A stretch of 64,000 nt of DNA from Fictibacillus solisalsi. Its GTDB lineage: Bacteria; Bacillota; Bacilli; Bacillales; Fictibacillaceae. The translations under genes and the position numbers were made by a program. The notes below the pieces were generated by a model, which had not been told where the DNA came from, ran no database searches, and worked only from the letters and a program-made list of their open reading frames with translations. Shown one piece after another: positions 1-64,000 of the stretch. The stretch's first letter is position 1. Each line of letters begins with the position of its first letter. The stretch lies in NCBI RefSeq assembly GCF_900103485.1, contig NZ_FNHW01000001.1, forward strand, positions 407,418 to 471,417, written 5' to 3'.

Positions 1-1416
1 ATCAGCTTATCCATTTGTCAGGGTGAAACACTTGAATTAACAAATTTTTATCCAAACGAATATGACGCAATGAATCATCAGCTTCATGATCGATCGATTT
101 ATGGAAGAGCATTGGATAGCGGTAAAATGCTGTACCATACCTTTGAGGAAGAGACTGAAACCGTTTCAGCTTCGGGTCAGTCATTAAAAAGTATGTTGGT
201 TTTCCCATTGTACAGCAAAGGGACGGTGATTGGAGTCCTTGGCATTGGAAGCAAGGGCATCATCGAATATGATAAGTCAGATGGTTCTTTTCTTCAGCAG
301 CTTTCCGATCATTTTTCGGTCTGTCTGGAAAACGCCAGACTGTACAACGAGGTGTTAAACGCCAAAAAAGAATGGGAAGATACATTTTCAGCAGTGACTG
401 ATTTGATTTTCGTGCTCAACTTAAAGGGTGAAATTTTGAAGGTCAATGCATCTGCCAAAGACTATTTACAATTAAAAGATGCAGAGGAAACGGGGAGAAA
501 CATTCGATTTTTTCTCAATCATAATGAAATAAAAGTCCTTATGGAGGATTGTCTTCAAAAGAAAAAGGCTGCACTGCAAGAAATTCGACGAAAAGACGGA
601 CAAATATTTGAAAGTACTGTTTCTCCGGTGCTAAATGAAAAAAAACAAATGTATGGGTTGATCTTATATTTACGAAATGTTTCTGCAAAACGGAAAATGG
701 AAGCACAGCTTGTACAATCCGGCAAGCTTGCAGCAATCGGGGAGTTAGCGGCAGGTGTGGCCCACGAACTGAACAATCCGCTAACCGCTATCCTGGGGAA
801 TTCACAATTGTTGTTAAGAACAGCGAATAAAGATGAACCTTCATACCGGCTGTTAACCGACATCGTGAACTGTGGAAAAAGGAGCAAGAGTATTATTCAA
901 AATTTGTTAACATTCTCGAGACAGGATGAATATTTTTTTGAGGAATGTTCCCTTAACGAGGTGATTGATCAATATTTAAGCTTAATTGTGTACCAGATGG
1001 AGAAGCAAAATGTAAGAGTGGAGGTAGTAAAACAATCACCGCTTCCCAAAGTCAATGGAAATCAGCAGCAAATCGGCCAGATAATGATCAACTTATTACT
1101 CAATGCAAAGGATGCGCTAGAAAACAGAAACGAAAAAAATAAAAAGGTTACCATATCTACAGCCTCCTGTCTGGTAAAGGGAAAAGAGTGGATTTGCCTG
1201 TCGGTTACTGACAACGGGATAGGAATCAGTGATAAACAGATCCAGCAGATTTTCCATCCCTTTATCACCACAAAAAAGGCAGGGAAAGGCACAGGCCTGG
1301 GTTTATCTGTGAGCCTGGGAATTGCCCAGGCTCACGGGGGAACGATTGAGGTCAAAAGCGAAATGGGGCTGGGGAGTACATTTACCCTTTTCTTGCCTGC
1401 AATAACGGATGAATAG
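1..1416 (+). CDS. Sensor histidine kinase, GAF-PAS-HisKA-HATPase (5' end outside window)
   Basis: The reading frame is open to the left edge, so the start lies upstream; 471 residues are visible. The order is the end of a GAF domain (to about residue 115), a PAS domain (about 125-235), a HisKA dimerisation domain with the NtrB-like H-box AHELNNPL (phospho-acceptor His about residue 255 counted from the edge), and an HATPase domain with NAKDAL, DNGIGI and GTGLGL boxes. No membrane segment is visible, so the part seen is cytoplasmic. It sits 30 bp before an NtrC-type response regulator and should phosphorylate it. The signal is unknown. An internal ATG at position 70 exists, but the homologous-looking sequence continues upstream of it. 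Confidence 0.92.
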   Translation: MSLSICQGETLELTNFYPNEYDAMNHQLHDRSIYGRALDSGKMLYHTFEEETETVSASGQSLKSMLVFPLYSKGTVIGVLGIGSKGIIEYDKSDGSFLQQLSDHFSVCLENARLYNEVLNAKKEWEDTFSAVTDLIFVLNLKGEILKVNASAKDYLQLKDAEETGRNIRFFLNHNEIKVLMEDCLQKKKAALQEIRRKDGQIFESTVSPVLNEKKQMYGLILYLRNVSAKRKMEAQLVQSGKLAAIGELAAGVAHELNNPLTAILGNSQLLLRTANKDEPSYRLLTDIVNCGKRSKSIIQNLLTFSRQDEYFFEECSLNEVIDQYLSLIVYQMEKQNVRVEVVKQSPLPKVNGNQQQIGQIMINLLLNAKDALENRNEKNKKVTISTASCLVKGKEWICLSVTDNGIGISDKQIQQIFHPFITTKKAGKGTGLGLSVSLGIAQAHGGTIEVKSEMGLGSTFTLFLPAITDE

Positions 1417-1446
1417 ATCTGAATTGAGAGCTAAGGCGGGGATAGC

Positions 1447-2898
1447 ATGATTAATATTTTAATCATTGATGATGAACCGGAAGTAGGACATTTTTTATCG
1501 TATTTGTTATCCAGTAAAGGGTACACCGTTTCCCTTGGAGGGAGCGGTAAAGATTTTTATCAGTTAATCAGGGAGCGGGTCTATCATTTGGTTCTGCTGG
1601 ATATTCGACTGCCTGATGCCAATGGTCTCGATATTCTTAAAGAGCTCAAGAAAACATGTCCCGGGTGCAAGTCCATTGTAATGACTGGTTATAGTACCAT
1701 CAAAACAGCAGTGGATGCTATTAAATTGGGGGCAAATGATTATATTGAAAAGCCGTTTGAAGATATTGATGAATTGGAGTCTTTAATTGATCGCCTGCTT
1801 CATCATAACCAGAGCGTCAATGACAGTGAAATACATAGAATTGCAAAACAAACAGGGTTGGTTATTGGCTCCGGCAAGGAAATGCAGCATTTGATTATGC
1901 TTGCTTATAAAATTGCAAAGAAAAACATCAATGTGCTGATTGAGGGAGAGACAGGGACCGGTAAAGAGGTGCTTGCTCATTTTGTTCATCAAGCCAGTTT
2001 AAGATCCGACTATCCCTTTCTTGCCGTGAATTGCGGTTCGCTTTCAGAATCTCTTTTGGAGAGTGAGCTTTTTGGCCATGAGAAAGGGGCATTTACCGGA
2101 GCTATAAAAGAACGAAAGGGAATATTTGAAATTGCCAATAAAGGAACAATATTTTTGGATGAGATTGCAGAAGCCTCTTTATCTACCCAAGTAAAGCTGC
2201 TGCGAGTGCTTGAAACAGGAGAGTATATGAGAGTTGGTGATGAAGCTGTCAGGAGAACGAACACACGAATAGTAGCTGCATCTCACGTGGATCTTGCTGG
2301 TGCCGTGGAACAAAAGATGTTCAGAGAAGACCTGCTCTACCGGCTGGAGGTTGTAAAACTGACTATTCCTCCTCTTCGTGACCGTAAACAAGACATTCCA
2401 GAACTATTAGCCTATTTTCTTAAAAAACAGCAATCCCAGCTCCATTTTTCAGAAGAGGCGGAAAATCTATTACAGCACTATCAATGGCCAGGAAATATAC
2501 GAGAACTTGTGAACGTTGTAAAACGTGCAACCGCTTTGGCGGAAGGAGAAACCCGGATGATTACATCCGAATATCTACCGGATAAACTAAGAGCTGCCAG
2601 CTATGATAGGACGAGTTCCCGCGCCTCCATTATTCCTGCCTTAAGGAAATCAGAAAAGGATCTGCAATTTTACCTCGAGGACTGGGTCAAACATATTCAT
2701 CAATTATGGGCGGCTGAACAGGACGTAGGGCTTGATGAAATTATTCAACAAGTGAAAGAGTTGGAAGTTCGTATCGGCAGGGCATTTGTTACAAAGATGC
2801 TGAAAGAAACGATGGGAAATCGAAAGGAAGCGGCGGAACGGTTACAAATCACGACTCGTCAGCTCCGTTATTTTTTAAACGAAAAAAAGGGAGGCTAG
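1447..2898 (+). CDS. Sigma-54-dependent NtrC-family response regulator
   Basis: A 483-residue activator in three parts. The receiver domain (1-120) carries acidic DD residues at 8-9 and the phospho-acceptor Asp52 in LVLLDIRLPD. The AAA+ domain (about 140-380) carries Walker A GETGTGKE and the sigma-54 contact motif GAFTGA after ELFGHEKG. The C-terminal Fis-type helix-turn-helix is about 440-480 (GNRKEAAERLQITTRQLRYFL). The start ATG has a GGCGGGGA ribosome site and follows the kinase stop by 30 bp, so the two form an operon. It activates sigma-54 promoters by ATP hydrolysis. I found no clear -24/-12 element in the next genes, so its targets probably lie to the left of the window or elsewhere. 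Confidence 0.95.
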   Translation: MINILIIDDEPEVGHFLSYLLSSKGYTVSLGGSGKDFYQLIRERVYHLVLLDIRLPDANGLDILKELKKTCPGCKSIVMTGYSTIKTAVDAIKLGANDYIEKPFEDIDELESLIDRLLHHNQSVNDSEIHRIAKQTGLVIGSGKEMQHLIMLAYKIAKKNINVLIEGETGTGKEVLAHFVHQASLRSDYPFLAVNCGSLSESLLESELFGHEKGAFTGAIKERKGIFEIANKGTIFLDEIAEASLSTQVKLLRVLETGEYMRVGDEAVRRTNTRIVAASHVDLAGAVEQKMFREDLLYRLEVVKLTIPPLRDRKQDIPELLAYFLKKQQSQLHFSEEAENLLQHYQWPGNIRELVNVVKRATALAEGETRMITSEYLPDKLRAASYDRTSSRASIIPALRKSEKDLQFYLEDWVKHIHQLWAAEQDVGLDEIIQQVKELEVRIGRAFVTKMLKETMGNRKEAAERLQITTRQLRYFLNEKKGG

Positions 2899-2923
2899 CT
2901 CTCTTTGAGCTCAGCCCCCTTTT
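2885..2923. terminator. Bidirectional intrinsic terminator
   Basis: AAAAGGG and GGCT-AGCTC pair with GAGCT-AGCC and CCCTTTT around a short loop, with two single-base bulges. It overlaps the end of the response regulator gene and faces the stop of the convergent alcohol dehydrogenase gene, so it can serve both. Confidence 0.7.
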
Positions 2924-2938
2924 GGCTTTTCGGCCGTT

Positions 2939-3949
2939 CTACATGGTCAGTACATATCGTCCGTTGATTTCTCCTTTTTCCATCTTGTCAAAAATTTCAT
3001 TAATCTGGTTGATCGATGCTGTTTCAATATTCGTTTTAACTTTTCCTTGGGCAGCAAATGCAAGAGCTTCCTGCATGTCTTTTCGGGTTCCAACTATGGA
3101 GCCTTTGACTGAGACTCCGTTTAAAACAGTATCAAAAATCGGGATGGGCAGTTCATCGGCAGGTAGTCCAACAACAACCACCGTGCCGCCGCGTTTTACA
3201 GAATGATAGGCTTGTTCGAAAGCTATTCTTGAAACAGCCACACTGATGGCGGCTTGAACACCGCTGGTTTTCTCTTTAATGACTTGGACAGGGTCGTTAT
3301 TTCTACCATTAACTGTTAGATCAGCGCCTAGTCTTTTAGCAAGTTCCAGCTTTTCGTCCTGGATATCCACTGCTATCACATTGAATCCCATTGCCTTTGC
3401 ATATTGCAAAGCAACATGGCCGAGTCCTCCGATTCCATAAATGGCTACCCAGTCACCAGGTCTTGCTTCGGAAACTTTTAATGCTTTGTACGTAGTCACA
3501 CCTGCACAAAGAATCGGGGCGATTTGCACAGGGTCAACGTTTGGAGGGATTTTTGCGACATAGCCGGCAGGTGCTTTGCAGTACTCGGCATATCCGCCAT
3601 CCACCGAATATCCGCCGTTCAGTTGGTCGGGACAGAGTGTCTCCCTGCCGGTTAAACAATATTCACACTCTCCGCAAGCAGAATACAACCATGGAATCCC
3701 TACACGGTCACCAACTTTTACAGAAGTAACTCCTTCTGCAATTTCTTCTACAATTCCGACCCCTTCGTGTCCGGGAATGAGGGGGAGCTTTGGCTTGACC
3801 GGCCAATCGCCATGGGCGGCATGGAGATCGGTATGGCAGACGCCGCAAGCTTCAATTCTGACAAGCACTTCCCCAAATTCCAACTTCGGTTTTGGAACAT
3901 CCTTAATTTCCAACTTGTTTTTAAAGTCATTAACAACAGCTGCTTTCAC
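2939..3949 (-). CDS. adhP: Zinc-dependent alcohol dehydrogenase, AdhP/AdhA type
   Basis: A 336-residue medium-chain dehydrogenase that oxidises primary alcohols or reduces aldehydes with NAD(H). Catalytic zinc ligands are visible as Cys38 (GVCHTDLH), His61 and Glu62 (PGHEGVG). The structural zinc site is Cys92, Cys95, Cys98 and Cys106 (CGECEYC...LC). The nucleotide fold follows with GIGGLGH near residue 172 and an acidic Asp at the end of the second strand (VIAVDIQ), which favours NAD over NADP. It starts at GTG, eight bases after AAAGGAGGAA. It is monocistronic between two terminator regions. The exact substrate cannot be told from sequence. Confidence 0.93.
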
Positions 3950-4163
3950 ACGAGTTCCTCCTTTTATGAATAGACTTCATTTCTTACTAGTGCAAGATTT
4001 GTGCCAACTCTATTTATCGTAAAACCGCTTACAAAAACGTCAATGGCCTTCAGGGTGTGCCGATTTTTTGGCATATTCACACAAAAAAACGGAAAAGAAG
4101 GCCGAGTGGTCGTCCGTAGCATTATATAAATATGGGTAATTTTACCTGTTTAGGTAATGTGAG

Positions 4164-4189
4164 GTTGTAAGGGACAAACGGCAGGGTAT
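4164..4189 (+). promoter_or_regulatory. Putative sigma-B-type promoter of the peptidoglycan-binding protein gene
   Basis: GTTGTA (4164-4169), a 14-base spacer, then GGGTAT (4184-4189). The -10 matches the sigma-B consensus exactly and the -35 differs from GTTTAA at two bases. It lies about 50 bp before the start codon at 4241. The rest of the 3950-4240 gap holds AT-rich sequence and no convincing gene. Confidence 0.4.
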
Positions 4190-4240
4190 AGATTAACATT
4201 GTGTGTTTTTTACAAAAACATGTAAGGGGGCCATCGTTTT

Positions 4241-4798
4241 ATGAGTTTGAAGAAGTCTGTTATCTGCTTGACCGCTGCAGGGTTTCTGGCCGTTACACCT
4301 TTGTTTCCAACTCAATCGCATGCTGGATCACAAGTGAAATCACAACAATCTAGCACACCTGAACCGTATCCGGGACATGTCATTAAGTATGGGGATCGGG
4401 GTTCGGATGTGAAGAAGGTCCAACAACAGTTAACAAGAAATTTGATTCCGACCACAGCCGATGGAATCTTTGGAAAAAAAACGCTCGAAAATGTCAAGCT
4501 GTTTCAGCACTATCGTTTCTTGACTGAGGATGGAATCGTCGGGCCGACCACCTGGAATACCTTGTATCAAACGAGTTTGCCGTATCCTGGGCATGTCACC
4601 AAAATAGGTGACAAAGGCGAGAATGTGGTCAACATTCAAAAACGATTAAAAGCCGTCGTAGGCAATGTTACTGTGGACGGGGATTTTGGTCCGAAAACCG
4701 AAGCCAAAGTCAAAGAATTTCAAAAGAAAATGCATCTTCAGGTTGATGGCATCGTTGGCCGGGAAACGTGGGAAGTGCTTTTTAACTATCAGGAATAG
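4241..4798 (+). CDS. Secreted protein with two peptidoglycan-binding (PGBD) repeats
   Basis: A 185-residue protein with a signal peptide (KK, then a hydrophobic stretch to about residue 24, cleavage near SHA) followed by two copies of the PG_binding_1 fold. Repeat 1 is about 45-110 and repeat 2 about 113-183. Both begin YPGHV and contain the family pattern G-D-G-V---QxxL---DGxFGxxTxxxVxxFQ---DGIVGxxTW. There is no catalytic domain, so it probably only binds the cell wall. RBS GTAAGGGGG precedes the ATG. It is a single-gene unit ended by a terminator. Confidence 0.9.
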   Translation: MSLKKSVICLTAAGFLAVTPLFPTQSHAGSQVKSQQSSTPEPYPGHVIKYGDRGSDVKKVQQQLTRNLIPTTADGIFGKKTLENVKLFQHYRFLTEDGIVGPTTWNTLYQTSLPYPGHVTKIGDKGENVVNIQKRLKAVVGNVTVDGDFGPKTEAKVKEFQKKMHLQVDGIVGRETWEVLFNYQE

Positions 4799-4805
4799 GA
4801 ATGTC

Positions 4806-4842
4806 AAACAGGGAAAGCAGCCTTCTGTTTCCCCTGTTTTTT
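4806..4842 (+). terminator. Intrinsic terminator after the PGBD gene
   Basis: The arms AAACAGGGAAAGCAG and CTGTTTCCCCTGTTT pair with small bulges around CCTT and run into T residues. Confidence 0.75.
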
Positions 4843-4921
4843 ATGCTTTTTTTACGGAGGATATTCTGTTGTTCTGTAGAAAGATGTTTTTTGAGAGTGA
4901 TAAAACGAGAAGGGGGAGCAC

Positions 4922-5392
4922 ATGAAAATTTTATTTCAATATAACTGGCAGGTCCGGGAAGATTGGTATTCGTGGTGTGAAGACGTACCACTTGAAGAGC
5001 TTCTGAAGGAACGGACAGGAGGTGTAGGAGGGATTCTTCATACTCTGTTCCATATTGCGGATGTGGAATGGAGCTGGATAAGGGGCATGCAGGGGAAACC
5101 TGACTTTCAGGAAAGCTTTGATGGGTATCGCTCCCTGGAAAAGGTCAGGATGCTCGACGCCAAGTTTAAACCGGAAGTTCAGACCTTTGTGAACGCATGG
5201 AACGATAGCATGGAGCACCAAATTATGGAGGAGCATGGAAGCGTCCGGTTTACACATGGTGAGATTATGAGGCATATGATTGCCCATGAAATTCATCATA
5301 TCGGTCAACTGTCTGTTTGGGCGAGGGAAATAGGAAGAGAACCGGTCACAGCCAATTTAATTCGCCGGGGGCTGGGAGTCAATGTTGGTTAA
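4922..5392 (+). CDS. DinB-family protein
   Basis: A 156-residue four-helix-bundle protein of the DinB/YfiT superfamily. Metal-site histidines are visible in LHTLFHIADVEW (about residues 42-46) and in HEIHHIGQ (about 124-128), which is the usual three-His arrangement. It is probably a metal-dependent transferase or hydrolase using a thiol cofactor, but the substrate is unknown. RBS AAGGGGG is placed six bases before the ATG. It stands alone, with its own terminator directly behind the stop. A second DinB protein occurs at 17.6 kb. Confidence 0.87.
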   Translation: MKILFQYNWQVREDWYSWCEDVPLEELLKERTGGVGGILHTLFHIADVEWSWIRGMQGKPDFQESFDGYRSLEKVRMLDAKFKPEVQTFVNAWNDSMEHQIMEEHGSVRFTHGEIMRHMIAHEIHHIGQLSVWAREIGREPVTANLIRRGLGVNVG

Positions 5393-5393
5393 T

Positions 5394-5420
5394 AAAAAAG
5401 CTGGGAAACCAGCTTTTTTA
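5394..5420 (+). terminator. Intrinsic terminator after dinB-like gene
   Basis: AAAAAGCTGG and CCAGCTTTTT form a perfect 10-bp stem with a GAAA loop and a T tail. Confidence 0.85.
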
Positions 5421-5436
5421 TTTTTTAGTAATTTAC

Positions 5437-5457
5437 TATAATGAGGACATATGTCCT
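5437..5457 (+). promoter_or_regulatory. -10 element with overlapping 14-bp palindromic operator
   Basis: TATAAT (5437-5442) is followed at once by the perfect palindrome AGGACATATGTCCT (5444-5457). The palindrome lies at the expected transcription start of the DMT-Crp-DMT-HAD operon, a position suited to repression. The Crp/Fnr regulator encoded in the same operon is the obvious candidate to bind it. No good -35 is visible. Confidence 0.55.
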
Positions 5458-5518
5458 TTCCTTTGCTTATGCTTTTCCTTGATAATGAGTAATGGAAATG
5501 AAAAAAGGGAGAGATAGG

Positions 5519-5944
5519 ATGAAAGGGTTTTTATTTGCACTCTTGGGCGGATTTTTTATCACCCTGCAGGGGGTGGCGAACTCCAGAATCAGCCAGGATA
5601 TCGGCACCTGGCAGGCCACGACATTGACGCAGGGTACAGGTTTTGTGGCAGCTTTTCTCTTGATGCTGGCGTTCCGGGATGATACATGGAAGCAGTTTCG
5701 CCGGGTAAAGCCCCTTTATCTGGCAGGAGGATCATTTGCAGCGATCGTTATTTTCAGTAATGTGACGGCGATCCATTTGATCGGCGTGACCGTATCGATC
5801 TCAGCACTCCTCATTGCCCAATTGAGTATTGCATTTTTGACGGACAGCTTTGGATGGTTCGGTGTAACCAAACAACGGATGAAGCTGCCTCAGTTTATCG
5901 GCATCAGCATGATGATTGCCGGTGTACTTATTCTGAGTTTTTAG
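5519..5944 (+). CDS. DMT-family transporter, YdcZ/DUF606 type (first of two)
   Basis: A 141-residue membrane protein with about five hydrophobic helices, the half-size length typical of the YdcZ family. I chose the ATG at 5519 because AAAGGGAGAG lies at correct spacing; an in-frame ATG at 5492 has no ribosome site. It is the first gene of an operon with a Crp/Fnr regulator and a second YdcZ protein (6686). Such half-size proteins often work as pairs, so the two may form one heteromeric carrier. The substrate is unknown; the family is usually described as putative small-molecule transporters. Confidence 0.85.
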   Translation: MKGFLFALLGGFFITLQGVANSRISQDIGTWQATTLTQGTGFVAAFLLMLAFRDDTWKQFRRVKPLYLAGGSFAAIVIFSNVTAIHLIGVTVSISALLIAQLSIAFLTDSFGWFGVTKQRMKLPQFIGISMMIAGVLILSF

Positions 5945-5971
5945 GGGAATCAGCAAATGGAGGGTGAGAAT

Positions 5972-6670
5972 ATGGAGACGGCGAAGGACTCGGCAAGGAT
6001 TACAGCCTATTTGCGCTCTAACGGAATCGAATCGCTATTCAATACCAGCCTGCAGGCGCATTTGACGCTCTGCATGTTTGAACAGGGTGAAAAGATTTGT
6101 GTCCAGGGCGAACCCTTAGCCTACCTGTATGTTCTGGTTGAGGGAAAAGTAAAAGTATATACAACTTCGCCGGAAGGGAAGACGTTGATCCTTTCGTTTA
6201 AAAACCCGTTGGAACTGATTGGTGATATTGAATATGTACGAGGAACAGAGACGGTCAATACGGTAGAGGCCGTATCGCAGGTGACCATGATTGGTGTTCG
6301 TCACGGCTGGCTGAAAAAATATGGAAGCGACGACCCGGCGTTTTTAAATTTTTTACTGAAAATTATCACCAATAAATTCTATATTAAATCCAATACTTTG
6401 CGGTTTAACCTGCTGTATCCAGTGGAAGTCCGGCTGGCAAGCTATCTGCTGTCTGTTTCGTTTGATGCATCGGATGGATTATTAAACGGAAGGCACAGTA
6501 CAGCGAGTCTGAAGGATGCCGCCAATCTGATTGGAACGAGCTATCGCCACCTGAACCGGGTGATTCAGCAGCTGTGTGCAGAAGGGCTGATTGAACGGTA
6601 TAGCGGGGGAATTCTTGTGAAGGACCATGAAGGATTGAAGAAACTGGCGAATGATAATATTTACGAGTAG
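5972..6670 (+). CDS. yeiL: Crp/Fnr-family transcriptional regulator, YeiL-like
   Basis: A 232-residue regulator with an N-terminal cyclic-nucleotide-binding fold (about 20-135; the roll GEKICVQGEPLAYLYVLVEGKVKVY is typical), a long dimer helix, and a C-terminal winged helix (about 165-220) with the recognition region LIGTSYRHLNRVIQQL. No cysteine cluster for an Fe-S centre is apparent. The start at 5972 has GGAGGGTGAG in front; the upstream in-frame ATG at 5957 does not. It lies between two YdcZ transporter genes and probably controls them, perhaps through the palindrome at 5444. Confidence 0.85.
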   Translation: METAKDSARITAYLRSNGIESLFNTSLQAHLTLCMFEQGEKICVQGEPLAYLYVLVEGKVKVYTTSPEGKTLILSFKNPLELIGDIEYVRGTETVNTVEAVSQVTMIGVRHGWLKKYGSDDPAFLNFLLKIITNKFYIKSNTLRFNLLYPVEVRLASYLLSVSFDASDGLLNGRHSTASLKDAANLIGTSYRHLNRVIQQLCAEGLIERYSGGILVKDHEGLKKLANDNIYE

Positions 6671-6685
6671 AGGAGTAGGTGTTTT

Positions 6686-7153
6686 ATGCTTTTGGGAATT
6701 CTTTTGGCACTGATTGCGGGTTCGCTGGTTGGGATGCAGAATATATTTAACAGCAAAGTGAACGAGCATGCGAACTCCTGGGCAACAACAACATTGGTGC
6801 TGTTCCTTGGCTTTCTTGCTTCCCTGTCACTTGGATTTGTGTTTGAGGGCAGTAGAATCCTTGCTTTTCATCCGATGCAAACGTGGTATTGGTTCAGCGG
6901 CCTGATCGGTGTAGGGGTGGTAACGTGTGTGGTCCAGAGCATGAAGAGGCTTCGGCCAACTGTCGCCATTTCGATAGTTATGGCCTCTCAGCTGGGATTT
7001 GCTCTTCTGATGGATACGTACGGGTTTTTAGGTCTGAAACCTGTGCCTTTTACATTTAAACAGTTGATAGGTGTGCTGATCATCATTGGAGGAATCGTTT
7101 TATTTAAATCGAACAGCAGAGAAGAAAACCAGCAAAAGGAGATGGCCTCATGA
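6686..7153 (+). CDS. DMT-family transporter, YdcZ/DUF606 type (second of two)
   Basis: A 155-residue protein with about five membrane helices, related in design to the gene at 5519: both start with an LLAL-G-G--QN/NS--- helix and end with a VLIIIGGIVLF-type helix. The short C-terminal tail is charged. It follows the Crp regulator by 15 bp and overlaps the next gene by four bases (ATGA), so translation is likely coupled. It is likely the partner of the first YdcZ protein. The substrate is unknown. Confidence 0.85.
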   Translation: MLLGILLALIAGSLVGMQNIFNSKVNEHANSWATTTLVLFLGFLASLSLGFVFEGSRILAFHPMQTWYWFSGLIGVGVVTCVVQSMKRLRPTVAISIVMASQLGFALLMDTYGFLGLKPVPFTFKQLIGVLIIIGGIVLFKSNSREENQQKEMAS

Positions 7154-7857
7154 AAACCTACAAATCGCTGTTATTTGATGCAGATGATACCCTTTTGGAC
7201 TTTAAAGCAACAGAAAGAGCGGCATTGCGCATGCTGTTCGAACAAGAAAAGCTTCCTTTTTCGGATGAAATGGAAACTCATTACAGTGAGCTTAACAGAA
7301 GTTTATGGAAGGCCTATGAAGAAGGAAAAATCGAGCGGTCTGAACTTCTGAACACCCGCTTTGCGCTTTTTATGAAAGAGTACGGCCATGAAGCCGACGG
7401 CGTTTCCATGGAAAAAAGCTACCGTGCCTTCCTGGATGAAGGATTTCACCTTATAGACGGGGCGATTGAATTAATCACCGAGCTAAAGGATCACTTTCAT
7501 GTTTACATCGTAACGAACGGTGTTTCGAAAACGCAGGATAAACGGCTGCGCGGATCAGGCTTGCACGGATTGTTCAAAGGGGTTTTTGTTTCGGAAGACA
7601 CCGGGTATCAAAAGCCAATGAAGGAGTACTTTGATTATGTGTTTAAACGAGTTCCGGGACTATTACCCAAAGAAACCCTGATCATTGGGGATTCTCTGTA
7701 TTCCGATATTAAAGGCGGCCAGCTGGCGGGTTTGGACACATGCTGGTTTAATCCTGAAGGCAAACCGAACGATTCGGGAATCGTGCCCACATATGAAATT
7801 AGAAAGTTGGACGAGTTGTATTCCATCTTGAAAAGGGAACAGGAAGAGAAACTTTAA
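7150..7857 (+). CDS. yfnB: HAD-superfamily nucleotidase, YjjG/YfnB type
   Basis: A 235-residue HAD hydrolase. Motif I is FDADDTLLDF (nucleophile Asp near residue 10), motif II is VTNG (about 118), motif III is the Lys in YQKPMKEYF, and motif IV is GDSLYSDIKGG. The alpha-helical cap between motifs I and II and the overall sequence fit the YjjG/YfnB group, whose E. coli member removes phosphate from non-canonical pyrimidine nucleotides. It is the last gene of the DMT-Crp-DMT operon and overlaps the preceding gene by four bases, which hints that the operon deals with nucleosides or related compounds. Confidence 0.88.
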   Translation: MKTYKSLLFDADDTLLDFKATERAALRMLFEQEKLPFSDEMETHYSELNRSLWKAYEEGKIERSELLNTRFALFMKEYGHEADGVSMEKSYRAFLDEGFHLIDGAIELITELKDHFHVYIVTNGVSKTQDKRLRGSGLHGLFKGVFVSEDTGYQKPMKEYFDYVFKRVPGLLPKETLIIGDSLYSDIKGGQLAGLDTCWFNPEGKPNDSGIVPTYEIRKLDELYSILKREQEEKL

Positions 7858-7875
7858 ATAAAGTTTCTTTTTTTG
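7847..7875 (+). terminator. Intrinsic terminator overlapping the yfnB stop
   Basis: AGAAACTTT and AAAGTTTCT form a 9-bp stem that includes the stop codon, followed by seven T. Confidence 0.85.
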
Positions 7876-7892
7876 TACCAAATTTCTATAAA

Positions 7893-7919
7893 TGAAACTT
7901 ATCCTTGAGCGATTACGTA
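7893..7919 (+). promoter_or_regulatory. Putative ECF-sigma promoter of the DUF6376 lipoprotein gene
   Basis: TGAAAC (7893-7898) and CGTA (7916-7919) are separated by 17 bases. The elements match the Bacillus sigma-W type, where the usual spacer is 16. It lies 40 bp before a lipoprotein gene, a common kind of target for envelope-stress sigma factors. Confidence 0.35.
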
Positions 7920-7958
7920 AGGATACTGTAAGGATGAAACCAGCCAAGGAGGAAGAGT

Positions 7959-8402
7959 ATGCTTTTAAAAAGGATCGTTCTGCTTGCAGGATTACTTGCC
8001 CTTACTGGGTGTTCAGCCGTTACAGATACAGCCAACACGGTTAATTATGTAAAAGAAGCCAAAGAATTTGCAGGGGAAGTCTCCACCTTCAGCAGTGAGA
8101 CGACAGATCTTGTCAAGCAGGCAGTGAATGATGAAAGTAAACAAAAAGAATTGGAAAGCAAGTTGAAACAGATGAAATCTGACGTTCAGGAATTTACCGG
8201 TTTGACACCTCCAGATAACCTGCAGGAGCTGCATGGACAGATGGAGTCTAAAGCCCAGTCACTGGAAGATGGGATTGATTTGTACGTGAAAAACATCAGA
8301 GAAGGAAAGCTGGATACTTCGTTTATCGAAGACCATCCCCTCATGAAACAGGTGAGCGACATCAACCAAATTTATCAGGACATCAAGAGTTTGGGAAATT
8401 AA
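7959..8402 (+). CDS. DUF6376-family lipoprotein
   Basis: A 147-residue lipoprotein: positively charged start, hydrophobic stretch, and lipobox LTGC with the lipidated Cys near residue 18. The mature part is charged and mostly helical (repeating E/K/Q with hydrophobic spacing over about 30-100), so it probably forms a coiled bundle on the outer face of the membrane. It resembles the DUF6376 family of Bacillus proteins of unknown function. RBS AAGGAGGAAGAG. It is monocistronic with its own terminator. Confidence 0.8.
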   Translation: MLLKRIVLLAGLLALTGCSAVTDTANTVNYVKEAKEFAGEVSTFSSETTDLVKQAVNDESKQKELESKLKQMKSDVQEFTGLTPPDNLQELHGQMESKAQSLEDGIDLYVKNIREGKLDTSFIEDHPLMKQVSDINQIYQDIKSLGN

Positions 8403-8412
8403 ATGAAAAAGG

Positions 8413-8447
8413 AAAAGCCTGCAGGCATCGTTAATGCTTGCAGGCTT
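8413..8447. terminator. Bidirectional hairpin between the lipoprotein gene and yozQ-like gene
   Basis: AAGCCTGCAGGCAT and ATGCTTGCAGGCTT pair over 14 positions with one G-T. The T stretch is better on the minus strand (CTTTTCC), so it mainly ends the convergent yozQ-like transcript. Confidence 0.7.
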
Positions 8448-8457
8448 ATGTCGTTTC

Positions 8458-8685
8458 TTATTTCTTTTTATAAATATCATGTCCTCTGCGTTGGAGGGGA
8501 ATGTCTTTCCCTTCGGCGTTTTCGATCAGGCCATCAATGGTTCCTTCCATATAATCATCACTAACTTGCTCATGGGTAAGGGCAAGGCCTTGATCGGTTT
8601 CCGATTGGCTGCTGTAATCGGATGGTTCATAGTTTTTTTCCGCAACTTCTTCGCTTTTGCTCTTTGGGTTCTTTTTTTGTTCCAT
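8458..8685 (-). CDS. yozQ: YozQ-like protein (DUF4025)
   Basis: A 75-residue, very hydrophilic protein. The central stretch with YEPSDYSSQS, GLALTHEQVSDDYMEGTID and a basic C-terminus is the hallmark of the DUF4025/YozQ family found in Bacillus. No function is established. A purine-rich site (GAAGGAAGG) precedes the ATG. It is divergent from the manganese catalase gene. Confidence 0.8.
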   Translation of the reverse strand: MEQKKNPKSKSEEVAEKNYEPSDYSSQSETDQGLALTHEQVSDDYMEGTIDGLIENAEGKDIPLQRRGHDIYKKK

Positions 8686-8778
8686 TTACTAAACTTCCTT
8701 CCTTCGTAAACTATTGATAGTGTTTATTGGAAACCGGGGAATTATTCGAAAAACTGACTAAAAACAGGTGCATGCTTA

Positions 8779-8804
8779 GTTTTGCCTCTTGACGTTAAGG
8801 GAAA
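8779..8804 (+). promoter_or_regulatory. Putative sigma-B promoter of the manganese catalase gene
   Basis: GTTTTG (8779-8784), 14-base spacer, GGGAAA (8799-8804), close to the sigma-B consensus GTTTAA-N12-15-GGGWAW. The B. subtilis manganese catalase homologue YdbD is known as a general-stress gene, which agrees with this reading. Confidence 0.5.
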
Positions 8805-8849
8805 CTGAAGAATGGAACCAAAAAAAACCATTCTAAAGGAGGACGAACA

Positions 8850-9692
8850 GTGTTTAGACATCAAAAAGAACTGCAATTTGAAGTAAAGGTTGAACGTCCA
8901 GATCCAATGCTGGCCAAAAGGGTCCAAGAGGTGCTTGGCGGACAATTCGGAGAAATGACCGTCATGATGCAATATCTCTTTCAAGGCTTTAACTGCAGAG
9001 GGAATGAGAAATACAAAGATATGCTGATGGATATCGGTACAGAGGAAATCGGACATGTCGAAATGCTCTGCGCTCTGATCAGCCAGCTGCTGGATGGAGC
9101 TGCACCTGAGGATCAGGCAGAAGCTGCAAAAGATCCGCAATTGGCTGCTATTATGGGTGGCGTTGATCCGCAGCATCTTCTTGTCAGCGGTCTTGGCGGA
9201 ATGCCGACCAATTCAAATGGTGTTCCTTGGAGTGGGGCATATATTGTATCGAGCGGAAATTTACTTGCAGACATGCGGTCCAACCTGCATGCAGAAACGC
9301 AGGGCCGATTGCAGGTCGCCCGCCTTTACCATATGACAACCGATGAAGGTGTAAGAGCCACGTTCCGCAAAATGCTGGCACGTGACCGTTATCACCAGTA
9401 TCAGTGGATGGCGGCGGTAGCTGAACTTGAGGAACAGAATGGTGTCGTTGTTCCGGCTTCATTCCCTCCTGAAGCGGAGATGGAAGCTCAGGAGCATGGC
9501 CTTGAATTCTGGAACTTATCCGACGGGCAAGAATCTTCTGAAGGCCTTTGGGCAACAGGCAGTGCACCGGATGGCACAGGCGATTTCAAATATTTAGAGA
9601 ATCCTGAACCGCTTGGCAATATTCCAAGACCAGAAATACCTGCGACACAGGTTCACCATGACCTGGATCGTGACTACGTGAATAAAAAATAA
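8850..9692 (+). CDS. Manganese catalase family protein (YdbD-like)
   Basis: A 280-residue non-haem catalase that decomposes hydrogen peroxide at a dimanganese centre. Ligands of the ferritin-like bundle are visible: Glu in GGQFGEMTVMMQY (about residue 35), the pair in IGTEEIGHVEM (Glu and His about 69-72), and later Glu/His in LHAETQGRLQVARLY and ARDRYHQYQW. The C-terminal 60 residues are the usual Pro-rich tail. It starts at GTG eight bases after AAAGGAGGA. It is a single-gene unit with a strong terminator and a sigma-B-like promoter, consistent with stress protection. Confidence 0.92.
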   Translation: MFRHQKELQFEVKVERPDPMLAKRVQEVLGGQFGEMTVMMQYLFQGFNCRGNEKYKDMLMDIGTEEIGHVEMLCALISQLLDGAAPEDQAEAAKDPQLAAIMGGVDPQHLLVSGLGGMPTNSNGVPWSGAYIVSSGNLLADMRSNLHAETQGRLQVARLYHMTTDEGVRATFRKMLARDRYHQYQWMAAVAELEEQNGVVVPASFPPEAEMEAQEHGLEFWNLSDGQESSEGLWATGSAPDGTGDFKYLENPEPLGNIPRPEIPATQVHHDLDRDYVNKK

Positions 9693-9693
9693 A

Positions 9694-9732
9694 ATTTTAA
9701 AAACCCACGTTACGCGAGTGGGTTTTTAAAAT
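9694..9732 (+). terminator. Intrinsic terminator after manganese catalase
   Basis: ATTTTAAAAACCCAC and GTGGGTTTTTAAAAT are perfect 15-bp arms around a 9-base loop. Confidence 0.9.
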
Positions 9733-9800
9733 GGAGAGAAGGGCTTCCTTTCCATTTGAAGAATAATAAAATGGACCAACATTTGATAAGGAGCCCAACG

Positions 9801-10236
9801 ATGAAACGAGTAGATGTGGTGTATGTTTTACTGTTTGATGAAATGAGCGAAACGATATTGATGGTTAAAAACTATGGCGATAAATCCTCTTATTACACGC
9901 TTCCTGGAGGAGCAGCAGAGGATGGGGAAACGCTGAAAGAAGCAGCGATTCGTGAGGTAAAAGAAGAAACAGGACTGGAAATTGACGTGCAAAACGCTTT
10001 TTGGGATTAGTGAGCAATTCTTTGAAGCAAGAGGACACCATGTGGTTTTCTTTGTGTTTACCGGGAAAATAACAGGGGGCAAAATTGAAATTCAGTTTCC
10101 TGACGAGATTGAAGAAGTAACATGGATGCCGGCAGAGATGGCTGAAACATTTATACCATTACCCCCGGGTGTGAAAGATCGCATAATGAAAAACACAACG
10201 GTTACTTATCTTCCGCCGGAGAAACTGGTTCACTGA
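9801..10236 (+). pseudogene. NUDIX hydrolase gene with a frameshift
   Basis: The first part (from ATG 9801, RBS AAGGAG) encodes the NUDIX box GGAAEDGETLKEAAIREVKEETG in full and then stops at TAG 10008. The rest (FFEARGHHVVFFVFTGKI...EIEEVTWMPAEM, to 10236) continues in the next frame. Removing one T from the five-T run at 9998-10002 joins them as NAFGISEQFF. The intact protein would be about 145 residues and would hydrolyse a nucleoside-diphosphate-linked substrate. The cause is either a real +1 mutation or a homopolymer sequencing error. The catalytic box is complete, but the truncated 69-residue product would lack half of the fold. Confidence 0.8.
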
Positions 10237-10251
10237 ACAGGACAATTTAAG

Positions 10252-10297
10252 AGCCGTCAGAAGATCGATTGCCATGCGATTGATCTGGCGGTCTTTT
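10252..10297. terminator. Imperfect terminator between NUDIX and yqjF
   Basis: GCCGTCAGAAGATCGATTG pairs imperfectly with GCGATTGATCTGGCGGTC and runs into TTTTCTT. Confidence 0.6.
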
Positions 10298-10298
10298 C

Positions 10299-11054
10299 TT
10301 ATAGGTCAATCTGGCGCAACGGCCAAAATAAAACCTTTTGGGTTTTGGAGTAATGGAGTACAGGCTGAGTATTCGGCAGCTCAATGCCGGAACTTGCGGA
10401 CACTACCGAGTTAACCTGAATTTCAGCCTCTGTCTGCTGAAGAGCCCATGGCTGATGATGGATATCAAGAAAATACAGTTTGTTGGTGTGCTCGGTATAA
10501 AAGCGATATCTCTCGGTCAGCCAATAGTCCAAAGACTCTTTGTTACTGTAAAAAGGGGCAGATACCGGCTTGTAGTGGGCAAGGAAATCTGCTTTTGTAC
10601 CTTCGATTTCTTGCCGTCTGCTCAGGTAGTGAACACGTTCATCAGCGACCTCAATGTTCATTTTGGCGTAGCGGTACGGCAAATGAAAAAAGGAACGGGC
10701 ACCTTTTACAGCCAAGTGGCTGCCGGCATCCAAACTAAAAAAGTAGATGCCAGATATTCCTTTGTATTTCACATATGTTCGCACATTCAGTTCGGGAAAC
10801 GCATGTGCAAAGGGAAAAGGGGGCAGGTATCTTGGACGGAATTCATTAAGGTAAAAAGGGATTACGCCAATCCATGCGTGGTTGTCATATGTATCAATCT
10901 CCAGGCAGGAGGGGATTTTTTCACGAAGTACGGTAACGGGAACGGGCCAATGAGCGTATAGAAGATGATTCCATCTCTGAGTTCCGATCCATGGTCCTAG
11001 GGGAAGCGGGAATGCCCGGTGATCGGTTTGATTTAAGATGTGGTTGAAGTCCAT
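10299..11054 (-). CDS. yqjF: YqjF-family protein (DUF2071)
   Basis: A 251-residue protein matching the DUF2071/YqjF family, which has an acetoacetate-decarboxylase-like fold. Typical stretches are HWPVPVTVLREKIPSCLEIDTYDNHAWIGVIPF (about 35-67) and NVRTYVKYKGISGIYFFSLDAGS (about 90-112), with a late PVLHYSKTQKVLFWPL. No catalytic lysine can be assigned with confidence. It is predicted cytosolic with no known biochemical role. It is monocistronic, convergent with the NUDIX gene. Confidence 0.88.
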   Translation of the reverse strand: MDFNHILNQTDHRAFPLPLGPWIGTQRWNHLLYAHWPVPVTVLREKIPSCLEIDTYDNHAWIGVIPFYLNEFRPRYLPPFPFAHAFPELNVRTYVKYKGISGIYFFSLDAGSHLAVKGARSFFHLPYRYAKMNIEVADERVHYLSRRQEIEGTKADFLAHYKPVSAPFYSNKESLDYWLTERYRFYTEHTNKLYFLDIHHQPWALQQTEAEIQVNSVVSASSGIELPNTQPVLHYSKTQKVLFWPLRQIDL

Positions 11055-11173
11055 GTCTCAAGCCTCCAATTTCGGGATATAGTAGGGTTATTCCCATTTA
11101 GCGATTTCAAAACACGTGTGAAAAATGGCCATTAATGAAAAGTTTCCTAAAGCCGGGTGAATTGGATAAAAAA

Positions 11174-11207
11174 GAAAAAGCCATCCCAAGTAGCGGGGAA
11201 GCTTTTT
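11174..11207 (-). terminator. Terminator of the MFS gene
   Basis: On the minus strand AAAAAGC-CCC pairs with GGG-GCTTTTT around a short interior loop, followed by CTTTTTT. It lies just past the stop of the ACS-type carrier. Confidence 0.6.
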
Positions 11208-11214
11208 CAACCGT

Positions 11215-12555
11215 TTACGCACCAAAGATATCTTCCTGCTCAGAAGAAATTTGGTCTTTGGCTGCTTTATTCATCTTGCTTCTCATGACGATAAGCATGA
11301 GAAAGGCAACAATCATCATGATGCTTAAAAAGACGAGACCGCTAAAGGTGCTCCCGGTAGCATCCTTCAATGCACCAATGGCATAGGGTCCTAAAAACCC
11401 GCCTAGATTTCCGATCGAGTTAATAACAGCAATGCCTACTGCCGCCATCGCTGGAGTTAATAGTTTCGGAGGCAGAGCCCAGAAAGGTCCTTTAAAGCAA
11501 TACATTGTTGTAAGAGAAGCCGTAATCAATACCATGGCGACTACTGGATTGGAAGTCATTCCTGCACCTACGAGTGATACTGCAGCGATAAGAAGAGGTC
11601 CCGCCGCATGGATATACCGTTCTTGCTTGCGGTCAGACCGATGGGACCAATAGTTCATTACCACTGATGCAACAATGTAAGGTACCGTGGATATTAAACC
11701 AATTTGTGTATTGCTTAATGAAGAAGAAAATCCCTTAATTATTTGCGGCATCCAATAAGCGATACCGAGTGTTCCCGTGATGTAAACGAAATAAATAATG
11801 GCAAGTGACCAAACTCGTGGATCGGCAAGTGCCTTTCTGCGAGCTTGTTTTTCTGATTCATTTTCCTCATGAGGTTCTTTGTTCTTCTGTAAATCATCAA
11901 TCAGCCACTTTCTTTCTTGAGCAGTAAGCCATTTTGCATCCGCCGGCCGCTCAGTAAGGTAAAAGAAAGAAACCACTCCTAGAATAATAGCGGGTGCTCC
12001 TTCTAATACAAACATCCATCTCCACCCTGACATGCCAAACCATTGGACATGATCCATGATCCAGGTTGATAATGGCCCGCCAATAATGTAAGAAACAGGA
12101 ATGGCAGTCATGAACATAGCAATGGTCTTTGCTAATTCCTTAGAGCGAAACCAGAAAGTCAGGTACAAAATAATTCCCGGAAAAAAACCGGCTTCTGCTA
12201 CTCCAAGCAAAAAACGAATAAGATATAAATGCCATGCATCTTGGGCGAAGATTGTAGCCACTGAAATAATTCCCCATGTGATTAATATTCTTGCAATCCA
12301 TACCTTTGCTCCAAAACGCTCCATTAATACATTACTCGGTACTTCAAAAAGGAAATATCCTATAAAAAAAATCCCCGAAGCAATTCCAAACATTTCACTG
12401 GTCAGTCCTAGTGCCTTATTCATCTCCAATGAAGCATATCCAATATTGGCACGATCTAGATACGAAACAATATACATCAGGAAAATAAAAGGGATGATGC
12501 GTCTGGATACCTTTTTCATGGTTTGCTTTTCTAAAGCAGACACATTTTGATTCAC
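11215..12555 (-). CDS. MFS transporter, anion:cation symporter (ACS) family
   Basis: A 446-residue carrier with 12 membrane segments and a charged central loop (about 205-240). DRANIGYA in helix 1 and the GVAEAGFFPGIILYLTFWF signature in helices 4-5 are typical of the ACS family, whose members carry organic anions such as sugar acids and tartrate. I chose GTG 12555 because AAGGAGGAG lies six bases before it; the in-frame ATG at 12585 precedes that site. It is divergent from a FadR-type regulator and glcDF, and each side carries the same operator. A role in uptake of glycolate, lactate or a similar hydroxy acid is inferred. Confidence 0.9.
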   Translation of the reverse strand: MNQNVSALEKQTMKKVSRRIIPFIFLMYIVSYLDRANIGYASLEMNKALGLTSEMFGIASGIFFIGYFLFEVPSNVLMERFGAKVWIARILITWGIISVATIFAQDAWHLYLIRFLLGVAEAGFFPGIILYLTFWFRSKELAKTIAMFMTAIPVSYIIGGPLSTWIMDHVQWFGMSGWRWMFVLEGAPAIILGVVSFFYLTERPADAKWLTAQERKWLIDDLQKNKEPHEENESEKQARRKALADPRVWSLAIIYFVYITGTLGIAYWMPQIIKGFSSSLSNTQIGLISTVPYIVASVVMNYWSHRSDRKQERYIHAAGPLLIAAVSLVGAGMTSNPVVAMVLITASLTTMYCFKGPFWALPPKLLTPAMAAVGIAVINSIGNLGGFLGPYAIGALKDATGSTFSGLVFLSIMMIVAFLMLIVMRSKMNKAAKDQISSEQEDIFGA

Positions 12556-12600
12556 AAGTAACTCCTCCTTAGTTAGTACTTTCAAATTCAGAACCGGAAA

Positions 12601-12615
12601 ATTTGTAATACAAAT
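12601..12615. promoter_or_regulatory. FadR-type operator 1 (MFS side)
   Basis: The palindrome ATTTGTAATACAAAT fits the GntR/FadR half-site pattern TGT-N-ACA. It lies 46 bp before the MFS start and is the reverse complement of operator 2. Confidence 0.75.
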
Positions 12616-12729
12616 TTGTTGAAAAACCTTGAAAATTATGTATGTTTAGATTAGTATATAAGCTAAATAAAGCTTTGTAAACCCTTTCATGGGCTGTTTT
12701 ATATTTTTGGAACCAAAAAAACATCATAG

Positions 12730-12744
12730 ATTTGTATTACAAAT
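12730..12744. promoter_or_regulatory. FadR-type operator 2 (regulator/glcDF side)
   Basis: ATTTGTATTACAAAT, the exact reverse complement of the site at 12601, lies 18 bp before the regulator start codon. It is suited to autoregulation and control of glcDF. Confidence 0.75.
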
Positions 12745-12762
12745 AATTAACCAGGAGTCGAC

Positions 12763-13470
12763 ATGTCTAAAAAAGAAAAAATATCTCAGATTATCTCTCG
12801 GGAACTTCTGCAACTGATAGAGTCGGGACATTATTTGCCCGGTGACAAACTTCCAACTGAAATGGAACTATCTAAACAGTTTGGAGTAAGCCGTATTTCT
12901 GTCCGGGAGGCGCTTAGTGTATTGAGGGCATCAGGGCTTATTACCTCAAGGCAGGGCGGAGGAAGTTATATTGAAGAGAATACGCAGTCCCAAATCTTGC
13001 GCAGTATTCATATGAAAAGTGATGATGTGGAAAGCATTAGGCACTTATTTGAAATGAGAAAGATTTTGGAGCCGGAAGCGGCTTATTTAGCTGCTACAAG
13101 ACGGACAACGGAACAGCTTTCTTCTATGAAGCATGTTTTGGATAAACTTGAATACGGGTCATTGAATGCGGAACAAAATCATTATACAAATGATATTGCG
13201 TTTCACCGGGCCGTCATTTTGGCAACTCATAATCCTGTTATGATTCATATGATGGAGAATTTAGCAGACTTATATGAAAGAACGCTAAAAGTTACGCTTG
13301 AACCGAATAAAGAACTCAAACAAAAAAGGGAATCCGTTTACCAAGAGCATTGCAGAATCTATGAAGCTATTGAGTTGGAAGAGCCAGAACTCGCAAAAGT
13401 TCAAAGTACCATCCATTTAAGAAATGCTGAGAAAAAATTAAGCCTATTCTTGCAAAATTATGAAATATGA
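12763..13470 (+). CDS. GntR/FadR-family regulator of the glcDF cluster
   Basis: A 235-residue regulator. The N-terminal winged helix (about 5-72) shows the GntR pattern LPTEMELSKQFGVSRISVREALSVLRASGLI. The C-terminal FCD domain (about 90-220) carries Asp and His metal or ligand residues (NDIAFHRAVILATHNP, then EHCRIYEAI). This is the FadR/LldR/PdhR branch that senses small acids. RBS AGGAG lies five bases before the ATG. It is followed 20 bp later by glcD and should repress glcDF and the divergent carrier until the substrate appears. Confidence 0.92.
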   Translation: MSKKEKISQIISRELLQLIESGHYLPGDKLPTEMELSKQFGVSRISVREALSVLRASGLITSRQGGGSYIEENTQSQILRSIHMKSDDVESIRHLFEMRKILEPEAAYLAATRRTTEQLSSMKHVLDKLEYGSLNAEQNHYTNDIAFHRAVILATHNPVMIHMMENLADLYERTLKVTLEPNKELKQKRESVYQEHCRIYEAIELEEPELAKVQSTIHLRNAEKKLSLFLQNYEI

Positions 13471-13490
13471 AAGCATGAGGAGATAAGAAG

Positions 13491-14906
13491 ATGAAGGTGA
13501 TGACATCTGCACATGAACAAGAGCTCCAGGCCATCTTTGGCGAAAACAGAGTTTTGCTTGAAGAAAGTGACCGCCTGAGTTATTCGTTTGATGCATCGTT
13601 TGGCACGTATATGCCGGATGCCGTTGTACAGCCACGCTCAACGGAAGAAGTGGCTAAAGTAATGAAACTTGCCAATCGTGAGGGCATCCCTGTCTACCCT
13701 CGTGGCCAGTCGACCTCTTTAAGTGGCGGGCCACTGCCAGTGAATGGAGGAATTGTCCTCGACTGTTCTCAGTGGAACGATAAGCTTGAGATTCGACCCG
13801 ATGATATGATCGCAGTGGTCTCGCCAGGTATATTAACAGCCAGAATTGATGAAGAAGCGGAAAAATGGGGGCTGATGTACCCGCCTGATCCAAGCAGTTC
13901 ACATGTCTCCACTATTGGCGGTAACCTGGCGGAAAACTCAGGTGGTCCGAGAGGATTGAAATATGGAGTAACGAAAGATTATTGCATTGGCTTGGAAATT
14001 GTGACGCCTGAAGGCCACGTGATGAGGACGGGAGGACGAACCATCAAGAATGTGACCGGCTATGACCTTACGAAACTCATTATCGGCTCTGAAGGAACCC
14101 TTTGTGTGATAACAGAGGCTACGCTGAAACTTGTTCCAAGACCTCAGGCCACCAGGACGGCCATGATTATTTTCGATGATTTGGTAACATCGGGACAAGC
14201 CATCACAAAGGTGCTCACGTCCGGAATTCTGCCCTCCAAATTGGAACTGATGGATCAGGCATGCATCATGGCGGTGGAAGACTATAAGCCTTTAGGGCTT
14301 CCCGTAACGGCGGAAGCAATCGTGCTCATTGAGCTGGACGGGCATCCAAAGGCAATTGAGGAAGAAATCGAAAAGGTGGCTTCCATCTGCAAGGAGGCGG
14401 GGGCACACTCTGTCAATGTTGCGGGCAGCGGTGAGGAGGCTGCAAAGCTGTGGCAGGCGAGAAAGCTTGTCTCGCCGGCAATAGTAAGAAAGAAACCGAC
14501 GAAAGTTTCGGAGGATGCGACGGTTCCAAGAAGTAAAATTCCCGCGATGTTTCAGCGGCTTAAAGAAATCAGGGACCGGTTTTGCGTTGATCTTGTCGTT
14601 TTTGGGCACGCAGGAGACGGCAATCTTCATCCGAACATCATCTGTGATAAAAGGGATATGGAAGAAATGGAACGCGTGGAGCAGGCCGTGGAGGAAATTT
14701 TTAAAGCAGCGATTGAAATGGGGGGCACGCTTTCAGGCGAGCATGGGATTGGAACAATGAAAGCTCCATTCATGGAAATGGAGGTTGGTTCCATTGGCCT
14801 TGATATGATGAAGCGTATGAAGGATGCATGGGATCCCAATCAGATCATGAACCCGGGCAAGATTTTTCCTGAACCGGGTAAAAAGCTGGTGTTGCGAGAT
14901 GAGTAA
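13491..14906 (+). CDS. glcD: Glycolate oxidase FAD subunit GlcD
   Basis: A 471-residue FAD-linked oxidase of the VAO/PCMH type. The FAD-binding fold spans about 40-220 with PRGQSTSLSGG and PPDPSSSHVSTIGGNLAENSGGPRGLKYG. The C-terminal FAD-oxidase domain spans about 220-460 with the metal and active-site stretch VFGHAGDGNLHPNI and SGEHGIGTMK. With GlcF it oxidises glycolate (or D-lactate) to the 2-oxo acid and passes electrons to the membrane quinone pool. RBS GAGGAG. The stop overlaps the glcF start by eight bases. A third subunit, GlcE, is absent, as is common in Gram-positive bacteria. Confidence 0.93.
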   Translation: MKVMTSAHEQELQAIFGENRVLLEESDRLSYSFDASFGTYMPDAVVQPRSTEEVAKVMKLANREGIPVYPRGQSTSLSGGPLPVNGGIVLDCSQWNDKLEIRPDDMIAVVSPGILTARIDEEAEKWGLMYPPDPSSSHVSTIGGNLAENSGGPRGLKYGVTKDYCIGLEIVTPEGHVMRTGGRTIKNVTGYDLTKLIIGSEGTLCVITEATLKLVPRPQATRTAMIIFDDLVTSGQAITKVLTSGILPSKLELMDQACIMAVEDYKPLGLPVTAEAIVLIELDGHPKAIEEEIEKVASICKEAGAHSVNVAGSGEEAAKLWQARKLVSPAIVRKKPTKVSEDATVPRSKIPAMFQRLKEIRDRFCVDLVVFGHAGDGNLHPNIICDKRDMEEMERVEQAVEEIFKAAIEMGGTLSGEHGIGTMKAPFMEMEVGSIGLDMMKRMKDAWDPNQIMNPGKIFPEPGKKLVLRDE

Positions 14907-16200
14907 ATCTATGGATACGTTAAAAACCCAACTCCATTATGATAAGACCTTCGATTGTGTCCAGTGCGGCTATTGTCTGCCAGCATGCCCCACCTATGAG
15001 ACGATGGGCAAAGAAACGCATTCACCAAGGGGCAGGATCAATTTAGTTAAAATGGTTGCTGAAGGAAAAAGCGGTGTGGAAACATTAAGGGAACCGATTG
15101 AAAAGTGTCTTGGATGCCGGGCATGCCAGACCGTTTGCCCGACAAATGTCAAATATGGCGAAATTCTTGAAGGAGCCAAATCAGTACTGGAGGATCAGGA
15201 AAAGAAAACAAAAAAACAGCAGGTAACAGAAGAATTTATATTTAACGGGCTCTTCACCTCAAGAAAATGGATGAATGCGATAGGAAATGCGACCTGGTTC
15301 TATCAAAAGACAGGACTGCAGGCAATTGCTCGCAAAACGGGAATGACCGCTATGGCGCCGCTTCATCTCGACAAGTTCGAAGCGGTGTTGCCTGAGGTGG
15401 GATCGCCAATTGAAAGAAGAAACTCGCCTCGCCATGTAAAGGCGAAAGGGAAAACCAAAATGAGAGTAGGCTTTGTCAGTGGCTGTGTTATGGATAGTAT
15501 GTTTCATCAGACCAATAAAAACACAATTGAATTGCTTTCAAGAGCCGGAGCAGAAGTGGTGATTCCAAAAGCTCAGACATGCTGCGGTGCACTTCACGCA
15601 CATACGGGCAAGCTTGATGCTGCACGCCGACTGGCCAAACAAAATATTGAAGTGTTTGAGAACGAAAATGTCGATTATATCGTAAATAATGCGGGCGGCT
15701 GCGGAGCTATGCTTTTTGAATATGGCCATTTACTAAAAGATGAGCCGGACTGGTATATGCGGGCTGAACGATTTTCTAAAAAGTCTCGGGATGTGACTGT
15801 CGTTTTGACGGAGCTTGATGGTCTGGAATTTCGTCATTCAATGAATGAGAGGGTGACCTACCAATCCTCGTGTCATATGACAAACGTTCAGAAAGTAACA
15901 TCCGAGCCTTTGTTACTTTTAGAGGGAATACCAGGTATTACCTACAAAGAAATGGCCGGTTATGATCGCTGCTGCGGCTCTGCGGGGGTATATAACATTG
16001 TGAACTACGAGGATTCTATGGAGATTCTTGATGTAAAAATGGAAAAGACCAGAGGAACAAAAGCAGACACGATTGTGACGACAAATCCCGGATGTCTTTT
16101 GCAAATGAAACTTGGCATTAAAAGAGAGGGTCTTGAAAACGAGATGAGAGCCCTGCATCTGGTAGATTTGTTAATGGAAGCCGATCCCCAGCCAAAATAA
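14899..16200 (+). CDS. glcF: Glycolate oxidase iron-sulfur subunit GlcF
   Basis: A 433-residue electron-transfer subunit. Two ferredoxin-type clusters are set by CVQCGYCLPACP (about 20-31) and CLGCRACQTVCP (about 70-81). Two CCG domains follow: SGCVMDSMF...TCCGALHAH (about 194-235) and SSCHMTN...RCCGSAGVY (about 320-360). It takes electrons from the FAD of GlcD to the respiratory chain. It overlaps glcD by eight bases, so the two are translationally coupled, and it ends at a bidirectional terminator. Confidence 0.93.
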   Translation: MSKSMDTLKTQLHYDKTFDCVQCGYCLPACPTYETMGKETHSPRGRINLVKMVAEGKSGVETLREPIEKCLGCRACQTVCPTNVKYGEILEGAKSVLEDQEKKTKKQQVTEEFIFNGLFTSRKWMNAIGNATWFYQKTGLQAIARKTGMTAMAPLHLDKFEAVLPEVGSPIERRNSPRHVKAKGKTKMRVGFVSGCVMDSMFHQTNKNTIELLSRAGAEVVIPKAQTCCGALHAHTGKLDAARRLAKQNIEVFENENVDYIVNNAGGCGAMLFEYGHLLKDEPDWYMRAERFSKKSRDVTVVLTELDGLEFRHSMNERVTYQSSCHMTNVQKVTSEPLLLLEGIPGITYKEMAGYDRCCGSAGVYNIVNYEDSMEILDVKMEKTRGTKADTIVTTNPGCLLQMKLGIKREGLENEMRALHLVDLLMEADPQPK

Positions 16201-16232
16201 AAGATCCCGGAGTTGATCTCCGGGATCTTTTA
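16199..16232. terminator. Bidirectional terminator between glcF and metQ
   Basis: AAAAGATCCCGGAG and CTCCGGGATCTTTT are a perfect 14-bp stem with a 5-base loop, serving both convergent genes. Confidence 0.9.
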
Positions 16233-16235
16233 TGG

Positions 16236-17069
16236 TTACTTCGATACTGGGAAAACCGCGCCTTTGTATTTTTTCTCGATAAACGTTTTAATCTCTTTGG
16301 AGTGAAGCACTTCAACCAGCGTTTTGATGGACTTCTTATCTTTGTCACCCTCGCGCACGGTGATGATGTTGGCAAAAGGTGAGTTTGATCCCTCAAGAGC
16401 AATGGCATCTTTTTTCGGATTAAGTCCGGCGTCGATCGCATAATTCGTGTTAATTACGACCGCATCACCTTCATTGTATTTATATGCTTTTGGAAGAAGA
16501 GCCGGTTCAATATCCGCTTTAAACCTGAGATGCTTCGGATTCTCGGTAATATCCTTCACTTGTGCGTTATAGCCAGCGCCCTTCTTTAATTTGATCAATC
16601 CTTCTTTTTCAAAGATGGAAAGGATCCGTCCATGTTCTGCTACTGAATTGCTCATGATGACCTTTGCGCCGTCCGGCAGGTCTTTCAGTGATTTGTATTT
16701 CTGTGAATACACTCCCATTGGTTCAATATGGATGGCACCTGCATTCTCAAACTTATACTTTGGATTTTCCTTCATTTGCTGTTCAAGGTATGGAATGTGC
16801 TGAAAATAATTGGCATCTATTTCTTTATTGGCCAAGGCTTTATTGGGCAGCACGTAGTCTTGGAATTTAACAATTTTAAGATCGATTCCTTTATCTTTGA
16901 GCAAAGGAACGGCTTCCTCCAATATTTCGGCATGAGGCACGTTTGATGCCCCGACGGTCAATTTCTCCAGTTTCTTATCTCCGCTGCCTGAACTTGTTGA
17001 TCCGCATGCCGTCAAAACTCCCGCCATTAAAACGCCAAGCAGTAATAATCCCCATTTTTTAAACTTCAT
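16236..17069 (-). CDS. metQ: MetQ/NlpA-family methionine-binding lipoprotein
   Basis: A 277-residue substrate-binding lipoprotein of the D/L-methionine ABC importer. The lipobox is LTACG (Cys near residue 22), and the body has the NlpA pattern VGASNVPHAEILEEA, DYVLPNKALANKEIDANYFQHIPYLEQ and AIHIEPMGVYSQKYKSLKDLP. The ATPase (MetN) and permease (MetI) genes are not beside it, so it must work with components encoded elsewhere. Expression is set by the SAM riboswitch and terminator in its 5' leader. The riboswitch supports methionine or a precursor as ligand. Confidence 0.93.
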   Translation of the reverse strand: MKFKKWGLLLLGVLMAGVLTACGSTSSGSGDKKLEKLTVGASNVPHAEILEEAVPLLKDKGIDLKIVKFQDYVLPNKALANKEIDANYFQHIPYLEQQMKENPKYKFENAGAIHIEPMGVYSQKYKSLKDLPDGAKVIMSNSVAEHGRILSIFEKEGLIKLKKGAGYNAQVKDITENPKHLRFKADIEPALLPKAYKYNEGDAVVINTNYAIDAGLNPKKDAIALEGSNSPFANIITVREGDKDKKSIKTLVEVLHSKEIKTFIEKKYKGAVFPVSK

Positions 17070-17134
17070 GATTTTTCAGCCCCCATTTCGATTTTGATAG
17101 CAATCCACTGTTATAGAGAGGGTAACAAAGAAAA

Positions 17135-17166
17135 GCCCCCAGTCTCAGGCAAGTGAGACTGGGGGC
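17135..17166 (-). terminator. Riboswitch-controlled terminator in the metQ leader
   Basis: GCCCCCAGTCTCA and TGAGACTGGGGGC form a 13-bp stem followed on the minus strand by CTTTTC. It lies between the SAM aptamer and the metQ start, as expected for an S-box OFF switch. Confidence 0.9.
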
Positions 17167-17185
17167 GACGAATTCATCCGTTGAC

Positions 17186-17300
17186 CTCTCATCTCTCAGC
17201 TTACGCTGTCAGATTTAGCACCGTTTCCATGCTGGTCATTCAGCATGAAGGGTTGCCGGGCTTCATAGGGCTAATTCCCTCCGCCTGCTCTTAATAAGAG
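17186..17300 (-). ncRNA. SAM riboswitch (S-box, SAM-I)
   Basis: Read on the minus strand it shows the conserved S-box core: GCGGAGGGA, then GCCCTATGAAGCCCGGCAACC, then GGTGCTAAATC, GACAGC and GAGAGATGAGAG. Helix P1 is closed by CTCTTAT (17294-17300) and ATGAGAG (17186-17192). High S-adenosylmethionine should favour the downstream terminator and switch off metQ. Confidence 0.95.
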
Positions 17301-17324
17301 TGTATTCTTATCAAATTACTATGT

Positions 17325-17353
17325 ATTATGTCAGGGATTCAAATCACTGTCAA
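17325..17353 (-). promoter_or_regulatory. SigA promoter of the metQ riboswitch transcript
   Basis: On the minus strand TTGACA (17348-17353), 17-base spacer, CATAAT (17325-17330). Transcription would begin just before the riboswitch P1 helix. Confidence 0.65.
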
Positions 17354-17488
17354 TGACTTTTTTCCTAGTTGCCGATTATCTATAAATTTAATTTTGGGTC
17401 ATCTATTATTTGTAATTTGTTTTCTCTACGTTATGTGCTTAGAATGGAAAGTATGTTTTTCTTCTATTTTGCGGAAGGGGACCTTTAG

Positions 17489-17554
17489 ATGAATCTCACA
17501 GAAGTGTTTAAAGCTTTATCCAATGAAACAAGAAGATGCATCCTGGAATGGTTC
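17489..17554 (+). pseudogene. Remnant of an ArsR-type regulator gene fused in frame to dinB-like gene
   Basis: ATG 17489 has a good ribosome site (GGAAGGGGA) and opens with 22 residues (MNLTEVFKALSNETRRCILEWF) typical of the first helix region of ArsR repressors. The similarity then ends. The frame runs on through about 22 unrelated residues into the DinB-family gene whose own start is 17621. This looks like a deletion that removed the rest of the regulator and joined its start to the neighbour. Confidence 0.6.
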
Positions 17555-17620
17555 GTGAGCCACAACCGCATTTTAAGCCTGGTTAGCGTTATAATGGGTA
17601 TGAAAAGGGAGGGATCAAGC

Positions 17621-18085
17621 ATGAATTTGATTACGCCGATTCTTCACCAACTGGAGGTGGCCAATCATACTATTCTAAATCTTATAGACTCGATGGAAGC
17701 GAGTGATTTGGATATCTCTTTAGGAGAAAATAAACGAAATGTAAAAGATTTGTTAACTCACATAAGCCTGATTTATAAAGCAGACATTTTAATCATGAAT
17801 GAGGCTGGACAGAAGGAGATGGAGAAGTTTTATTCGGAGCATAATCCCCAAACACCAAGTGAGATCAAGGAATTGTTCATTTCACACTTTGACTATTTGA
17901 AGGACAGCATTCGCTGTTTTCGGGAGGAAGACTGGTTAAAGGTGACGACTTCCTGGTGGGGTGTTTCATATTCCCGTTATGAATGGATGCTCGAAATTTT
18001 GGCACATACATATCATCATAGAGCCCAGCTTCACACGGCCCTGAGCATAAATGGCAAGGATTTTGCTATGCTGCTTTTTGAGTAA
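17621..18085 (+). CDS. DinB-family protein
   Basis: A 154-residue helical-bundle protein with the DinB pattern: ANHTILNLIDSM in helix 1, KNVKDLLTHISLIYK-like second helix containing one metal His, and LAHTYHHRAQLHTAL as the C-terminal His cluster. I chose ATG 17621 because GGGAGGGATC lies at proper distance and the domain begins there; the frame is open back to 17489, which holds an ArsR remnant. Enzymatic role unknown. A TATAAT-like hexamer at 17590-17595 may supply its own promoter. Confidence 0.8.
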   Translation: MNLITPILHQLEVANHTILNLIDSMEASDLDISLGENKRNVKDLLTHISLIYKADILIMNEAGQKEMEKFYSEHNPQTPSEIKELFISHFDYLKDSIRCFREEDWLKVTTSWWGVSYSRYEWMLEILAHTYHHRAQLHTALSINGKDFAMLLFE

Positions 18086-18117
18086 CCGCTGTTTGATCAG
18101 CGGTTCTTTTTTTATGT
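18084..18117 (+). terminator. Intrinsic terminator after the second DinB gene
   Basis: AACCGCTG and CAGCGGTT form an 8-bp stem that includes the stop codon, followed by a T run. Confidence 0.85.
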
Positions 18118-18136
18118 AAACTCGTTTCTTCCGGTT

Positions 18137-18175
18137 TTTATAATTTGTTAAATTTTTCTTCATATGGCCTCAACA
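18137..18175 (+). promoter_or_regulatory. Pho box upstream of phoX
   Basis: Four hexamers, TTTATA (18137), TTAAAT (18148), TTCATA (18159) and TCAACA (18170), begin at exact 11-base steps. This is the Bacillus PhoP recognition pattern TT(A/T/C)A(C/T)A in direct repeat. It lies 50 bp before the phoX start, so phosphate starvation should induce the gene. Confidence 0.7.
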
Positions 18176-18224
18176 ATCATTGTTTAAGGTGAAGTAGAAA
18201 CATAATTCAAATGGGAGGGGTTAA

Positions 18225-19862
18225 ATGGAAAATCAACGACTGGATCGAAGAACATTTTTGACGTATTTAGGCACAGGGGCCACCGCGCTCGCTGCTGCGT
18301 CCACAGGTTTGGGTGTTTTGACCGAAACAGCGAATGCACAGAGCAACAACTTGCTTGGTACAAAGCCGCGCAAGCATGGATATGAATTTCAGCCGATTAA
18401 ACCTTCGACCAAAGATGATCTCGTGCTCCCCAAGGGCTATAAGTATGACGTAGTAGCTTCCTATGGAGATATAATCAACAAGAAAGGGGATACATTCGGT
18501 TTTAACAATGATTTTACGCTTTATTTTCCCATTGAAAATTCCGTGAACCATGGACTATTGTGGGTCAATCATGAATATACGAACCCGTTATATGTAGAAG
18601 GAGAAAAAATAAACGGTACATACAGTGCAGCTCAAGTTGAGAAACTTTTATACAACCAGGGAGGCTCCATCATTGAAGTGGTTCGTGACAAGAGAACGAG
18701 ATCCTGGAAAATGGTGAAAGACTCCGAACAGGCGAGAAGGATTACAGGATTGACTCCTTTTGCGTTAACTGGACCAGCCAAGGGAAGCAAGGCGGTGAAT
18801 GGGGCAAGCATGGCTCAAGGCACCTTTGCCAATTGTTCAGGGGGACGTACGCTGTGGAGCACGGTTCTTTCGTGTGAGGAAAACTATGAGACTACTTCGG
18901 CAGATGCCAAGCTTGACCCCACACATTACGGCTGGGTAATTGAAGTGGATCCTTTCAATCCTGACTTTCAAGTGCGCAAGCATACGGCTCTAGGTCGATT
19001 TAATCATGAAAATGCCTCCATGGGAATTTCACAGGATGGCAGGGTTGTGGTTTACATGGGCGATGACAAAAAGGATGCCTGCGTTTACAAGTTTGTGAGT
19101 GATGGCAGGTTCAAGGAAAGTCTTGGCAATAAAAACTCCAGGTTGCTGGAGGAAGGGACGCTGTATGCTGCAGATCTGAAAAACGGAAAATGGCTGCCTC
19201 TTGCGCTTGAGGACGTGCGAAAAGCTGCCAGAGGGAAGAGTGAGCTGCTGGAAAAATTCCAAACGCAGGGGGATGTTCTGACCAACTGTCACGAAGCTGC
19301 GATTTTGCTTGGCGCTACGCCGACCGACCGTCCGGAAGATGTGGAGATTTCTCCCCTCGATCAAACCATTTTTATCGCCCATACCAATAATGACAAACAC
19401 GGGAATATTCATGGCCACATTACCCGGTTTTTTGAAAAAGACAACGACCATGGGGCAACAGAATTTGAATTTGAGATTTTTGCGGCTGGCGGAAGACAAA
19501 GCGGATTCAGTGCGCCTGATAACTTGACGTTTGACAGCAATGCCAACCTTTGGACCGTAACCGATATTTCATCGGACAAACTGAACTCTGCGGCATGGAC
19601 GAGTTTTAAAAACAATGGAATGTTTATGATTCCAACGGTTGGACGCAATCAGGGCGTAGCTTTTCAGTTTGCATCTGCCCCGGTACAGGCAGAATTAACC
19701 GGCCCATGCTTTACTCCGGATGAACGTACGCTGTTTCTGTCGGTACAACATCCCGGTGAAGAAACAAAAGACAAATTGAACCCGACCAGCACATGGCCGC
19801 AGGTGCGTGGCGGCAATATGCCGCGGCCTTCTGTGGTCGCCATTACAGGATTTAAATTCTAA
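18225..19862 (+). CDS. phoX: PhoX-family alkaline phosphatase (DUF839), Tat substrate
   Basis: A 545-residue secreted phosphatase that releases phosphate from organic esters, known in the family to use Ca and Fe ions. The twin-arginine signal is DRRTFLTYLG followed by a hydrophobic Ala/Gly-rich segment and cleavage near ANA (residue about 38). The body contains WVNHEYT, SCEENYE, NHENASM, GDDKKDACVYKF and DNLTFD stretches typical of PhoX/DUF839. It is directly followed by tatA and tatC, which encode a translocase able to export it. Four PhoP-type repeats precede it. Confidence 0.93.
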   Translation: MENQRLDRRTFLTYLGTGATALAAASTGLGVLTETANAQSNNLLGTKPRKHGYEFQPIKPSTKDDLVLPKGYKYDVVASYGDIINKKGDTFGFNNDFTLYFPIENSVNHGLLWVNHEYTNPLYVEGEKINGTYSAAQVEKLLYNQGGSIIEVVRDKRTRSWKMVKDSEQARRITGLTPFALTGPAKGSKAVNGASMAQGTFANCSGGRTLWSTVLSCEENYETTSADAKLDPTHYGWVIEVDPFNPDFQVRKHTALGRFNHENASMGISQDGRVVVYMGDDKKDACVYKFVSDGRFKESLGNKNSRLLEEGTLYAADLKNGKWLPLALEDVRKAARGKSELLEKFQTQGDVLTNCHEAAILLGATPTDRPEDVEISPLDQTIFIAHTNNDKHGNIHGHITRFFEKDNDHGATEFEFEIFAAGGRQSGFSAPDNLTFDSNANLWTVTDISSDKLNSAAWTSFKNNGMFMIPTVGRNQGVAFQFASAPVQAELTGPCFTPDERTLFLSVQHPGEETKDKLNPTSTWPQVRGGNMPRPSVVAITGFKF

Positions 19863-19874
19863 GGAGGGCTTTCT

Positions 19875-20057
19875 ATGTTCCAAAATATCGGTATCCCTGG
19901 TTTAATTATTCTTCTGGTTATTGCGTTAATCATTTTTGGACCTGCTAAACTGCCAGAAATCGGACGGGCGTTTGGAAGCACGCTGCGAGAGTTTAAAAAC
20001 TCTGCCAAGGATTTAATGAACAATGATGAAAAGGAAGAAAAAGCAGAGCAAAAATAA
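19875..20057 (+). CDS. tatA: Twin-arginine translocase subunit TatA
   Basis: A 60-residue membrane protein: one N-terminal helix (about 5-20, [17 protein letters not shown]), the hinge [14 protein letters not shown], an amphipathic helix (about 28-45) and a charged tail. It forms the pore part of the Tat system. RBS AAGGAGGGC. It is 12 bp after phoX and 60 bp before tatC, the same kind of arrangement as B. subtilis phoD-tatAd-tatCd. Confidence 0.95.
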
Positions 20058-20117
20058 TAGAGAGGGGGATGGCGTAAACCAGTCATCTCCTTTCTCTTAT
20101 GTGACGAGGTGAAATTC

Positions 20118-20864
20118 ATGAGAGATGCAGAAATGCTTCTTATTGATCATCTAGGTGAACTGCGAAAGCGGCTGATTATTACACTGCTTACGTTTGCCGT
20201 ATTTTTCATTGTTTCGTTTCTCTATGTTCAGGACATCTATCACTGGCTGATCCGTGATCTAGATGCCAAGCTGGCGGTTTTGGGGCCAAGTGATATTCTT
20301 TGGGTCTATTTTATGATATCGGGGGTCATATCCATTGCACTGACGATTCCGGTGGCCGCCCATCAGACATGGCGGTTCGTCAGACCGGCGTTATCCAGGA
20401 AAGAATCCAAAATCGCACTCTCGTATATCCCGGCCCTTTTTCTTTTATTTATTGCCGGGCTCTCCTTCGGATACTTTGTGGTTTACCCGATGGTGCTGGA
20501 TTTTTTAATGAAGCTGTCTGACGGTCAGTTCCAAACGTTTTTTACATCGGAAAAGTACTTTAAATTCATGATCAACCTTACTTTGCCGTTTGGCTTTTTA
20601 TTTGAAATTCCGCTCGTTGTCATGTTTCTTACATCGATTGGACTGGTGAATCCAAAGCTCCTGTCCAAGGCAAGGAAGATCGCTTACTTTGGTCTTGTCG
20701 TGGTGGCTGTTCTCATCACACCACCTGATTTTATGTCGGATTTTTTGGTAACGATCCCGCTGTTGATTCTATATGAATTCAGCATTACGCTTTCTAAAAT
20801 CGTATACAGGAAGAAACAGAAAGAACAGGAAGGCAACGTGATAGAATTAAAAAAACCTTCATAA
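20118..20864 (+). CDS. tatC: Twin-arginine translocase subunit TatC
   Basis: A 248-residue protein with six membrane helices. It shows the N-terminal signature HLGELRKRLI, the loop RPALSRKESKIALSYIP, and the Glu of FEIPLVVMFL in the fourth helix region, which recognise twin-arginine signals. ATG 20118 follows GAGGTG at six bases; the in-frame GTG at 20109 overlaps that site. With TatA it forms a minimal TatAC translocase serving PhoX and PhoD, encoded on either side. Confidence 0.95.
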   Translation: MRDAEMLLIDHLGELRKRLIITLLTFAVFFIVSFLYVQDIYHWLIRDLDAKLAVLGPSDILWVYFMISGVISIALTIPVAAHQTWRFVRPALSRKESKIALSYIPALFLLFIAGLSFGYFVVYPMVLDFLMKLSDGQFQTFFTSEKYFKFMINLTLPFGFLFEIPLVVMFLTSIGLVNPKLLSKARKIAYFGLVVVAVLITPPDFMSDFLVTIPLLILYEFSITLSKIVYRKKQKEQEGNVIELKKPS

Positions 20865-20882
20865 ACAGCAGGTTTGACCCAG

Positions 20883-20919
20883 AACCACCAGGTTGTTTAG
20901 ACTTCCTGGTGGTTTTTTT
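20883..20919 (+). terminator. Terminator of the phoX-tatA-tatC operon
   Basis: AACCACCAGG and CCTGGTGGTT form a perfect 10-bp stem with a 12-base loop and a T7 tail. Confidence 0.9.
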
Positions 20920-21101
20920 ATTACCATTTGTTCGATTACTTTGAAGGATATGTTAATAAATCACCGACTTAAGTCCTGAACCTTGATGAAAGATTTTACG
21001 TTTTTTATTTGGAAACGCTACCTGTTTGTAAGAAAAGAGCCTGGAAGGAAAATAGTCCTGCGATTATTGTCCTTTTTTGTTTTTTTGTCGTTTCATGCAG
21101 G

Positions 21102-21143
21102 TTTACACATCTTAACAGCAGATTCATATTCACGTTTTATACT
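21102..21143 (+). promoter_or_regulatory. Pho box and -10 element of phoD
   Basis: TTTACA (21102), TTAACA (21112), TTCATA (21123) and a weaker TTTTAT (21135) repeat at 10-12-base steps, and TATACT (21138-21143) is a good -10. The layout, repeats directly upstream of the -10 with no -35, is typical of PhoP-activated Bacillus promoters. The rest of the 20865-21184 gap is the tatC terminator and AT-rich sequence. Confidence 0.65.
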
Positions 21144-21184
21144 GACTTTCGTACGCTACTTTTCATTAAGAGAGGGGAATTGTT

Positions 21185-22933
21185 ATGGCAGACGAAAGGA
21201 ACATGGAGGATTTGATCAAAAAATTGACTGAGGAACATGAAAACAAAAAATTTGACCGCCGCAGCTTTCTTAGAGGAACCGGTAAAATTGCAGGTTTGTC
21301 TCTTGGGGCAGTTCTTGCACAGTCTATCGGTGGATTTGAAGTAAATGCCGCTCCAATGTTCGAAAGCTATCCCTTTACACTCGGTGTAGCATCAGGCGAC
21401 CCGCTTTCCGATGGTGTGGTGCTCTGGACACGCCTTGCGCCAGATCCCTTGAATGGCGGAGGAATGAAAGGCCAGGCGGTACCGGTACGATGGGAGATTG
21501 CAAAAGACGAGCGTTTCAGAAATATTGTGCAGAAAGGAACGGAACTGGCCAGACCTGACCTTGGGCACTCTGTTCATGTTGAAGTGAGCGGGCTGAAGCC
21601 GAACCATATCTATTATTACCGGTTTAAGAGCGGCTATGAACTTAGCCCTGTCGGCCGCACGAAGACTTTGCCGGCTCCCGGATCCTCTGTAAAAGAACTT
21701 AAATTTGCGTTCGCTTCCTGCCAGCAATATGAACATGGGTTTTATACCGCCTATAAACATATGGCAGAAGAGGATCTTGACCTGGTATTCCACCTTGGGG
21801 ACTATATTTACGAATATGGTCCAAATGAATATGTAGCGGCAACAGGAAATGTTCGAACCCATAGCAGTGCTGAAATCATGACTTTGAACGATTACCGCAA
21901 CCGTCATGCCCAATACCGTTCGGACGCCAACTTGAAAGCCGCTCATGCTGCATTCCCTTGGGTAGTGACCTGGGATGATCATGAAGTAGAAAACAACTAT
22001 GCCAATAATATTCCTGAAAAAGGCCAATCTCCGGAAGCCTTCATCATTCGCCGGGCTGCAGCGTACCAGGCCTATTACGAGCACATGCCACTTCGGAAGT
22101 CCTCTTTACCAAACGGTCCGGACATGCAGCTTTACCGCCATTTTGATTATGGTAACCTGGCTTCCTTTAATGTGCTTGATACACGACAGTTCCGATCAGA
22201 CCAAGCAAACGGCGACGGCAACAAACCGCCTTCCCAGGAATCGATGGATCCAGGCCGTACATTGATGGGGAATAAACAGGAGCAGTGGCTGTTTAATAAT
22301 TTGAGCTCCTCCAAAGCATACTGGAATGTGATGGCTCAGCAAATCTTTTTTGCTCAGTGGAACTTCGGAACGAAAGCTGCGCCGGTTTACAGCATGGATT
22401 CCTGGGACGGATATCCTGCCCAGCGCCAGCGTGTCCTGGATTTCGTGAAGTCCAGGAACTTGAACAATCTGATTGTGTTGACCGGAGATGTTCATGCCAG
22501 CTGGGCAAACAATCTGCTTACAAATTTTGATGATCCAAAATCCAAGGTGTTTGGTGTTGAGTTTGTGGGAACGTCCATTACATCAGGCGGCAACGGGGCA
22601 GACAAGCGTCAGGATACCAATCATATTTTAGAACAAAATCCGCACATTAAATTCTTTAATGATTACAGAGGGTATGTCCGCTGCCGAGTAACGCCTGCAC
22701 AATGGCAGGCTGATTACCGTGTGGTCCCTTATGTGACAGAGCCAGGCGCTGCTGTTTCTACAAGAGCTTCCTTCGTTTATCAAAAAGATCAAATGGGCTT
22801 GAAAAAGGTAGCTTCGGCAATGGTTGCCCAGGGTGTGAAAATGTCAGATCAGGTTGAGGAAGATCGCTTTACCGCTCACACGCATGCGCACAATAAGCAA
22901 ATTCAGCAAAAAAGAGAAAAGGTCGAGCAGTAA
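21185..22933 (+). CDS. phoD: Alkaline phosphatase D, PhoD family, Tat substrate
   Basis: A 582-residue secreted phosphodiesterase/phosphomonoesterase. The Tat signal is FDRRSFLRGTGK followed by a hydrophobic stretch and cleavage after VNA (residue about 57). The mature enzyme has an Fn3-like N-terminal domain (about 60-165) and a metallophosphatase domain with FASCQQYEHG, HLGDYIYEYG, TWDDHEVENNY, VLDTRQFR and LTGDVHASW. These supply the Fe and Ca ligands of PhoD. Together with phoX and tatAC it completes a phosphate-scavenging module; it has its own Pho box and terminator. Confidence 0.95.
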   Translation: MADERNMEDLIKKLTEEHENKKFDRRSFLRGTGKIAGLSLGAVLAQSIGGFEVNAAPMFESYPFTLGVASGDPLSDGVVLWTRLAPDPLNGGGMKGQAVPVRWEIAKDERFRNIVQKGTELARPDLGHSVHVEVSGLKPNHIYYYRFKSGYELSPVGRTKTLPAPGSSVKELKFAFASCQQYEHGFYTAYKHMAEEDLDLVFHLGDYIYEYGPNEYVAATGNVRTHSSAEIMTLNDYRNRHAQYRSDANLKAAHAAFPWVVTWDDHEVENNYANNIPEKGQSPEAFIIRRAAAYQAYYEHMPLRKSSLPNGPDMQLYRHFDYGNLASFNVLDTRQFRSDQANGDGNKPPSQESMDPGRTLMGNKQEQWLFNNLSSSKAYWNVMAQQIFFAQWNFGTKAAPVYSMDSWDGYPAQRQRVLDFVKSRNLNNLIVLTGDVHASWANNLLTNFDDPKSKVFGVEFVGTSITSGGNGADKRQDTNHILEQNPHIKFFNDYRGYVRCRVTPAQWQADYRVVPYVTEPGAAVSTRASFVYQKDQMGLKKVASAMVAQGVKMSDQVEEDRFTAHTHAHNKQIQQKREKVEQ

Positions 22934-22940
22934 TCGCACG

Positions 22941-22977
22941 AAAAGCACAAACGCCACCCCGGTGTTTGTGCTTTTTT
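22941..22977 (+). terminator. Intrinsic terminator after phoD
   Basis: AAAAGCACAAAC and GTTTGTGCTTTT form a 12-bp stem followed by TTTT. Confidence 0.9.
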
Positions 22978-22998
22978 GAATCTATTATTCGAAATATA

Positions 22999-23027
22999 TT
23001 GAATAAACAATTCTGTTTATATAGAAT
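22999..23027 (+). promoter_or_regulatory. SigA promoter with operator inside the spacer
   Basis: TTGAAT (22999-23004), 17-base spacer, TAGAAT (23022-23027). The palindrome ATAAACA-ATTC-TGTTTAT (23003-23020) fills the spacer. This is a classic position for repression by the ArsR-type product of the next gene. Confidence 0.65.
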
Positions 23028-23054
23028 AGTAATCAACGAGAGGAGCTGTTGAAC

Positions 23055-24098
23055 ATGAACTATTTTTTAGCTTCCCAGCCGGCGGAGACTGTGAATGTAA
23101 CGGTAGAATCGTCACAGGTTTGGGAGGTCCTTCTTGGCATCTCAGGTTATACACACGCACAACTCAGACATACCTTTGGGCTCGATGAACAATGGAAAAC
23201 ATGGAAGAACACCATGAGTCTGGAGCTTCTTCAGGCACTAAAAGAGATAGAGGAAACTAATTTATGGTACGGCATGCTGCTGCTTCAAAATCATTGGGGT
23301 GCCAAGTTCATTCAGGATTTTTTAAATGCAATGGATCAGGAATCACACCAAACTTTATATGAAGTTCTGCTTCCTTATCATAGCCAGAAAACAGAGGCCA
23401 ATCGTAAAGACACGGTGTTAAACTATTCCGATAAAATACGATTTGTTCAATATGCAAAATCTTTTCAAGGTCACGACTACCTCGAGGGCTATGTCAGGTT
23501 GCTCGGGGAGCGGGCCATTGAAGATATCCTTTCCTTAATGAAAACGGTGACGAAGGAATGGCATGATTTTATCCGCATCCAGCTGGTATGGGATAAATGG
23601 ATGCAGGCCCTTAGGTTTGAGGAAAAAGAAAACCAGAGATTGAACCGGGATCAGCCGGTGAATGAAATTCAGCGGGTCACCGGGGGAGCTGAGTATGTAC
23701 CTGAGCCATCCGTATGGCATGTGAAGCTGGTGCCTCATGTCTCCTACCGCCCATGGGTTCTTTCGCTGCGCACTGTGGATACAAAGCTTTTATTCTACCC
23801 GGTGAACGAAGAATATTTAACCGAACCCGGCCAGCCTTCTTCCGTACTTATCAGCGGACATAAAGCACTGGGGGATGAACTGCGTTTACAGCTGTTGCAC
23901 ACTCTTATGAAAGGGCAGCAATCTCTTCAGGAATTGAGCGGTCAGTTTCAAATTTCCAAAACCACGCTTCATCATCAGCTTTCCATCTTGAAGTCATCAG
24001 GATTTATTTCTGCTGAAAAAGGTGTTTACCGTGCCAACACCGATACCATCCAACAATTTTCCGGCAAACTGAATGAGTACTTGGGTTTGAAGGAATGA
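23055..24098 (+). CDS. ArsR-type winged-helix regulator with large N-terminal domain
   Basis: A 347-residue regulator. Residues 1-240 are an N-terminal domain of the kind found in long ArsR-like proteins of Bacillus (DUF5937-like, by memory). The C-terminal 80 residues form the ArsR winged helix (LGDELRLQLLHTLMKGQQSLQELSGQFQISKTTLHHQLSILKSSGFI). There is no metal-binding CxC motif. ATG 23055 is used because GAGAGGAG is correctly spaced. It is translationally coupled by ATGA to an MFS efflux gene, which it presumably controls through the palindrome in its promoter. Confidence 0.85.
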   Translation: MNYFLASQPAETVNVTVESSQVWEVLLGISGYTHAQLRHTFGLDEQWKTWKNTMSLELLQALKEIEETNLWYGMLLLQNHWGAKFIQDFLNAMDQESHQTLYEVLLPYHSQKTEANRKDTVLNYSDKIRFVQYAKSFQGHDYLEGYVRLLGERAIEDILSLMKTVTKEWHDFIRIQLVWDKWMQALRFEEKENQRLNRDQPVNEIQRVTGGAEYVPEPSVWHVKLVPHVSYRPWVLSLRTVDTKLLFYPVNEEYLTEPGQPSSVLISGHKALGDELRLQLLHTLMKGQQSLQELSGQFQISKTTLHHQLSILKSSGFISAEKGVYRANTDTIQQFSGKLNEYLGLKE

Positions 24099-25309
24099 AA
24101 AAGTTTTCCCGCTCTTTTCATGCGCTATGGACAGGAGAGATGATCTCGGAATTTGGAGGGGCTGCAGGCGGAATCATTAATGGTCTCCTGTTGTTCGAAT
24201 TGACGGGGTCAAAAGAATGGATGGGAGCACTGTGGCTCGTATATTTTATTCCTTCTCTTGTGCTGCAGGGGATCAGTGCTCCCTACTTGAACCAGGTCAA
24301 TAAGGAAAGGGCATTGAAAATTATTCAGCTGATCCGGATGGGAGGCTACCTGCTTCCCTTGGCGGGCTGGCTTTTTCAATCCCATACTGGCATGATCTGT
24401 GGACTGGTGATCCTTCAGTGCTGCCTCGGGTTGCTGCAGCCGGTGTATGCCAGTCTGTCATTTTCCATTTTGCCCGAGCTGTGCGAAGAAAGAGAGCTCG
24501 CGGAAGCCAACGGTTTGCTTGATGGAACCATGAAAATCATGAGTTTTCTTGCGCCAGGAGCTGTTTCGTTGTTATTGCTTGTATTTCCCCTTCCTGTGCT
24601 CTATGCGTTTTCCTCTGCCTTGTTTTTTCTCAGCTTTGTCGCTTTGTATGCGATACAAACACATTCAGTAACAAAGACAGCAATCTGGACGAAAAAGTTT
24701 TGGTGGTCTGAAATGCAGGCAGGTTACCGTTCATTTTTCCAGCAGCCCCAATTGCTAAAGCTGACCTTGCTGTCATCTAGTGTGCAGTTTGCGGTGGGAG
24801 CTTCACTTGTGCTCAGCGTTCCTTTTATTCGTGGAGAACTGGGAGGAGAACGATGGGAGTATGCCGTATTTTCCGGGGCTTTTCCAGTTGGCTATACGAT
24901 TGGAAGTCTTTTTCTGTCCAGGCTGCCTAAGAACCCCGTTGTCATGTATTCAGGATTGGCAGGAGGAGGGCTCTCTTTTTTACTTCTGTATATTGTGGAT
25001 CACATATGGCTTGCCTGGGGATGCGAGCTCTTCGGCGGTTTTGTTATTCCTCTCTTTAATGCCCAAAGTTCAGCTCTGTTCCAGCAGGAAGCGAAGCGTG
25101 AACGACTTGCCCAGCTGAGTGCTGTACGCTTGCTGATGATGCGTGCCGCGATGCCTCTTGGTATATTATTTGCTTCTTCCGGATATTTGCACTTTACCAC
25201 ACGCCAGAGTTTTGCGGCGGCCGGAACGGTTATTTTAGTTCCGGGCCTCTATTTTCTTTTAACTTCAATTAGGGCAGGACAAGAGATGGCAAAAAGGAAA
25301 ACAGGCTGA
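24095..25309 (+). CDS. MFS transporter, probable efflux (DHA3-like)
   Basis: A 404-residue carrier with about 12 membrane helices. The start LWTGEMISEFGGAAGGIINGLLLFELTGS and the loop AEANGLLDGTMKI resemble macrolide-type (DHA3) exporters. It shares the ATGA overlap with the upstream ArsR-type regulator, so they form a two-gene unit in which the regulator probably responds to the exported compound. The compound cannot be named from sequence. Confidence 0.87.
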   Translation: MKKFSRSFHALWTGEMISEFGGAAGGIINGLLLFELTGSKEWMGALWLVYFIPSLVLQGISAPYLNQVNKERALKIIQLIRMGGYLLPLAGWLFQSHTGMICGLVILQCCLGLLQPVYASLSFSILPELCEERELAEANGLLDGTMKIMSFLAPGAVSLLLLVFPLPVLYAFSSALFFLSFVALYAIQTHSVTKTAIWTKKFWWSEMQAGYRSFFQQPQLLKLTLLSSSVQFAVGASLVLSVPFIRGELGGERWEYAVFSGAFPVGYTIGSLFLSRLPKNPVVMYSGLAGGGLSFLLLYIVDHIWLAWGCELFGGFVIPLFNAQSSALFQQEAKRERLAQLSAVRLLMMRAAMPLGILFASSGYLHFTTRQSFAAAGTVILVPGLYFLLTSIRAGQEMAKRKTG

Positions 25310-25325
25310 AAAACAGCCTGTTTCC
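25296..25325. terminator. Bidirectional terminator between MFS and MBL genes
   Basis: AAACAGGCTG and CAGCCTGTTT pair perfectly over 10 bp, overlapping the MFS stop and lying just past the stop of the convergent hydrolase gene. Confidence 0.8.
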
Positions 25326-25326
25326 T

Positions 25327-26193
25327 CTATTGCTCGAGCTGGTTGCGTCCCACGTACTTTCCATAGTCAGGGATTGCAATCCGGTCAAACTCCCGGGCCA
25401 ATTTCGAAAGGTTTTCGTCCAGCCATTCCCCGGAGACCGGCCGTCCATGTCCTGTTACGGCGGTATGGGGTTTAAGAGAGTGCAGTTTTTTTACCGATTT
25501 CCAGGCTTCCATCCAGTCGGGGGTAAAGTAGCGCGGCGGGCCGCTGATTTCGAGATGCTGGGTGATTACACTGTACAGATCTTCCTGCTTGACCGTAATA
25601 AAGGCATCTCCCGCAATCAATGCCCGGTCAGCTTCACGGAAAAGAGAGATATGGCCTTCTGTGTGACCTGGCGTGTGCACCCAGCGCCATTCCGGAAGTT
25701 CGGGAACAGAGCCATCTTCTGGCAGGGCATGAACCTGTTTATCAAGATTGATCGCTTCATTGGGAAATAAAAAAGACATTCTTGCTACCATGCCGCCTTC
25801 TACTGAAGGGTCCGGTTTAGGATAATCCTTTTTTCCTGTAACATACGGCAGTTCAAGTGAATGTGCATAAACCGGGACGTTCCAACGGTTCAACAAACCG
25901 ATGATTCCTCCAATATGGTCGAAGTGGGCGTGTGTGAGGATAATGGCCTTTGGAACGGTCTCCTTGCCAAAACGCACTTCCGCTTCTGCGATAATCTTTT
26001 CTGCACAATCGGGCATGCCGGCATCCACCAGCACCCAGCCATTTTTATTTTTCTGATCTTCAACAAAACACAAATTCACGATTTGATTGGTGTAACAGTA
26101 AAGGCCTGGTGCCACTTCTTTTCCTTCCCCGGATGTAACCGAGCTTACGGGTATGTATTTATTGGTAGAAGCGCTTCCTTCCAAATGATCCAT
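25327..26193 (-). CDS. MBL-fold metallo-hydrolase
   Basis: A 288-residue metallo-beta-lactamase-fold protein. The zinc motif is LTHAHFDHIGG (HxHxDH, about residues 96-101), followed by HTPGHTEGH (third His), AGDAF (bridging Asp) and a late GHGRP. It probably hydrolyses a small ester or thioester. ATG 26193 has GGAGGT at seven bases; the in-frame ATG at 26214 overlaps that site and is rejected. It is monocistronic, and the neighbours give no clue to the substrate. Confidence 0.88.
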   Translation of the reverse strand: MDHLEGSASTNKYIPVSSVTSGEGKEVAPGLYCYTNQIVNLCFVEDQKNKNGWVLVDAGMPDCAEKIIAEAEVRFGKETVPKAIILTHAHFDHIGGIIGLLNRWNVPVYAHSLELPYVTGKKDYPKPDPSVEGGMVARMSFLFPNEAINLDKQVHALPEDGSVPELPEWRWVHTPGHTEGHISLFREADRALIAGDAFITVKQEDLYSVITQHLEISGPPRYFTPDWMEAWKSVKKLHSLKPHTAVTGHGRPVSGEWLDENLSKLAREFDRIAIPDYGKYVGRNQLEQ

Positions 26194-26355
26194 GATCAAT
26201 ACCTCCGTATCCATTATTTTCTATACGTCATTATCGTCTTCCAAACGGTATAATTTATGCAGATGCACAGGGTCCAAAAAGCATCAAAGTGGAAAGAAAA
26301 CACGATTAAGTGCTACCTTTGAATAGGAAAGCATTTAAAGACAGGAGGCGAATAC

Positions 26356-27009
26356 ATGAATAAATTAAATGGGCGTATTCTTGTGATGACTTCTGTACAA
26401 CAGGAAAAAGAAGCCATAGAGCGAGGGTGTCAGGACAACAGGGTGGATGTGGTCTTAGCTGGAGTCGGACCTGTCGCAGCAGCGATCAGTACCATGAAGG
26501 CATTGCATGCCAATACATATGATCTGGTAATCAATGCGGGTATTGCGGGCGGATTTCCGGATCGCGCAGAGGTGGGTTCCCTCGTCATTGCCGAGGAAAT
26601 TGTCTGTGCCGATTTAGGTGCCGAATCCCCGGAAGGATTTCTTAGTTTAGATGAACTGGGATTCGGCTCATCAACACGAATTCCGACTGAGAGCAGCCTG
26701 GTGCTCGCATTGTCTTCCGCCTTGGCAGATACGGGTTTGCCTGTACATACTGCTCCAATTCTCACGCTTTCTACAGTAACCGGCACGCAAGTTACGGCTG
26801 ACCGGCTGGCGGAGTTTGAACCCCATGCTGCTGCTGAAGCAATGGAAGGCTATGGTGTCGCATTGGCTGCCAGAGAAAATAATTTGCCTGTACTGGAAAT
26901 TAGGGCGATTTCCAATGCAGTGGGCCCTCGTGACCGCGGAGCATGGAAACTGAAAGAAGCCCTCGAGGCATTAACATCAGCAAGTAAAGTTATGATGGAG
27001 GTACTTTAA
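26356..27009 (+). CDS. mqnB: Futalosine hydrolase MqnB
   Basis: A 217-residue nucleosidase of the PNP/MTAN fold that splits hypoxanthine from futalosine in the futalosine route to menaquinone. Seen in the sequence: INAGIAGGFPDRAEVGSLVIAEEIVCADLGAES, the nucleoside-binding AAEAMEGYGVALAA (Met-Glu contacts ribose), and IRAISNAVGPRDRGAW. RBS AGGAGGCG. It is immediately followed by mqnD, which gives the functional assignment more weight than the nucleosidase fold alone. Confidence 0.93.
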   Translation: MNKLNGRILVMTSVQQEKEAIERGCQDNRVDVVLAGVGPVAAAISTMKALHANTYDLVINAGIAGGFPDRAEVGSLVIAEEIVCADLGAESPEGFLSLDELGFGSSTRIPTESSLVLALSSALADTGLPVHTAPILTLSTVTGTQVTADRLAEFEPHAAAEAMEGYGVALAARENNLPVLEIRAISNAVGPRDRGAWKLKEALEALTSASKVMMEVL

Positions 27010-27010
27010 A

Positions 27011-27868
27011 TTGAGTAAAATGAATATTGCTTTTTCACCGTGTCCAAATGATACGTTTGTCTTTCATGCCTTGGTGCATGGCCTGGTGCCGGGATCACCT
27101 GAATTTGATGTCACCTATGCGGACATTGACATCACGAATGGATTGGCCGCTCGCCAGGAGGGACCTGAAATTTTAAAAATCTCTTATGCTGCCCTCCCTT
27201 GGGTACTGGACCATTATGATCTGATACCATGTGGCGGGGCGCTGGGACGCGGCTGCGGTCCGCTTGTTCTCGTAAAGGAAGAGGGACAGGTAAGCCCCGA
27301 AATGCTTGCGGGAAAAAAGGTAGCTGTTCCAAGTGAACGTTCAACTGCCTATTTGCTGTTCCGTTTATGGGCGGCGCAAAATGTACCTGGTGGGATCGGT
27401 GAGATCGTGATTATGCCGTTTGATCAGATTATGCCGGCGGTAAAGGCGGGAGATATCGATGCGGGCCTTGTTATCCATGAAGCACGTTTTACGTATCAAA
27501 ATTACGGACTGAACCTGCTGGCAGATATGGGGAACTGGTGGGAGGAAGACACCGGATTGCCGATTCCGCTTGGGGCCATCATCGCTAAGAAATCCATGGA
27601 CATTGAATCCATTACAAACTGGATTCGTTCATCTGTCGCCTATGCGTGGGAATTTCCGGAGGCATCAAGAGAGTACGTCATGCAGCATGCAAGTGAACTT
27701 TCCCCCGATGTTGCTCAGCAGCACATCAACTTGTATGTAAATGAATTTACGGCTGACCTCGGGAAAGCAGGATACGAAGCGGTTGTTTCACTTCTGACCC
27801 GGGCGGCAAAGGAAGGGCTCGTACCGGATCGGGATTATGCGGGTCTTCTTTATACATCCGTAAAATAA
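27011..27868 (+). CDS. mqnD: 1,4-dihydroxy-6-naphthoate synthase MqnD
   Basis: A 285-residue enzyme of the MqnA/MqnD family with a periplasmic-binding-protein-like fold. It turns cyclic dehypoxanthinyl futalosine into 1,4-dihydroxy-6-naphthoate. The N-terminal signature FSPCPNDTFVFHALVHG and later VPSERSTAYLLFRLW and IHEARFTYQNYGL are characteristic. It begins at TTG one base after the mqnB stop (an ATG nine bases on is the alternative). mqnA and mqnC are not in the window, so the pathway is split over the chromosome. Confidence 0.94.
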   Translation: MSKMNIAFSPCPNDTFVFHALVHGLVPGSPEFDVTYADIDITNGLAARQEGPEILKISYAALPWVLDHYDLIPCGGALGRGCGPLVLVKEEGQVSPEMLAGKKVAVPSERSTAYLLFRLWAAQNVPGGIGEIVIMPFDQIMPAVKAGDIDAGLVIHEARFTYQNYGLNLLADMGNWWEEDTGLPIPLGAIIAKKSMDIESITNWIRSSVAYAWEFPEASREYVMQHASELSPDVAQQHINLYVNEFTADLGKAGYEAVVSLLTRAAKEGLVPDRDYAGLLYTSVK

Positions 27869-27891
27869 GAAGTCATGAAGGAGGAATAGTG

Positions 27892-28452
27892 ATGAGTGCT
27901 TTACAACTTGATTTTAAAAAAACAGCGTTGGTGATCATTGATTTACAGAAAGGCATCGTCCAGATGCCTGGGGGGAAAGAGGTTGTTGAAAAAACAATTC
28001 CCCTTGTAAAATTGTTCCGAGAGAATGAAGGATTCATCTCTTTTGTCAATGTGGCTTTTCACGATGGAAAAGACGCGTTGCAGCCTGTAACCGATGAACC
28101 TGCTCCTTCTGGTAAACGGCCGGCAGACTGGGCCGAATTTGTTCCTGAACTTGGTGTTCAGCCGGAAGACTACACTGTTACTAAACGGCAGTGGGGTGCT
28201 TTCTTTGGCACTGATCTGGACCTTCAATTGAGGCGCCGGGGCATTGATACGATTGTACTTTGCGGTATCGCGACCAATATTGGCGTGGAGAGCACGGCAA
28301 GAGAAGCCTTCCAATTGGGATACAACCAGATTTTTGTCACGGATGCGATGACAACATTCAGCCAGGAAGCACATGACGCTTCTTGTTCCTTTATCTTTCC
28401 AAGAATTGGAAAGGTACGAACTCTCGAACAATTTCTTTCAGACGTCCGTTGA
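27892..28452 (+). CDS. Isochorismatase-family hydrolase lacking the usual nucleophile Cys
   Basis: A 186-residue protein with the isochorismatase fold: catalytic Asp in VIIDLQKGI, Lys in VTKRQWGAFFGT, and the loop CGIATNIGVESTAREA. In cysteine hydrolases the nucleophile stands where this protein has Gly (NIG instead of N-x-C). True isochorismatases also lack it, so an ether-type hydrolysis is possible and an amidase role less likely. ATG 27892 follows AAGGAGGA; GTG 27889 is the alternative. It is 23 bp behind mqnD and may share its transcript; a link to menaquinone synthesis is only suggested by position. Confidence 0.85.
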   Translation: MSALQLDFKKTALVIIDLQKGIVQMPGGKEVVEKTIPLVKLFRENEGFISFVNVAFHDGKDALQPVTDEPAPSGKRPADWAEFVPELGVQPEDYTVTKRQWGAFFGTDLDLQLRRRGIDTIVLCGIATNIGVESTAREAFQLGYNQIFVTDAMTTFSQEAHDASCSFIFPRIGKVRTLEQFLSDVR

Positions 28453-28453
28453 T

Positions 28454-28480
28454 AAATAATCGTTCAAAACGGTTATTTTA
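28454..28480 (+). terminator. Weak terminator after the isochorismatase-like gene
   Basis: AAATAATCGTT and AACGGTTATTT pair with one G-T around CAA and end in TTTTA. Confidence 0.5.
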
Positions 28481-28507
28481 CATTCATACTACCTTTGTAT
28501 TGATTGT

Positions 28508-28689
28508 CTAATATGCAGCGGTGAAATAAGTAAAAGGGAGTTCCGAAACCGGCACTTCCTTTTTAAAATTGATAATCCCCTTATATTCCATTTCAACATC
28601 CACTTTTGGATGGATGGAAAGTGTTCTATAGTCCTTTTCCCCCTAAGACCCGAAAGGTTGATTCGGTTAGCAATAGTATGAAGCACCAA
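28508..28689 (-). pseudogene. Frameshifted remnant of a small unrecognised protein gene
   Basis: On the minus strand the frame ending at TAG 28508-28510 encodes 44 protein-like residues (KDYRTLSIHPKVDVEM, then EYKGIINFKKEVPVSELPF and a FTYFTAAY end). It is closed upstream by TAG 28643-28645. The adjacent frame upstream reads VLHTIANRINLSGLRGK. One missing base in the GGGGGAAAA run at about 28634-28642 would join them. No good start or ribosome site is visible. I do not recognise the family. Together with two terminators this fills the 28453-28752 gap. Confidence 0.35.
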
Positions 28690-28722
28690 GTGGAAAATGA
28701 TTATACAGATTATGAAACAGTT

Positions 28723-28748
28723 AAAGGCACCCCTGTCAGGGTGCCTTT
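28723..28748 (-). terminator. Hairpin after the 186-residue membrane protein gene
   Basis: AAAGGCACCC and GGGTGCCTTT form a perfect 10-bp stem five bases past the stop of the minus-strand gene; the T tail is short. Confidence 0.55.
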
Positions 28749-28752
28749 CCTT

Positions 28753-29313
28753 TCATTTGATGTTCCATCGCTTTTTCAAAATAAGCAAGGTAAGCTCTGT
28801 CCATCCAAAGCTATAAGCCAAGGAAAACAAAAAGAGGCCTGGTAGCAGAATACTGTTTCGAGAATAAGGGAAGTCAGCGCCGAAAAGAGGAAAGGACAAT
28901 CCATAAAGCATTATACACATGCCAAAAAATAGAAAGATACAGCCTGAGAGAGCAATGAAAAGGCGCCGTTTCAGTTTGTTAAACCCCAAGCCCAGGCCAA
29001 TACCCAGCATGCCGGTTGTAAATGTGAATATTAATACTTCTGCGGGCTGGATGATGACGAGAAGAATAATCGTTAATGTGTAGGTATAGAGTCCATATAA
29101 AAGGGATATTAAAGTCATTACAATGACCGGCAGCGTGGAAAAAGGGCTGATACACATGCCTGCGACAGGGATGGTTCCTCCTGCAGATTGCAGGAGGGCA
29201 GCAATGGCGGAGACCAGGGAAACAAAAACGATCCAGGACGTAGCAGGAAAGTGCATACGAATGTCAGTCGCTTTCTCCTGTAACGATACAATTGGTTTAT
29301 TAAATAAATTCAT
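28753..29313 (-). CDS. Conserved membrane protein of unknown function
   Basis: A 186-residue integral membrane protein with about five or six hydrophobic helices. Residues 25-120 contain Gly/Pro-rich segments (GGTIPVAGMCISPFSTLPVIVMTLISLLYGLYTY) that recall substrate-binding subunits of small vitamin carriers, but I cannot assign it. I chose ATG 29313, six bases after TTGGAGG; a TTG 12 bases upstream lies within that site. It is monocistronic. Confidence 0.7.
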   Translation of the reverse strand: MNLFNKPIVSLQEKATDIRMHFPATSWIVFVSLVSAIAALLQSAGGTIPVAGMCISPFSTLPVIVMTLISLLYGLYTYTLTIILLVIIQPAEVLIFTFTTGMLGIGLGLGFNKLKRRLFIALSGCIFLFFGMCIMLYGLSFPLFGADFPYSRNSILLPGLFLFSLAYSFGWTELTLLILKKRWNIK

Positions 29314-29380
29314 TGGATCCTCCAAATATACTTTTATCCGTGACTATACCAATATAGTCTTAATCTTCGGGAGAAGACCT

Positions 29381-29413
29381 AAAAAAGACACCTCGTTTAA
29401 CGAAGTGTCTTTT
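29381..29413 (-). terminator. Terminator of the AraJ-like MFS gene
   Basis: AAAAGACACCTCG pairs with CGAAGTGTCTTTT (one G-T), followed on the minus strand by six T, directly past the stop at 29417. Confidence 0.85.
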
Positions 29414-29416
29414 GAT

Positions 29417-30589
29417 TTACATATTATGTTTAATTGGAGAAAAATGTTGATTTCGTTTTGCCATGGAAATAAGCGCCGCAGCGAGGGCAATAATAATGAA
29501 ACAGCCGCCGACGGTTGCATTGGATTCAACAGAGGACTGTTCAATGACAAAGCCGCCAATGGCAGATCCAAATGCAATCCCAAAGTGCAGGGCAGTGTTA
29601 TTCAGGCTTTGCTGAATATCCGATGTTTCGGCTGTAGAGGATTCAATAAGATAACTTTGCATGGCCGGTGTGATGGCCCAGCTCAGCATGCTCCAAATCA
29701 CCATAACACCCAAAAAGAGGGGCAGTGAAAACGTCGTATAGGGGATGACGAACATGGTCAGGCCAAAAACGATAATAAAACCAATGATGGATTTCCGAGT
29801 GCCGATTCGGTCCGCAAGGGTTCCGCCAACGCCGCCTCCGGCTACTGCCGCACAGCCGAAAATGAGGTAGACGATGCTCACCCAGTTACCGTTCAGGCCC
29901 AGAACTGTTTTTAAAAACGGTGTTAAATATCCATACAGCGTTAAATGTCCGGCCAAAAAGAGAAACGAAGTTAATTGAGCGAACAGCAGCCTGCGGTTTT
30001 TTAGCGTTCTTAATTGTTTTATAAGGGAAACGGCTGGCTTTGAAAACATGGAATCCATAAAGAAATAAACACCTGCCATGGAGAAGAGCGTTAATCCTGC
30101 AATCAGGATGAAAGGAGCTCTCCATCCAAAGGCATTCCCAAGCATAAGTCCGATCGGAACGCCGAGAACAAGGGAAGCGCTGATTCCCATGAATACCACA
30201 CCGATAGCTCTGGCCCGATAGTCTTCAGAGACGATCGATGAGGCGATAGTAATACATAAAACGACCAGCAGCGATCCGCTTGCCGCCGAAACAATACGGG
30301 CGATCAACAACATACTGTAGGAAGGGCTGAAGACCGCAATAGCATTCCCAATAAAAAAAATCAGGAGAGAGATCAGCGTCAGTTTCTTTCTCTCAACCTT
30401 TGACGTCATCATCAACAGTACAGGTGAAGCGACGGCAAATACAAGGGAAAAAACCGTAATCAGAAAGCCGGCTTTCCCGATGCTGACCTGTAAATCCTGT
30501 GCAACCAAATCTAAAATCCCGCCTATGATCAGTTCGACCATCCCTACAACAAAGGAAACGATCGTCAATAAGTAAACACGTTTATTCAT
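29417..30589 (-). CDS. MFS transporter, DHA1/AraJ-like
   Basis: A 390-residue exporter-type carrier with 12 membrane helices. The helix-4 stretch LIARIVSAASGSLLVVLCITIASSIVSEDYRARAIGVVF and the motif GVPIGLMLGNAFGWRAPFILIAG are typical of the DHA1 drug/sugar-efflux group that includes AraJ and B. subtilis YtbD. ATG 30589 follows AAAGGGTGA at eight bases; a GTG at 30598 overlaps that site. It is divergent from a TrmB-family regulator, with an imperfect palindrome between them. The exported compound is unknown. Confidence 0.88.
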   Translation of the reverse strand: MNKRVYLLTIVSFVVGMVELIIGGILDLVAQDLQVSIGKAGFLITVFSLVFAVASPVLLMMTSKVERKKLTLISLLIFFIGNAIAVFSPSYSMLLIARIVSAASGSLLVVLCITIASSIVSEDYRARAIGVVFMGISASLVLGVPIGLMLGNAFGWRAPFILIAGLTLFSMAGVYFFMDSMFSKPAVSLIKQLRTLKNRRLLFAQLTSFLFLAGHLTLYGYLTPFLKTVLGLNGNWVSIVYLIFGCAAVAGGGVGGTLADRIGTRKSIIGFIIVFGLTMFVIPYTTFSLPLFLGVMVIWSMLSWAITPAMQSYLIESSTAETSDIQQSLNNTALHFGIAFGSAIGGFVIEQSSVESNATVGGCFIIIALAAALISMAKRNQHFSPIKHNM

Positions 30590-30610
30590 AGTACTCACCC
30601 TTTATAAAAA

Positions 30611-30630
30611 GTTACCACTGTAATAGTAAC
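30611..30630. promoter_or_regulatory. Candidate operator between MFS and TrmB genes
   Basis: GTTACCACTGTAATAGTAAC is an inverted repeat in which 7 of 10 base pairs match, including the outer GTTAC/GTAAC. It lies 22 bp before the MFS start and 100 bp before the regulator start, in the only shared control region. Confidence 0.45.
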
Positions 30631-30729
30631 ATTATTTATAAGAAAAACAAGACAAAAATGCTGGTGTGTAGAAAATGGAAGGCACTATGGTATGATGAGC
30701 TTACGAAATTGAGGCAAGGAGCTACGAAC

Positions 30730-31488
30730 ATGCTGCAGCAATTTGGATTTACACAATATGAAAGCCAGGTGTATCAATCGCTGGTCACCTCTGAACAGCC
30801 CCTTGATGCCACCGGAGTCGTCAAGGGTTCCGGTGTTCCCCGCGCAAAGGTGTATGAGGTGCTCCACCGTCTGGCGGAAAAGGGTATGATTTTGGAGTCA
30901 ACGGTTGAAAAAAAACGCCTTTATTCTGCATTGCCGGTTGAGTCTGCCATTGAAAAACTTAAAGCAGATTTTGAGGCGAATGTTCAGCAGCTAAGAGAGG
31001 CCAAGAGGAAACAAACCATTACAGACGACAGGGTCTGGACGCTGAAGGATAATCAATCGATACAATCGTTGATGAAAGGCTTGTTGGAGAAAGCTGAACA
31101 GTCTGTCATTCTTTCCGGCTGGTCCGACGATCTGAGTTCTTATTTGCCGCTCTTGGAGAATAAGTATAACGATGGTATCGATGTGAAAATCCACGTGATC
31201 GGAGAGCTTTTCACAGTCATTCCCGACGTCTCCACGTTATTGCCCGATACCCAGCATGGAACGCTTGAACGAAGCCGGATCCTTATTATTGATCAGCGGG
31301 AAATGCTCTTTGCGGGCATCGAAGATACCGTATGGCAGGCGATTCGCACGCAATCCAAGCCGCTTGTGAAGTTTTTTACAGAGTTCTTCTATCATGATGT
31401 GGCATTAACAGAAATCACGAGAAAGTATAAAGATATTGTGATGGAAGATAAAGCTGTACGGGAAGTGCTGTTGAATTTGAGGTATTAG
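30730..31488 (+). CDS. TrmB-family transcriptional regulator
   Basis: A 252-residue regulator. The N-terminal winged helix (about 1-75, FGFTQYESQVYQSLVTSEQPLDATGVVKGSGVPRAKVYEVLHRLAEKGMI) is of the TrmB type, followed by a coiled linker and an effector domain (about 110-250) with the PLD-like TrmB fold (LLEKAEQSVILSGWSDDL; ILIIDQREMLFAGIED). The ATG at 30730 is preceded by AAGGAG; the longer frame from 30658 has no such site. TrmB proteins in Firmicutes usually control the adjacent carrier, here the divergent MFS gene. Confidence 0.88.
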   Translation: MLQQFGFTQYESQVYQSLVTSEQPLDATGVVKGSGVPRAKVYEVLHRLAEKGMILESTVEKKRLYSALPVESAIEKLKADFEANVQQLREAKRKQTITDDRVWTLKDNQSIQSLMKGLLEKAEQSVILSGWSDDLSSYLPLLENKYNDGIDVKIHVIGELFTVIPDVSTLLPDTQHGTLERSRILIIDQREMLFAGIEDTVWQAIRTQSKPLVKFFTEFFYHDVALTEITRKYKDIVMEDKAVREVLLNLRY

Positions 31489-31508
31489 AAGCAACATAGG
31501 CATCCAAG

Positions 31509-31535
31509 GAAAACCCGCTGTCCAAGCGGGTTTTT
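31509..31535 (+). terminator. Intrinsic terminator after the TrmB gene
   Basis: AAACCCGCT and AGCGGGTTT form a 9-bp stem followed by T residues. Confidence 0.85.
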
Positions 31536-31617
31536 AAATGGATAAAATTTCCGTGTTCACAATACAACGATTTAGGGTAAAGGTCTGTAGGACAACAACA
31601 GAACGGGAGTTGCTAGA

Positions 31618-32373
31618 ATGAAAAATAAAAAACCGGTGATAGGTATTACTTGTTCCACGAAGGATATTGGAGGGCTTGAAACGGCCTATCTTCATTACAG
31701 TTATACGACATCAGTGATGAGGGCCGGCGGGGTGCCCGTTATCTTACCCATGGCAGATAAAGAGATAGCGAGAGAATGGGCGGCTCTGTGCGATGGTATT
31801 CTGCTCAGTGGTGGCGAGGATATGGATCCCCAGCAAATCGGTGCCGAACCTCATCCAAATCTCGGCAAGGTCATTCCGGAAAGAGACAAGACAGAAATGG
31901 ATCTCATTGAGTTTGCCAAGGAGCAGGATATGCCGGTTTTCGCCATTTGCCGGGGAATCCAGGTGCTTAATGGTGCGCTCGGTGGTACTCTGTACCAGGA
32001 CATATATGATGAAAGGGAAAAGGTCATTAAGCATTATCAGGATGGTGCAAGGGACGCTGCCACCCACTCCATCTCGATCGAGGAAGGCTCGGTGCTGGCT
32101 GAAATTATCGGAAGCAACGAAACTTCCGTCAACAGCTTTCATCATGGAGCTGTCCAAGAAGTGGCACCCGGCATGAAAGTCACGGCCAAGGCACCGGATG
32201 GTATCATTGAAGCGATTGAAAGTGAAGACTTTAATAAAAATTGGATCCTTGCTGTTCAGTGGCATCCCGAGGATATGACCGAGGTGAGCGAAGAAATGTA
32301 CCGATTGTTTACCTATTTTGTTAAAGCGGCAGAGGAACGTGCAGGGAAGAAAGAAACCGTATCCTCTTCATAA
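31618..32373 (+). CDS. Gamma-glutamyl-gamma-aminobutyrate hydrolase family protein (PuuD-like)
   Basis: A 251-residue class I glutamine-amidotransferase-fold hydrolase. The catalytic Cys lies in VFAICRGIQVLNGALGG (about residue 115), and the His-Glu pair in VQWHPEDM (about 219-221). The opening KPVIGITCS and the GGEDMDPQQIG stretch are typical of the PuuD group, which removes gamma-linked glutamate from small amines. It is monocistronic between terminators. The true substrate may differ from that of E. coli PuuD, as no putrescine genes are nearby. Confidence 0.9.
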   Translation: MKNKKPVIGITCSTKDIGGLETAYLHYSYTTSVMRAGGVPVILPMADKEIAREWAALCDGILLSGGEDMDPQQIGAEPHPNLGKVIPERDKTEMDLIEFAKEQDMPVFAICRGIQVLNGALGGTLYQDIYDEREKVIKHYQDGARDAATHSISIEEGSVLAEIIGSNETSVNSFHHGAVQEVAPGMKVTAKAPDGIIEAIESEDFNKNWILAVQWHPEDMTEVSEEMYRLFTYFVKAAEERAGKKETVSSS

Positions 32374-32381
32374 AAACCATC

Positions 32382-32418
32382 AAAAAAGCGGCGGATTGCT
32401 GAAATCCGCCGCTTTTTT
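32382..32418. terminator. Bidirectional terminator
   Basis: AAAAAAGCGGCGGATT and AATCCGCCGCTTTTTT are perfect 16-bp arms between two convergent genes. Confidence 0.93.
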
Positions 32419-32691
32419 CTAATTTTCATAGTTATGCTGTTCTTCAATCCGTCCGTGTTCGTTATGGATGATGGCCATGGTGCCGGCTTTTTCTGCCATG
32501 CGGTTGGCCTCTTTTACCGCTTCGGATTTGGAGCCGGTTGTGTGTTGTGGCTCGTCTTCTCCTTCTTTCTTTACAGCCCAGCCTTCTTGTTCATGAGGAA
32601 CCACATGGAAGTGGGCTTTATCGGTTCCTGCCCGGTCCTCGAAATATTGGTCGCGCTCCTCATTTCCAGAACGATTGTTGTTTTGTGCCAT
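32419..32691 (-). CDS. DUF2188 domain protein
   Basis: A 90-residue hydrophilic protein. Residues 26-80 show the DUF2188 pattern HVVPHEQEGWAVKKEGE, then KSEAVKEANRMAEKAG and MAIIHNEHGRI. The family is widespread and of unknown function. RBS AGGAGGG. A sigma-B-like promoter lies 40-65 bp upstream, suggesting a general-stress protein. Confidence 0.88.
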   Translation of the reverse strand: MAQNNNRSGNEERDQYFEDRAGTDKAHFHVVPHEQEGWAVKKEGEDEPQHTTGSKSEAVKEANRMAEKAGTMAIIHNEHGRIEEQHNYEN

Positions 32692-32733
32692 GATATACCC
32701 TCCTGTGTGATGAATTAATCAATGTACTATACT

Positions 32734-32757
32734 CTACCCGCATCTGTAGGTTTCAAC
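32734..32757 (-). promoter_or_regulatory. Putative sigma-B promoter of the DUF2188 gene
   Basis: On the minus strand GTTGAA (32752-32757), 12-base spacer, GGGTAG (32734-32739), close to GTTTAA-N12-15-GGGTAT. Confidence 0.4.
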
Positions 32758-32766
32758 ACGGGTTGT

Positions 32767-33240
32767 TTAGCTTATTTCTTCAATGTTCCAGGTGTTTTCA
32801 ATAGCTACACCCCCCTTAAGAGTTTGGGCCACGGGGCAGTTCCGTTCAAAAACGTTGAGAGCCCGAATAGCGGCTTCTTTTTTGCCCAGGGGAACTTTCA
32901 GGTTAAAGTGGCATGATATTCTGGTGATTTTCAAAACGCCCTCCGGTGCCTCAATTTCGCCTTGAACGTTAGCGGATAATGTGTCGGGTGATGTTGGTAT
33001 GTGACGCGCATCCAGCGCGCCTGCTAATGTGCCAGTCAGTCAGCCACCGGCAGCGGCAACAATATGGTCGAGGGTGGATGGGTACTCCACCTCGGGTTCC
33101 ACTCCGTAAAATTGTTTAACCCCGCCATGTACACCATATAAAACGGGATCAGGAAATTCTCCGATATACGCTCTGCGGACCTTGTTTTTTGTGTCATCCT
33201 GAAAGATGATAATGCTTGTTAACGCAATAGGATCACTCAT
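32767..33240 (-). CDS. OsmC-family peroxidase, candidate selenoprotein with in-frame UGA (residue 67)
   Basis: A 157-residue OsmC/Ohr-type thiol peroxidase if UGA 33040-33042 is read through. The first part ends STLDHIVAAAGG, then UGA, then LTGTLAGALDARHIP in the same frame. The frame continues without other stops through LSANVQGEIEAPEGVLKITRIS and AAIRALNVFERNCPVAQTL to TAA at 32767. In this family the position of the UGA is the first catalytic Cys and NCPVAQ holds the second. RBS AAGGAGG is strong and there is no frameshift. A hairpin obeying bacterial SECIS rules starts 18 nt after the UGA. It would reduce organic hydroperoxides. The alternative is a nonsense mutation of a Cys codon. selA, selB, selC and selD are not in the window. 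Confidence 0.75.
33003..33042 (-). promoter_or_regulatory. Candidate bacterial SECIS element following the osmC UGA
   Basis: After UGA (33042-33040) come 18 bases, then GGCGCGC (33021-33015), loop TGGAT (33014-33010) and GCGCGTC (33009-33003). All seven positions pair (one G-U). The loop carries G at its second position and begins 25 nt after the UGA. These values fall inside the published bacterial SECIS pattern (short loop, G in the first two loop bases, about 16-37 nt from UGA). Confidence 0.6.
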
Positions 33241-33286
33241 TATTCACCGCCTCCTTATCTTCCTTAATATCCCTGCGGACCTTGTT

Positions 33287-34189
33287 TCAAACCTTTTCGT
33301 TTTCGTTGGGCGGAACAAAAACAGAAAGATGGCGGGAGAGGACAGATGCGGTAAAAGGCAAGGGTTCTCCTTCATCTCCGTCAATATTGACAGCCATTGT
33401 TTCAGAAGAAGAAACAGCAAGGGATGAAGACTGTATGTATGTCACATCGGAATGCTCTTGCAGTTCCCCTTTGAATAGTTTCGGAAAAAGATTCAGGGTG
33501 CCTGGTAATGAAATATTTTTAAATATATATACATGAAGTCTGCCATCGTCGACCTCAGCCTGGGGAGCAAGCTTCTCGAAGCCGCCAACAGAGTTGGTCA
33601 TCGCCGCCACCAAAAGGTAGGCATTTCCTTCCCAAGTTCCCCCGTTGTGGGAAATCTTTAATGAAAACGGCGTTTTAGTGGCCAGTGCTTTTATGCCTTC
33701 CACAAAATAAGCAAGCGGACCAAGTTTTGTTTTTTGGTCAGTGCTCACATTATAGGAGGCTTCAGCAATCGCGCCTACAGCAAGGACGTTCATAAAGTAT
33801 TGATTGTTAACTTTGCCGATGTCGGCTTTTCTGAGGTTTTTATAAGGAAGAATTTTTAAGGCTTCCTGGGCATCAAGCGGAATTTGAAGAGCTCTCGCAA
33901 AGTCATTGACCGTTCCAAGGGGAATGATGCCAAAATGGGGGCGATGCTCTTGCTCAGCAAGGCCATTTACTGCTTCATTCACCGTTCCATCGCCGCCCAT
34001 TGATAGAACAGTATCATAATGTTGCTCACATGCATTCTTGGCGAATGCAGCGGCGTCGCCTTCCTTTTTAGTTTCACAGACCAGAACTTCATCATGAAAT
34101 GTTTGAAGAACCCTTTCAGCTTCCGGAAGGAGCTCCATGGCTTGTTCTTTTCCTGAAGAAGGATTTATGATGATCATGGCTTTTTTCAA
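33287..34189 (-). CDS. Diacylglycerol kinase family lipid kinase (YegS/BmrU/DgkB type)
   Basis: A 300-residue kinase with the DAGK catalytic domain at the N-terminus (about 1-130): NPSSGK for nucleotide binding, SMGGDGTVNEAVNGL as the core motif, and GIIPLGTVNDFARALQIP. The C-terminal beta domain (about 150-290) ends with VNIDGDEGEPLPF, the second catalytic signature. It phosphorylates a lipid such as diacylglycerol, at the membrane surface but without membrane helices. It starts at TTG behind AAGGGGG. It lies upstream of the osmC gene on the same strand with a 46-bp gap and no terminator, so they may be co-transcribed. Confidence 0.9.
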   Translation of the reverse strand: MKKAMIIINPSSGKEQAMELLPEAERVLQTFHDEVLVCETKKEGDAAAFAKNACEQHYDTVLSMGGDGTVNEAVNGLAEQEHRPHFGIIPLGTVNDFARALQIPLDAQEALKILPYKNLRKADIGKVNNQYFMNVLAVGAIAEASYNVSTDQKTKLGPLAYFVEGIKALATKTPFSLKISHNGGTWEGNAYLLVAAMTNSVGGFEKLAPQAEVDDGRLHVYIFKNISLPGTLNLFPKLFKGELQEHSDVTYIQSSSLAVSSSETMAVNIDGDEGEPLPFTASVLSRHLSVFVPPNENEKV

Positions 34190-34473
34190 TAGAATTGATA
34201 CCCCCTTTTAGTGATTTCTCTTCTGAAAAATACCCGTTTCAGGGAAGATTCTAACCATATGGATGAAATGCCCGCGGAAGTCAACAAAAACATACACTTA
34301 TAATCCAGTATTTGCCTGATATTCCGCGATTATGGTAACCTGCAGCAAAAGGAGACTCACTTAGAGCCGGTACCCTTTCATAATGATTGTTCTTTGAGCA
34401 AATGCATATTGTAATCTTCATCCGGCCAACATAAAATAGGAACATAGGTTTGTTTTTAGGGAGGGAAAAATAG

Positions 34474-34683
34474 TTGCAAGAGGAATTGCGGTATTTTTTT
34501 ATGTACAAAGAACGCATGGCAGTGACCAATGATGTTATCATCCAATTCATGGATTTTAAGGGGAAGCGCCTTGTACGTGCGACCGTACAGGATCTGAATA
34601 CAACCACCAACCAAAAGTTAAAAGAGGATGCCCGAACCCAATGGGAACAGATTAAAAAAGCAGATACACTTGAGCAAAAATAA
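34474..34683 (+). CDS. Small hypothetical protein
   Basis: A 69-residue charged protein I do not recognise. The central part (MAVTNDVIIQFMDFKGKRLVRATVQDLN) predicts beta strands and the end is a polar helix. It would start at TTG with AGGGAGGG nine bases before; ATG 34501 is an alternative start without a site. The 34190-34473 region before it shows no other gene. Confidence 0.5.
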   Translation: MQEELRYFFMYKERMAVTNDVIIQFMDFKGKRLVRATVQDLNTTTNQKLKEDARTQWEQIKKADTLEQK

Positions 34684-34876
34684 AAACGGGACTATCGAAA
34701 CATGTCTTTTATCACAGAAATTTGTAAAATAATGTAGAAATATTCCGAATTTTTGTTATACTAAAGAAAGTGGATGAACAAATCCGCAGAGAAGGAGGGA
34801 AAAGATTGTCTTAACCTGCATTCAAGGGTAACCAACGGGGGCTGGATTACTTCCAAATGTGAGAGGGGAACGGTTT

Positions 34877-35398
34877 ATGGACAAAAAGGCCGAGGATCAG
34901 GGAAATCAGTACGAAATCCATGGGGACACCATGGCATTGCTTCCTTTTTATCAGCAGTATGGGGAATTATATACGAAGGTTCTTGAAAAACATCAAACAC
35001 TGGTAACACGTGAAAAGCCTAAAGGTGTCATTCAGTATAATTGCCGATATTATGGCTCAAGTTACCGGGGCAGAAAGGATGGGGCTACCGCCATTCTGGG
35101 TTACAGGAAACGGGCACCAATTGTGATCAGTGAGCAGCTGGGCATTTTCTTCATACCTCTGGAATCACCAGATAATGAATCATGCATCTGGATTGCCCAG
35201 GCTCATGTAAAACAGGTCAAACCCACCTCGCCAGACACCTCAGACATCATTTTTTCAAATGATACCTTCATTTCAGTCAACCAGGGGAAAAGCGCCCTTG
35301 AAACAAAAATCCATCGTGCCGCACATTATCGTTTTGTATTGGAATTGCGGATCAAAGAGAAAAAAACACCCTATTCCCATAGTTTTATTTCACCATAA
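34877..35398 (+). CDS. comK: Competence transcription factor ComK
   Basis: A 173-residue protein related to B. subtilis ComK, the activator of DNA uptake and recombination genes. Matching features are YEIHGDTMALLP near the start, CRYYGSSYRGRKDGA (about 50-64, the most conserved block), SEQLGIFFIPLESP, CIWIAQAHVKQVKP, and IIFSNDTFISVNQGKSALETKIHRA. ATG 34877 follows GAGAGGGG; a GTG at 34859 is less likely. Upstream is a TATACT -10 (34757-34762) in AT-rich DNA, but I do not find clear AAAA-N5-TTTT K-box pairs. Presence of comK indicates competence control but not proven competence. Confidence 0.88.
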   Translation: MDKKAEDQGNQYEIHGDTMALLPFYQQYGELYTKVLEKHQTLVTREKPKGVIQYNCRYYGSSYRGRKDGATAILGYRKRAPIVISEQLGIFFIPLESPDNESCIWIAQAHVKQVKPTSPDTSDIIFSNDTFISVNQGKSALETKIHRAAHYRFVLELRIKEKKTPYSHSFISP

Positions 35399-35412
35399 AC
35401 ATATAACCGTAA

Positions 35413-35447
35413 TGCCCTGGGAGCTGAGATGGCAACCAGGGTTTATT
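35413..35447 (+). terminator. Probable terminator after comK
   Basis: CCCTGG and CCAGGG pair around a 15-base loop and are followed by TTTATTT; moderate quality. Confidence 0.4.
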
Positions 35448-35534
35448 TAGTATTTTTCTTTCCCTGGGTTGTGTTTTCGCAGAATGATATTGCTGCTTTG
35501 GCTTCATACTAATAGCAGGATGGAGGATGCGGCA

Positions 35535-36332
35535 ATGAAAAAACGGACACTATACTGCCTGTTCATGCTGGTTGTTTCGGCAAGTAGCCTTATGCTTCAG
35601 TTTCCGGATACTGCACAGGCTTACAAAATTGAACGGAAATATTATGAAGAAAAGGGGCAGGTGATCTGGGATGTCCCCTCTCCACAAAAGGAAGTAGCCA
35701 TAACGTTTGATGATGGCCCAAACCCTCTCTATACACCAGCGATTCTGGATGTTTTAAAAAAATATCATGCAAAAGCAACCTTTTTTGTTGTTGGCAAGCA
35801 CATCAAACGGAATCCGGAGATCGTTAAACGCGAAATAAGAGAAGGCCATGAGCTCGGGGATCATACGTACACCCATCCCCACAATTTTTCCTATGCTTCC
35901 AAACAGCTGTTCACAAAAGAAGTGACAAAAACTGAAAAACTGATTGAAAAAGTACAAAAAAACAAAGTGAAACTATTTCGTCCTCCAGGTGGAAACCTGA
36001 ATAAGCAAATCATCAAATATTCAAATAAAAAAGGATACAAAATCATATTGTGGTCCTGGCATCAAGATCCAAAAGATTGGCGAAATCCGGGATCGGGCTA
36101 CATTTCCCGCCATATCCTTTCCAATGTGAAAAATGGGGATATCATTTTGCTGCACGACTCCGGAGGGAACCGCAGGCAAACGATCGAAGCATTGGAGATT
36201 GTATTGCCCGAACTGCAGAAACGGGGTTTTAAATGCGTAACAGTATCCGAATTATTGAAAAATGATCCGAAGTTCACGCCGCTATTTCCCGCGGAATTGG
36301 AACCCTTTAAACAATTAGATGCACCTTCCTGA
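35535..36332 (+). CDS. Polysaccharide deacetylase family protein (NodB domain), secreted
   Basis: A 265-residue protein with a signal peptide (about 1-26, ending AQA) and a NodB deacetylase domain (about 50-250). Catalytic motifs are all visible: TFDDGPNP (base and metal Asp), HTYTHPH (metal His pair), RPPGG, DPKDWRNP and ILLHDSGG. It removes acetyl or similar groups from a cell-wall polymer, most likely peptidoglycan. ATG 35535 is placed eight bases after GGAGG. It is monocistronic. The family has many paralogues in Bacillus, so the specific role (spore cortex, vegetative wall) is open. Confidence 0.9.
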   Translation: MKKRTLYCLFMLVVSASSLMLQFPDTAQAYKIERKYYEEKGQVIWDVPSPQKEVAITFDDGPNPLYTPAILDVLKKYHAKATFFVVGKHIKRNPEIVKREIREGHELGDHTYTHPHNFSYASKQLFTKEVTKTEKLIEKVQKNKVKLFRPPGGNLNKQIIKYSNKKGYKIILWSWHQDPKDWRNPGSGYISRHILSNVKNGDIILLHDSGGNRRQTIEALEIVLPELQKRGFKCVTVSELLKNDPKFTPLFPAELEPFKQLDAPS

Positions 36333-36435
36333 TGGGCTTTCTTAATTGAGGGCCCGTTTTCTTTTATTTCCGTACCTGACCATTGCTTAAGGAATAGTAT
36401 ATGGTATCACGGGAAAAAAGAAGGGTTGTGAACCA

Positions 36436-36795
36436 ATGATTAAAGTAGGGCGTTCACGGTTTGGCAGAGGCATATTTGCAACCCGCGATATAAAAAAAGG
36501 AGAGCTGATTCATGAAGCTCCCGTCATAGCGAGTCCGAAAGAAGAATGCAAATATATGCTAAAAACGGTATTGGCAGACTACGTATTCAATTGGGATGAC
36601 GGATACGCCATCGCATTGGGATATGGATCCCTGTTTAACCATTCGTTCAAACCAAATGCCAGGTATATCTTAAAAAAGAAGGACTTGGTTATACAGTTTT
36701 ATGCCTATAAAGACATAGCAGACGGAGATGAAATCTTCGTCAACTACAATGGCGATCCAAAAGATAAACAGAAGTTATGGTTTAACCCGGAGTAA
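36436..36795 (+). CDS. SET domain-containing protein
   Basis: A 119-residue single-domain protein with the SET fold known for lysine methylation. The opening SRFGRGIFATRDIKKGELI, the central YGSLFNHSFKPNARY (NHS motif for S-adenosylmethionine and knot formation) and the final DGDEIFVNYNGD are the family signatures. It lacks pre-SET and zinc post-SET parts, as usual for short bacterial members. Target protein unknown. It is monocistronic. Confidence 0.88.
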   Translation: MIKVGRSRFGRGIFATRDIKKGELIHEAPVIASPKEECKYMLKTVLADYVFNWDDGYAIALGYGSLFNHSFKPNARYILKKKDLVIQFYAYKDIADGDEIFVNYNGDPKDKQKLWFNPE

Positions 36796-36808
36796 AGTTC
36801 TTCACACG

Positions 36809-36846
36809 AAAGCCCCTTGCGATCAAACGATCGAAGGGGCTGTTTC
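36809..36846. terminator. Bidirectional terminator between SET and MFS genes
   Basis: AGCCCCTT and AAGGGGCT with inner GATC/GATC pairing form a long stem followed by T residues on both sides. Confidence 0.85.
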
Positions 36847-36852
36847 TTGTTT

Positions 36853-38094
36853 CTATTTCGTGTGGCTTTGGGACAAAGAAGGACTGTTCAGTTTTTTTTG
36901 TTTTTGATGGTTCGTATTTTGCCAATCCGACCGCCATGCCACCGCCATTGCAATCAGGAGAAATACCCCGGTCACAAGGAAGACGCTGTGAACGGTAAAT
37001 ATGCCTCCGATGAATCCGCCAAGAATTGGGCCAAGCATTCCGCCGATTTGGTTGGCCGTCTGGTTCAATCCGAAGGCTCTTCCTCTGAATTCATCAGGTG
37101 TTACTTTTACGACAAGGCCATTAATGGCCGGAAACACCGCACAGAAAAAAATACCGTAGACAAAGCGGATGATGGAAAATCCCCAGATGTCGTGAAACAG
37201 CAGCTGAGCGAGGGTTCCAATTCCGCCGCCAAACAGCCCAATGATCAATACGGTTCGAAAACCGATTCTGTCTCCGAGCTTGCCCCAAAAGGCTCCGAAC
37301 AAGACACTGGCAATCCCGGGCAACGAAAAGATAACTCCCGCCAAAAAGGAGATATTGTGCTCAGCGCTTCCCAGTTTTTTAATATACAACGGAAGGACAG
37401 GTTCTATGGTCATAAGAGAACATACGGTGACCATCGTCAAAAGTAATACAATCATAAACGGCCGGTTAGAAGCTGCGGTTTTAATATCCTTAGTGACTGA
37501 TCCCTTCACCTTACTGGGAGTAAAGTTGTCTTCGGTTACTAAAAAGATGACAAGCAGGGTAGAAATGAGCACCATGAAGCCACCGCTTGCAAAGGACCAC
37601 CGATTTCCGGCGAGAGCTGATATACTTCCGCCAAGCAGCGGGCCAACAATACCGCCAGAGGCCGTTGCTGTAGAAATCATTGCTAAAGCGTAGCCGACAT
37701 GTTTCTTAGGGGTATTGGTTCCGATCAATGCAATGGAACCAGGTATAAATCCGGTCAATAGCCCCTGCATGATTCTGAGGGCGAGGAGCTCATAGGCATT
37801 GGTAACAAAGGCAGTAAGCGTATAAATGACAAAAAGTGCAATCCCTGCGCGGATAATCATTGGCTTTCGCCCATACCGATCCGCAAGCAGACCCCAATAA
37901 GGGGAAGAGATGGCTCCGGCTAAAAAAGCGGCACTGAACAACACTCCTGACCACATCTCGGTGTTTTCATGAACGCCGATCTGCAGAAGGAAGAGAGGCA
38001 AAAACGGAATGACCATTGAATAACTGGCCGAGGTAAAGAATACACCGATCCATAACACCCACATATTTCTTTTCCAACGTTCCACTAAATTCAC
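36853..38094 (-). CDS. MFS transporter, multidrug-efflux type
   Basis: A 413-residue carrier with 12 membrane helices. Motif A is GLLADRYGRKP (about 67-77), motif B is LALRIMQGLLTGFIPGSIALI and motif C is ASGGIVGPLLGG, all typical of DHA1 drug:H+ antiporters (MdtG/NorA-like). There is no adjacent dedicated regulator; an Lrp-type gene lies just upstream on the same strand but has its own context. Substrate unknown. Confidence 0.9.
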   Translation of the reverse strand: MNLVERWKRNMWVLWIGVFFTSASYSMVIPFLPLFLLQIGVHENTEMWSGVLFSAAFLAGAISSPYWGLLADRYGRKPMIIRAGIALFVIYTLTAFVTNAYELLALRIMQGLLTGFIPGSIALIGTNTPKKHVGYALAMISTATASGGIVGPLLGGSISALAGNRWSFASGGFMVLISTLLVIFLVTEDNFTPSKVKGSVTKDIKTAASNRPFMIVLLLTMVTVCSLMTIEPVLPLYIKKLGSAEHNISFLAGVIFSLPGIASVLFGAFWGKLGDRIGFRTVLIIGLFGGGIGTLAQLLFHDIWGFSIIRFVYGIFFCAVFPAINGLVVKVTPDEFRGRAFGLNQTANQIGGMLGPILGGFIGGIFTVHSVFLVTGVFLLIAMAVAWRSDWQNTNHQKQKKLNSPSLSQSHTK

Positions 38095-38161
38095 TTCTTT
38101 CGCTCATAATTAACATTTAGCTATTATAGCATTAAAGTTTATGAAATAACCTATAAAAATC

Positions 38162-38638
38162 TTACTCTTTTCTTTCAAGTGGAAGCGTGGTGGAATGCTT
38201 TATTTCTTTTAAAGCCAGGCTGGTCTGAATTCGGGAAATGCCAAGCTTGTTTAATTTTTTTATAAAGGCTTCCAAATCCTTTCGCCCTTTATTGGCAACT
38301 TTTAAAAGGTAATCATATTCTCCTGTCAGGCAATAACACTCCAATACTTCCGGCATGTCATGCAATGCCGCTTCCAGCACCTCCAGCTTGTCGGTTTGAT
38401 GAAGGTTGGTGCTGATAAAAATAAAGCAGAGTAAGTCAAAACCAAGTTTCTCCTGATTGAGAATGGCGACTTGGCGTTCAATATAGCCTTCCTGGGTCAG
38501 CCGTTTAATCCTCATATGAACAGCCGGAGGGGATAAATTAATCCTCTTTGCAAGCTCGGCATTACTAATCCCGTCCACTGTTTGCAAAATATTTAAAATC
38601 TGCAGGTCCACGCTGTCCAAAGCTCTGATGTCATCCAT
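38162..38638 (-). CDS. Lrp/AsnC-family transcriptional regulator
   Basis: A 158-residue regulator: N-terminal helix-turn-helix (about 5-60, DSVDLQILNILQTVDGISNAELAKRINLSPPAVHMRIKRLTQEGYI) and C-terminal RAM ligand-binding domain (about 70-150, LECYCLTGEYDYLLKVANKGRKDLEAFI). ATG 38638 follows AGGAAGTGA; a GTG nine bases upstream overlaps that site. It is divergent from a DMT-family exporter gene. Such pairs often form an amino-acid-responsive efflux unit. Confidence 0.92.
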   Translation of the reverse strand: MDDIRALDSVDLQILNILQTVDGISNAELAKRINLSPPAVHMRIKRLTQEGYIERQVAILNQEKLGFDLLCFIFISTNLHQTDKLEVLEAALHDMPEVLECYCLTGEYDYLLKVANKGRKDLEAFIKKLNKLGISRIQTSLALKEIKHSTTLPLERKE

Positions 38639-38823
38639 TTTTATCACTTCCTAATTTTATTTAGCGGGAATAGCTATAGGTTAGATTGAAGTTAATTAAT
38701 TTTTTTGATTCGCCTTATATGTTGAATTTTATTTCGATTATACCATATTATTTAAAATTTTATTATCCATTTTATTATTTCGTGTTAACATTTTAAATAA
38801 ATATTTGCAGGGGGTGTTTCATT

Positions 38824-39732
38824 GTGCCAATGATCTATGTATTACTTCTTCTGTTAACAAGCTTGTTTTGGGGCGGCAACTTTGTAATCAGTAAATCGCT
38901 GATCGGGCATGCTTCGCCAATGACATTGACCAGTTTACGGTGGATGATTGCCATCGTATGTCTTTTTCCGATTGTATGGCGGAAAGAGAAGAGACTGCTG
39001 CCTCCCAAAGCGGCAATCCTTCCTGTTTTCTTGATGGGCATGACGGGCGTTGTTCTTTTTAACGTGTTTCAGTTTGTGGCACTTCATGAAACAACAGCTA
39101 CCAATGCAGGGCTAATCTCTACGTTAAATGCCATTTCCATCGCCTTATTTTCTTCTGTGTTCTTAAAAGAACGATTGAACAAGCTGCAGTTACTGGCTAT
39201 GCTTGTATCGCTTTCAGGCGTTCTTCTCGTTTTGACGAAAGGAGAGCTTCATTCTTTGCTATCTTTGACATTTAACAGGGGTGATCTATGGATGGTTGGA
39301 GCGGTATGCATCTGGGGAATCTATTCGGTATTTAGCAAGTGGGCCATGATGAAAGCTTCTCCACTAATCTGTACGCTGTATTCCGGTGTGTTCGGCTTAA
39401 GCATTTTGCTCCCGTTTAATGCCGGGGATTTTACGGTAACAGAGTGGGATGCTTCCTTTACCGTATCTCTGCTCTATACAGGTGTGGTCTCAACGGTTTT
39501 ATGCATGCTTTTTTGGAATATTGGTGTGCAAAAACTCGGGGCTGGTTCATCGGGAATCTTCTTGAATTTCAATCCTGTATTTACGTCCGTACTTGCGTAT
39601 TTTCTATTAGGTGAGCAACTGACATGGATGCAGGGAGCCGGCAGCTTGTTGGTTATCGGGGGCTGTCTTCTTTTTTCATTAGTTAAGAACGTTTCTATAG
39701 AAAAAATAAAGCAACAAGAGTCTTTGGCATAA
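38824..39732 (+). CDS. EamA-domain DMT transporter
   Basis: A 302-residue membrane protein with ten helices in two EamA repeats (about 1-135 and 150-290). Repeat signatures are LTSLFWGGNFVISKSLI, TTATNAGLISTLNAISIALFS, and AGSSGIFLNFNPVFTSVLAYFLLGE. It is a probable exporter of amino acids or other metabolites. It starts at GTG seven bases after AGGGGGTG. The divergent Lrp-type gene, across 185 bp of AT-rich DNA, is the likely regulator. Confidence 0.9.
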   Translation: MPMIYVLLLLLTSLFWGGNFVISKSLIGHASPMTLTSLRWMIAIVCLFPIVWRKEKRLLPPKAAILPVFLMGMTGVVLFNVFQFVALHETTATNAGLISTLNAISIALFSSVFLKERLNKLQLLAMLVSLSGVLLVLTKGELHSLLSLTFNRGDLWMVGAVCIWGIYSVFSKWAMMKASPLICTLYSGVFGLSILLPFNAGDFTVTEWDASFTVSLLYTGVVSTVLCMLFWNIGVQKLGAGSSGIFLNFNPVFTSVLAYFLLGEQLTWMQGAGSLLVIGGCLLFSLVKNVSIEKIKQQESLA

Positions 39733-39804
39733 GAAGGTTCCGTAAACGGACGTGTTTGCCTATAATAGGAACAAGCTACTTATTGAGTAAAGGGGCGTCC
39801 GCTT

Positions 39805-41562
39805 TTGGAATCGGAAAAACAATTAATGAGTTTAATCAATGCGGCACGTGTTCTGACGTCCACGCTGGATCTGGACAAGGTGTTGCATCAACTGATGCAG
39901 GAAGTCGTACGGGTGATTGAAGGAGCGAATTCCGGTATTCTGTTCATATATGATGAAAACAGGAATAAGCTCGTCGTAAAAAGCGGGATCGGCTTTGACC
40001 TGGAGTACTTGCAAAAAATTGCGCTGGATGTGCATGAGGGGATGACGGGTAAGACCTTCAGTACAAAAAAGGGTCAAATCTTCCGGCATATGAGGGATAC
40101 AACGCGGGCGATGGAAAATATCCAAAGCGAGAATCAAAGTCTGTTCAATAAAGCAGTCGGTGCCCATCAATATCCGGTGAGCACCATTTGTGCACCGCTT
40201 TTGTCCAAGGAAGGCTGTATTGGTGTTTTGACCATCGACAGTTTTTCGGAAGAAGTCTATTTCAATTCACGAGATCTTCTGCTTTTGGAAACCTTTGCGG
40301 CACAGGCGACCATCGCGATTGAAAATGCCAGTCTGTTCGCCCATCAGGAGCGATCGGAACGCATTCACTCGGAAATGGCAGCTGCATCCCTGTCTCATAC
40401 AGGGATGAAGGGAATCAACACGACCCTTTCCAGGCTCGTCCAAAAAGAGACCTGTGTGTATAATGAGCATCTTGAGATCACAGCAAGTTCTTCAGATGAA
40501 GCAGAAAACAGGGGCAATGGACTCAGAGTCCATCAAGAAGATGAGCTTAAAGATATCATGTATAATCTCCAAGGGATCTCCGCCCGGCATGAAGCAGACG
40601 GGGCTGCATTTTATTTGTTTCCGATACAAACCGATACCATCACCATCGGAATTCTCGTTGTATTCGCCAAGGAACTCGATACGCTCGATCAGCTGGCGAT
40701 TGATTTGGGCTGCAGTTTGTTTGCCCGTGAGATGATGGGTCAGGAGCGCATCAGAACCGACCTCTATAATTATGAGGGGTATCTTCTTGAACAGCTGTTC
40801 GACCAAAGAATAGATATGTTTTCTCTCCCTCAGCGCAGTCTTGTGGGCATTTCGGAAAAAAGCCGGTTTTTGTGCATCAATCTGCTGATTTCCAATGATT
40901 TTCTTCCGTTCCATGAACTTAACCGAAAAAGACAGGTGTTCAATCGGCTGCTGTACCGGGAAGTCAAACATTCACATGATAAAGTTTTGATATTGGACCG
41001 GAACATGGAGTATGACTTGCTGGTGATTATTAATGACTCAAGAAGCGAAGGAGCAATTCTTGAGGAGTTTATCCGTTTTTTTAAAGACTTTAACGAAAAA
41101 GTCCAGGAACTTATGACGTTTGTCTTTCATGCCGGGCTTGGGAGGGTGTTCGGACAGATTTCTGAAATTCAGAGCTCTCACCGTGACGCCAAACGCTGTG
41201 CCCAGTACATCCGCTCACGGAATAACGACGAGATCATCTTTTCCTATAAAGACCTCGGAATCTATCGTCTTTTTTTAAAACATGAAAGAGATGAACTTCA
41301 GGAATTCGTCCACGATATGATTGGGCCGCTCTTGGCTTATGATGAAAAACATGACTCTGAGTTGTTCAAAACCTTAAAAACGTATATTGAATGCAATCAG
41401 AATATGACGTCAACTGCGAAAGCTTCATATGTTCACTTGAATACGATCAAATACAGGCTCCAGAATATCAGGGATTTGCTGGGGAAAGACAGTATGGAGG
41501 GCAAACGGATTTTCGAACTTCAGATGGCTATTTATATGAAAGAATACTTGGCATCTTCATAA
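39805..41562 (+). CDS. GAF-domain PucR/CdaR-type transcriptional regulator
   Basis: A 585-residue regulator. The N-terminal GAF domain spans about 10-175 (GANSGILFIYDENRNKLVV, VSTICAPLLSKEGCIGVLTIDSF). The middle region (about 200-500) fits the PucR GGDEF-like module. The C-terminal PucR helix-turn-helix spans about 515-575 (NMTSTAKASYVHLNTIKYRLQNI). Proteins of this kind activate purine, allantoin or amino-acid catabolic genes. It starts at TTG behind AAAGGGGCG. It is followed, after a terminator, by a hydantoinase/carbamoylase, an M20 amidohydrolase and a sodium symporter, which it probably controls. Confidence 0.88.
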   Translation: MESEKQLMSLINAARVLTSTLDLDKVLHQLMQEVVRVIEGANSGILFIYDENRNKLVVKSGIGFDLEYLQKIALDVHEGMTGKTFSTKKGQIFRHMRDTTRAMENIQSENQSLFNKAVGAHQYPVSTICAPLLSKEGCIGVLTIDSFSEEVYFNSRDLLLLETFAAQATIAIENASLFAHQERSERIHSEMAAASLSHTGMKGINTTLSRLVQKETCVYNEHLEITASSSDEAENRGNGLRVHQEDELKDIMYNLQGISARHEADGAAFYLFPIQTDTITIGILVVFAKELDTLDQLAIDLGCSLFAREMMGQERIRTDLYNYEGYLLEQLFDQRIDMFSLPQRSLVGISEKSRFLCINLLISNDFLPFHELNRKRQVFNRLLYREVKHSHDKVLILDRNMEYDLLVIINDSRSEGAILEEFIRFFKDFNEKVQELMTFVFHAGLGRVFGQISEIQSSHRDAKRCAQYIRSRNNDEIIFSYKDLGIYRLFLKHERDELQEFVHDMIGPLLAYDEKHDSELFKTLKTYIECNQNMTSTAKASYVHLNTIKYRLQNIRDLLGKDSMEGKRIFELQMAIYMKEYLASS

Positions 41563-41574
41563 ATTGTCAACATT

Positions 41575-41607
41575 GGACAAAAAGGGACAATCCTTTTTGT
41601 CCTTTTT
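41575..41607 (+). terminator. Terminator after the PucR-type regulator
   Basis: GGACAAAAAGG and CCTTTTTGTCC form an 11-bp stem with a T5 tail. Confidence 0.85.
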
Positions 41608-41671
41608 CTATATATTAATAGTTGACTGACTATTCTATACTTTCTAATAACCAAATCGAAGGAGTTTTCAT

Positions 41672-42976
41672 ATGGCCGTATTACAAAAAGGTACACTCAA
41701 AGAACGACTGTTGGAAAACTACTCGGGTGAGCTGGATCATTCGGGTGTTTCTGGGGAAAGGGTAGCAAGCCGTCTCTCTCTTTTATCAGAGATCGGAGCC
41801 ACAGCAGACGGAGGATCCTGTAGAATCGGGTTTTCAAGAGAAGAGCGACAGGCGAAGGAGCTCGTAAAAAGCTGGATGCGGGAGGCTGGCCTAAAGGTGA
41901 GGGAGGACGCTGCAGGAAACGTCATCGCCGTTTTTGCCGGCAGCCACCCAAATGAGCCGGTGGTGTTGTCTGGATCCCATCTGGACAGTGTTCCAAACGG
42001 CGGGCATTTTGACGGGCCGCTGGGTGTCCTTTGTGCCCTGGAGGTGGCAGAGGCCTGGAAAGAAAGCGGGTACCAGCCGCATCGATCCTATGAAATGATT
42101 ATCTTTTCAGACGAAGAGGGTGCCAGGTTTAACGGCGGATTGACAGGCAGCCAAGCATTTACGGGAGAGCTGGAACTGCAACAGCAGCTCAAGTTGAAAG
42201 ACGGTGAAGGAAAGCCGTTTGAACAGGTGGTCAGGGAGTACGGGCTGGCGGCCGACCGTTTTTTAGATGCACAAAGAGATTTAACGGAGATTGCTGCATT
42301 CATAGAGGTACATATTGAGCAAGGAAAGGTCCTTGAGAATAAAGATGTTCCAGTCGGTGTGGTAACAGGTATCGCTGGACCCAAGTGGATAAAGTTTTCT
42401 TTTAAGGGGTCCGCAGACCATGCAGGGAACACACCCATGAATGACAGAAAGGATGCGCTTGTCGCTTCCAGCTGGTTTGTGTATGAGCTTTCGGGTATCC
42501 CGAAAGAGGTAAGTCCCACAGCAGTGGCAACAGCGGGGAAAGTGGAAGTGTTCCCAAACGGCATCAATGTAATTCCCGGCCAGGCAGACGTATACGTAGA
42601 TATGCGGGATATCAGTGAAGCGTCCGTCACGACTTTAAGTGAGAAGATTATTCAAAAGGCACAAGAGGCAGCACAACTGCATGGAATGGCTGTTGAATAC
42701 AACGAAACGCTTAATGTGGCCCCGGTCCCCATCCAAACGGAGATGCAGCATTTGCTCCTGCGGGCTGTGGAAGAGATGAAGCTGACGCCGGTCCTTCTGC
42801 CCAGTGGAGCGGCACACGACACCATGGTACTCGCACGGTATGTTCCTGCGGCCATGCTGTTTGTCAGAAGCCAAGAGGGCATCAGCCATCATCCGGATGA
42901 GTGGACCACTCTGGATGATTGCGTACAGGCGGTCCATGTATTGAAAAAAGCAATTGAATCGTTAGTATCCAGATAG
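41672..42976 (+). CDS. Hydantoinase/carbamoylase-family amidase (Zn-dependent)
   Basis: A 434-residue M20-like amidase of the HyuC/AllC group, which cleaves N-carbamoyl amino acids, ureidopropionate or allantoate. Metal ligands are visible in LSGSHLDSVPNGGHFDGPLGVL (His, Asp), FSDEEGARFN (Glu), FIEVHIEQG and the late SGAAHDTMVLA; the dimer domain contains FKGSADHAGNTPM. RBS AAGGAG. It is the first gene of a five-member cluster with an M20 deacylase and a DUF3311/sodium symporter pair, probably for uptake and opening of an N-acylated or carbamoylated nitrogen compound. Confidence 0.9.
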   Translation: MAVLQKGTLKERLLENYSGELDHSGVSGERVASRLSLLSEIGATADGGSCRIGFSREERQAKELVKSWMREAGLKVREDAAGNVIAVFAGSHPNEPVVLSGSHLDSVPNGGHFDGPLGVLCALEVAEAWKESGYQPHRSYEMIIFSDEEGARFNGGLTGSQAFTGELELQQQLKLKDGEGKPFEQVVREYGLAADRFLDAQRDLTEIAAFIEVHIEQGKVLENKDVPVGVVTGIAGPKWIKFSFKGSADHAGNTPMNDRKDALVASSWFVYELSGIPKEVSPTAVATAGKVEVFPNGINVIPGQADVYVDMRDISEASVTTLSEKIIQKAQEAAQLHGMAVEYNETLNVAPVPIQTEMQHLLLRAVEEMKLTPVLLPSGAAHDTMVLARYVPAAMLFVRSQEGISHHPDEWTTLDDCVQAVHVLKKAIESLVSR

Positions 42977-43004
42977 ATAAACAAGAAAAGATGGAGTGAT
43001 CAGC

Positions 43005-44189
43005 ATGGAAGTACAGACAAAATCAATGAATCTTTTAGTGGATGAAGTAAAAGAAAACGTAGTGAATTGGCGAAGGCATTTGCACCAGCACCCCGAGCTA
43101 TCGTTTGAAGAAGTGAATACCTCGAATTTTGTATATGAAGTACTGAATTCATTTGGCAATATTGAACTTTCGCGTCCGACAAAGACGAGCGTGGTCGGCA
43201 GAATCATCGGTGCTAGGCCTGGAAAAGTGCTGGCCATACGAGCGGATATGGACGCACTTCCTATTCATGAAGAAGTAGAATCCGAGTTTTCTTCCGTTAA
43301 TCCGGGAGTGATGCATGCCTGCGGCCACGATGGACACACTGCCATGCTGCTTGGAGCAGCTTCAGTATTTTCTCAATTAAAAGATCAGATTCAAGGAGAG
43401 ATTCGTTTTCTTTTTCAGCATGGTGAAGAATTGTTCCCTGGAGGGGCAGAGGAAATGGTAGCAGCCGGGGTGATGGACGGTGTTGATACCGTGATCGGAG
43501 CACATCTTTGGGCCCCCCTGGAAATCGGCAAAATCGGAATTGTGTACGGAGCGATGATGGCTGCCCCGGATACCTTCACCATTACGGTCAAAGGAAAAGG
43601 GGGCCACGCTGCGCTGCCTCATCAGACCGTGGACAGCATTGCGGTTGCTTCACAAGTGGTGACGAACCTCCAGCATATTGTTTCAAGGAATACGGATCCG
43701 CTTGACCAGCTCGTGCTCTCTGTCACGAAATTCATCGGAGGCACAACACATAACGTGATTCCGGGAAGTGTTGATATTATGGGAACCGTTCGAAGTTTTG
43801 ATGCCTCACTTCGGGAATCCGTGCCAGCTACCATGGAACGGGTGATTAAAGGCATTACGGAAGCACACGGTGCTGGATATGAGTTTGGTTATGAGTTTGG
43901 ATATCGTCCAGTCATCAATGATGAGCAGGTGACAGCCGTTATGGAAGAAACGGTAAAAGAGCTTTATGGCGAAGAAGCTGTTGACCGTATGAAGCCGAAT
44001 ATGGGTGGAGAGGATTTCTCTGCGTTTCAACAAAAAGCAGCGGGGGCCTTTATTTATATCGGAGCCGGCAACGAGGAAAAAGAAGCGGTGTATCCTCATC
44101 ATCATGCGAAATTTTCCATTGACGAAGATGCACTGGAAAAAGGGGTGCGCATCTTTGCCCACGCAGCAGTTAAACTGCTGAATTCATAA
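43005..44189 (+). CDS. M20-family amidohydrolase (N-acyl-amino-acid hydrolase type)
   Basis: A 394-residue metallopeptidase-like amidohydrolase. Metal and catalytic residues appear as RADMDALPIHEE, MHACGHDGHTAMLLGAA, FLFQHGEELFPGGAEEM, GAHLWAPLEIG and the C-terminal PNMGGEDFSAFQQ. The family removes acyl groups from N-acyl-amino acids or related amides. ATG 43005 follows GGAGTGA at six bases; the GTG nine bases upstream is within that site. It is 28 bp behind the carbamoylase, so the two probably act on the same class of substrate. Confidence 0.92.
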   Translation: MEVQTKSMNLLVDEVKENVVNWRRHLHQHPELSFEEVNTSNFVYEVLNSFGNIELSRPTKTSVVGRIIGARPGKVLAIRADMDALPIHEEVESEFSSVNPGVMHACGHDGHTAMLLGAASVFSQLKDQIQGEIRFLFQHGEELFPGGAEEMVAAGVMDGVDTVIGAHLWAPLEIGKIGIVYGAMMAAPDTFTITVKGKGGHAALPHQTVDSIAVASQVVTNLQHIVSRNTDPLDQLVLSVTKFIGGTTHNVIPGSVDIMGTVRSFDASLRESVPATMERVIKGITEAHGAGYEFGYEFGYRPVINDEQVTAVMEETVKELYGEEAVDRMKPNMGGEDFSAFQQKAAGAFIYIGAGNEEKEAVYPHHHAKFSIDEDALEKGVRIFAHAAVKLLNS

Positions 44190-44210
44190 GAGAAAGAAGG
44201 AGAGATTGTT

Positions 44211-44408
44211 ATGAGTTTAATCAAATGGCTGGCGCTCATTCCGTTTATCGGACTGCTCGGCGGTACGTATTTTGCCAACAAAGTGACACCGTATCTTTTC
44301 GGAATGCCCTTTTTACTTGGTTATTGCGTGATTTGGGTAGTAATTACAACTGTTATCATGGTGGTCATCTATAAATTGGATCCAAAAAACAGGGAGGGGG
44401 ATGCATAA
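44211..44408 (+). CDS. DUF3311 small membrane protein
   Basis: A 65-residue protein with two membrane helices (LALIPFIGLLGGTYFANKV and LLGYCVIWVVITTVIMVVIY) ending in a polar KLDPKNRE tail. This is the DUF3311 family, which is almost always encoded directly before a sodium:solute symporter and is thought to be its accessory subunit. The stop overlaps the start of the symporter by one base (TAATG). Confidence 0.9.
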   Translation: MSLIKWLALIPFIGLLGGTYFANKVTPYLFGMPFLLGYCVIWVVITTVIMVVIYKLDPKNREGDA

Positions 44409-45883
44409 TGAATGCAGCATTGATTATAATCTTTGCCGTGATGGTCATGTCGATTTTTCTTGGAATTCGGGCAAAGAAAGGAAAAGATATGGACCTGGAG
44501 CAATGGTCTGTTGGCGGCAGGGGATTTGGAACCATTTTTGTGTTCCTTTTGATGGCAGGAGAAATCTACACGACCTTCACGTTTTTAGGCGGAAGCGGAT
44601 GGGCTTATGGAAAAGGGGGCCCAACCTATTATATTATCGGGTACGGGTGTCTGGCCTATATTATGTCCTACTTCCTTCTTCCAAAAATCTGGAAGTATGC
44701 CAAAGAGAATCAATTATTATCGCAATCTGACTTTTTTGTAAGCAAGTACAAGAGCCCTTATTTAGGCATACTCGTTTCGCTTGTTGGTGTAGTAGCTATG
44801 ATTCCTTATTTTGTTCTTCAGCTGAAAGGGCTTGGCATCATCGTTTCAGAGTCTTCCTATGGGACGATTTCATCTACAGTCGCCATCTGGATCGGACTGG
44901 CGGTAGTGACCATTTATGTTATGGTTTCGGGAATTCACGGTTCTGCCTGGACAGCGGTTGCCAAGGATATTCTTATTCTGGTCGTTGTGCTATTTCTCGG
45001 AATTTATCTGCCTATACACTATTATGGCGGCATTCAGCCAATGTTTGAGGCGGTTGAAGCGGCCAAACCAGGATTCCTGGCACTTCCGGACAGCGGTATG
45101 AGTCCATCCTGGTTTGTGACGACTGTCCTTCTGACCGCGCTCGGATTTTACATGTGGCCGCATACGTTCGGCTCCATTTATTCAGCACAAAACGAAAAAG
45201 TGTTCAGAAAGAACGCAATTTTTATGCCGATTTACCAGCTTGTTCTGCTGTTTGTCTTCTTTGTTGGATTTGCAGCCATATTGCAGGTGAAAGGGTTGAC
45301 TGGGGCCGATGCCGACCTTGCTCTTCTCAGGCTGTCCATTCAAACCTTCGATCCTTGGGTAATTGGCGTGATAGGAGCGGCGGGGATTTTAACAGCGCTA
45401 GTTCCGGGTTCAATGATCCTTATGGCCGCTTCTACTATTCTGGCCAAGAATGTGTATAAAGTGGTAAAACCAGATCTTTCCGATGCGCAAGTTACTCGAA
45501 CGGCACGTTATCTTGTTCCTGTTGTTGCTCTTATCGCCGTTTTCTTTACCTTTAAAGGAGGCAATACACTTGTTGCCCTTCTGTTGATGGGATACAGTCT
45601 TGTTACTCAGCTTTTCCCAACTCTTATATTCAGCTTGATGAAAAATAATTTTGTGACTAAAGCGGGAGCCTTTGCGGGTATAGGTTCGGGTGTGGCAACA
45701 GTGGCTTATATCACCATCACGGGTAAAACGGTAGGTTCCATTTTTCCTTTTCTGCCACAGGCCATTCAGGACTTTAATGTAGGAATCATTGCCATGATCG
45801 TGAACTTGATTGTTTTGTTTGTCGTATCAGCAGTTACTAAATCCTCTGCAGTGGTGAATACAAAAACAGAAAAAGCATTATAG
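44408..45883 (+). CDS. Sodium:solute symporter (SSS) family protein
   Basis: A 491-residue transporter with about 13 membrane helices. The stretch DLEQWSVGGRGFGTIFVFLLMAGEIYTTFTFLGGSGWAYGKGGPTYY near the N-terminus and SGIHGSAWTAVAKDILILVVV are typical of SSS members. It is paired with DUF3311 and lies behind the amidase genes, so the likely cargo is the amide or carbamoyl compound they process. It ends convergently with the SgcJ-type gene, six bases of overlap and no terminator visible. Confidence 0.92.
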   Translation: MNAALIIIFAVMVMSIFLGIRAKKGKDMDLEQWSVGGRGFGTIFVFLLMAGEIYTTFTFLGGSGWAYGKGGPTYYIIGYGCLAYIMSYFLLPKIWKYAKENQLLSQSDFFVSKYKSPYLGILVSLVGVVAMIPYFVLQLKGLGIIVSESSYGTISSTVAIWIGLAVVTIYVMVSGIHGSAWTAVAKDILILVVVLFLGIYLPIHYYGGIQPMFEAVEAAKPGFLALPDSGMSPSWFVTTVLLTALGFYMWPHTFGSIYSAQNEKVFRKNAIFMPIYQLVLLFVFFVGFAAILQVKGLTGADADLALLRLSIQTFDPWVIGVIGAAGILTALVPGSMILMAASTILAKNVYKVVKPDLSDAQVTRTARYLVPVVALIAVFFTFKGGNTLVALLLMGYSLVTQLFPTLIFSLMKNNFVTKAGAFAGIGSGVATVAYITITGKTVGSIFPFLPQAIQDFNVGIIAMIVNLIVLFVVSAVTKSSAVVNTKTEKAL

Positions 45884-46333
45884 GATGGAGGGAGAATGAC
45901 GTAATTCTTCAGTCATCTGTTCTACAAGATCGGGACGGCCATGGAATTGGGCAGGTGTATTTTGAAAAAGCTGGATTTTCCAGGTGTTATCCATTTTTAC
46001 AGCAATAAGAGTTTGGTGGGCGTTGAGCGCAGGATTCAACGCCTTTTCGCCATGAGGAATCATCCCTGCTATGGCACGTAAAAGGGCGCTGTTTTCGCCT
46101 AACAGTTTGATCGCCTTGACCTTGCAGGTAAAGGGAGGAGTAGGGTGGTCATTGAAAATGGGTGACAGGTGAGAGCGGATGTCTTCCCGGCCGATGATCT
46201 GGCTGCCGTCAAATCCTATCATTTCCCCATCTTTTAAAAATTGTGCGGCCATTTCATCTGAATTACGATTGTTCCAGGATATAATCAGTGTTCGATAAAG
46301 CTTCATAATCTCTTGCAGGTTTGAAGAATTCAT
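45878..46333 (-). CDS. SgcJ/EcaC-family (SnoaL/NTF2-like) protein
   Basis: A 151-residue protein of the NTF2-like superfamily: an N-terminal helix (IMKLYRTLIISWNNRNSDEMAAQFLKDGEMIGFDGSQIIGREDIRSHL) followed by beta strands (ALLRAIAGMI, TLIAVKMDNTWKIQLFQNTPA). The wording of conserved parts fits the SgcJ/EcaC group, described as oxidoreductases without firm proof. The ATG at 46333 follows AAGGAGG; the open frame upstream to 46513 is not protein-like. Confidence 0.82.
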   Translation of the reverse strand: MNSSNLQEIMKLYRTLIISWNNRNSDEMAAQFLKDGEMIGFDGSQIIGREDIRSHLSPIFNDHPTPPFTCKVKAIKLLGENSALLRAIAGMIPHGEKALNPALNAHQTLIAVKMDNTWKIQLFQNTPAQFHGRPDLVEQMTEELRHSPSIL

Positions 46334-46927
46334 AGTTCTACCTCCTTCTTTTCTAATTCTAGCTTGCACTTCCATTAGGGTTATCGTCAAGAGCCTGCGT
46401 AAAAAAATGGACACCGCTTTTCTATTACAAAGGGTTTCTGCATAAGATGATTCTGATAGAATTGCATAAGATGTGGTATAAGGGTCCTCCTCGTCTATAA
46501 ATCTTGTATCCATCGTTATTGCATTACTCCTTGTGCTTGCGTTGTTAGTGGCTGTGCTCCTGGGAACACATGAACAGCAAGCAATTATCCGGGATGCTTT
46601 AACAGCAATTCTTGGTGCTTAAATGTAACCATAGAATGATAGTGGTGCCCCTTATATGAATCTTCGGAGACTTGATCTTCCGAAGATTTTTTGTTTTGAT
46701 TTCTTAATGCTTGTCATTGGAAAATCAACAGATAAAACGATAAAATAGGTTTCTACACGAAATGATGTTTATCGTTTTGTTTCCCTAATAACCCCTGATT
46801 CTGATGCAGTTTTTGATCGGAATCATCCGAAATAATACGAAAGGATTTTAAAGGAGTAAGGGCGCAGAACGTCAAACCTATCATGTGTAGTTGCCAACCT
46901 AAAAAATTTGGTGCAGGAGGGATCAGC
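46334..46927. other. 594-bp gap with a possible small membrane peptide and a terminator
   Basis: The plus strand from 46506 to TAA 46620 encodes a hydrophobic segment (IVIALLLVLALLVAVLLG) and a polar end (THEQQAIIRDALTAILGA). It has no ATG, only GTG or TTG codons inside the helix, and no ribosome site. A good terminator follows at 46659. It may be a decayed small gene. The stretch 46700-46880 shows nothing I can assign. Confidence 0.3.
46659..46697 (+). terminator. Intrinsic terminator without an assigned gene
   Basis: AATCTTCGG and CCGAAGATT form a 9-bp stem followed by TTTTTGTTTT. It lies on the plus strand 40 bp past the small open frame ending at 46620. Confidence 0.7.
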
Positions 46928-47263
46928 ATGAAACGCATTGTAACATACGAGCCCAACAAGCCCGATGCAACTGATATTGCAGATATTATTAGAGACGCTA
47001 CGGAATATACGAACGATGATTCATACAGAACGGACTTGCTTTCAGTTAACCATATTAATATCCTGCTGCATGTGATTGAATTACTGCAAGAGGAGAAGCA
47101 GGAACAGGTTCAATACGCAGAGCGGCATTTAAAAAAATGGAACGAACAATGGGAAGAAGGTGACCTTCGCTTCATCCCCGAGGTGCTTACTATGCTGAAT
47201 AGCATGGTAGAAAACCCTTCTCCGCTGTTGGAGCGGGTGGGCAGCCTGGCCTCCCATGAATAA
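46928..47263 (+). CDS. Hypothetical protein, 111 residues
   Basis: A soluble acidic helical protein that I do not recognise. The middle (SVNHINILLHVIELLQEEKQEQVQYAERHLKKWNEQW) predicts a long helix. ATG 46928 has GCAGGAGGGAT in front; the longer frame from 46883 has no site. It is followed by a good terminator and then by another small unknown gene. Confidence 0.7.
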   Translation: MKRIVTYEPNKPDATDIADIIRDATEYTNDDSYRTDLLSVNHINILLHVIELLQEEKQEQVQYAERHLKKWNEQWEEGDLRFIPEVLTMLNSMVENPSPLLERVGSLASHE

Positions 47264-47273
47264 AACGTTTAAA

Positions 47274-47306
47274 ACAGCATTCCGTTTTTTGGAATGCTGC
47301 TTTATT
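47274..47306 (+). terminator. Intrinsic terminator
   Basis: AGCATTCC and GGAATGCT pair around a T-rich loop, with TTTATT behind. Confidence 0.75.
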
Positions 47307-47390
47307 ATGCCGTAACATCCTCCGCATGTTTTGCATAGGCTGTAAAGACAATAGCCCAATCCATATTGGGAACAGAAGGAGCGGATCGGC

Positions 47391-47801
47391 ATGGCAGAAG
47401 AAAAAAATCTCCCGATTCATCAGGAAGATGAGGCACTGGATGGAAGGAATGAAGCCTTCGACGCGAGCGGGTTCATGAATCTTGCTGGAAGCGTATTGAA
47501 TAATAAAAAAGACGACGAGGTGCTGGATCTCGGGGGCATGATGATGATGGCGGCAAACCTCCTCAAAGATGAGAATCTTCTCGGAAATCTTGGTTTTGCT
47601 CAACAAACCGAACTGATGGGGGAAGATCAGTCAGACAGTGAAATGGAGTGGCTTTCCCGTCAACTTCATGATTTAACAGTTCAGAATGCAGAATTAAAGG
47701 GAGAACTGTTGGCGATTAAAGAACAGATTTCAGAAACGAAAGAAGCGATTTCCCGGTTGGTTGAGGCCTCTCAAAAGAAACGCTGGTGGCAATTGGGATG
47801 A
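47391..47801 (+). CDS. Hypothetical protein, 136 residues, with C-terminal coiled coil
   Basis: An acidic protein I do not recognise. The first 80 residues contain a Met/Gly-rich stretch (VLDLGGMMMMAANLLKDENLL). Residues 85-127 follow a heptad pattern (WLSRQLHDLTVQNAELKGELLAIKEQISETKEAISRLV) that predicts a coiled coil. The end is the aromatic-basic KKRWWQLG. RBS AAGGAGCGG. No neighbour suggests a role. Confidence 0.7.
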   Translation: MAEEKNLPIHQEDEALDGRNEAFDASGFMNLAGSVLNNKKDDEVLDLGGMMMMAANLLKDENLLGNLGFAQQTELMGEDQSDSEMEWLSRQLHDLTVQNAELKGELLAIKEQISETKEAISRLVEASQKKRWWQLG

Positions 47802-47813
47802 ACCTGACGAATG

Positions 47814-47848
47814 AAAGAAGGAAGACCAACATAAGGTCTTCCTTCTTT
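47814..47848. terminator. Bidirectional terminator
   Basis: AAAGAAGGAAGACC and GGTCTTCCTTCTTT are perfect 14-bp arms; on the minus strand they overlap the stop of the thioesterase gene. Confidence 0.9.
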
Positions 47849-48275
47849 ATTGTTTTTTAATCTCTTCATATTTTTGAAACCATTCAGGAAAAGCTTTGTT
47901 AAAAGGCACAGGCCTGAAGTTTGTGCCATGTACCACAATATGAGTCGTCGTCCCGGTTGCACAGATGTGTTCCTCTTCGCCGTTTCTTTTTACAATTTCA
48001 AAGCCATAGACCGTTTTCGACCGCTTATTTTCTTCCACCCATGTTTTCACAAACACCTGATCACCAAATCGAATCGGTTTTTTATATGTAATTTCAAGAT
48101 TGTATACCGGGGCATAGTAGCCCAGTTTCTCCATCTCAAGATAATTAAAACCGGCATCAGCGATGAGAGCGGATCGGCCGAGTTCCAGAAATTTGACATA
48201 ATTTCCGTGGTAAATGACACCCATCATGTCGGTGTCGGCATAAGTAAGTTGAATCTGTGCAGTTGATATGTACAT
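47847..48275 (-). CDS. Acyl-CoA thioesterase, hotdog fold (YbgC/4HBT type)
   Basis: A 142-residue hotdog protein. The catalytic N-terminal motif is YADTDMMGVIYHGNYVKFLELGR (Asp and the HGNY loop), followed by the usual strands (YAPVYNLEITYKKPIRFGDQVFVKTWVEE, KTVYGFEIVKRNGEEEHICATGTTTHIVV). It hydrolyses an acyl-CoA thioester. Chain-length preference cannot be told. It is monocistronic. Confidence 0.92.
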   Translation of the reverse strand: MYISTAQIQLTYADTDMMGVIYHGNYVKFLELGRSALIADAGFNYLEMEKLGYYAPVYNLEITYKKPIRFGDQVFVKTWVEENKRSKTVYGFEIVKRNGEEEHICATGTTTHIVVHGTNFRPVPFNKAFPEWFQKYEEIKKQ

Positions 48276-48408
48276 CCTACTGTCTTTCCTTTCTCTATGA
48301 GTAACTTCTTTTTATATTGTATATCCTTAACCAAAAGAGAGGGAGCAGGGAGCAAATATACTCGTATAGCATTTTGTGCTAGGTCTTTTGGCATGTGCAG
48401 TCCGTGTT

Positions 48409-48423
48409 GTGGCATTTAGCCAC
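48409..48423. promoter_or_regulatory. Palindromic operator upstream of XRE-PAS gene 1
   Basis: GTGGC-ATTTA-GCCAC lies 64 bp before the start at 48487. The same arms and spacing recur before the paralogous gene (49254-49268). Confidence 0.65.
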
Positions 48424-48486
48424 AGATAATCATAGTGTAGTCAGTTATTATTAAAATAACTCTAAAAAAAATAGACGGTGAAATAT

Positions 48487-49029
48487 ATGCGGCATTGGTT
48501 AGGAAAACTAAGAAAAGATAAAGGATTTACACAGGCATATGTAGCCAGGGAGGCGTTTATTGACAGAAGCTACTATGCCCAGATAGAAAGCGGGAAACGA
48601 GATCCAAGCTACGAGGTATCATCTAAAATCTCAAATGTTCTTGGATTCCATCCAGCCGTTTTTTATTCCGAAAGTATAAGCGAACCCTTTAACAGTTCAT
48701 TGGATAAATCTCCGGTGATTGTGGCACAATGCGACCTGGAATTACGGTATACCTGGCTGTTTAATTCACATAGTGATTTCAGCAATGAAGAAGCGATCGG
48801 CAAGTGTGATGATGAACTGGCAGTCAACCAGGGAACGGCAGAGTTAATGGAATTAAAGCAGCAGGTCATTTCAACAAACCAATCAGCAAGAAAGATTATA
48901 TCCTTTCCTTCATCAAATGGGCTAATATCCTACGATATTTATTGTAAGCCATTATTAGGTGAAGATGGAAGCGTAATCGGCGCTGCCACTATTTCGACAG
49001 AAATTAGCGGGTATTATAAAGAGAAATAA
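48487..49029 (+). CDS. XRE-family regulator with C-terminal PAS domain (paralogue 1)
   Basis: A 180-residue protein: N-terminal helix-turn-helix (about 1-65, LGKLRKDKGFTQAYVAREAFIDRSYYAQIESGKRDPSYEVSSKISNVLGF) and a PAS-like domain (about 75-178, VIVAQCDLELRYTWLFNSHSDFSNEEAIGKCDDEL ... SYDIYCKPLLGEDGSVIGAATIST). The PAS part may bind a small ligand. I chose ATG 48487, not GTG 48478, because it aligns with the start of the paralogue at 49333; the site ACGGTGA is weak. About half of the residues match the paralogue. Confidence 0.85.
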   Translation: MRHWLGKLRKDKGFTQAYVAREAFIDRSYYAQIESGKRDPSYEVSSKISNVLGFHPAVFYSESISEPFNSSLDKSPVIVAQCDLELRYTWLFNSHSDFSNEEAIGKCDDELAVNQGTAELMELKQQVISTNQSARKIISFPSSNGLISYDIYCKPLLGEDGSVIGAATISTEISGYYKEK

Positions 49030-49035
49030 TAAGTG

Positions 49036-49062
49036 AGAACCTTAATTACAGGTTCTTTTTTT
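49036..49062 (+). terminator. Intrinsic terminator between the two XRE-PAS genes
   Basis: AGAACC and GGTTCT pair around nine bases with a T7 tail. The rest of the 49030-49332 gap holds AT-rich sequence and the second operator. Confidence 0.7.
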
Positions 49063-49253
49063 AAATGATTTAGTGAACCTGTTGTAAAACGATTGTTTAA
49101 GGATAAAATACCTGGTAAATCTAAAGGATTTTTACATAAATTGAAGAAGTGATAAAAGGTGAAGTATAAGCAGAAACCTTTGAATCAAAATCTTTTTCAG
49201 AGCATAAAAGAAGGTATTATATGTATCTGGTTTTTAGTAAAAAATATCTAGTA

Positions 49254-49268
49254 GTGGCTAATAGCCAC
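49254..49268. promoter_or_regulatory. Palindromic operator upstream of XRE-PAS gene 2
   Basis: GTGGC-TAATA-GCCAC lies 65 bp before the start at 49333, almost the same distance as the copy before gene 1. Confidence 0.65.
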
Positions 49269-49332
49269 GTCAAGCATGTAGAGGTTTTGCGTAAGATGGA
49301 ATTAATACAAGATTAGATTAGATGGTGAGCAA

Positions 49333-49917
49333 ATGAGAAAATGGTTAGTGAATTTGCGGAAAGAAAAGAACATGACACAGGCACAGGTAGCGGGAGCGGC
49401 TTTTATAGACAGGGGGTATTATGCTCAAATCGAAACGATGAAACGTCACCCGAGCCCTGAGGTTGCCCTTAAAATTTCCAAGGTACTGGGCTTTAACCCT
49501 GCAAATTTTTATTCCGAACACATTAGTGAGCCTTTTAATATTACCCTGGAAGATTCACCGGTAACAGTGGCTCAGTGCGACCTGGATTTACGATATACAT
49601 GGATTTTTAATCCGCCACCTGATTTTGCGCCATTTTCAGCAATTGGAAAACGCGATGATGAATTGGGTTACCACCCCGGCTCTATGGAATTTATGGAATT
49701 AAAGCGTCAGGTTATTCAAACAAAGGCACCTTTAAGGAAGACCATTCACTACTCGTTATCAGACGGGCTTCATACGTATGATATATTTGGCAAGCCCTTG
49801 TTTGATGCAAAGGGGAACATTGTGGGGGCAGCCATGATTTGCACGGATCTGACCCAAATCTTAAAAGACAATGATAGAGATAGGGGAGATGCAAATGAGA
49901 AGGTTAAAAATCGATGA
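49333..49917 (+). CDS. XRE-family regulator with C-terminal PAS domain (paralogue 2)
   Basis: A 194-residue protein with the same layout as the gene at 48487: helix-turn-helix (LVNLRKEKNMTQAQVAGAAFIDRGYYAQIETMKRHPSPEVALKISKVLGF) and PAS domain (VTVAQCDLDLRYTWIFNPPPDFAPFSAIGKRDDEL ... TYDIFGKPLFDAKGNIVGAAMICTDLT). RBS GGTGAGC. Its end overlaps the MerR gene start by 23 bases, so the two are likely translated from one message. The tandem copies and twin operators point to duplication of a self-regulated gene. Confidence 0.87.
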   Translation: MRKWLVNLRKEKNMTQAQVAGAAFIDRGYYAQIETMKRHPSPEVALKISKVLGFNPANFYSEHISEPFNITLEDSPVTVAQCDLDLRYTWIFNPPPDFAPFSAIGKRDDELGYHPGSMEFMELKRQVIQTKAPLRKTIHYSLSDGLHTYDIFGKPLFDAKGNIVGAAMICTDLTQILKDNDRDRGDANEKVKNR

Positions 49918-50335
49918 AGTGGCTCAATTGACGGGTCTTACAAAACGAACCATACGCTATTATGAAGAGATAGGCCTGTTTCGCACACCTGAGCGAAGCC
50001 ATGGGAAAATACGGTTGTACACCGAAGAAGATGTGGAACATATCAAAAGGGTGATGGACGCAAAAGAAATCCTTGGTTTTTCCCTTCAGGAGCTTCAGGA
50101 GTTTTTATCCTTAAAGGAGCGGGTTACTTCTCATAAATTTCACTATCAGAAAGCATCGGAACAAAAGGATAAAGAACAGGATCTGGCTGAAATGGCTGCA
50201 GGCCTGACAGAGCAAGCCTCCATGCTTGAGGAGAAAATGAAAAAAATGCTTGCTTTTCATCAAGAACTGACAGAGCTTATTCAGAAAGTCGACCGGCTTT
50301 CTTCAAAAATGACGAATGAAAAGAATCTGGCGTGA
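49895..50335 (+). CDS. MerR-family transcriptional regulator
   Basis: A 146-residue regulator. The N-terminal MerR winged helix (about 1-70) is LKIDEVAQLTGLTKRTIRYYEEIGLFRTPERSHGKIRLYTEEDVEHIKRVMDAKEILGFSLQEL. A long helical tail (about 75-145) serves as dimerisation helix and effector region; no metal-binding Cys are present. ATG 49895 follows GGGGAG at eight bases and lies inside the end of the XRE-PAS gene. No target gene is adjacent on the same transcript, as a terminator follows. Confidence 0.87.
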   Translation: MRRLKIDEVAQLTGLTKRTIRYYEEIGLFRTPERSHGKIRLYTEEDVEHIKRVMDAKEILGFSLQELQEFLSLKERVTSHKFHYQKASEQKDKEQDLAEMAAGLTEQASMLEEKMKKMLAFHQELTELIQKVDRLSSKMTNEKNLA

Positions 50336-50350
50336 GCCGGATTTTTTTCG
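50324..50350 (+). terminator. Intrinsic terminator overlapping the MerR stop
   Basis: AATCTGGC and GCCGGATT pair around GTGA with a T7 tail; the loop contains the stop codon. Confidence 0.85.
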
Positions 50351-50432
50351 TTCCCGGGAGAAAACTTCAACGATCAAAAAATGGAACAGAAGGCGGATAT
50401 ACGGTCAAGTTATCTTTTGCTAAAATTACGGT

Positions 50433-50442
50433 GAAACGTTTC
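50433..50442. promoter_or_regulatory. LacI-type operator before the glycoamylase-family gene
   Basis: GAAACGTTTC, a perfect palindrome in the context TGAAACGTTTCG, 29 bp before the start at 50472 and downstream of a possible -10 (TAAAAT, 50421). It is the same core as the four copies at 55.0-55.3 kb. Confidence 0.75.
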
Positions 50443-50471
50443 GATAAAATCGAATTTGCAAAGGAGAACTC

Positions 50472-51815
50472 ATGAAAAAAATTGTCTTCACTACTCTTGC
50501 CGTATTATTTGCCCTGTTTTCTGCTCTGCCTGTTGGTAATGTTCATGCCTCGGAACAAAGTAAGTCTTCTTTTCAGAAAGAATTGAAAACGATTGCAAAA
50601 GATACTTACAGCTTCTTTGAGCAGTATACCGATTCCAAAACAGGACTGACGAGCGACATTGTTCGATTAAATGATGGAAAAGTGGAAGAAGCAAAGCATA
50701 CATCTCCAACCAATATTTCCATGTATATGCTCAGTACCATTTCAGCAGAAAAAATGCACATGATTTCAAGGAAGGAAGCGGTTCTGCGCCTGAAAACCAC
50801 ACTCCACACGCTTGATCAACTGAAAAAATGGAATGGCCTGTTCTATAATTGGTACAACACAGATGGCACATTAAAAACCGATTGGGGCCAATTTATTTCA
50901 CAAGTGGATAACAGCTGGCTGACCGCCGGGCTTATCACAACTGGACAGGTTTATAAAGAGCTCTATCCCCAAACAAGCAGGCTTGTGAAAAAAATGGATT
51001 ATTCGACTCTCTATGATCCTGAGGTAGGACAGTTCCGGGGGGGATATGATGTGGTGACCGGAAAGTTAACGGATCACCACTACGGAATGTTTTACACAGA
51101 ACCGCGGCTGGGAAGCTATATCGCTATTGGGAAGGGAGATGTGCCGCGTGACCATTGGTGGAAAATGTACCGCACACTTCCTAAAGAATGGGACTGGCAA
51201 TCACAAATTCCTGAAGGCCCGACTGTTGAGTATGATGGAGTTCCTGTTTTTGAAGGACATTACGAATACAAGGGAAAAAAGTATGTACCAAGCTGGGGCG
51301 GCAGCATGTTTGAAGGCCTGATGCCCGGACTTGTATTAAATGAAAAGAAATACAGCAAAAACGCTTTAGGACTAAACAACGCCCGCCATGTACAACTGCA
51401 AATTGCATTTGCCAAAGAAAAGGGATACCCGGTTTGGGGGTTCTCGCCGTCGGCCACTCCTGATGGCTATAGTGAGTTTGCGGCAACACCGCTTGGAACA
51501 TCAGGATATAAGGATGATGGCACAGTTACGGCGCATGCGTCCTTTTTAGCCCTTGATTATGCTCCGGATGCAGTGGCGAAAAATATAAATCAACTTCGGA
51601 AAATGAAGGCCTATGGCAAGCATGGCTTCTACGATTCATTAAGTGTAAAGAGCGGAGAAGTGGCTAAAGCGTATTTGGCACTTGATCAGGGGATGATCAT
51701 GGTATCCATTGCCAACCATGTCCAGCACGGTGTGATCCGTCATTATTTTCATAGCGACCCGATCGCCAGGAAACCTGTTGATCTGCTCAAGAATGAAGTC
51801 TTTTCCATAAAGTAA
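50472..51815 (+). CDS. Secreted glycoamylase-family enzyme (PF10091/GH144-type), probable beta-1,2-glucanase
   Basis: A 447-residue protein with a cleavable signal peptide (about 1-26, ending VHA, no lipobox) and an alpha/alpha-toroid catalytic domain. Matching stretches of the glycoamylase family are SPTNISMYMLSTISAE, NSWLTAGLI, YVPSWGGSMFEGLMPGLVLNE, and VWGFSPSATPDGYSEFAATPLGTSG. The family includes endo-beta-1,2-glucanase GH144. Here it neighbours an oligosaccharide importer, GH3 and a 1,2-beta-oligoglucan-phosphorylase-like GH94, so cutting extracellular beta-1,2-glucan is the best reading. A GAAACGTTTC operator precedes it. Confidence 0.85.
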   Translation: MKKIVFTTLAVLFALFSALPVGNVHASEQSKSSFQKELKTIAKDTYSFFEQYTDSKTGLTSDIVRLNDGKVEEAKHTSPTNISMYMLSTISAEKMHMISRKEAVLRLKTTLHTLDQLKKWNGLFYNWYNTDGTLKTDWGQFISQVDNSWLTAGLITTGQVYKELYPQTSRLVKKMDYSTLYDPEVGQFRGGYDVVTGKLTDHHYGMFYTEPRLGSYIAIGKGDVPRDHWWKMYRTLPKEWDWQSQIPEGPTVEYDGVPVFEGHYEYKGKKYVPSWGGSMFEGLMPGLVLNEKKYSKNALGLNNARHVQLQIAFAKEKGYPVWGFSPSATPDGYSEFAATPLGTSGYKDDGTVTAHASFLALDYAPDAVAKNINQLRKMKAYGKHGFYDSLSVKSGEVAKAYLALDQGMIMVSIANHVQHGVIRHYFHSDPIARKPVDLLKNEVFSIK

Positions 51816-51824
51816 TATTGAATA

Positions 51825-51858
51825 AAGCGCAAACCACATGAGGTTTGCGCTTTTTTTA
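51825..51858. terminator. Bidirectional terminator between GH144-type gene and permease operon
   Basis: AAAGCGCAAACC and GGTTTGCGCTTT are perfect 12-bp arms with T residues beyond. Confidence 0.92.
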
Positions 51859-51861
51859 ACG

Positions 51862-52743
51862 TTATTTCATTCCCGAGATGGTGTAGCCCTCGATAATGTG
51901 CTTTTGGAACAGCATGAAAATGATAACAATAGGAACGACCATAAACGTTGAACCGGCCATCTGAAGGGCGAAATTTCCGCCATACTGTCCCTTGAGCAAG
52001 GAGAGCCCGACAGACAGGGTGTACAGGTTTTCGTCGTTGGCAATGATTAATGGCCATAAGAAGCTGTTCCATCCGGCAATAAAAGTAAGAATTCCCTGAA
52101 CCGCCAAAATTGGTTTGGAGATCGGCAGAATGATTTGTAAAAACAGTCTGAATTCACTTGCTCCATCAAGTCTCGCTGCTTCGAGAAGCTCATCTGGGAT
52201 GGTTGACATGAATTGGCGGAACAAGAAGATACTAAATGCTCCAACCAAACCGGGAAGTACAATCCCTGCCATGGTGTTGGTCAGGTGAAGCTGGTTTAAG
52301 ATCAAATAGACAGGAATCATGGTCACCTGTCCTGGAATCATCATGGTTGCCAGTACGAGATAAAACAATTTTTCTCTGCCTTTAAATTTATACTTGGCAA
52401 ATGCATAGCCGGCCATGGCATTTAAAAACAAGCCAACGAAGGAACAAAGCACCACGATAATGGTGTTGCGCAGATATATGGTAAAATTCATGTTTTCAAA
52501 CAGGTTAACAAAGTTCTCCAGTGTAAATTCCTTTGGCAGGAAGGTTGGAGGAATCTGCATGACTTCCATTTCCGGTTTAAATGCGGAAAGGATCATCCAG
52601 ATAAAAGGGATCGAAATAAGAAATCCGCCGAGGGCCAGAATAATTCCGGTAATCCATTGCTGCATCCTGTTTGTTCTGCGGGCTTTTACTGATGATTTCC
52701 TTTGCGGTTTTGCTTTTACAGAATTTAGCTTCATGGTTTCCAT
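51862..52743 (-). CDS. Carbohydrate ABC transporter permease, MalG type
   Basis: A 293-residue inner-membrane permease with six helices. The EAA loop that docks the ATPase is ELLEAARLDGASEFRLFLQIILPISKPILA (about 187-216). The N-terminal 25 residues are basic. It starts one base after the MalF-type gene stop. No ATPase gene is present in the locus, so a shared MsmK-like ATPase encoded elsewhere must energise it, as is usual in Gram-positive sugar importers. Confidence 0.93.
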   Translation of the reverse strand: METMKLNSVKAKPQRKSSVKARRTNRMQQWITGIILALGGFLISIPFIWMILSAFKPEMEVMQIPPTFLPKEFTLENFVNLFENMNFTIYLRNTIIVVLCSFVGLFLNAMAGYAFAKYKFKGREKLFYLVLATMMIPGQVTMIPVYLILNQLHLTNTMAGIVLPGLVGAFSIFLFRQFMSTIPDELLEAARLDGASEFRLFLQIILPISKPILAVQGILTFIAGWNSFLWPLIIANDENLYTLSVGLSLLKGQYGGNFALQMAGSTFMVVPIVIIFMLFQKHIIEGYTISGMK

Positions 52744-52744
52744 A

Positions 52745-53629
52745 TTAATAGTCCACCTCTTTTTTCTGCAATCGGAACTGAAGCAGGGTTATGACGATAA
52801 TGGCGATAAACAGGATGAATGAACCTGCTGCAGCATAGCCGAAATTGCTGAGCTGAAAACCGTTTCGATAGATGAATAAAGCGACGGATGTAGTGCTGTC
52901 CAATGGACCGCCCTTGGTCATAACAAGCGGCTCCTCGAAGAATTGAAGCCAGCCGATCATCGTTGTAATCGAGACGAAAAAGATGGCATAGCGCAGGAGC
53001 GGAATCGTAATTTTCGTCAGTTGTTTCCAGTTGGTAGCCCCGTCCAGCTGTGCGGCTTCATAGTAGGTCTTCGGAATACCTTGCAGAGCCGCCAAAAAGA
53101 TAATCATGTTCACCCCGACGCCTCTCCAAACCGCGAGTGCGATCAATGAAACCTTGGACATGGTCGGATCGGTCAGCCATGGAACGGATGGCAGGTGAAG
53201 AAAATTCAGCACGTAATTAAACAGTCCAAGCTGTGGATTGTACAGATAGCTCCATACCACGGCCACAGCCACGACGTTTGTTATGGAAGGCATATAGAAG
53301 ATGACTCGAAAGGCTCTGAATATACGGGCCTTTCCGAAATTGATCAAAAGCGCAATTGCCAACGAACAAATGATGACCAAAGGGACACCAATGATAACGT
53401 AAAACAGGGTGTTAAACAGGGATTTCATGAAAATAGGATCTTTAAAAACCTCGAGGTAATTTTCAAGGCCGACAAAGCGAATGCTCGACCAGTCCCCAAG
53501 GCTCTCAAGGCTGATATCGGTAAAACTGATGACAAGAGCCACCACAATGGGGAATAAGGAAAATAAACCTAAAAGAAGCAGGGCTGGGGCAATGAAAAAA
53601 TAAGGCGTTTTAGTATTCAGAGCTTTCAT
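52745..53629 (-). CDS. Carbohydrate ABC transporter permease, MalF type
   Basis: A 294-residue permease with six membrane helices and the EAA loop TYYEAAQLDGATNWKQLTKITIPLLRYA (about 193-220). RBS AAAGGAGC. Together with the MalG-type partner it forms the channel for oligosaccharides delivered by the lipoprotein encoded upstream. A perfect hairpin separates it from the binding-protein gene. Confidence 0.93.
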   Translation of the reverse strand: MKALNTKTPYFFIAPALLLLGLFSLFPIVVALVISFTDISLESLGDWSSIRFVGLENYLEVFKDPIFMKSLFNTLFYVIIGVPLVIICSLAIALLINFGKARIFRAFRVIFYMPSITNVVAVAVVWSYLYNPQLGLFNYVLNFLHLPSVPWLTDPTMSKVSLIALAVWRGVGVNMIIFLAALQGIPKTYYEAAQLDGATNWKQLTKITIPLLRYAIFFVSITTMIGWLQFFEEPLVMTKGGPLDSTTSVALFIYRNGFQLSNFGYAAAGSFILFIAIIVITLLQFRLQKKEVDY

Positions 53630-53670
53630 AATGAGCTCCTTTCTTTACATTGTTTCTGTGGCAGTAAAGG

Positions 53671-53700
53671 GATAACTAGCAGAAGTTTCTGCTAGTTATC
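53671..53700 (-). repeat. Perfect inverted repeat between binding-protein and permease genes
   Basis: GATAACTAGCAGAA and TTCTGCTAGTTATC are perfect 14-bp arms with a 2-base centre. There is no T run on the minus strand, so it is more likely an RNA-stabilising or partly attenuating hairpin that lets the binding protein outnumber the permeases. Confidence 0.75.
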
Positions 53701-53712
53701 TGGTTTGAGGCT

Positions 53713-54972
53713 TTATTTATTTAATAGTTCTTCGGATTTTTTGTTAAAGGCATCCATTTCCTTTTTGGCAGTTGTTTTGCCCCGATAGATTTTCTCAAAA
53801 GAGCTCAAGTAGGCCTGAGCAATTGGCTCCCATTGCTTAATAACAGGCATAGGCTTTGATTCCTTCATCTGTTCTCCAAATGTGGTGTAAAAGTTATCTT
53901 CCTTCAATGACTTGTCTTCCCAGGCTTTTTTCGCAGCAGGCAGGGAATTGGTCATATTCATCCACTTAAGCTGGGTTTCGGGTTTGCTCATGAATGACAA
54001 GAATTTCAGTGATGCATCCTTTTGCTTCGTATACTTGAAAACAGAAAGGTTGGATCCTCCGAGTGATGACAGGTTATTTTCCTTTTTAGGGAGAACAGCA
54101 GTGGCCCATTTTCCTTTAAGGTCGGGCGCCTGGTCGTTAATCAGCTTAACCATCCACGGTCCGCTGATGAACATTGGCAGTATTCCATCGCCCCGGAAGC
54201 CTTGAACGATATCAAGTCCAGAATCTTTTGGTGCAGAACCGTTTTTAAAGAAGCTGTTTAAATAGTCCACTGCTTCAACAAATTTGGGATCATTAAAATG
54301 CGGTTTACCTTTGCTATCCAATAATTCTGCTCCGTTTTGGCGGGCAAACATGAAGCCTAAGCTTTGCTCCTTCGTATCGAGGCTGATGCCGTACTTGTTA
54401 TCTCCACGTTCCGAAAGCTTTTTCGCAGCTGTACTAAGTTCTTCCCACGTTTTTGGAGCCTCATTAAAACCGGCTTTCTTTAACAGGTCAGTACGGTAAA
54501 ATAGAACACGTGTATCAATATACCAGGGAACACCGACGGTTTGATCTTTGTATTTCGTTGTTTCCACAGAACCTTCATAGTAATTTACCGGATCAAGCTC
54601 CGGATACTTTTTCACATACGGTTTTAAATCCAACAGTGCATTAGCTGAACCAAACTCTGGAATCCACGTGGTTCCCATTTGCACAACATCCGGGCCTTTT
54701 TTCGCTGCAACTGCCGTCAAAAGCTTATCATGGGCGGTTTCCCAGGGAATTGCCTGTACCTTTACATCGATCTTGGGATTTTCCTTTTCAAATGCTTCGG
54801 CAATCTTTGGCAAGGACTTGGCTTCTTCACCCATTCCCCATACATTAATGACAGTTTTTCCACTGCTGGATGAACCGGACGAACAGCCTGTAAGTGCTCC
54901 AGTCAGCAGCAGGGTGCCGGCCAAGGAACCAACCATCAGCTTTTTGTTCAGTTTTGGTAACCAGTTTTTCAT
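53713..54972 (-). CDS. Sugar ABC transporter substrate-binding lipoprotein
   Basis: A 419-residue lipoprotein of the extracellular solute-binding family 1. The lipobox is LTGC (Cys near residue 30), then a Ser-rich linker, and the two-lobe body with FEKENPKIDVKVQAIPWETAHDKLLTAVAAKKGPDVVQMGTTWIPEF and GDGILPMFISGPWMV. It captures an oligosaccharide, by context sophorooligosaccharides, and hands it to the MalF/MalG-type permeases encoded next. Two GAAACGTTTC operators precede it. RBS GGGGGAGC. Confidence 0.93.
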   Translation of the reverse strand: MKNWLPKLNKKLMVGSLAGTLLLTGALTGCSSGSSSSGKTVINVWGMGEEAKSLPKIAEAFEKENPKIDVKVQAIPWETAHDKLLTAVAAKKGPDVVQMGTTWIPEFGSANALLDLKPYVKKYPELDPVNYYEGSVETTKYKDQTVGVPWYIDTRVLFYRTDLLKKAGFNEAPKTWEELSTAAKKLSERGDNKYGISLDTKEQSLGFMFARQNGAELLDSKGKPHFNDPKFVEAVDYLNSFFKNGSAPKDSGLDIVQGFRGDGILPMFISGPWMVKLINDQAPDLKGKWATAVLPKKENNLSSLGGSNLSVFKYTKQKDASLKFLSFMSKPETQLKWMNMTNSLPAAKKAWEDKSLKEDNFYTTFGEQMKESKPMPVIKQWEPIAQAYLSSFEKIYRGKTTAKKEMDAFNKKSEELLNK

Positions 54973-55048
54973 ATTTTTGCTCCCCCTATATGGTTGTTTT
55001 TTTACGCCAAGGTCTTAAATGCTATTTTAAAAATGTTAACAATAAAGT

Positions 55049-55114
55049 GAAACGTTTCTATTAATGGTAAAAAAATATAGTTGCTTTTTTTAAGCTGAAT
55101 TATTGAAACGTTTC
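55049..55114 (-). promoter_or_regulatory. Paired operators before the ABC transporter operon
   Basis: Two GAAACGTTTC palindromes at 55049-55058 and 55105-55114, 56 bases apart centre to centre, in the control region of the binding-protein gene. The AT-rich stretch between them must hold the promoter, but I cannot fix the hexamers. Confidence 0.75.
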
Positions 55115-55248
55115 GACAGGGATATTATAATCCAATATGTAATCGTTTACAACACAAATTTCATTTTTCGATTGAAAAAAATAAAAATTCAAATTATTTA
55201 GTGTAGACCATTCCTTATGTGGCAAGGGATTGGGCGATCCCATACGGT

Positions 55249-55326
55249 GAAACGTTTCAATTGGGTTATTGACGCTTATTCTTTATCACCGCTATAATCC
55301 ACTATGAATGAACATCGAAACGTTTC
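55249..55326 (+). promoter_or_regulatory. SigA promoter of the GH3-GH94 operon flanked by two operators
   Basis: TTGACG (55269-55274), 18-base spacer, TATAAT (55293-55298). GAAACGTTTC copies at 55249-55258 (upstream of the -35) and 55317-55326 (downstream of the start point) bracket it, centres 68 bases apart, suited to repression by a dimer pair or loop. The 54973-55370 gap holds only this double control region. Confidence 0.8.
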
Positions 55327-55370
55327 TATCAAAGTTTTTCACTATATATATGGGAGAAGGAGGAACAAGG

Positions 55371-57536
55371 ATGGCAGATCTGTCGTTGCATTCCATTCTG
55401 GAACAAATGACATTAGAGGAAAAGATCGCACAGTTTATGCAGCTGGCTACTCCTTTTTTTGAAGGAGCAGAAGAACAGGGAGAAATTACAGGCCCTATGG
55501 CAGAAATGGGGATTACAGAAGAAATTGTAAAAAACAGCGGTTCAGTTCTTGGTGCATCTGGTGCCAAAGAGGTTAGGAGCATACAGGAAGCTTATCTGAA
55601 GAACAACCGCCTTGGCATACCTCTCCTGATTATGGCAGACATCGTACACGGATTTAAGACGATCTTCCCTGTTCCACTTGGAATTGGTTGTTCCTGGGAC
55701 ACGGAACTAGCAGAAAAAAGTGCAGAAATCGCAGCAAGGGAGGCAGCGGTTTCCGGTGTCCATGTCACCTTTGCGCCAATGGTTGATCTAGTCCGGGACC
55801 CAAGATGGGGAAGGGTAATGGAATCAACGGGGGAAGACCCTTTTTTAAACAGTGAATTTGCAAGAGCATTCGTAAGAGGGTTTCAAGGAAGAAATCTTGC
55901 GGAAGACACGGACCGTGTTGCAGCGTGTGTGAAACATTTCGCCGCTTATGGGGCAGCAGAAGGAGGGCGTGACTATAATACGGTGGACATGTCCGAACGC
56001 CAGCTCCGTGAAATGTACCTTCCTGCGTATAAAGCGGCCCTGGATGAAGGCTGTGAAATGGTCATGACGGCATTTAATACAGTGGACGGAATTCCTGCAT
56101 CAGGAAATAAAAAGCTGATGCGGGATATTTTACGCGAGGAATGGGGATTTGAGGGGATTCTCATCTCCGACTGGGGAGCCGTCAAAGAATTGATTCCTCA
56201 TGGCGTGGCGAATGGTGAGAAGGAAGCTGCCGAGAAAGCAATGAAGGCAGGAGTCGACATTGAAATGATGACAACCTGCTACGTGCATCATCTGAAGGAA
56301 CAGGTGGAAAGCGGAACCGTTTCCGAAAATCTTATCGATGAAGCAGTACTTCGAATATTAACACTTAAAAATAAGCTTGGCCTGTTTGATCATCCTCATC
56401 GAGGAACCGATGAAAAAAGAGAACAAGAAGTGATTATGAGTGAGGAGCACCGTCATGTGGCAAGACGGCTTGCTGCTAAGTCATGCGTCTTATTAAAGAA
56501 CGACGATATTCTACCGCTGCAAGCGGACAAAAAAGTCGCTTTGATTGGTCCGTTTGCGCAAAACGGAGATATTCTTGGTCCATGGGCTTGGAAAGGATCA
56601 AGAGAAAAAGCGGTACAGCTTTATGACGGAATCGCCAAGAGAGAAGGGGCTGGCTCTATATCAGTTGCCAAAGGGTGTGATGTCGCTGCCGGGACTGAAG
56701 ATGAGTTAAATGAAGCACTTGCGGTGGCAGCCGAAGCAGAGGTTATTATCCTTGCCCTCGGTGAGAGTTCGGAGATGAGCGGAGAAGCTGGAAGCAGAAG
56801 TGATATCAGACTGCCGGAGATTCAAAGGAAGCTTCTTGCAGCGATCAGCAAACTGGGTAAGCCAACAGTTGCGGTACTGTTTAACGGACGCCCGCTGGAT
56901 CTGACAGATGTATCTCAGCAGACCGATGCCATACTCGAAGCCTGGTTCCCGGGAACAGAAGGAGGCCATGCCATAGCCGACCTGCTGTACGGAATTGAAA
57001 ATCCGTCAGGAAGGCTGACCATGTCATTTCCACACTCCGCCGGACAGGTTCCAGTTTATTACAACTGTTTTAATACCGGCAGGCCGCAGGGAGCACCGGA
57101 TGCCCAGGAACGCTATGTTTCACAGTATCTCGACATACCGAATGAAGCACTCTATCCATTTGGTTACGGGCTCAGTTACTCTTCTTTTACGTATGATGAG
57201 CCTGTTCTGTCGAGCGGTACGCTAAAAGTTGGAGAAACCATTGACGTAACGGTCAGGGTAACCAATACAAGTGAGCGCGAAGGTGAGGAGACCGTACAGC
57301 TTTACGTAAGAGATCTGTCCGGGGAAGTGGTTCGGCCACTGAAAGAACTGAAAGATTTCGCAAAGCTCACATTTAAACCTCGTGAAACGAAGGAAGTTAC
57401 CTTTACGCTGAGAGAAGAACAGCTTCGTTATCATCATTCTGATTTGCAGTTTACGAGCGATCCCGGGGATTTTATCGTTTATGTCGGCCCGAACAGTGCG
57501 GAACTTAAAGAACAACCTTTTAAGCTAATCAACTAA
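55371..57536 (+). CDS. Glycoside hydrolase family 3 beta-glucosidase
   Basis: A 721-residue intracellular enzyme without a signal peptide. The N-terminal barrel (about 10-330) contains the nucleophile Asp267 in ILISDWGAVKE and the KHFAAYGAAEGGRDY substrate loop. The second domain (about 380-560) follows, with LGESSEMSGEAGSR near the acid/base region, and a fibronectin-III-like domain ends it (about 600-715). ATG 55371 follows AAGGAGG; the frame upstream from 55308 is not used. Next to GH94 it probably hydrolyses sophorose or short beta-1,2-glucans to glucose. Confidence 0.93.
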   Translation: MADLSLHSILEQMTLEEKIAQFMQLATPFFEGAEEQGEITGPMAEMGITEEIVKNSGSVLGASGAKEVRSIQEAYLKNNRLGIPLLIMADIVHGFKTIFPVPLGIGCSWDTELAEKSAEIAAREAAVSGVHVTFAPMVDLVRDPRWGRVMESTGEDPFLNSEFARAFVRGFQGRNLAEDTDRVAACVKHFAAYGAAEGGRDYNTVDMSERQLREMYLPAYKAALDEGCEMVMTAFNTVDGIPASGNKKLMRDILREEWGFEGILISDWGAVKELIPHGVANGEKEAAEKAMKAGVDIEMMTTCYVHHLKEQVESGTVSENLIDEAVLRILTLKNKLGLFDHPHRGTDEKREQEVIMSEEHRHVARRLAAKSCVLLKNDDILPLQADKKVALIGPFAQNGDILGPWAWKGSREKAVQLYDGIAKREGAGSISVAKGCDVAAGTEDELNEALAVAAEAEVIILALGESSEMSGEAGSRSDIRLPEIQRKLLAAISKLGKPTVAVLFNGRPLDLTDVSQQTDAILEAWFPGTEGGHAIADLLYGIENPSGRLTMSFPHSAGQVPVYYNCFNTGRPQGAPDAQERYVSQYLDIPNEALYPFGYGLSYSSFTYDEPVLSSGTLKVGETIDVTVRVTNTSEREGEETVQLYVRDLSGEVVRPLKELKDFAKLTFKPRETKEVTFTLREEQLRYHHSDLQFTSDPGDFIVYVGPNSAELKEQPFKLIN

Positions 57537-57560
57537 CTTTAGAAGATTTGAGGGGAACCC

Positions 57561-60500
57561 ATGACCACCAAAACAAAGTCTACTTTTAAGATTCAGGCAG
57601 GAAACACTACTTTTACCTTTTGGAACAGCGGTGACTTGTTCGAAGCGGCTAACCAGGGGATTATGATTAACCAATGGCAGTCGAACCCCATTGACGGAGG
57701 ATTGAACAACCTTTATTTACGGATTCATAAAACGGAAGGGATAACAGCATTTCCCCTGCTAGGCAGCCAGTCAAAGAGCAGGGTAAAGTATTCAAACTCC
57801 CAGGTTATTTGGGAAGGAACAGCGGACGGCATTGCTTATACCGTTACCTTTTCTCTGACCGAGAAGGGTATTTGGTTTTGGGAAGTTGAAACAAAAGGTG
57901 AAGCGGTTGAGATTGACGTGATATATGCGCAGGATATTGGTCTTGCCGATAAAGGAACTGTCCGGACAAACGAAGCTTATGCTTCGCAGTATGTGGACCA
58001 CAGCGTATATCATGACGAGGAAAAAGGATTCGTTGTCTGCTCCCGCCAAAACCAGCCGAGTTCCACTGGCTTCCCTTATCTGCAGCAGGGTTCATTAACA
58101 AAAACAGCAGGCTATTCCACAGATGGCTTTCAATTCTTCGGCTTGTCCTATAAGGAGACCAATGAGCCTGAGGCATTAAAAGCAGAACAGTTGGCAAATG
58201 AAAACTATCAATATGAATTTGCCTATACCGCGCTTCAATCGGAACGAGTATCGCTTTCAGGAAAAGAGCGTTTTGTTTTTTACGGGCTTTTTAAAGAGAA
58301 TCACGAAAACGCGGTAACACAACTGGAGTTCAAGGAAGAAATCGAAGGCATGTGGAGGAACGTTCAGTCGCTTCCCTTATTGACCTTTGAAGAGGCTGCA
58401 GATGTAAACCGGTCATCAGCGTTTGGCCGGCCACTGCAAACCTTGCCGTTGAGTGCTGCCGATATAGACGAACTCTTTCCAGAGCGGCAGATGGAAGAAT
58501 ACGAGGGGGACGAGCTGCTTTCCTTCTTTACGAAAACGCATGAACATGTTGTGTTTAAAGAAAAAGAGATGATGGTAGAACGCCCGCACGGCCATATTCT
58601 TGTTTCAGGAAACAACGTGGGGATTACTGAAGAAGTGATCACCTCCACTTCCTATATCTATGGTGTATTTAATTCTCATATTGTAAAGGGCAACACGTCT
58701 TTCAATAAAATGATGACAAATACAAGAAATCCATTGAATGTGATGAAAACATCCGGTCAGCGGATATATGTCGAACAAAACGGAGAGTTCCAGCTGCTTA
58801 CCATGCCCTCCCTCTTCGAAATTGGGTTCAACTATGTGCGCTGGTATTACAAAACAGATAAGGATACGCTGAAGATAACCAATTATACAACTGTATCTTC
58901 CCCGGAAATTAACTTGGAAGTGCAGTCATTGAACGGAGAAGCTTACCGATATCTTGTTACTAACCAAATCTCCATGAATAATAATGAATATGTAGTGGAA
59001 TACAGCATGGAAACACACGGAAATGTTCTTACGTTTAAGGCGGGAAGCGAAGCTGACAGCGCAACCGTTTATCCTGGGCTGAGGTATGATCTGCATGTCA
59101 CGGGGACTGATTTTTCAGTGAGAGATGAACGAGTGTTTGGAGCTGACTTGGAGCCGGGTTGCAGCTCCCTGGTCGTACTGGAGCTTCAGAAGACAGCGAA
59201 CTGGAAGCTATCTGTTCAGGGACAGCTTCATGACGGGGAGCCTGTGTTTGAAATTCGAGATATTGATGAAGAGATTCAAGCGTTCCGCGAATTTTATCAA
59301 TCCATTAACAATGGCTTTAACTTAACCCTCACAGGGTATGACAGTGAAGAGATCCAAAAAGTCAATTCTATTTCCTGGTGGTACACGCACAATATGCTCA
59401 TCCATTATTCTGTACCGCACGGTTTGGAACAATATGGTGGAGCGGCATGGGGAACACGGGATGTCTGCCAGGGACCGGCTGAATATTTCCTGGCGACACA
59501 AAACCATGAAGCGGTTCGGGAAATTATTCAAACGGTTTATTCACATCAGTATGAAAGTACAGGCACCTGGCCGCAGTGGTTTATGTTTGACCGCTATTCT
59601 CATATTCAGCAACATGAAAGCCATGGGGATATTATTGTCTGGCCGTTGAAAGCCCTCAGTGATTATTTAAAGGCTACCAACGATTTTGGACTGCTTGAAG
59701 AGTTGGTCCCGTATACAGCAGAGAACGGTAATTTTACAGAGACGGCAGTTCCGCTTTTTGACCATGTGAAAAAGCAAATTGCCTATATCAAAGATCATTT
59801 TCTCCATGGGACGTTCCTGTCGTCGTACGGAGATGGAGACTGGGATGATACCCTGCAGCCTGCCAATGCACAGTTGAAACAATACATGGTGAGCAGCTGG
59901 ACCGTTTCTCTTACCTATCAGGTTCTTTCGCAATTCGCTTCCCAGCTTCGTTCTGTCAATGAGGAGGAGGCTGCCTTCTTGGAAAGCATGGCTAAAGGTA
60001 TTAAACAAGACTTTAATACGCATATCCTTTCTGCTGGCACTATCCCTGGTTTCCTGTACATGGAGGAGCCGGGAAAAGTGGAATGGATGCTGCATCCAAC
60101 GGATGAAAAAACAGGTATTCACTATCGTCTCCTCCCAATGACACGCAGCATGATCAGCGAATTGCTGAGTCCGGAGCAGGCTGCCCATCATTATGAGTTA
60201 ATAGAAGCCAACATGCTCTGCCCGGATGGAGTGAGGCTGATGAATCGTCCTGCCCACTATGCAGGCGGTGTGAGCACCCGGTTTAAACGGGCCGAGCAGG
60301 CCGCGAACTTCGGGAGAGAAATTGGGTTACAGTATGTTCATGCTCACATTCGATTTGTGGAAGCCATGGCGAAGCTTGGCAAATCGGAGCATACATGGGA
60401 TGGTTTGGCAATGATCAACCCGATTACGATTCAGCAAGTCGTCCCAAATGCAGAAAGACGGCAAAGCAATGCCTATTTCAGCAGCTCGGACGGCAAATTC

Positions 60501-60908
60501 AATACACGTTACGAAGCACAGGAGCGGTTTAACGAGCTGAAAGATGGTTCCGTTCCCGTAAAAGGCGGATGGCGAATCTATTCAAGCGGCCCGGGAATCT
60601 TTATGAACCAGCTTATTTCCAATTGTCTCGGCATCAGGCTGGAAGATTGCGCGGTTATTATGGATCCGGTGCTGCCTGACAGGCTGGATGGCCTGGTATT
60701 TGACTATCATGTCAACCATCTTCCTGTCTCCTTCCGTTATGATTTAAGCGGAAGCCAAAAGAGCGGTATTTGGATTAACGGAAAGGAAGCAAAGTCAGAA
60801 GTCCTTTCCAACCGTTATCGAACAGGTGGTTTTAAAATCAGTCTTGACGAATTCAATGCGGCTTGCGATTCAGCCAAAGAAATCAATATTATTGAGATAA
60901 GAATATAA
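57561..60908 (+). CDS. GH94 phosphorylase, probable 1,2-beta-oligoglucan phosphorylase
   Basis: A 1115-residue intracellular enzyme. Length and arrangement match the GH94 1,2-beta-oligoglucan phosphorylase type (the Listeria innocua enzyme is of similar size and lies beside a GH3 gene and an ABC importer). The N-terminal half is beta-rich; the (alpha/alpha)6 catalytic region (about 580-1000) contains WWYTHNMLIHYSVPHGLEQYGGAAWGTRDVCQGPAEYF and the general-acid motif GDGDWDDTLQP (Asp near 762-763). It splits beta-1,2-glucooligosaccharides with phosphate to glucose 1-phosphate. It begins 24 bp after GH3 with RBS GAGGGGAA. Confidence 0.88.
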   Translation: MTTKTKSTFKIQAGNTTFTFWNSGDLFEAANQGIMINQWQSNPIDGGLNNLYLRIHKTEGITAFPLLGSQSKSRVKYSNSQVIWEGTADGIAYTVTFSLTEKGIWFWEVETKGEAVEIDVIYAQDIGLADKGTVRTNEAYASQYVDHSVYHDEEKGFVVCSRQNQPSSTGFPYLQQGSLTKTAGYSTDGFQFFGLSYKETNEPEALKAEQLANENYQYEFAYTALQSERVSLSGKERFVFYGLFKENHENAVTQLEFKEEIEGMWRNVQSLPLLTFEEAADVNRSSAFGRPLQTLPLSAADIDELFPERQMEEYEGDELLSFFTKTHEHVVFKEKEMMVERPHGHILVSGNNVGITEEVITSTSYIYGVFNSHIVKGNTSFNKMMTNTRNPLNVMKTSGQRIYVEQNGEFQLLTMPSLFEIGFNYVRWYYKTDKDTLKITNYTTVSSPEINLEVQSLNGEAYRYLVTNQISMNNNEYVVEYSMETHGNVLTFKAGSEADSATVYPGLRYDLHVTGTDFSVRDERVFGADLEPGCSSLVVLELQKTANWKLSVQGQLHDGEPVFEIRDIDEEIQAFREFYQSINNGFNLTLTGYDSEEIQKVNSISWWYTHNMLIHYSVPHGLEQYGGAAWGTRDVCQGPAEYFLATQNHEAVREIIQTVYSHQYESTGTWPQWFMFDRYSHIQQHESHGDIIVWPLKALSDYLKATNDFGLLEELVPYTAENGNFTETAVPLFDHVKKQIAYIKDHFLHGTFLSSYGDGDWDDTLQPANAQLKQYMVSSWTVSLTYQVLSQFASQLRSVNEEEAAFLESMAKGIKQDFNTHILSAGTIPGFLYMEEPGKVEWMLHPTDEKTGIHYRLLPMTRSMISELLSPEQAAHHYELIEANMLCPDGVRLMNRPAHYAGGVSTRFKRAEQAANFGREIGLQYVHAHIRFVEAMAKLGKSEHTWDGLAMINPITIQQVVPNAERRQSNAYFSSSDGKFNTRYEAQERFNELKDGSVPVKGGWRIYSSGPGIFMNQLISNCLGIRLEDCAVIMDPVLPDRLDGLVFDYHVNHLPVSFRYDLSGSQKSGIWINGKEAKSEVLSNRYRTGGFKISLDEFNAACDSAKEINIIEIRI

Positions 60909-60936
60909 GGTGCACCAGTGCTCCTCAATGACAAAA

Positions 60937-60982
60937 ATGACCATAGGTGTGTGAACATTGTATAATAGAGATAACGTTTTCA
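60937..60982 (+). promoter_or_regulatory. Promoter and operator-like site of the lacI-type gene
   Basis: ATGACC (60937-60942), 18-base spacer, TATAAT (60961-60966), then AACGTTTTCA (60973-60982), an imperfect relative of the GAAACGTTTC operators. It suggests weak autoregulation and a transcript separate from GH94. Confidence 0.5.
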
Positions 60983-61004
60983 CGACAGATTGGAGTGTGC
61001 CCGG

Positions 61005-61967
61005 GTGGTCAGTATTAAAGATATTGCGAAACAAGCTGGCGTTTCCATTTCCACGGTTTCGTATGCGTTAAATGGAAGTCAGAAAGTAACACAAGAAACT
61101 ACAGCGAAAATTTTAGCCATTGCAAAAGAATTGAATTATATCCCCAATGCAGCGGCACGGACACTGAAGAAACGGGAAACCAAGATTGCCGGGGTATATT
61201 TAACCAATTACAGCGGTGCCTTTTATGGCGAACTCCAGCAAGGCATGCTTGATCAGCTTGCTCACCACGGCTATGAACTGATCGTTTGCAGCGGAAAGGA
61301 ATCCCACCGGTTTCTGCCGGAAGGTATGATCGATGGAGCTATTATTCTCGACGCCCATTTTTCCAACAAGGAATTGCTCAGTTACGCAGACCGTGGACAT
61401 AAACTTGTTGTTCTTGACCGTGAGCTGCAGCATGAAAACATCACCCAGGTACTGTTGGATAATAAGACAGGAGCAAAGCTTGCGGTTGACCATGCGGCGG
61501 AACTTGGCCATAGAAAGCTCTATATCGTGACAGGTCCGAAGGGTTCCTTTGATTCCAGCCAGCGTCTTCAGCAGGCATTGCTGACGGCTGAAAAGAACGG
61601 CATGGAGTGTACGGTCATTCAGGGGGACTTTAATAAAGCTTCTGGAGAACAAGCGGGTAGAAAAATGATGGAAGAGTATTCCGGACCGGCCGCGGCATTT
61701 TGTCTGAATGATGAGATGGCCATCGGCATGTACAATGCCTTATCCGGCACAGCATACAACGTTGGAGAGCATGTTCATATTATCGGCTTTGATAACATTG
61801 AAGTTGCGCAGTATACTCATCCGCGCCTTACCACGATTGATTATTCCAAACGTGAATGGGGAGCAGCAGGAGCTGAACAGCTGATCAAACTGATTAAAAA
61901 GGAGTCATCTTCACATAAAAAAGTTGGGGTCACATTGTCAGAAGGAGAATCCATCCGCCGGCTTTAA
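61005..61967 (+). CDS. LacI-family regulator of the beta-1,2-glucan locus
   Basis: A 320-residue repressor: N-terminal helix-turn-helix with hinge (about 1-60, SIKDIAKQAGVSISTVSYALNGSQKVTQETTAKILAIAKELNYIPNAAARTLKK) and a sugar-binding-protein-like effector domain (about 65-320, GAIILDAHFS, FCLNDEMAIGMYNAL, IIGFDNIEVAQYTHPRLTTID). It starts at GTG eight bases after GGAGTG. As the only LacI-type gene in the locus it is the likely reader of GAAACGTTTC; the inducer should be a sophorooligosaccharide. Confidence 0.92.
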   Translation: MVSIKDIAKQAGVSISTVSYALNGSQKVTQETTAKILAIAKELNYIPNAAARTLKKRETKIAGVYLTNYSGAFYGELQQGMLDQLAHHGYELIVCSGKESHRFLPEGMIDGAIILDAHFSNKELLSYADRGHKLVVLDRELQHENITQVLLDNKTGAKLAVDHAAELGHRKLYIVTGPKGSFDSSQRLQQALLTAEKNGMECTVIQGDFNKASGEQAGRKMMEEYSGPAAAFCLNDEMAIGMYNALSGTAYNVGEHVHIIGFDNIEVAQYTHPRLTTIDYSKREWGAAGAEQLIKLIKKESSSHKKVGVTLSEGESIRRL

Positions 61968-61970
61968 TGG

Positions 61971-62004
61971 GAAAAGGAAGGTACAAGTGAGTACCTTCCT
62001 TTTC
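61971..62004. terminator. Bidirectional terminator after the lacI-type gene
   Basis: GAAAAGGAAGGTAC and GTACCTTCCTTTTC are perfect 14-bp arms around a 6-base loop. Confidence 0.88.
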
Positions 62005-62008
62005 ATAT

Positions 62009-62656
62009 TTAAAATTGGTTGGGAAACTGCTTGACGATTCCTTCGGTAATGGTGTCAGCCATTTTAATAATATGATCTTCGCCCAAGTCGTACGCTTTAA
62101 TATCGCCTTCCCAGTTCTGTTGGTGTCTGGTGATCACCTGATCGGTTACAAATTTAAGGTGGGTGTATAACAGCTCCTTCAACCCGCTTTCTGTCCAGTT
62201 TGGATTGGCTGAACTTAAGAAGCGTGCAATGTCATCCGCATTTTTATACCATTCTGTGTTGTACTTTTTTGCATTGGCTTGATTCCCTGATTTGACGGCA
62301 TCCACCAGCTTTCCAGCAATCAGAATATGATCTGTCAGAAGGCTGGCCAGCTTGTTGCCTGCCCTTTCACCATAATAGGGCTTAATCGCATTTCCAAGAT
62401 CTTTCTGGTTTTGCAGGAGACGTTTCAGCACCAGGTCCTGATCTTTCAGTCCGGCAAGGGCGCTGACGATATAGCTTCTTGTCCAGGTGATATGGTCAAT
62501 CCATAGCTTCCGCATATCCCCCTGCAGTTTGACGTGTTTCGGACTAAGACATTCCTGCTGGATGCGCTCAGGTGCTTTGGCCTGGGCTTGGATGGGTGAG
62601 AAGAATAACAGAGCAGCAAGCAAAGGAACTAACGGTTGAATAAAGGGTTTTTTCAT
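62009..62656 (-). CDS. Secreted helical protein of unknown function
   Basis: A 215-residue exported protein with a signal peptide (about 1-26, ending AQA). The mature part is all-helical and rich in His, Asp and aromatic residues (MRKLWIDHITWTRSYIVSALAGLKDQDLVLKRLLQNQKDLGNAI; LLTDHILIAGKLVDAV; LYTHLKFVTDQVITRHQQNWEGDIKAYD). The spacing of D-H, D-H and T-H-L motifs on successive helices suggests a four-helix bundle, possibly metal-binding; this is inference. I recall similar proteins in Bacillaceae without an assigned role. RBS AAAGGAGGAAT. Confidence 0.75.
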   Translation of the reverse strand: MKKPFIQPLVPLLAALLFFSPIQAQAKAPERIQQECLSPKHVKLQGDMRKLWIDHITWTRSYIVSALAGLKDQDLVLKRLLQNQKDLGNAIKPYYGERAGNKLASLLTDHILIAGKLVDAVKSGNQANAKKYNTEWYKNADDIARFLSSANPNWTESGLKELLYTHLKFVTDQVITRHQQNWEGDIKAYDLGEDHIIKMADTITEGIVKQFPNQF

Positions 62657-62937
62657 GATTATTCCTCCTTTAATGTGTTTGTAAATTTATTTTGGGGAAT
62701 TTCTCCTATTTTTATGAATGATTATTGAGTTTTTTACTATAATTGGATATTATGGAAGTAATTCAATTCGGAAGGGTGTAAAGGGCGATGAACAACTAAT
62801 CTTATTCTTTAAAAAATTCGTATCAGTCATTACGTTAATTTTTTTTCTGGATAGGATTCAGTTTGGCCTTTTATTGTCTGCCCAAAAAGAAACATACGAT
62901 GAACCCGTGTGTTCTCTGCCTTTTTGCGGCAAAAGAG

Positions 62938-62973
62938 CCTCCTGTCCAGAAAAACGGATCAGGAGGTTTTTTT
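62938..62973 (+). promoter_or_regulatory. Terminator-like hairpin containing the ribosome site of the MFS gene
   Basis: CCTCCTG (62938-62944) pairs with CAGGAGG (62960-62966), and TCC with GGA inside, giving a 10-bp stem with one bulge, then seven T, then the ATG at 62974. The only good ribosome site of the MFS gene (AGGAGG) is the 3' arm. The rest of the 62657-62973 gap is an AT-rich leader of about 200 bp without a gene. Confidence 0.65.
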
Positions 62974-64000
62974 ATGAACGAAAATTCAGTCCAAGAAAAA
63001 GCGGGCATGGGTGCCCTGTTTCAAAATAGGGTTGTGCGCACCATTCTTCTGTCGGTGTTCTTTCTTCAGATTGGAATTTGGGTAAGGAACTATTCCATAT
63101 TGCTATATGTCATTGAAAAGACCAATGAAAACCCAGTAGCCGTTTCTTTGATATCCGTGGCCGAGTTTGCCCCGATCTTTCTCTTTTCTTTTATCGGGGG
63201 AACATTTGCTGACCGATGGAAGCCGAAACGGACAATGGTATGGTGTGACCTGTTAAGTGCCATCTCTGTTTTCGTGGTTTTATTGACGCTGTTGTTCGGC
63301 AGCTGGAAGGTCATTTTCTTTGCGACACTTGTTTCTTCCATCCTCTCGCAGTTTTCCCAGCCATCCGGCATGAAGCTGTTTAAGATTCACGTGCCTACTG
63401 AGATGGTCCAAATGGGTATGTCGATGTATCAGACCATTTTTGCGTTGTTTATGATTCTTGGTCCCATTGTGGGAACGTTCGTCTACCAGCATTTTGGCAT
63501 CATGACAGCCATAGGGGTGATGGGCGTGGCATTCTTGTTATCTGCTGCCATTCTTCTGATGCTTCCCGCCGACCGCACGGAAAAACAAAGCACCGTAAAA
63601 ACAACATTGGTGCAGGAGATGAAAGACGGGTTTCGATATGTGCTGAAAAGCCGGCCGTTGACACTGCTTGGCGGATGTTTCGCGGCAGCCGGCTTAGCGA
63701 TCGGCCTTACACAGCCGCTCGGTGTCTTTATCATCACTGAACGTCTTGGTCTTCCAAAGGAAGAGCTTCAATGGCTGATGGCCGCTTTTGGCATCGGTAT
63801 GATTCTCGGTGGGGGAATCACCATGGCGCTTTCCAAAAAAATGCTGCCACAGGTATTGCTGGCAATCGGATTGGCTGCAAGCGCGATTGGTTTTATCGGG
63901 ATGGGGTTGTCCACGTTCTTTTGGCTTACGCTGTTCGCCCAGTTCTTTTCCGGGTTGTTCATGCCGTGCATCCACATTGGAATCAACACCATGATTCTGC
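62974..64000 (+). CDS. MFS transporter, DHA3-like (3' end outside window)
   Basis: The frame is open to the right edge; 342 residues are visible with about nine or ten membrane helices. RTILLSVFFLQIGIWVRNYSILLYVIE, the loop GGTFADRWKPKRTMVWCDLLSAISVFVV and the helix-5 region SQPSGMKLFKIHVP are typical of DHA3 (macrolide-efflux-like) carriers. ATG 62974 follows AGGAGG at seven bases. The same frame is open upstream and contains an ATG at 62899 (MNPCVLCLFAAKEPPVQK) without a good site. A hairpin covers the ribosome site, so expression is probably induced by a signal such as a drug. Confidence 0.87.
   Translation, partial: MNENSVQEKAGMGALFQNRVVRTILLSVFFLQIGIWVRNYSILLYVIEKTNENPVAVSLISVAEFAPIFLFSFIGGTFADRWKPKRTMVWCDLLSAISVFVVLLTLLFGSWKVIFFATLVSSILSQFSQPSGMKLFKIHVPTEMVQMGMSMYQTIFALFMILGPIVGTFVYQHFGIMTAIGVMGVAFLLSAAILLMLPADRTEKQSTVKTTLVQEMKDGFRYVLKSRPLTLLGGCFAAAGLAIGLTQPLGVFIITERLGLPKEELQWLMAAFGIGMILGGGITMALSKKMLPQVLLAIGLAASAIGFIGMGLSTFFWLTLFAQFFSGLFMPCIHIGINTMIL

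Follow-up and report, generated by a model that had tools for sequence, protein, structure and literature searches.

OsmC-like selenoproteins have been published from the Sargasso Sea and Global Ocean Sampling marine metagenomes, where they carry the motif UxxT (PMC1088965, PMC2398784; three sequences in the former and five in the first count column of the latter), and the accessible text of reviews from 2022 and 2026 gives the same motif with one accession each (PMC9312934, PMC13188914). The first-pass annotation of the DNA described here had pointed to predictions of this kind from metagenomic surveys. Within the same superfamily, which includes the Ohr, OsmC and YhfA subfamilies (PMC5962072, PMC4069020), the reactive Cys of Ohr relies on Arg19 and Glu51 as partners and has lipoylated proteins as its reductants (PMC5962072). 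For Bacillales, a 2006 survey counted three selenoproteins (PMC1794560), and the string "osm" is absent from the accessible text of that survey, of PMC5322559, of a survey spanning over 5,200 organisms (PMC5029168) and of a 2025 prediction method (PMC12013277). PMC6080646 is, from its accessible text, a study of Rhodococcus and Polaromonas and unrelated. Among the open-access matches listed, a scope that leaves subscription papers and supplements aside, none describes an OsmC selenoprotein in Bacillales.

The window, by which we mean the whole 64,000-nucleotide stretch of Fictibacillus solisalsi DNA that was analysed, holds a gene of the OsmC superfamily with a single in-frame UGA (Table 1). 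We put the probability that this gene encodes a selenoprotein, with the decoding and the Sec67/Cys135 redox cycle proposed below, at about 0.93. The first-pass annotation placed both the gene and its UGA correctly, the strand being minus, and the strong ribosome site that it described is the AAGGAGG before the ATG. If the UGA were read as a stop, the protein would be cut short at 66 residues; read-through adds 90 residues to give 157, and the second Cys in NCPVAQ is kept, as had been noted. As far as the published descriptions go, the predicted protein resembles the marine ones in its superfamily (COG1765/PF02566), in having Sec at the redox position and in the SECIS-like hairpin after the UGA. 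It falls outside the UxxT motif, since position U+3 holds Gly70 in all 61 intact genes, with Thr71 at U+4; the lineage reads U-L-[VTISA]-G-T, or U-M-[YF]-G-T in L125 and L126. Cys homologues are tabulated for the marine proteins, whereas no Cys orthologue was found for the UxxG lineage, and the latter resides in named Bacillota, in contrast to a few marine metagenome sequences; it is these published descriptions that set the two apart. OsmC-like selenoproteins are known in kind, and what is new is a UxxG lineage of cultured Bacillota, apparently Sec-only and with an almost frozen predicted SECIS.

Table 1. Features of the predicted selenoprotein gene and its surroundings (positions within the window).
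Feature	Position	Strand	Remarks
Predicted Sec-containing OsmC-superfamily gene	32767..33240	-	157 residues, U67 + C135, stop TAA
Start codon ATG	33240-33238	-	OsmC-superfamily gene
In-frame UGA, predicted selenocysteine codon, residue 67	33040..33042	-	first catalytic cysteine position
SECIS-type hairpin	33003..33021	-	stem of 7 pairs (window's own sequence), separated from the UGA by 18 bases
Hairpin loop UGGAU	33010-33014	-	window's own sequence
TGC codon of Cys135 (NCPVAQ), second conserved cysteine	32836..32838	-	Cys in 61/61
Stop codon TAA	32769-32767	-	OsmC-superfamily gene
Ribosome-binding site AAGGAGG	33250..33256	-	precedes ATG of OsmC-superfamily gene
Upstream gene, YegS/diacylglycerol-kinase family (YegS-type lipid kinase)	33287..34189	-	ends 46 bases before osmC start
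Downstream gene, DUF2188 protein	32419..32691	-	neighbour of OsmC-superfamily gene
Terminator-like stem, 16 pairs	32382..32418	- (reported on both strands)	consensus match alone; follows DUF2188 gene

A scan of the species-genome collection with six peptide patterns, none of which includes residue 67, returned 61 loci, the closest relative being Fictibacillus enclensis (92% identity). Together with the window, TGA stands at residue 67 in 62 of 62 loci, and it does so likewise in every further locus of the lineage that was read beyond the collection. Because the same TGA recurs in dozens of separate genomes, a misread TGC or TGT, which the first-pass annotation had raised against its own reading, is excluded; the random stops that it had also raised were not seen in relatives, which show the UGA at this one site. 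One locus of the 62, L081, lacks 11 hairpin bases and has lost the frame, and counts given for 61 genes leave it out owing to that deletion (set A1 comprises 41 of the 61 intact genes and set A3 17 sequences). L081 is a Cytobacillus oceanisediminis record in which the 11-base deletion lies between GGCGCG repeats and takes out the hairpin; either the gene has truly decayed or bases were dropped there in sequencing. L064, of the same species, is intact.

On both sides of the UGA, dN/dS is 0.03-0.19 (13 pairs computed, with dS above 1 in three). The uniform TGA in the 62 loci and in further relatives, together with this low dN/dS on both sides, led us to reject sequencing error or a pseudogene. 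A global code change was also rejected: 14 of the 61 intact genes themselves end in a UGA that serves as their true stop, so the code has not simply changed. This ordinary use of UGA as a stop in the same genomes, and the existence of two frameshifted copies (L081, and G102 with a frameshift downstream of the UGA site), would fit a genuine stop at residue 67, whether in a pseudogene or after a functional 66-residue protein. We regard that reading as vanishingly improbable, given TGA at one residue in every locus, low dN/dS downstream of it, retention of Cys135 in 61 of 61 genes, and the frozen hairpin codons and link to selB described below.

A profile search over a phylum sample of 398 genomes (threshold E 1e-9 or better) matched six genomes, all with the UGA; G000 and G102 among them had come up in other samples. 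The most distant, G759, is 38% identical to the protein of the window. A sample of 154 genomes from the class of G759 gave eight matches at E 1e-7, three with the UGA (G759, G870 and G893) and five with distant Cys proteins (E 1e-8 to 1e-9). Two copies of the UGA gene are present in G350 (L092/L103), G076 (L098/L102) and G441 (L114/L118). Two records titled Chryseobacterium and Pseudomonas (L025 and L054) carry the gene at Bacillales-like identity, which may point to mislabelling or to mixed assemblies.

Neither the 398 + 398 + 154 genomes nor the collection scan, which together cover part of the phylum, yielded a Cys orthologue; the Cys proteins that did come up are all remote, and a tree places them apart from the Sec sequences. 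That tree contains 29 predicted Sec rows, chosen from those fetched, and eight Cys rows; unlike the eight Cys relatives, the Sec rows all fall on one side of one branch (support 100/99), which is present in 100% of bootstrap trees. With so few Cys rows, all of them distant, and with long branches flagged, the tree is consistent with one origin of Sec and does not prove it. From the sequences, the UxxG lineage appears to be Sec-only in everything searched. We consider it an even bet that this is a separate Ohr/OsmC lineage that exists as a selenoenzyme only, with no Cys version surviving in Bacillota, a SECIS almost frozen across the phylum and a gene that persists on its own in bacilli that decode Sec.

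Directly after the UGA lies a stem-loop with G in its small apical loop. This is the form described for bacterial SECIS elements, small hairpins that closely follow the UGA and carry guanosines in an equally small loop at the tip (PMC1088965). Between the UGA and the apical loop UGGAN are 25 bases. The sequence GGYGCGCUGGNNGCGCG recurs behind the UGA in the 61 intact genes, with codons 75, 76 and 78 being GCG, CTG and GCG in 61 of 61 where each would be expected, from pooled codon usage, to vary by 2.0 to 2.4 bits. Synonymous entropy is at its lowest in the gene over codons 75-80 (0.19 of expectation, versus a median of 0.93). Stem columns 22-28 face columns 34-40; of the seven pairs, six form in every one of the 60 distinct rows and the seventh, at the outer end, in 26, and a change on both sides of one pair is seen in none of the 60. 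Two neighbouring pairs wobble in alternation (columns 24/39: C/T 45, T/C 11, C/C 5, T/T 0), and two G-U pairs never coincide (p 1e-8, a value not corrected for kinship). Unlike the published bacterial SECIS elements, this hairpin keeps the same core across a phylum-wide spread, with small changes in L125 and L126. The identical 17-base core GGCGCGCTGGAGGCGCG is present in L117, which has 38% identity to the window protein; all seven pairs are still possible in L126, and one base change in L125 would disrupt a pair of the core. Compared with shuffled sequences, the window's hairpin region folds with an unremarkable energy (z -0.56; 45 of 200 shuffles did as well), and we rejected folding energy as proof of a SECIS because it is not significant. 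With an ordinary energy and no compensatory change, the SECIS case rests on the frozen codons, the position and the selB link, and from these we predict that the hairpin behind UGA67 is a bacterial SECIS element.

The machinery for reading such a codon, a search for which had been recommended from the outset, is all present in the organism's own genome (4.80 Mb, listed as 100% complete): tRNA-Sec (selC; 56.7 bits, Rfam gathering 47, anticodon UCA), selB (357 bits, cut-off 242), selD (405 bits, cut-off 125) and selA (563 bits, cut-off 268). The four are clustered within 5 kb (C4:1146589-1151715), about 0.7 Mb from the OsmC gene. ARAGORN misses the tRNA-Sec at L001:1501-1593, where Rfam finds it at 56.7 bits. 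The selD gene has an in-frame TGA at codon 18 (KGGUGCK; L105:5180-6238, C4 about 1149179-1150237), the usual Sec/Cys site of SelD. It is thus a predicted second selenoprotein of this genome, and a second gene would therefore need the same Sec machinery.

Across genomes, the UGA gene and selB go together. In a class sample of 398 genomes, which partly overlaps the collection scan (e.g. L029 and L089) and in which a gene match was counted at E 1e-8 or better, the UGA gene occurs in 14, and selB is over its cut-off in 14 of these 14 versus 85 of 398 overall (Fisher p 1.7e-10 by genome, 8e-4 by genus). It is likewise found in seven of seven further-checked genomes (G102 is already counted, and G001 and G002 are also in the genus sample) and over cut-off in both G870 and G893; in two checked of the five genomes with Cys proteins from the class of G759, no selB was over cut-off. 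In a genus sample selB is present in six of seven genomes and the UGA gene in three of seven, so the OsmC gene is not the sole reason that the trait is kept. At these selB frequencies in class and genus, the first-pass description of selenoproteins as rare in Bacillaceae was too strong. In G239 (L107:6694-9197), selD adjoins an ABC transporter with a phosphonate-binding-type protein, a permease and an ATPase, and the selD neighbourhood of G345 (L106:6864-8400) resembles it by eye; the transporter could be a selenium uptake system.

The base after the UGA is C in each of the 61 intact genes, and a UGA followed by C is a leaky context. This would suit read-through by other means, either near-cognate Trp suppression or insertion of Cys, which is known elsewhere at Sec UGA codons, with Sec not the main residue. 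Such read-through leaves the hairpin and the selB link unexplained, and we think it highly improbable. Sec insertion at UGA67, as the first-pass annotation proposed, is almost certainly what the invariant TGA, the hairpin and the complete machinery point to.

The accompanying label, OsmC peroxidase, holds in part. Membership of the OsmC superfamily is borne out by Pfam OsmC (PF02566), whose match to the read-through protein spans the UGA (residues 53-148; 50 bits against a cut-off of 27.5), and a peroxidase is plausible, but the OsmC subfamily model TIGR03562 (NCBIfam) gives 25.5 bits against a curated cut-off of 85.8. No NCBIfam Ohr model matched at E 0.001, and no NCBIfam model above its cut-off was found for the whole protein. 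In a profile comparison with solved chains, namely 1ukk (T. thermophilus OsmC), 1qwi and 1nye (E. coli OsmC-type) and 1ml8, which we take to be E. coli YhfA, residue 67 aligns with the first conserved Cys and Cys135 with the second Cys of each chain, which places the UGA at the first catalytic position, as had been claimed. The residues His38, Tyr45, Asp58, Arg79, Arg126 and Cys135 are invariant in 61 of 61 genes. Asp58 is at or near the Glu position. Arg22, which is R in 55 of the 61 genes and K in the other 6, falls within a similar stretch, and that it corresponds to the catalytic Arg19 of Ohr is only a guess. Because a selenolate needs no assistance to be ionised at neutral pH, loss of the strict Ohr residues may be tolerable. 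As described for the Ohr, OsmC and YhfA subfamilies (PMC5962072, PMC4069020), the protein shares the superfamily, the position of the first catalytic residue and the second cysteine; it differs in its predicted Sec for Cys, in its low OsmC subfamily score and lack of an Ohr match, and in having Asp where 1ml8 has Glu.

These differences also bear on what the enzyme does. A selenoprotein that is YhfA-like or forms a separate OsmC subfamily, and that has another thiol-redox job such as disulfide or S-oxide reduction rather than peroxidase activity, would account for the low OsmC score, the Asp58 substitution and the uncertain counterpart of the Ohr Arg, and also for the best solved match of the profile being 1ml8, ahead of the OsmC chains. 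In the accessible text of PMC4069020, which names Ohr, OsmC and YhfA, YhfA is excepted from the thiol peroxidases. Against this, the second motif, CPVAQ, is nearer to the OsmC chains (CPVS) than to 1ml8 (CSVA), and with the single protein as query 1ukk, an OsmC, is the only solved match. The low-pKa selenolate, moreover, suits peroxide chemistry. We hold a non-peroxidase role to be a real but lesser possibility, and incline towards a peroxidase, with rather better than even confidence.

Most of the genes around the OsmC gene recur beside it in the two Fictibacillus relatives and not beyond, including the YegS/diacylglycerol-kinase gene, which adjoins the UGA gene in both and is not a widely common neighbour. 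Its co-transcription with the osmC gene is possible, and the DUF2188 gene is possibly the last of that transcript. The idea that a partner in an operon might point to the substrate was rejected, as the largest common neighbour family occurs in 9 of 61 loci. In four genomes the UGA gene lies 7-9 kb from selB; the intervening genes differ between two genera, and no partner was established in that interval. Phage or plasmid carriage was rejected too, with no match in plasmids or phages and, in viral contigs, 26 pattern stretches of which 0 were confirmed. Elsewhere in the window is a SAM riboswitch (17186-17300, minus strand; Rfam RF00162, 71.4 bits).

In the mechanism that we propose, SelB bound to the mRNA hairpin would bring Sec-tRNA(Sec) to UGA67, and the ribosome would insert selenocysteine there and go on to residue 157. 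The Sec67 selenolate would most likely attack a hydroperoxide, or another oxidised substrate, to give a selenenic acid, which Cys135, the likely resolving residue, would convert to an Se-S bridge. A dithiol or low-molecular-weight thiol reductant would then reset this bridge.

This lineage is a predicted selenoenzyme family in dozens of named Bacillales genomes. Its function can be probed by deleting the gene and withholding selenium, and the alignment of its predicted SECIS is very clean. Since no close Cys homologue turned up, searches that look for Cys/UGA pairs are prone to miss it. If the Sec-only reading is true, the UxxG proteins would be obligate selenoenzymes.
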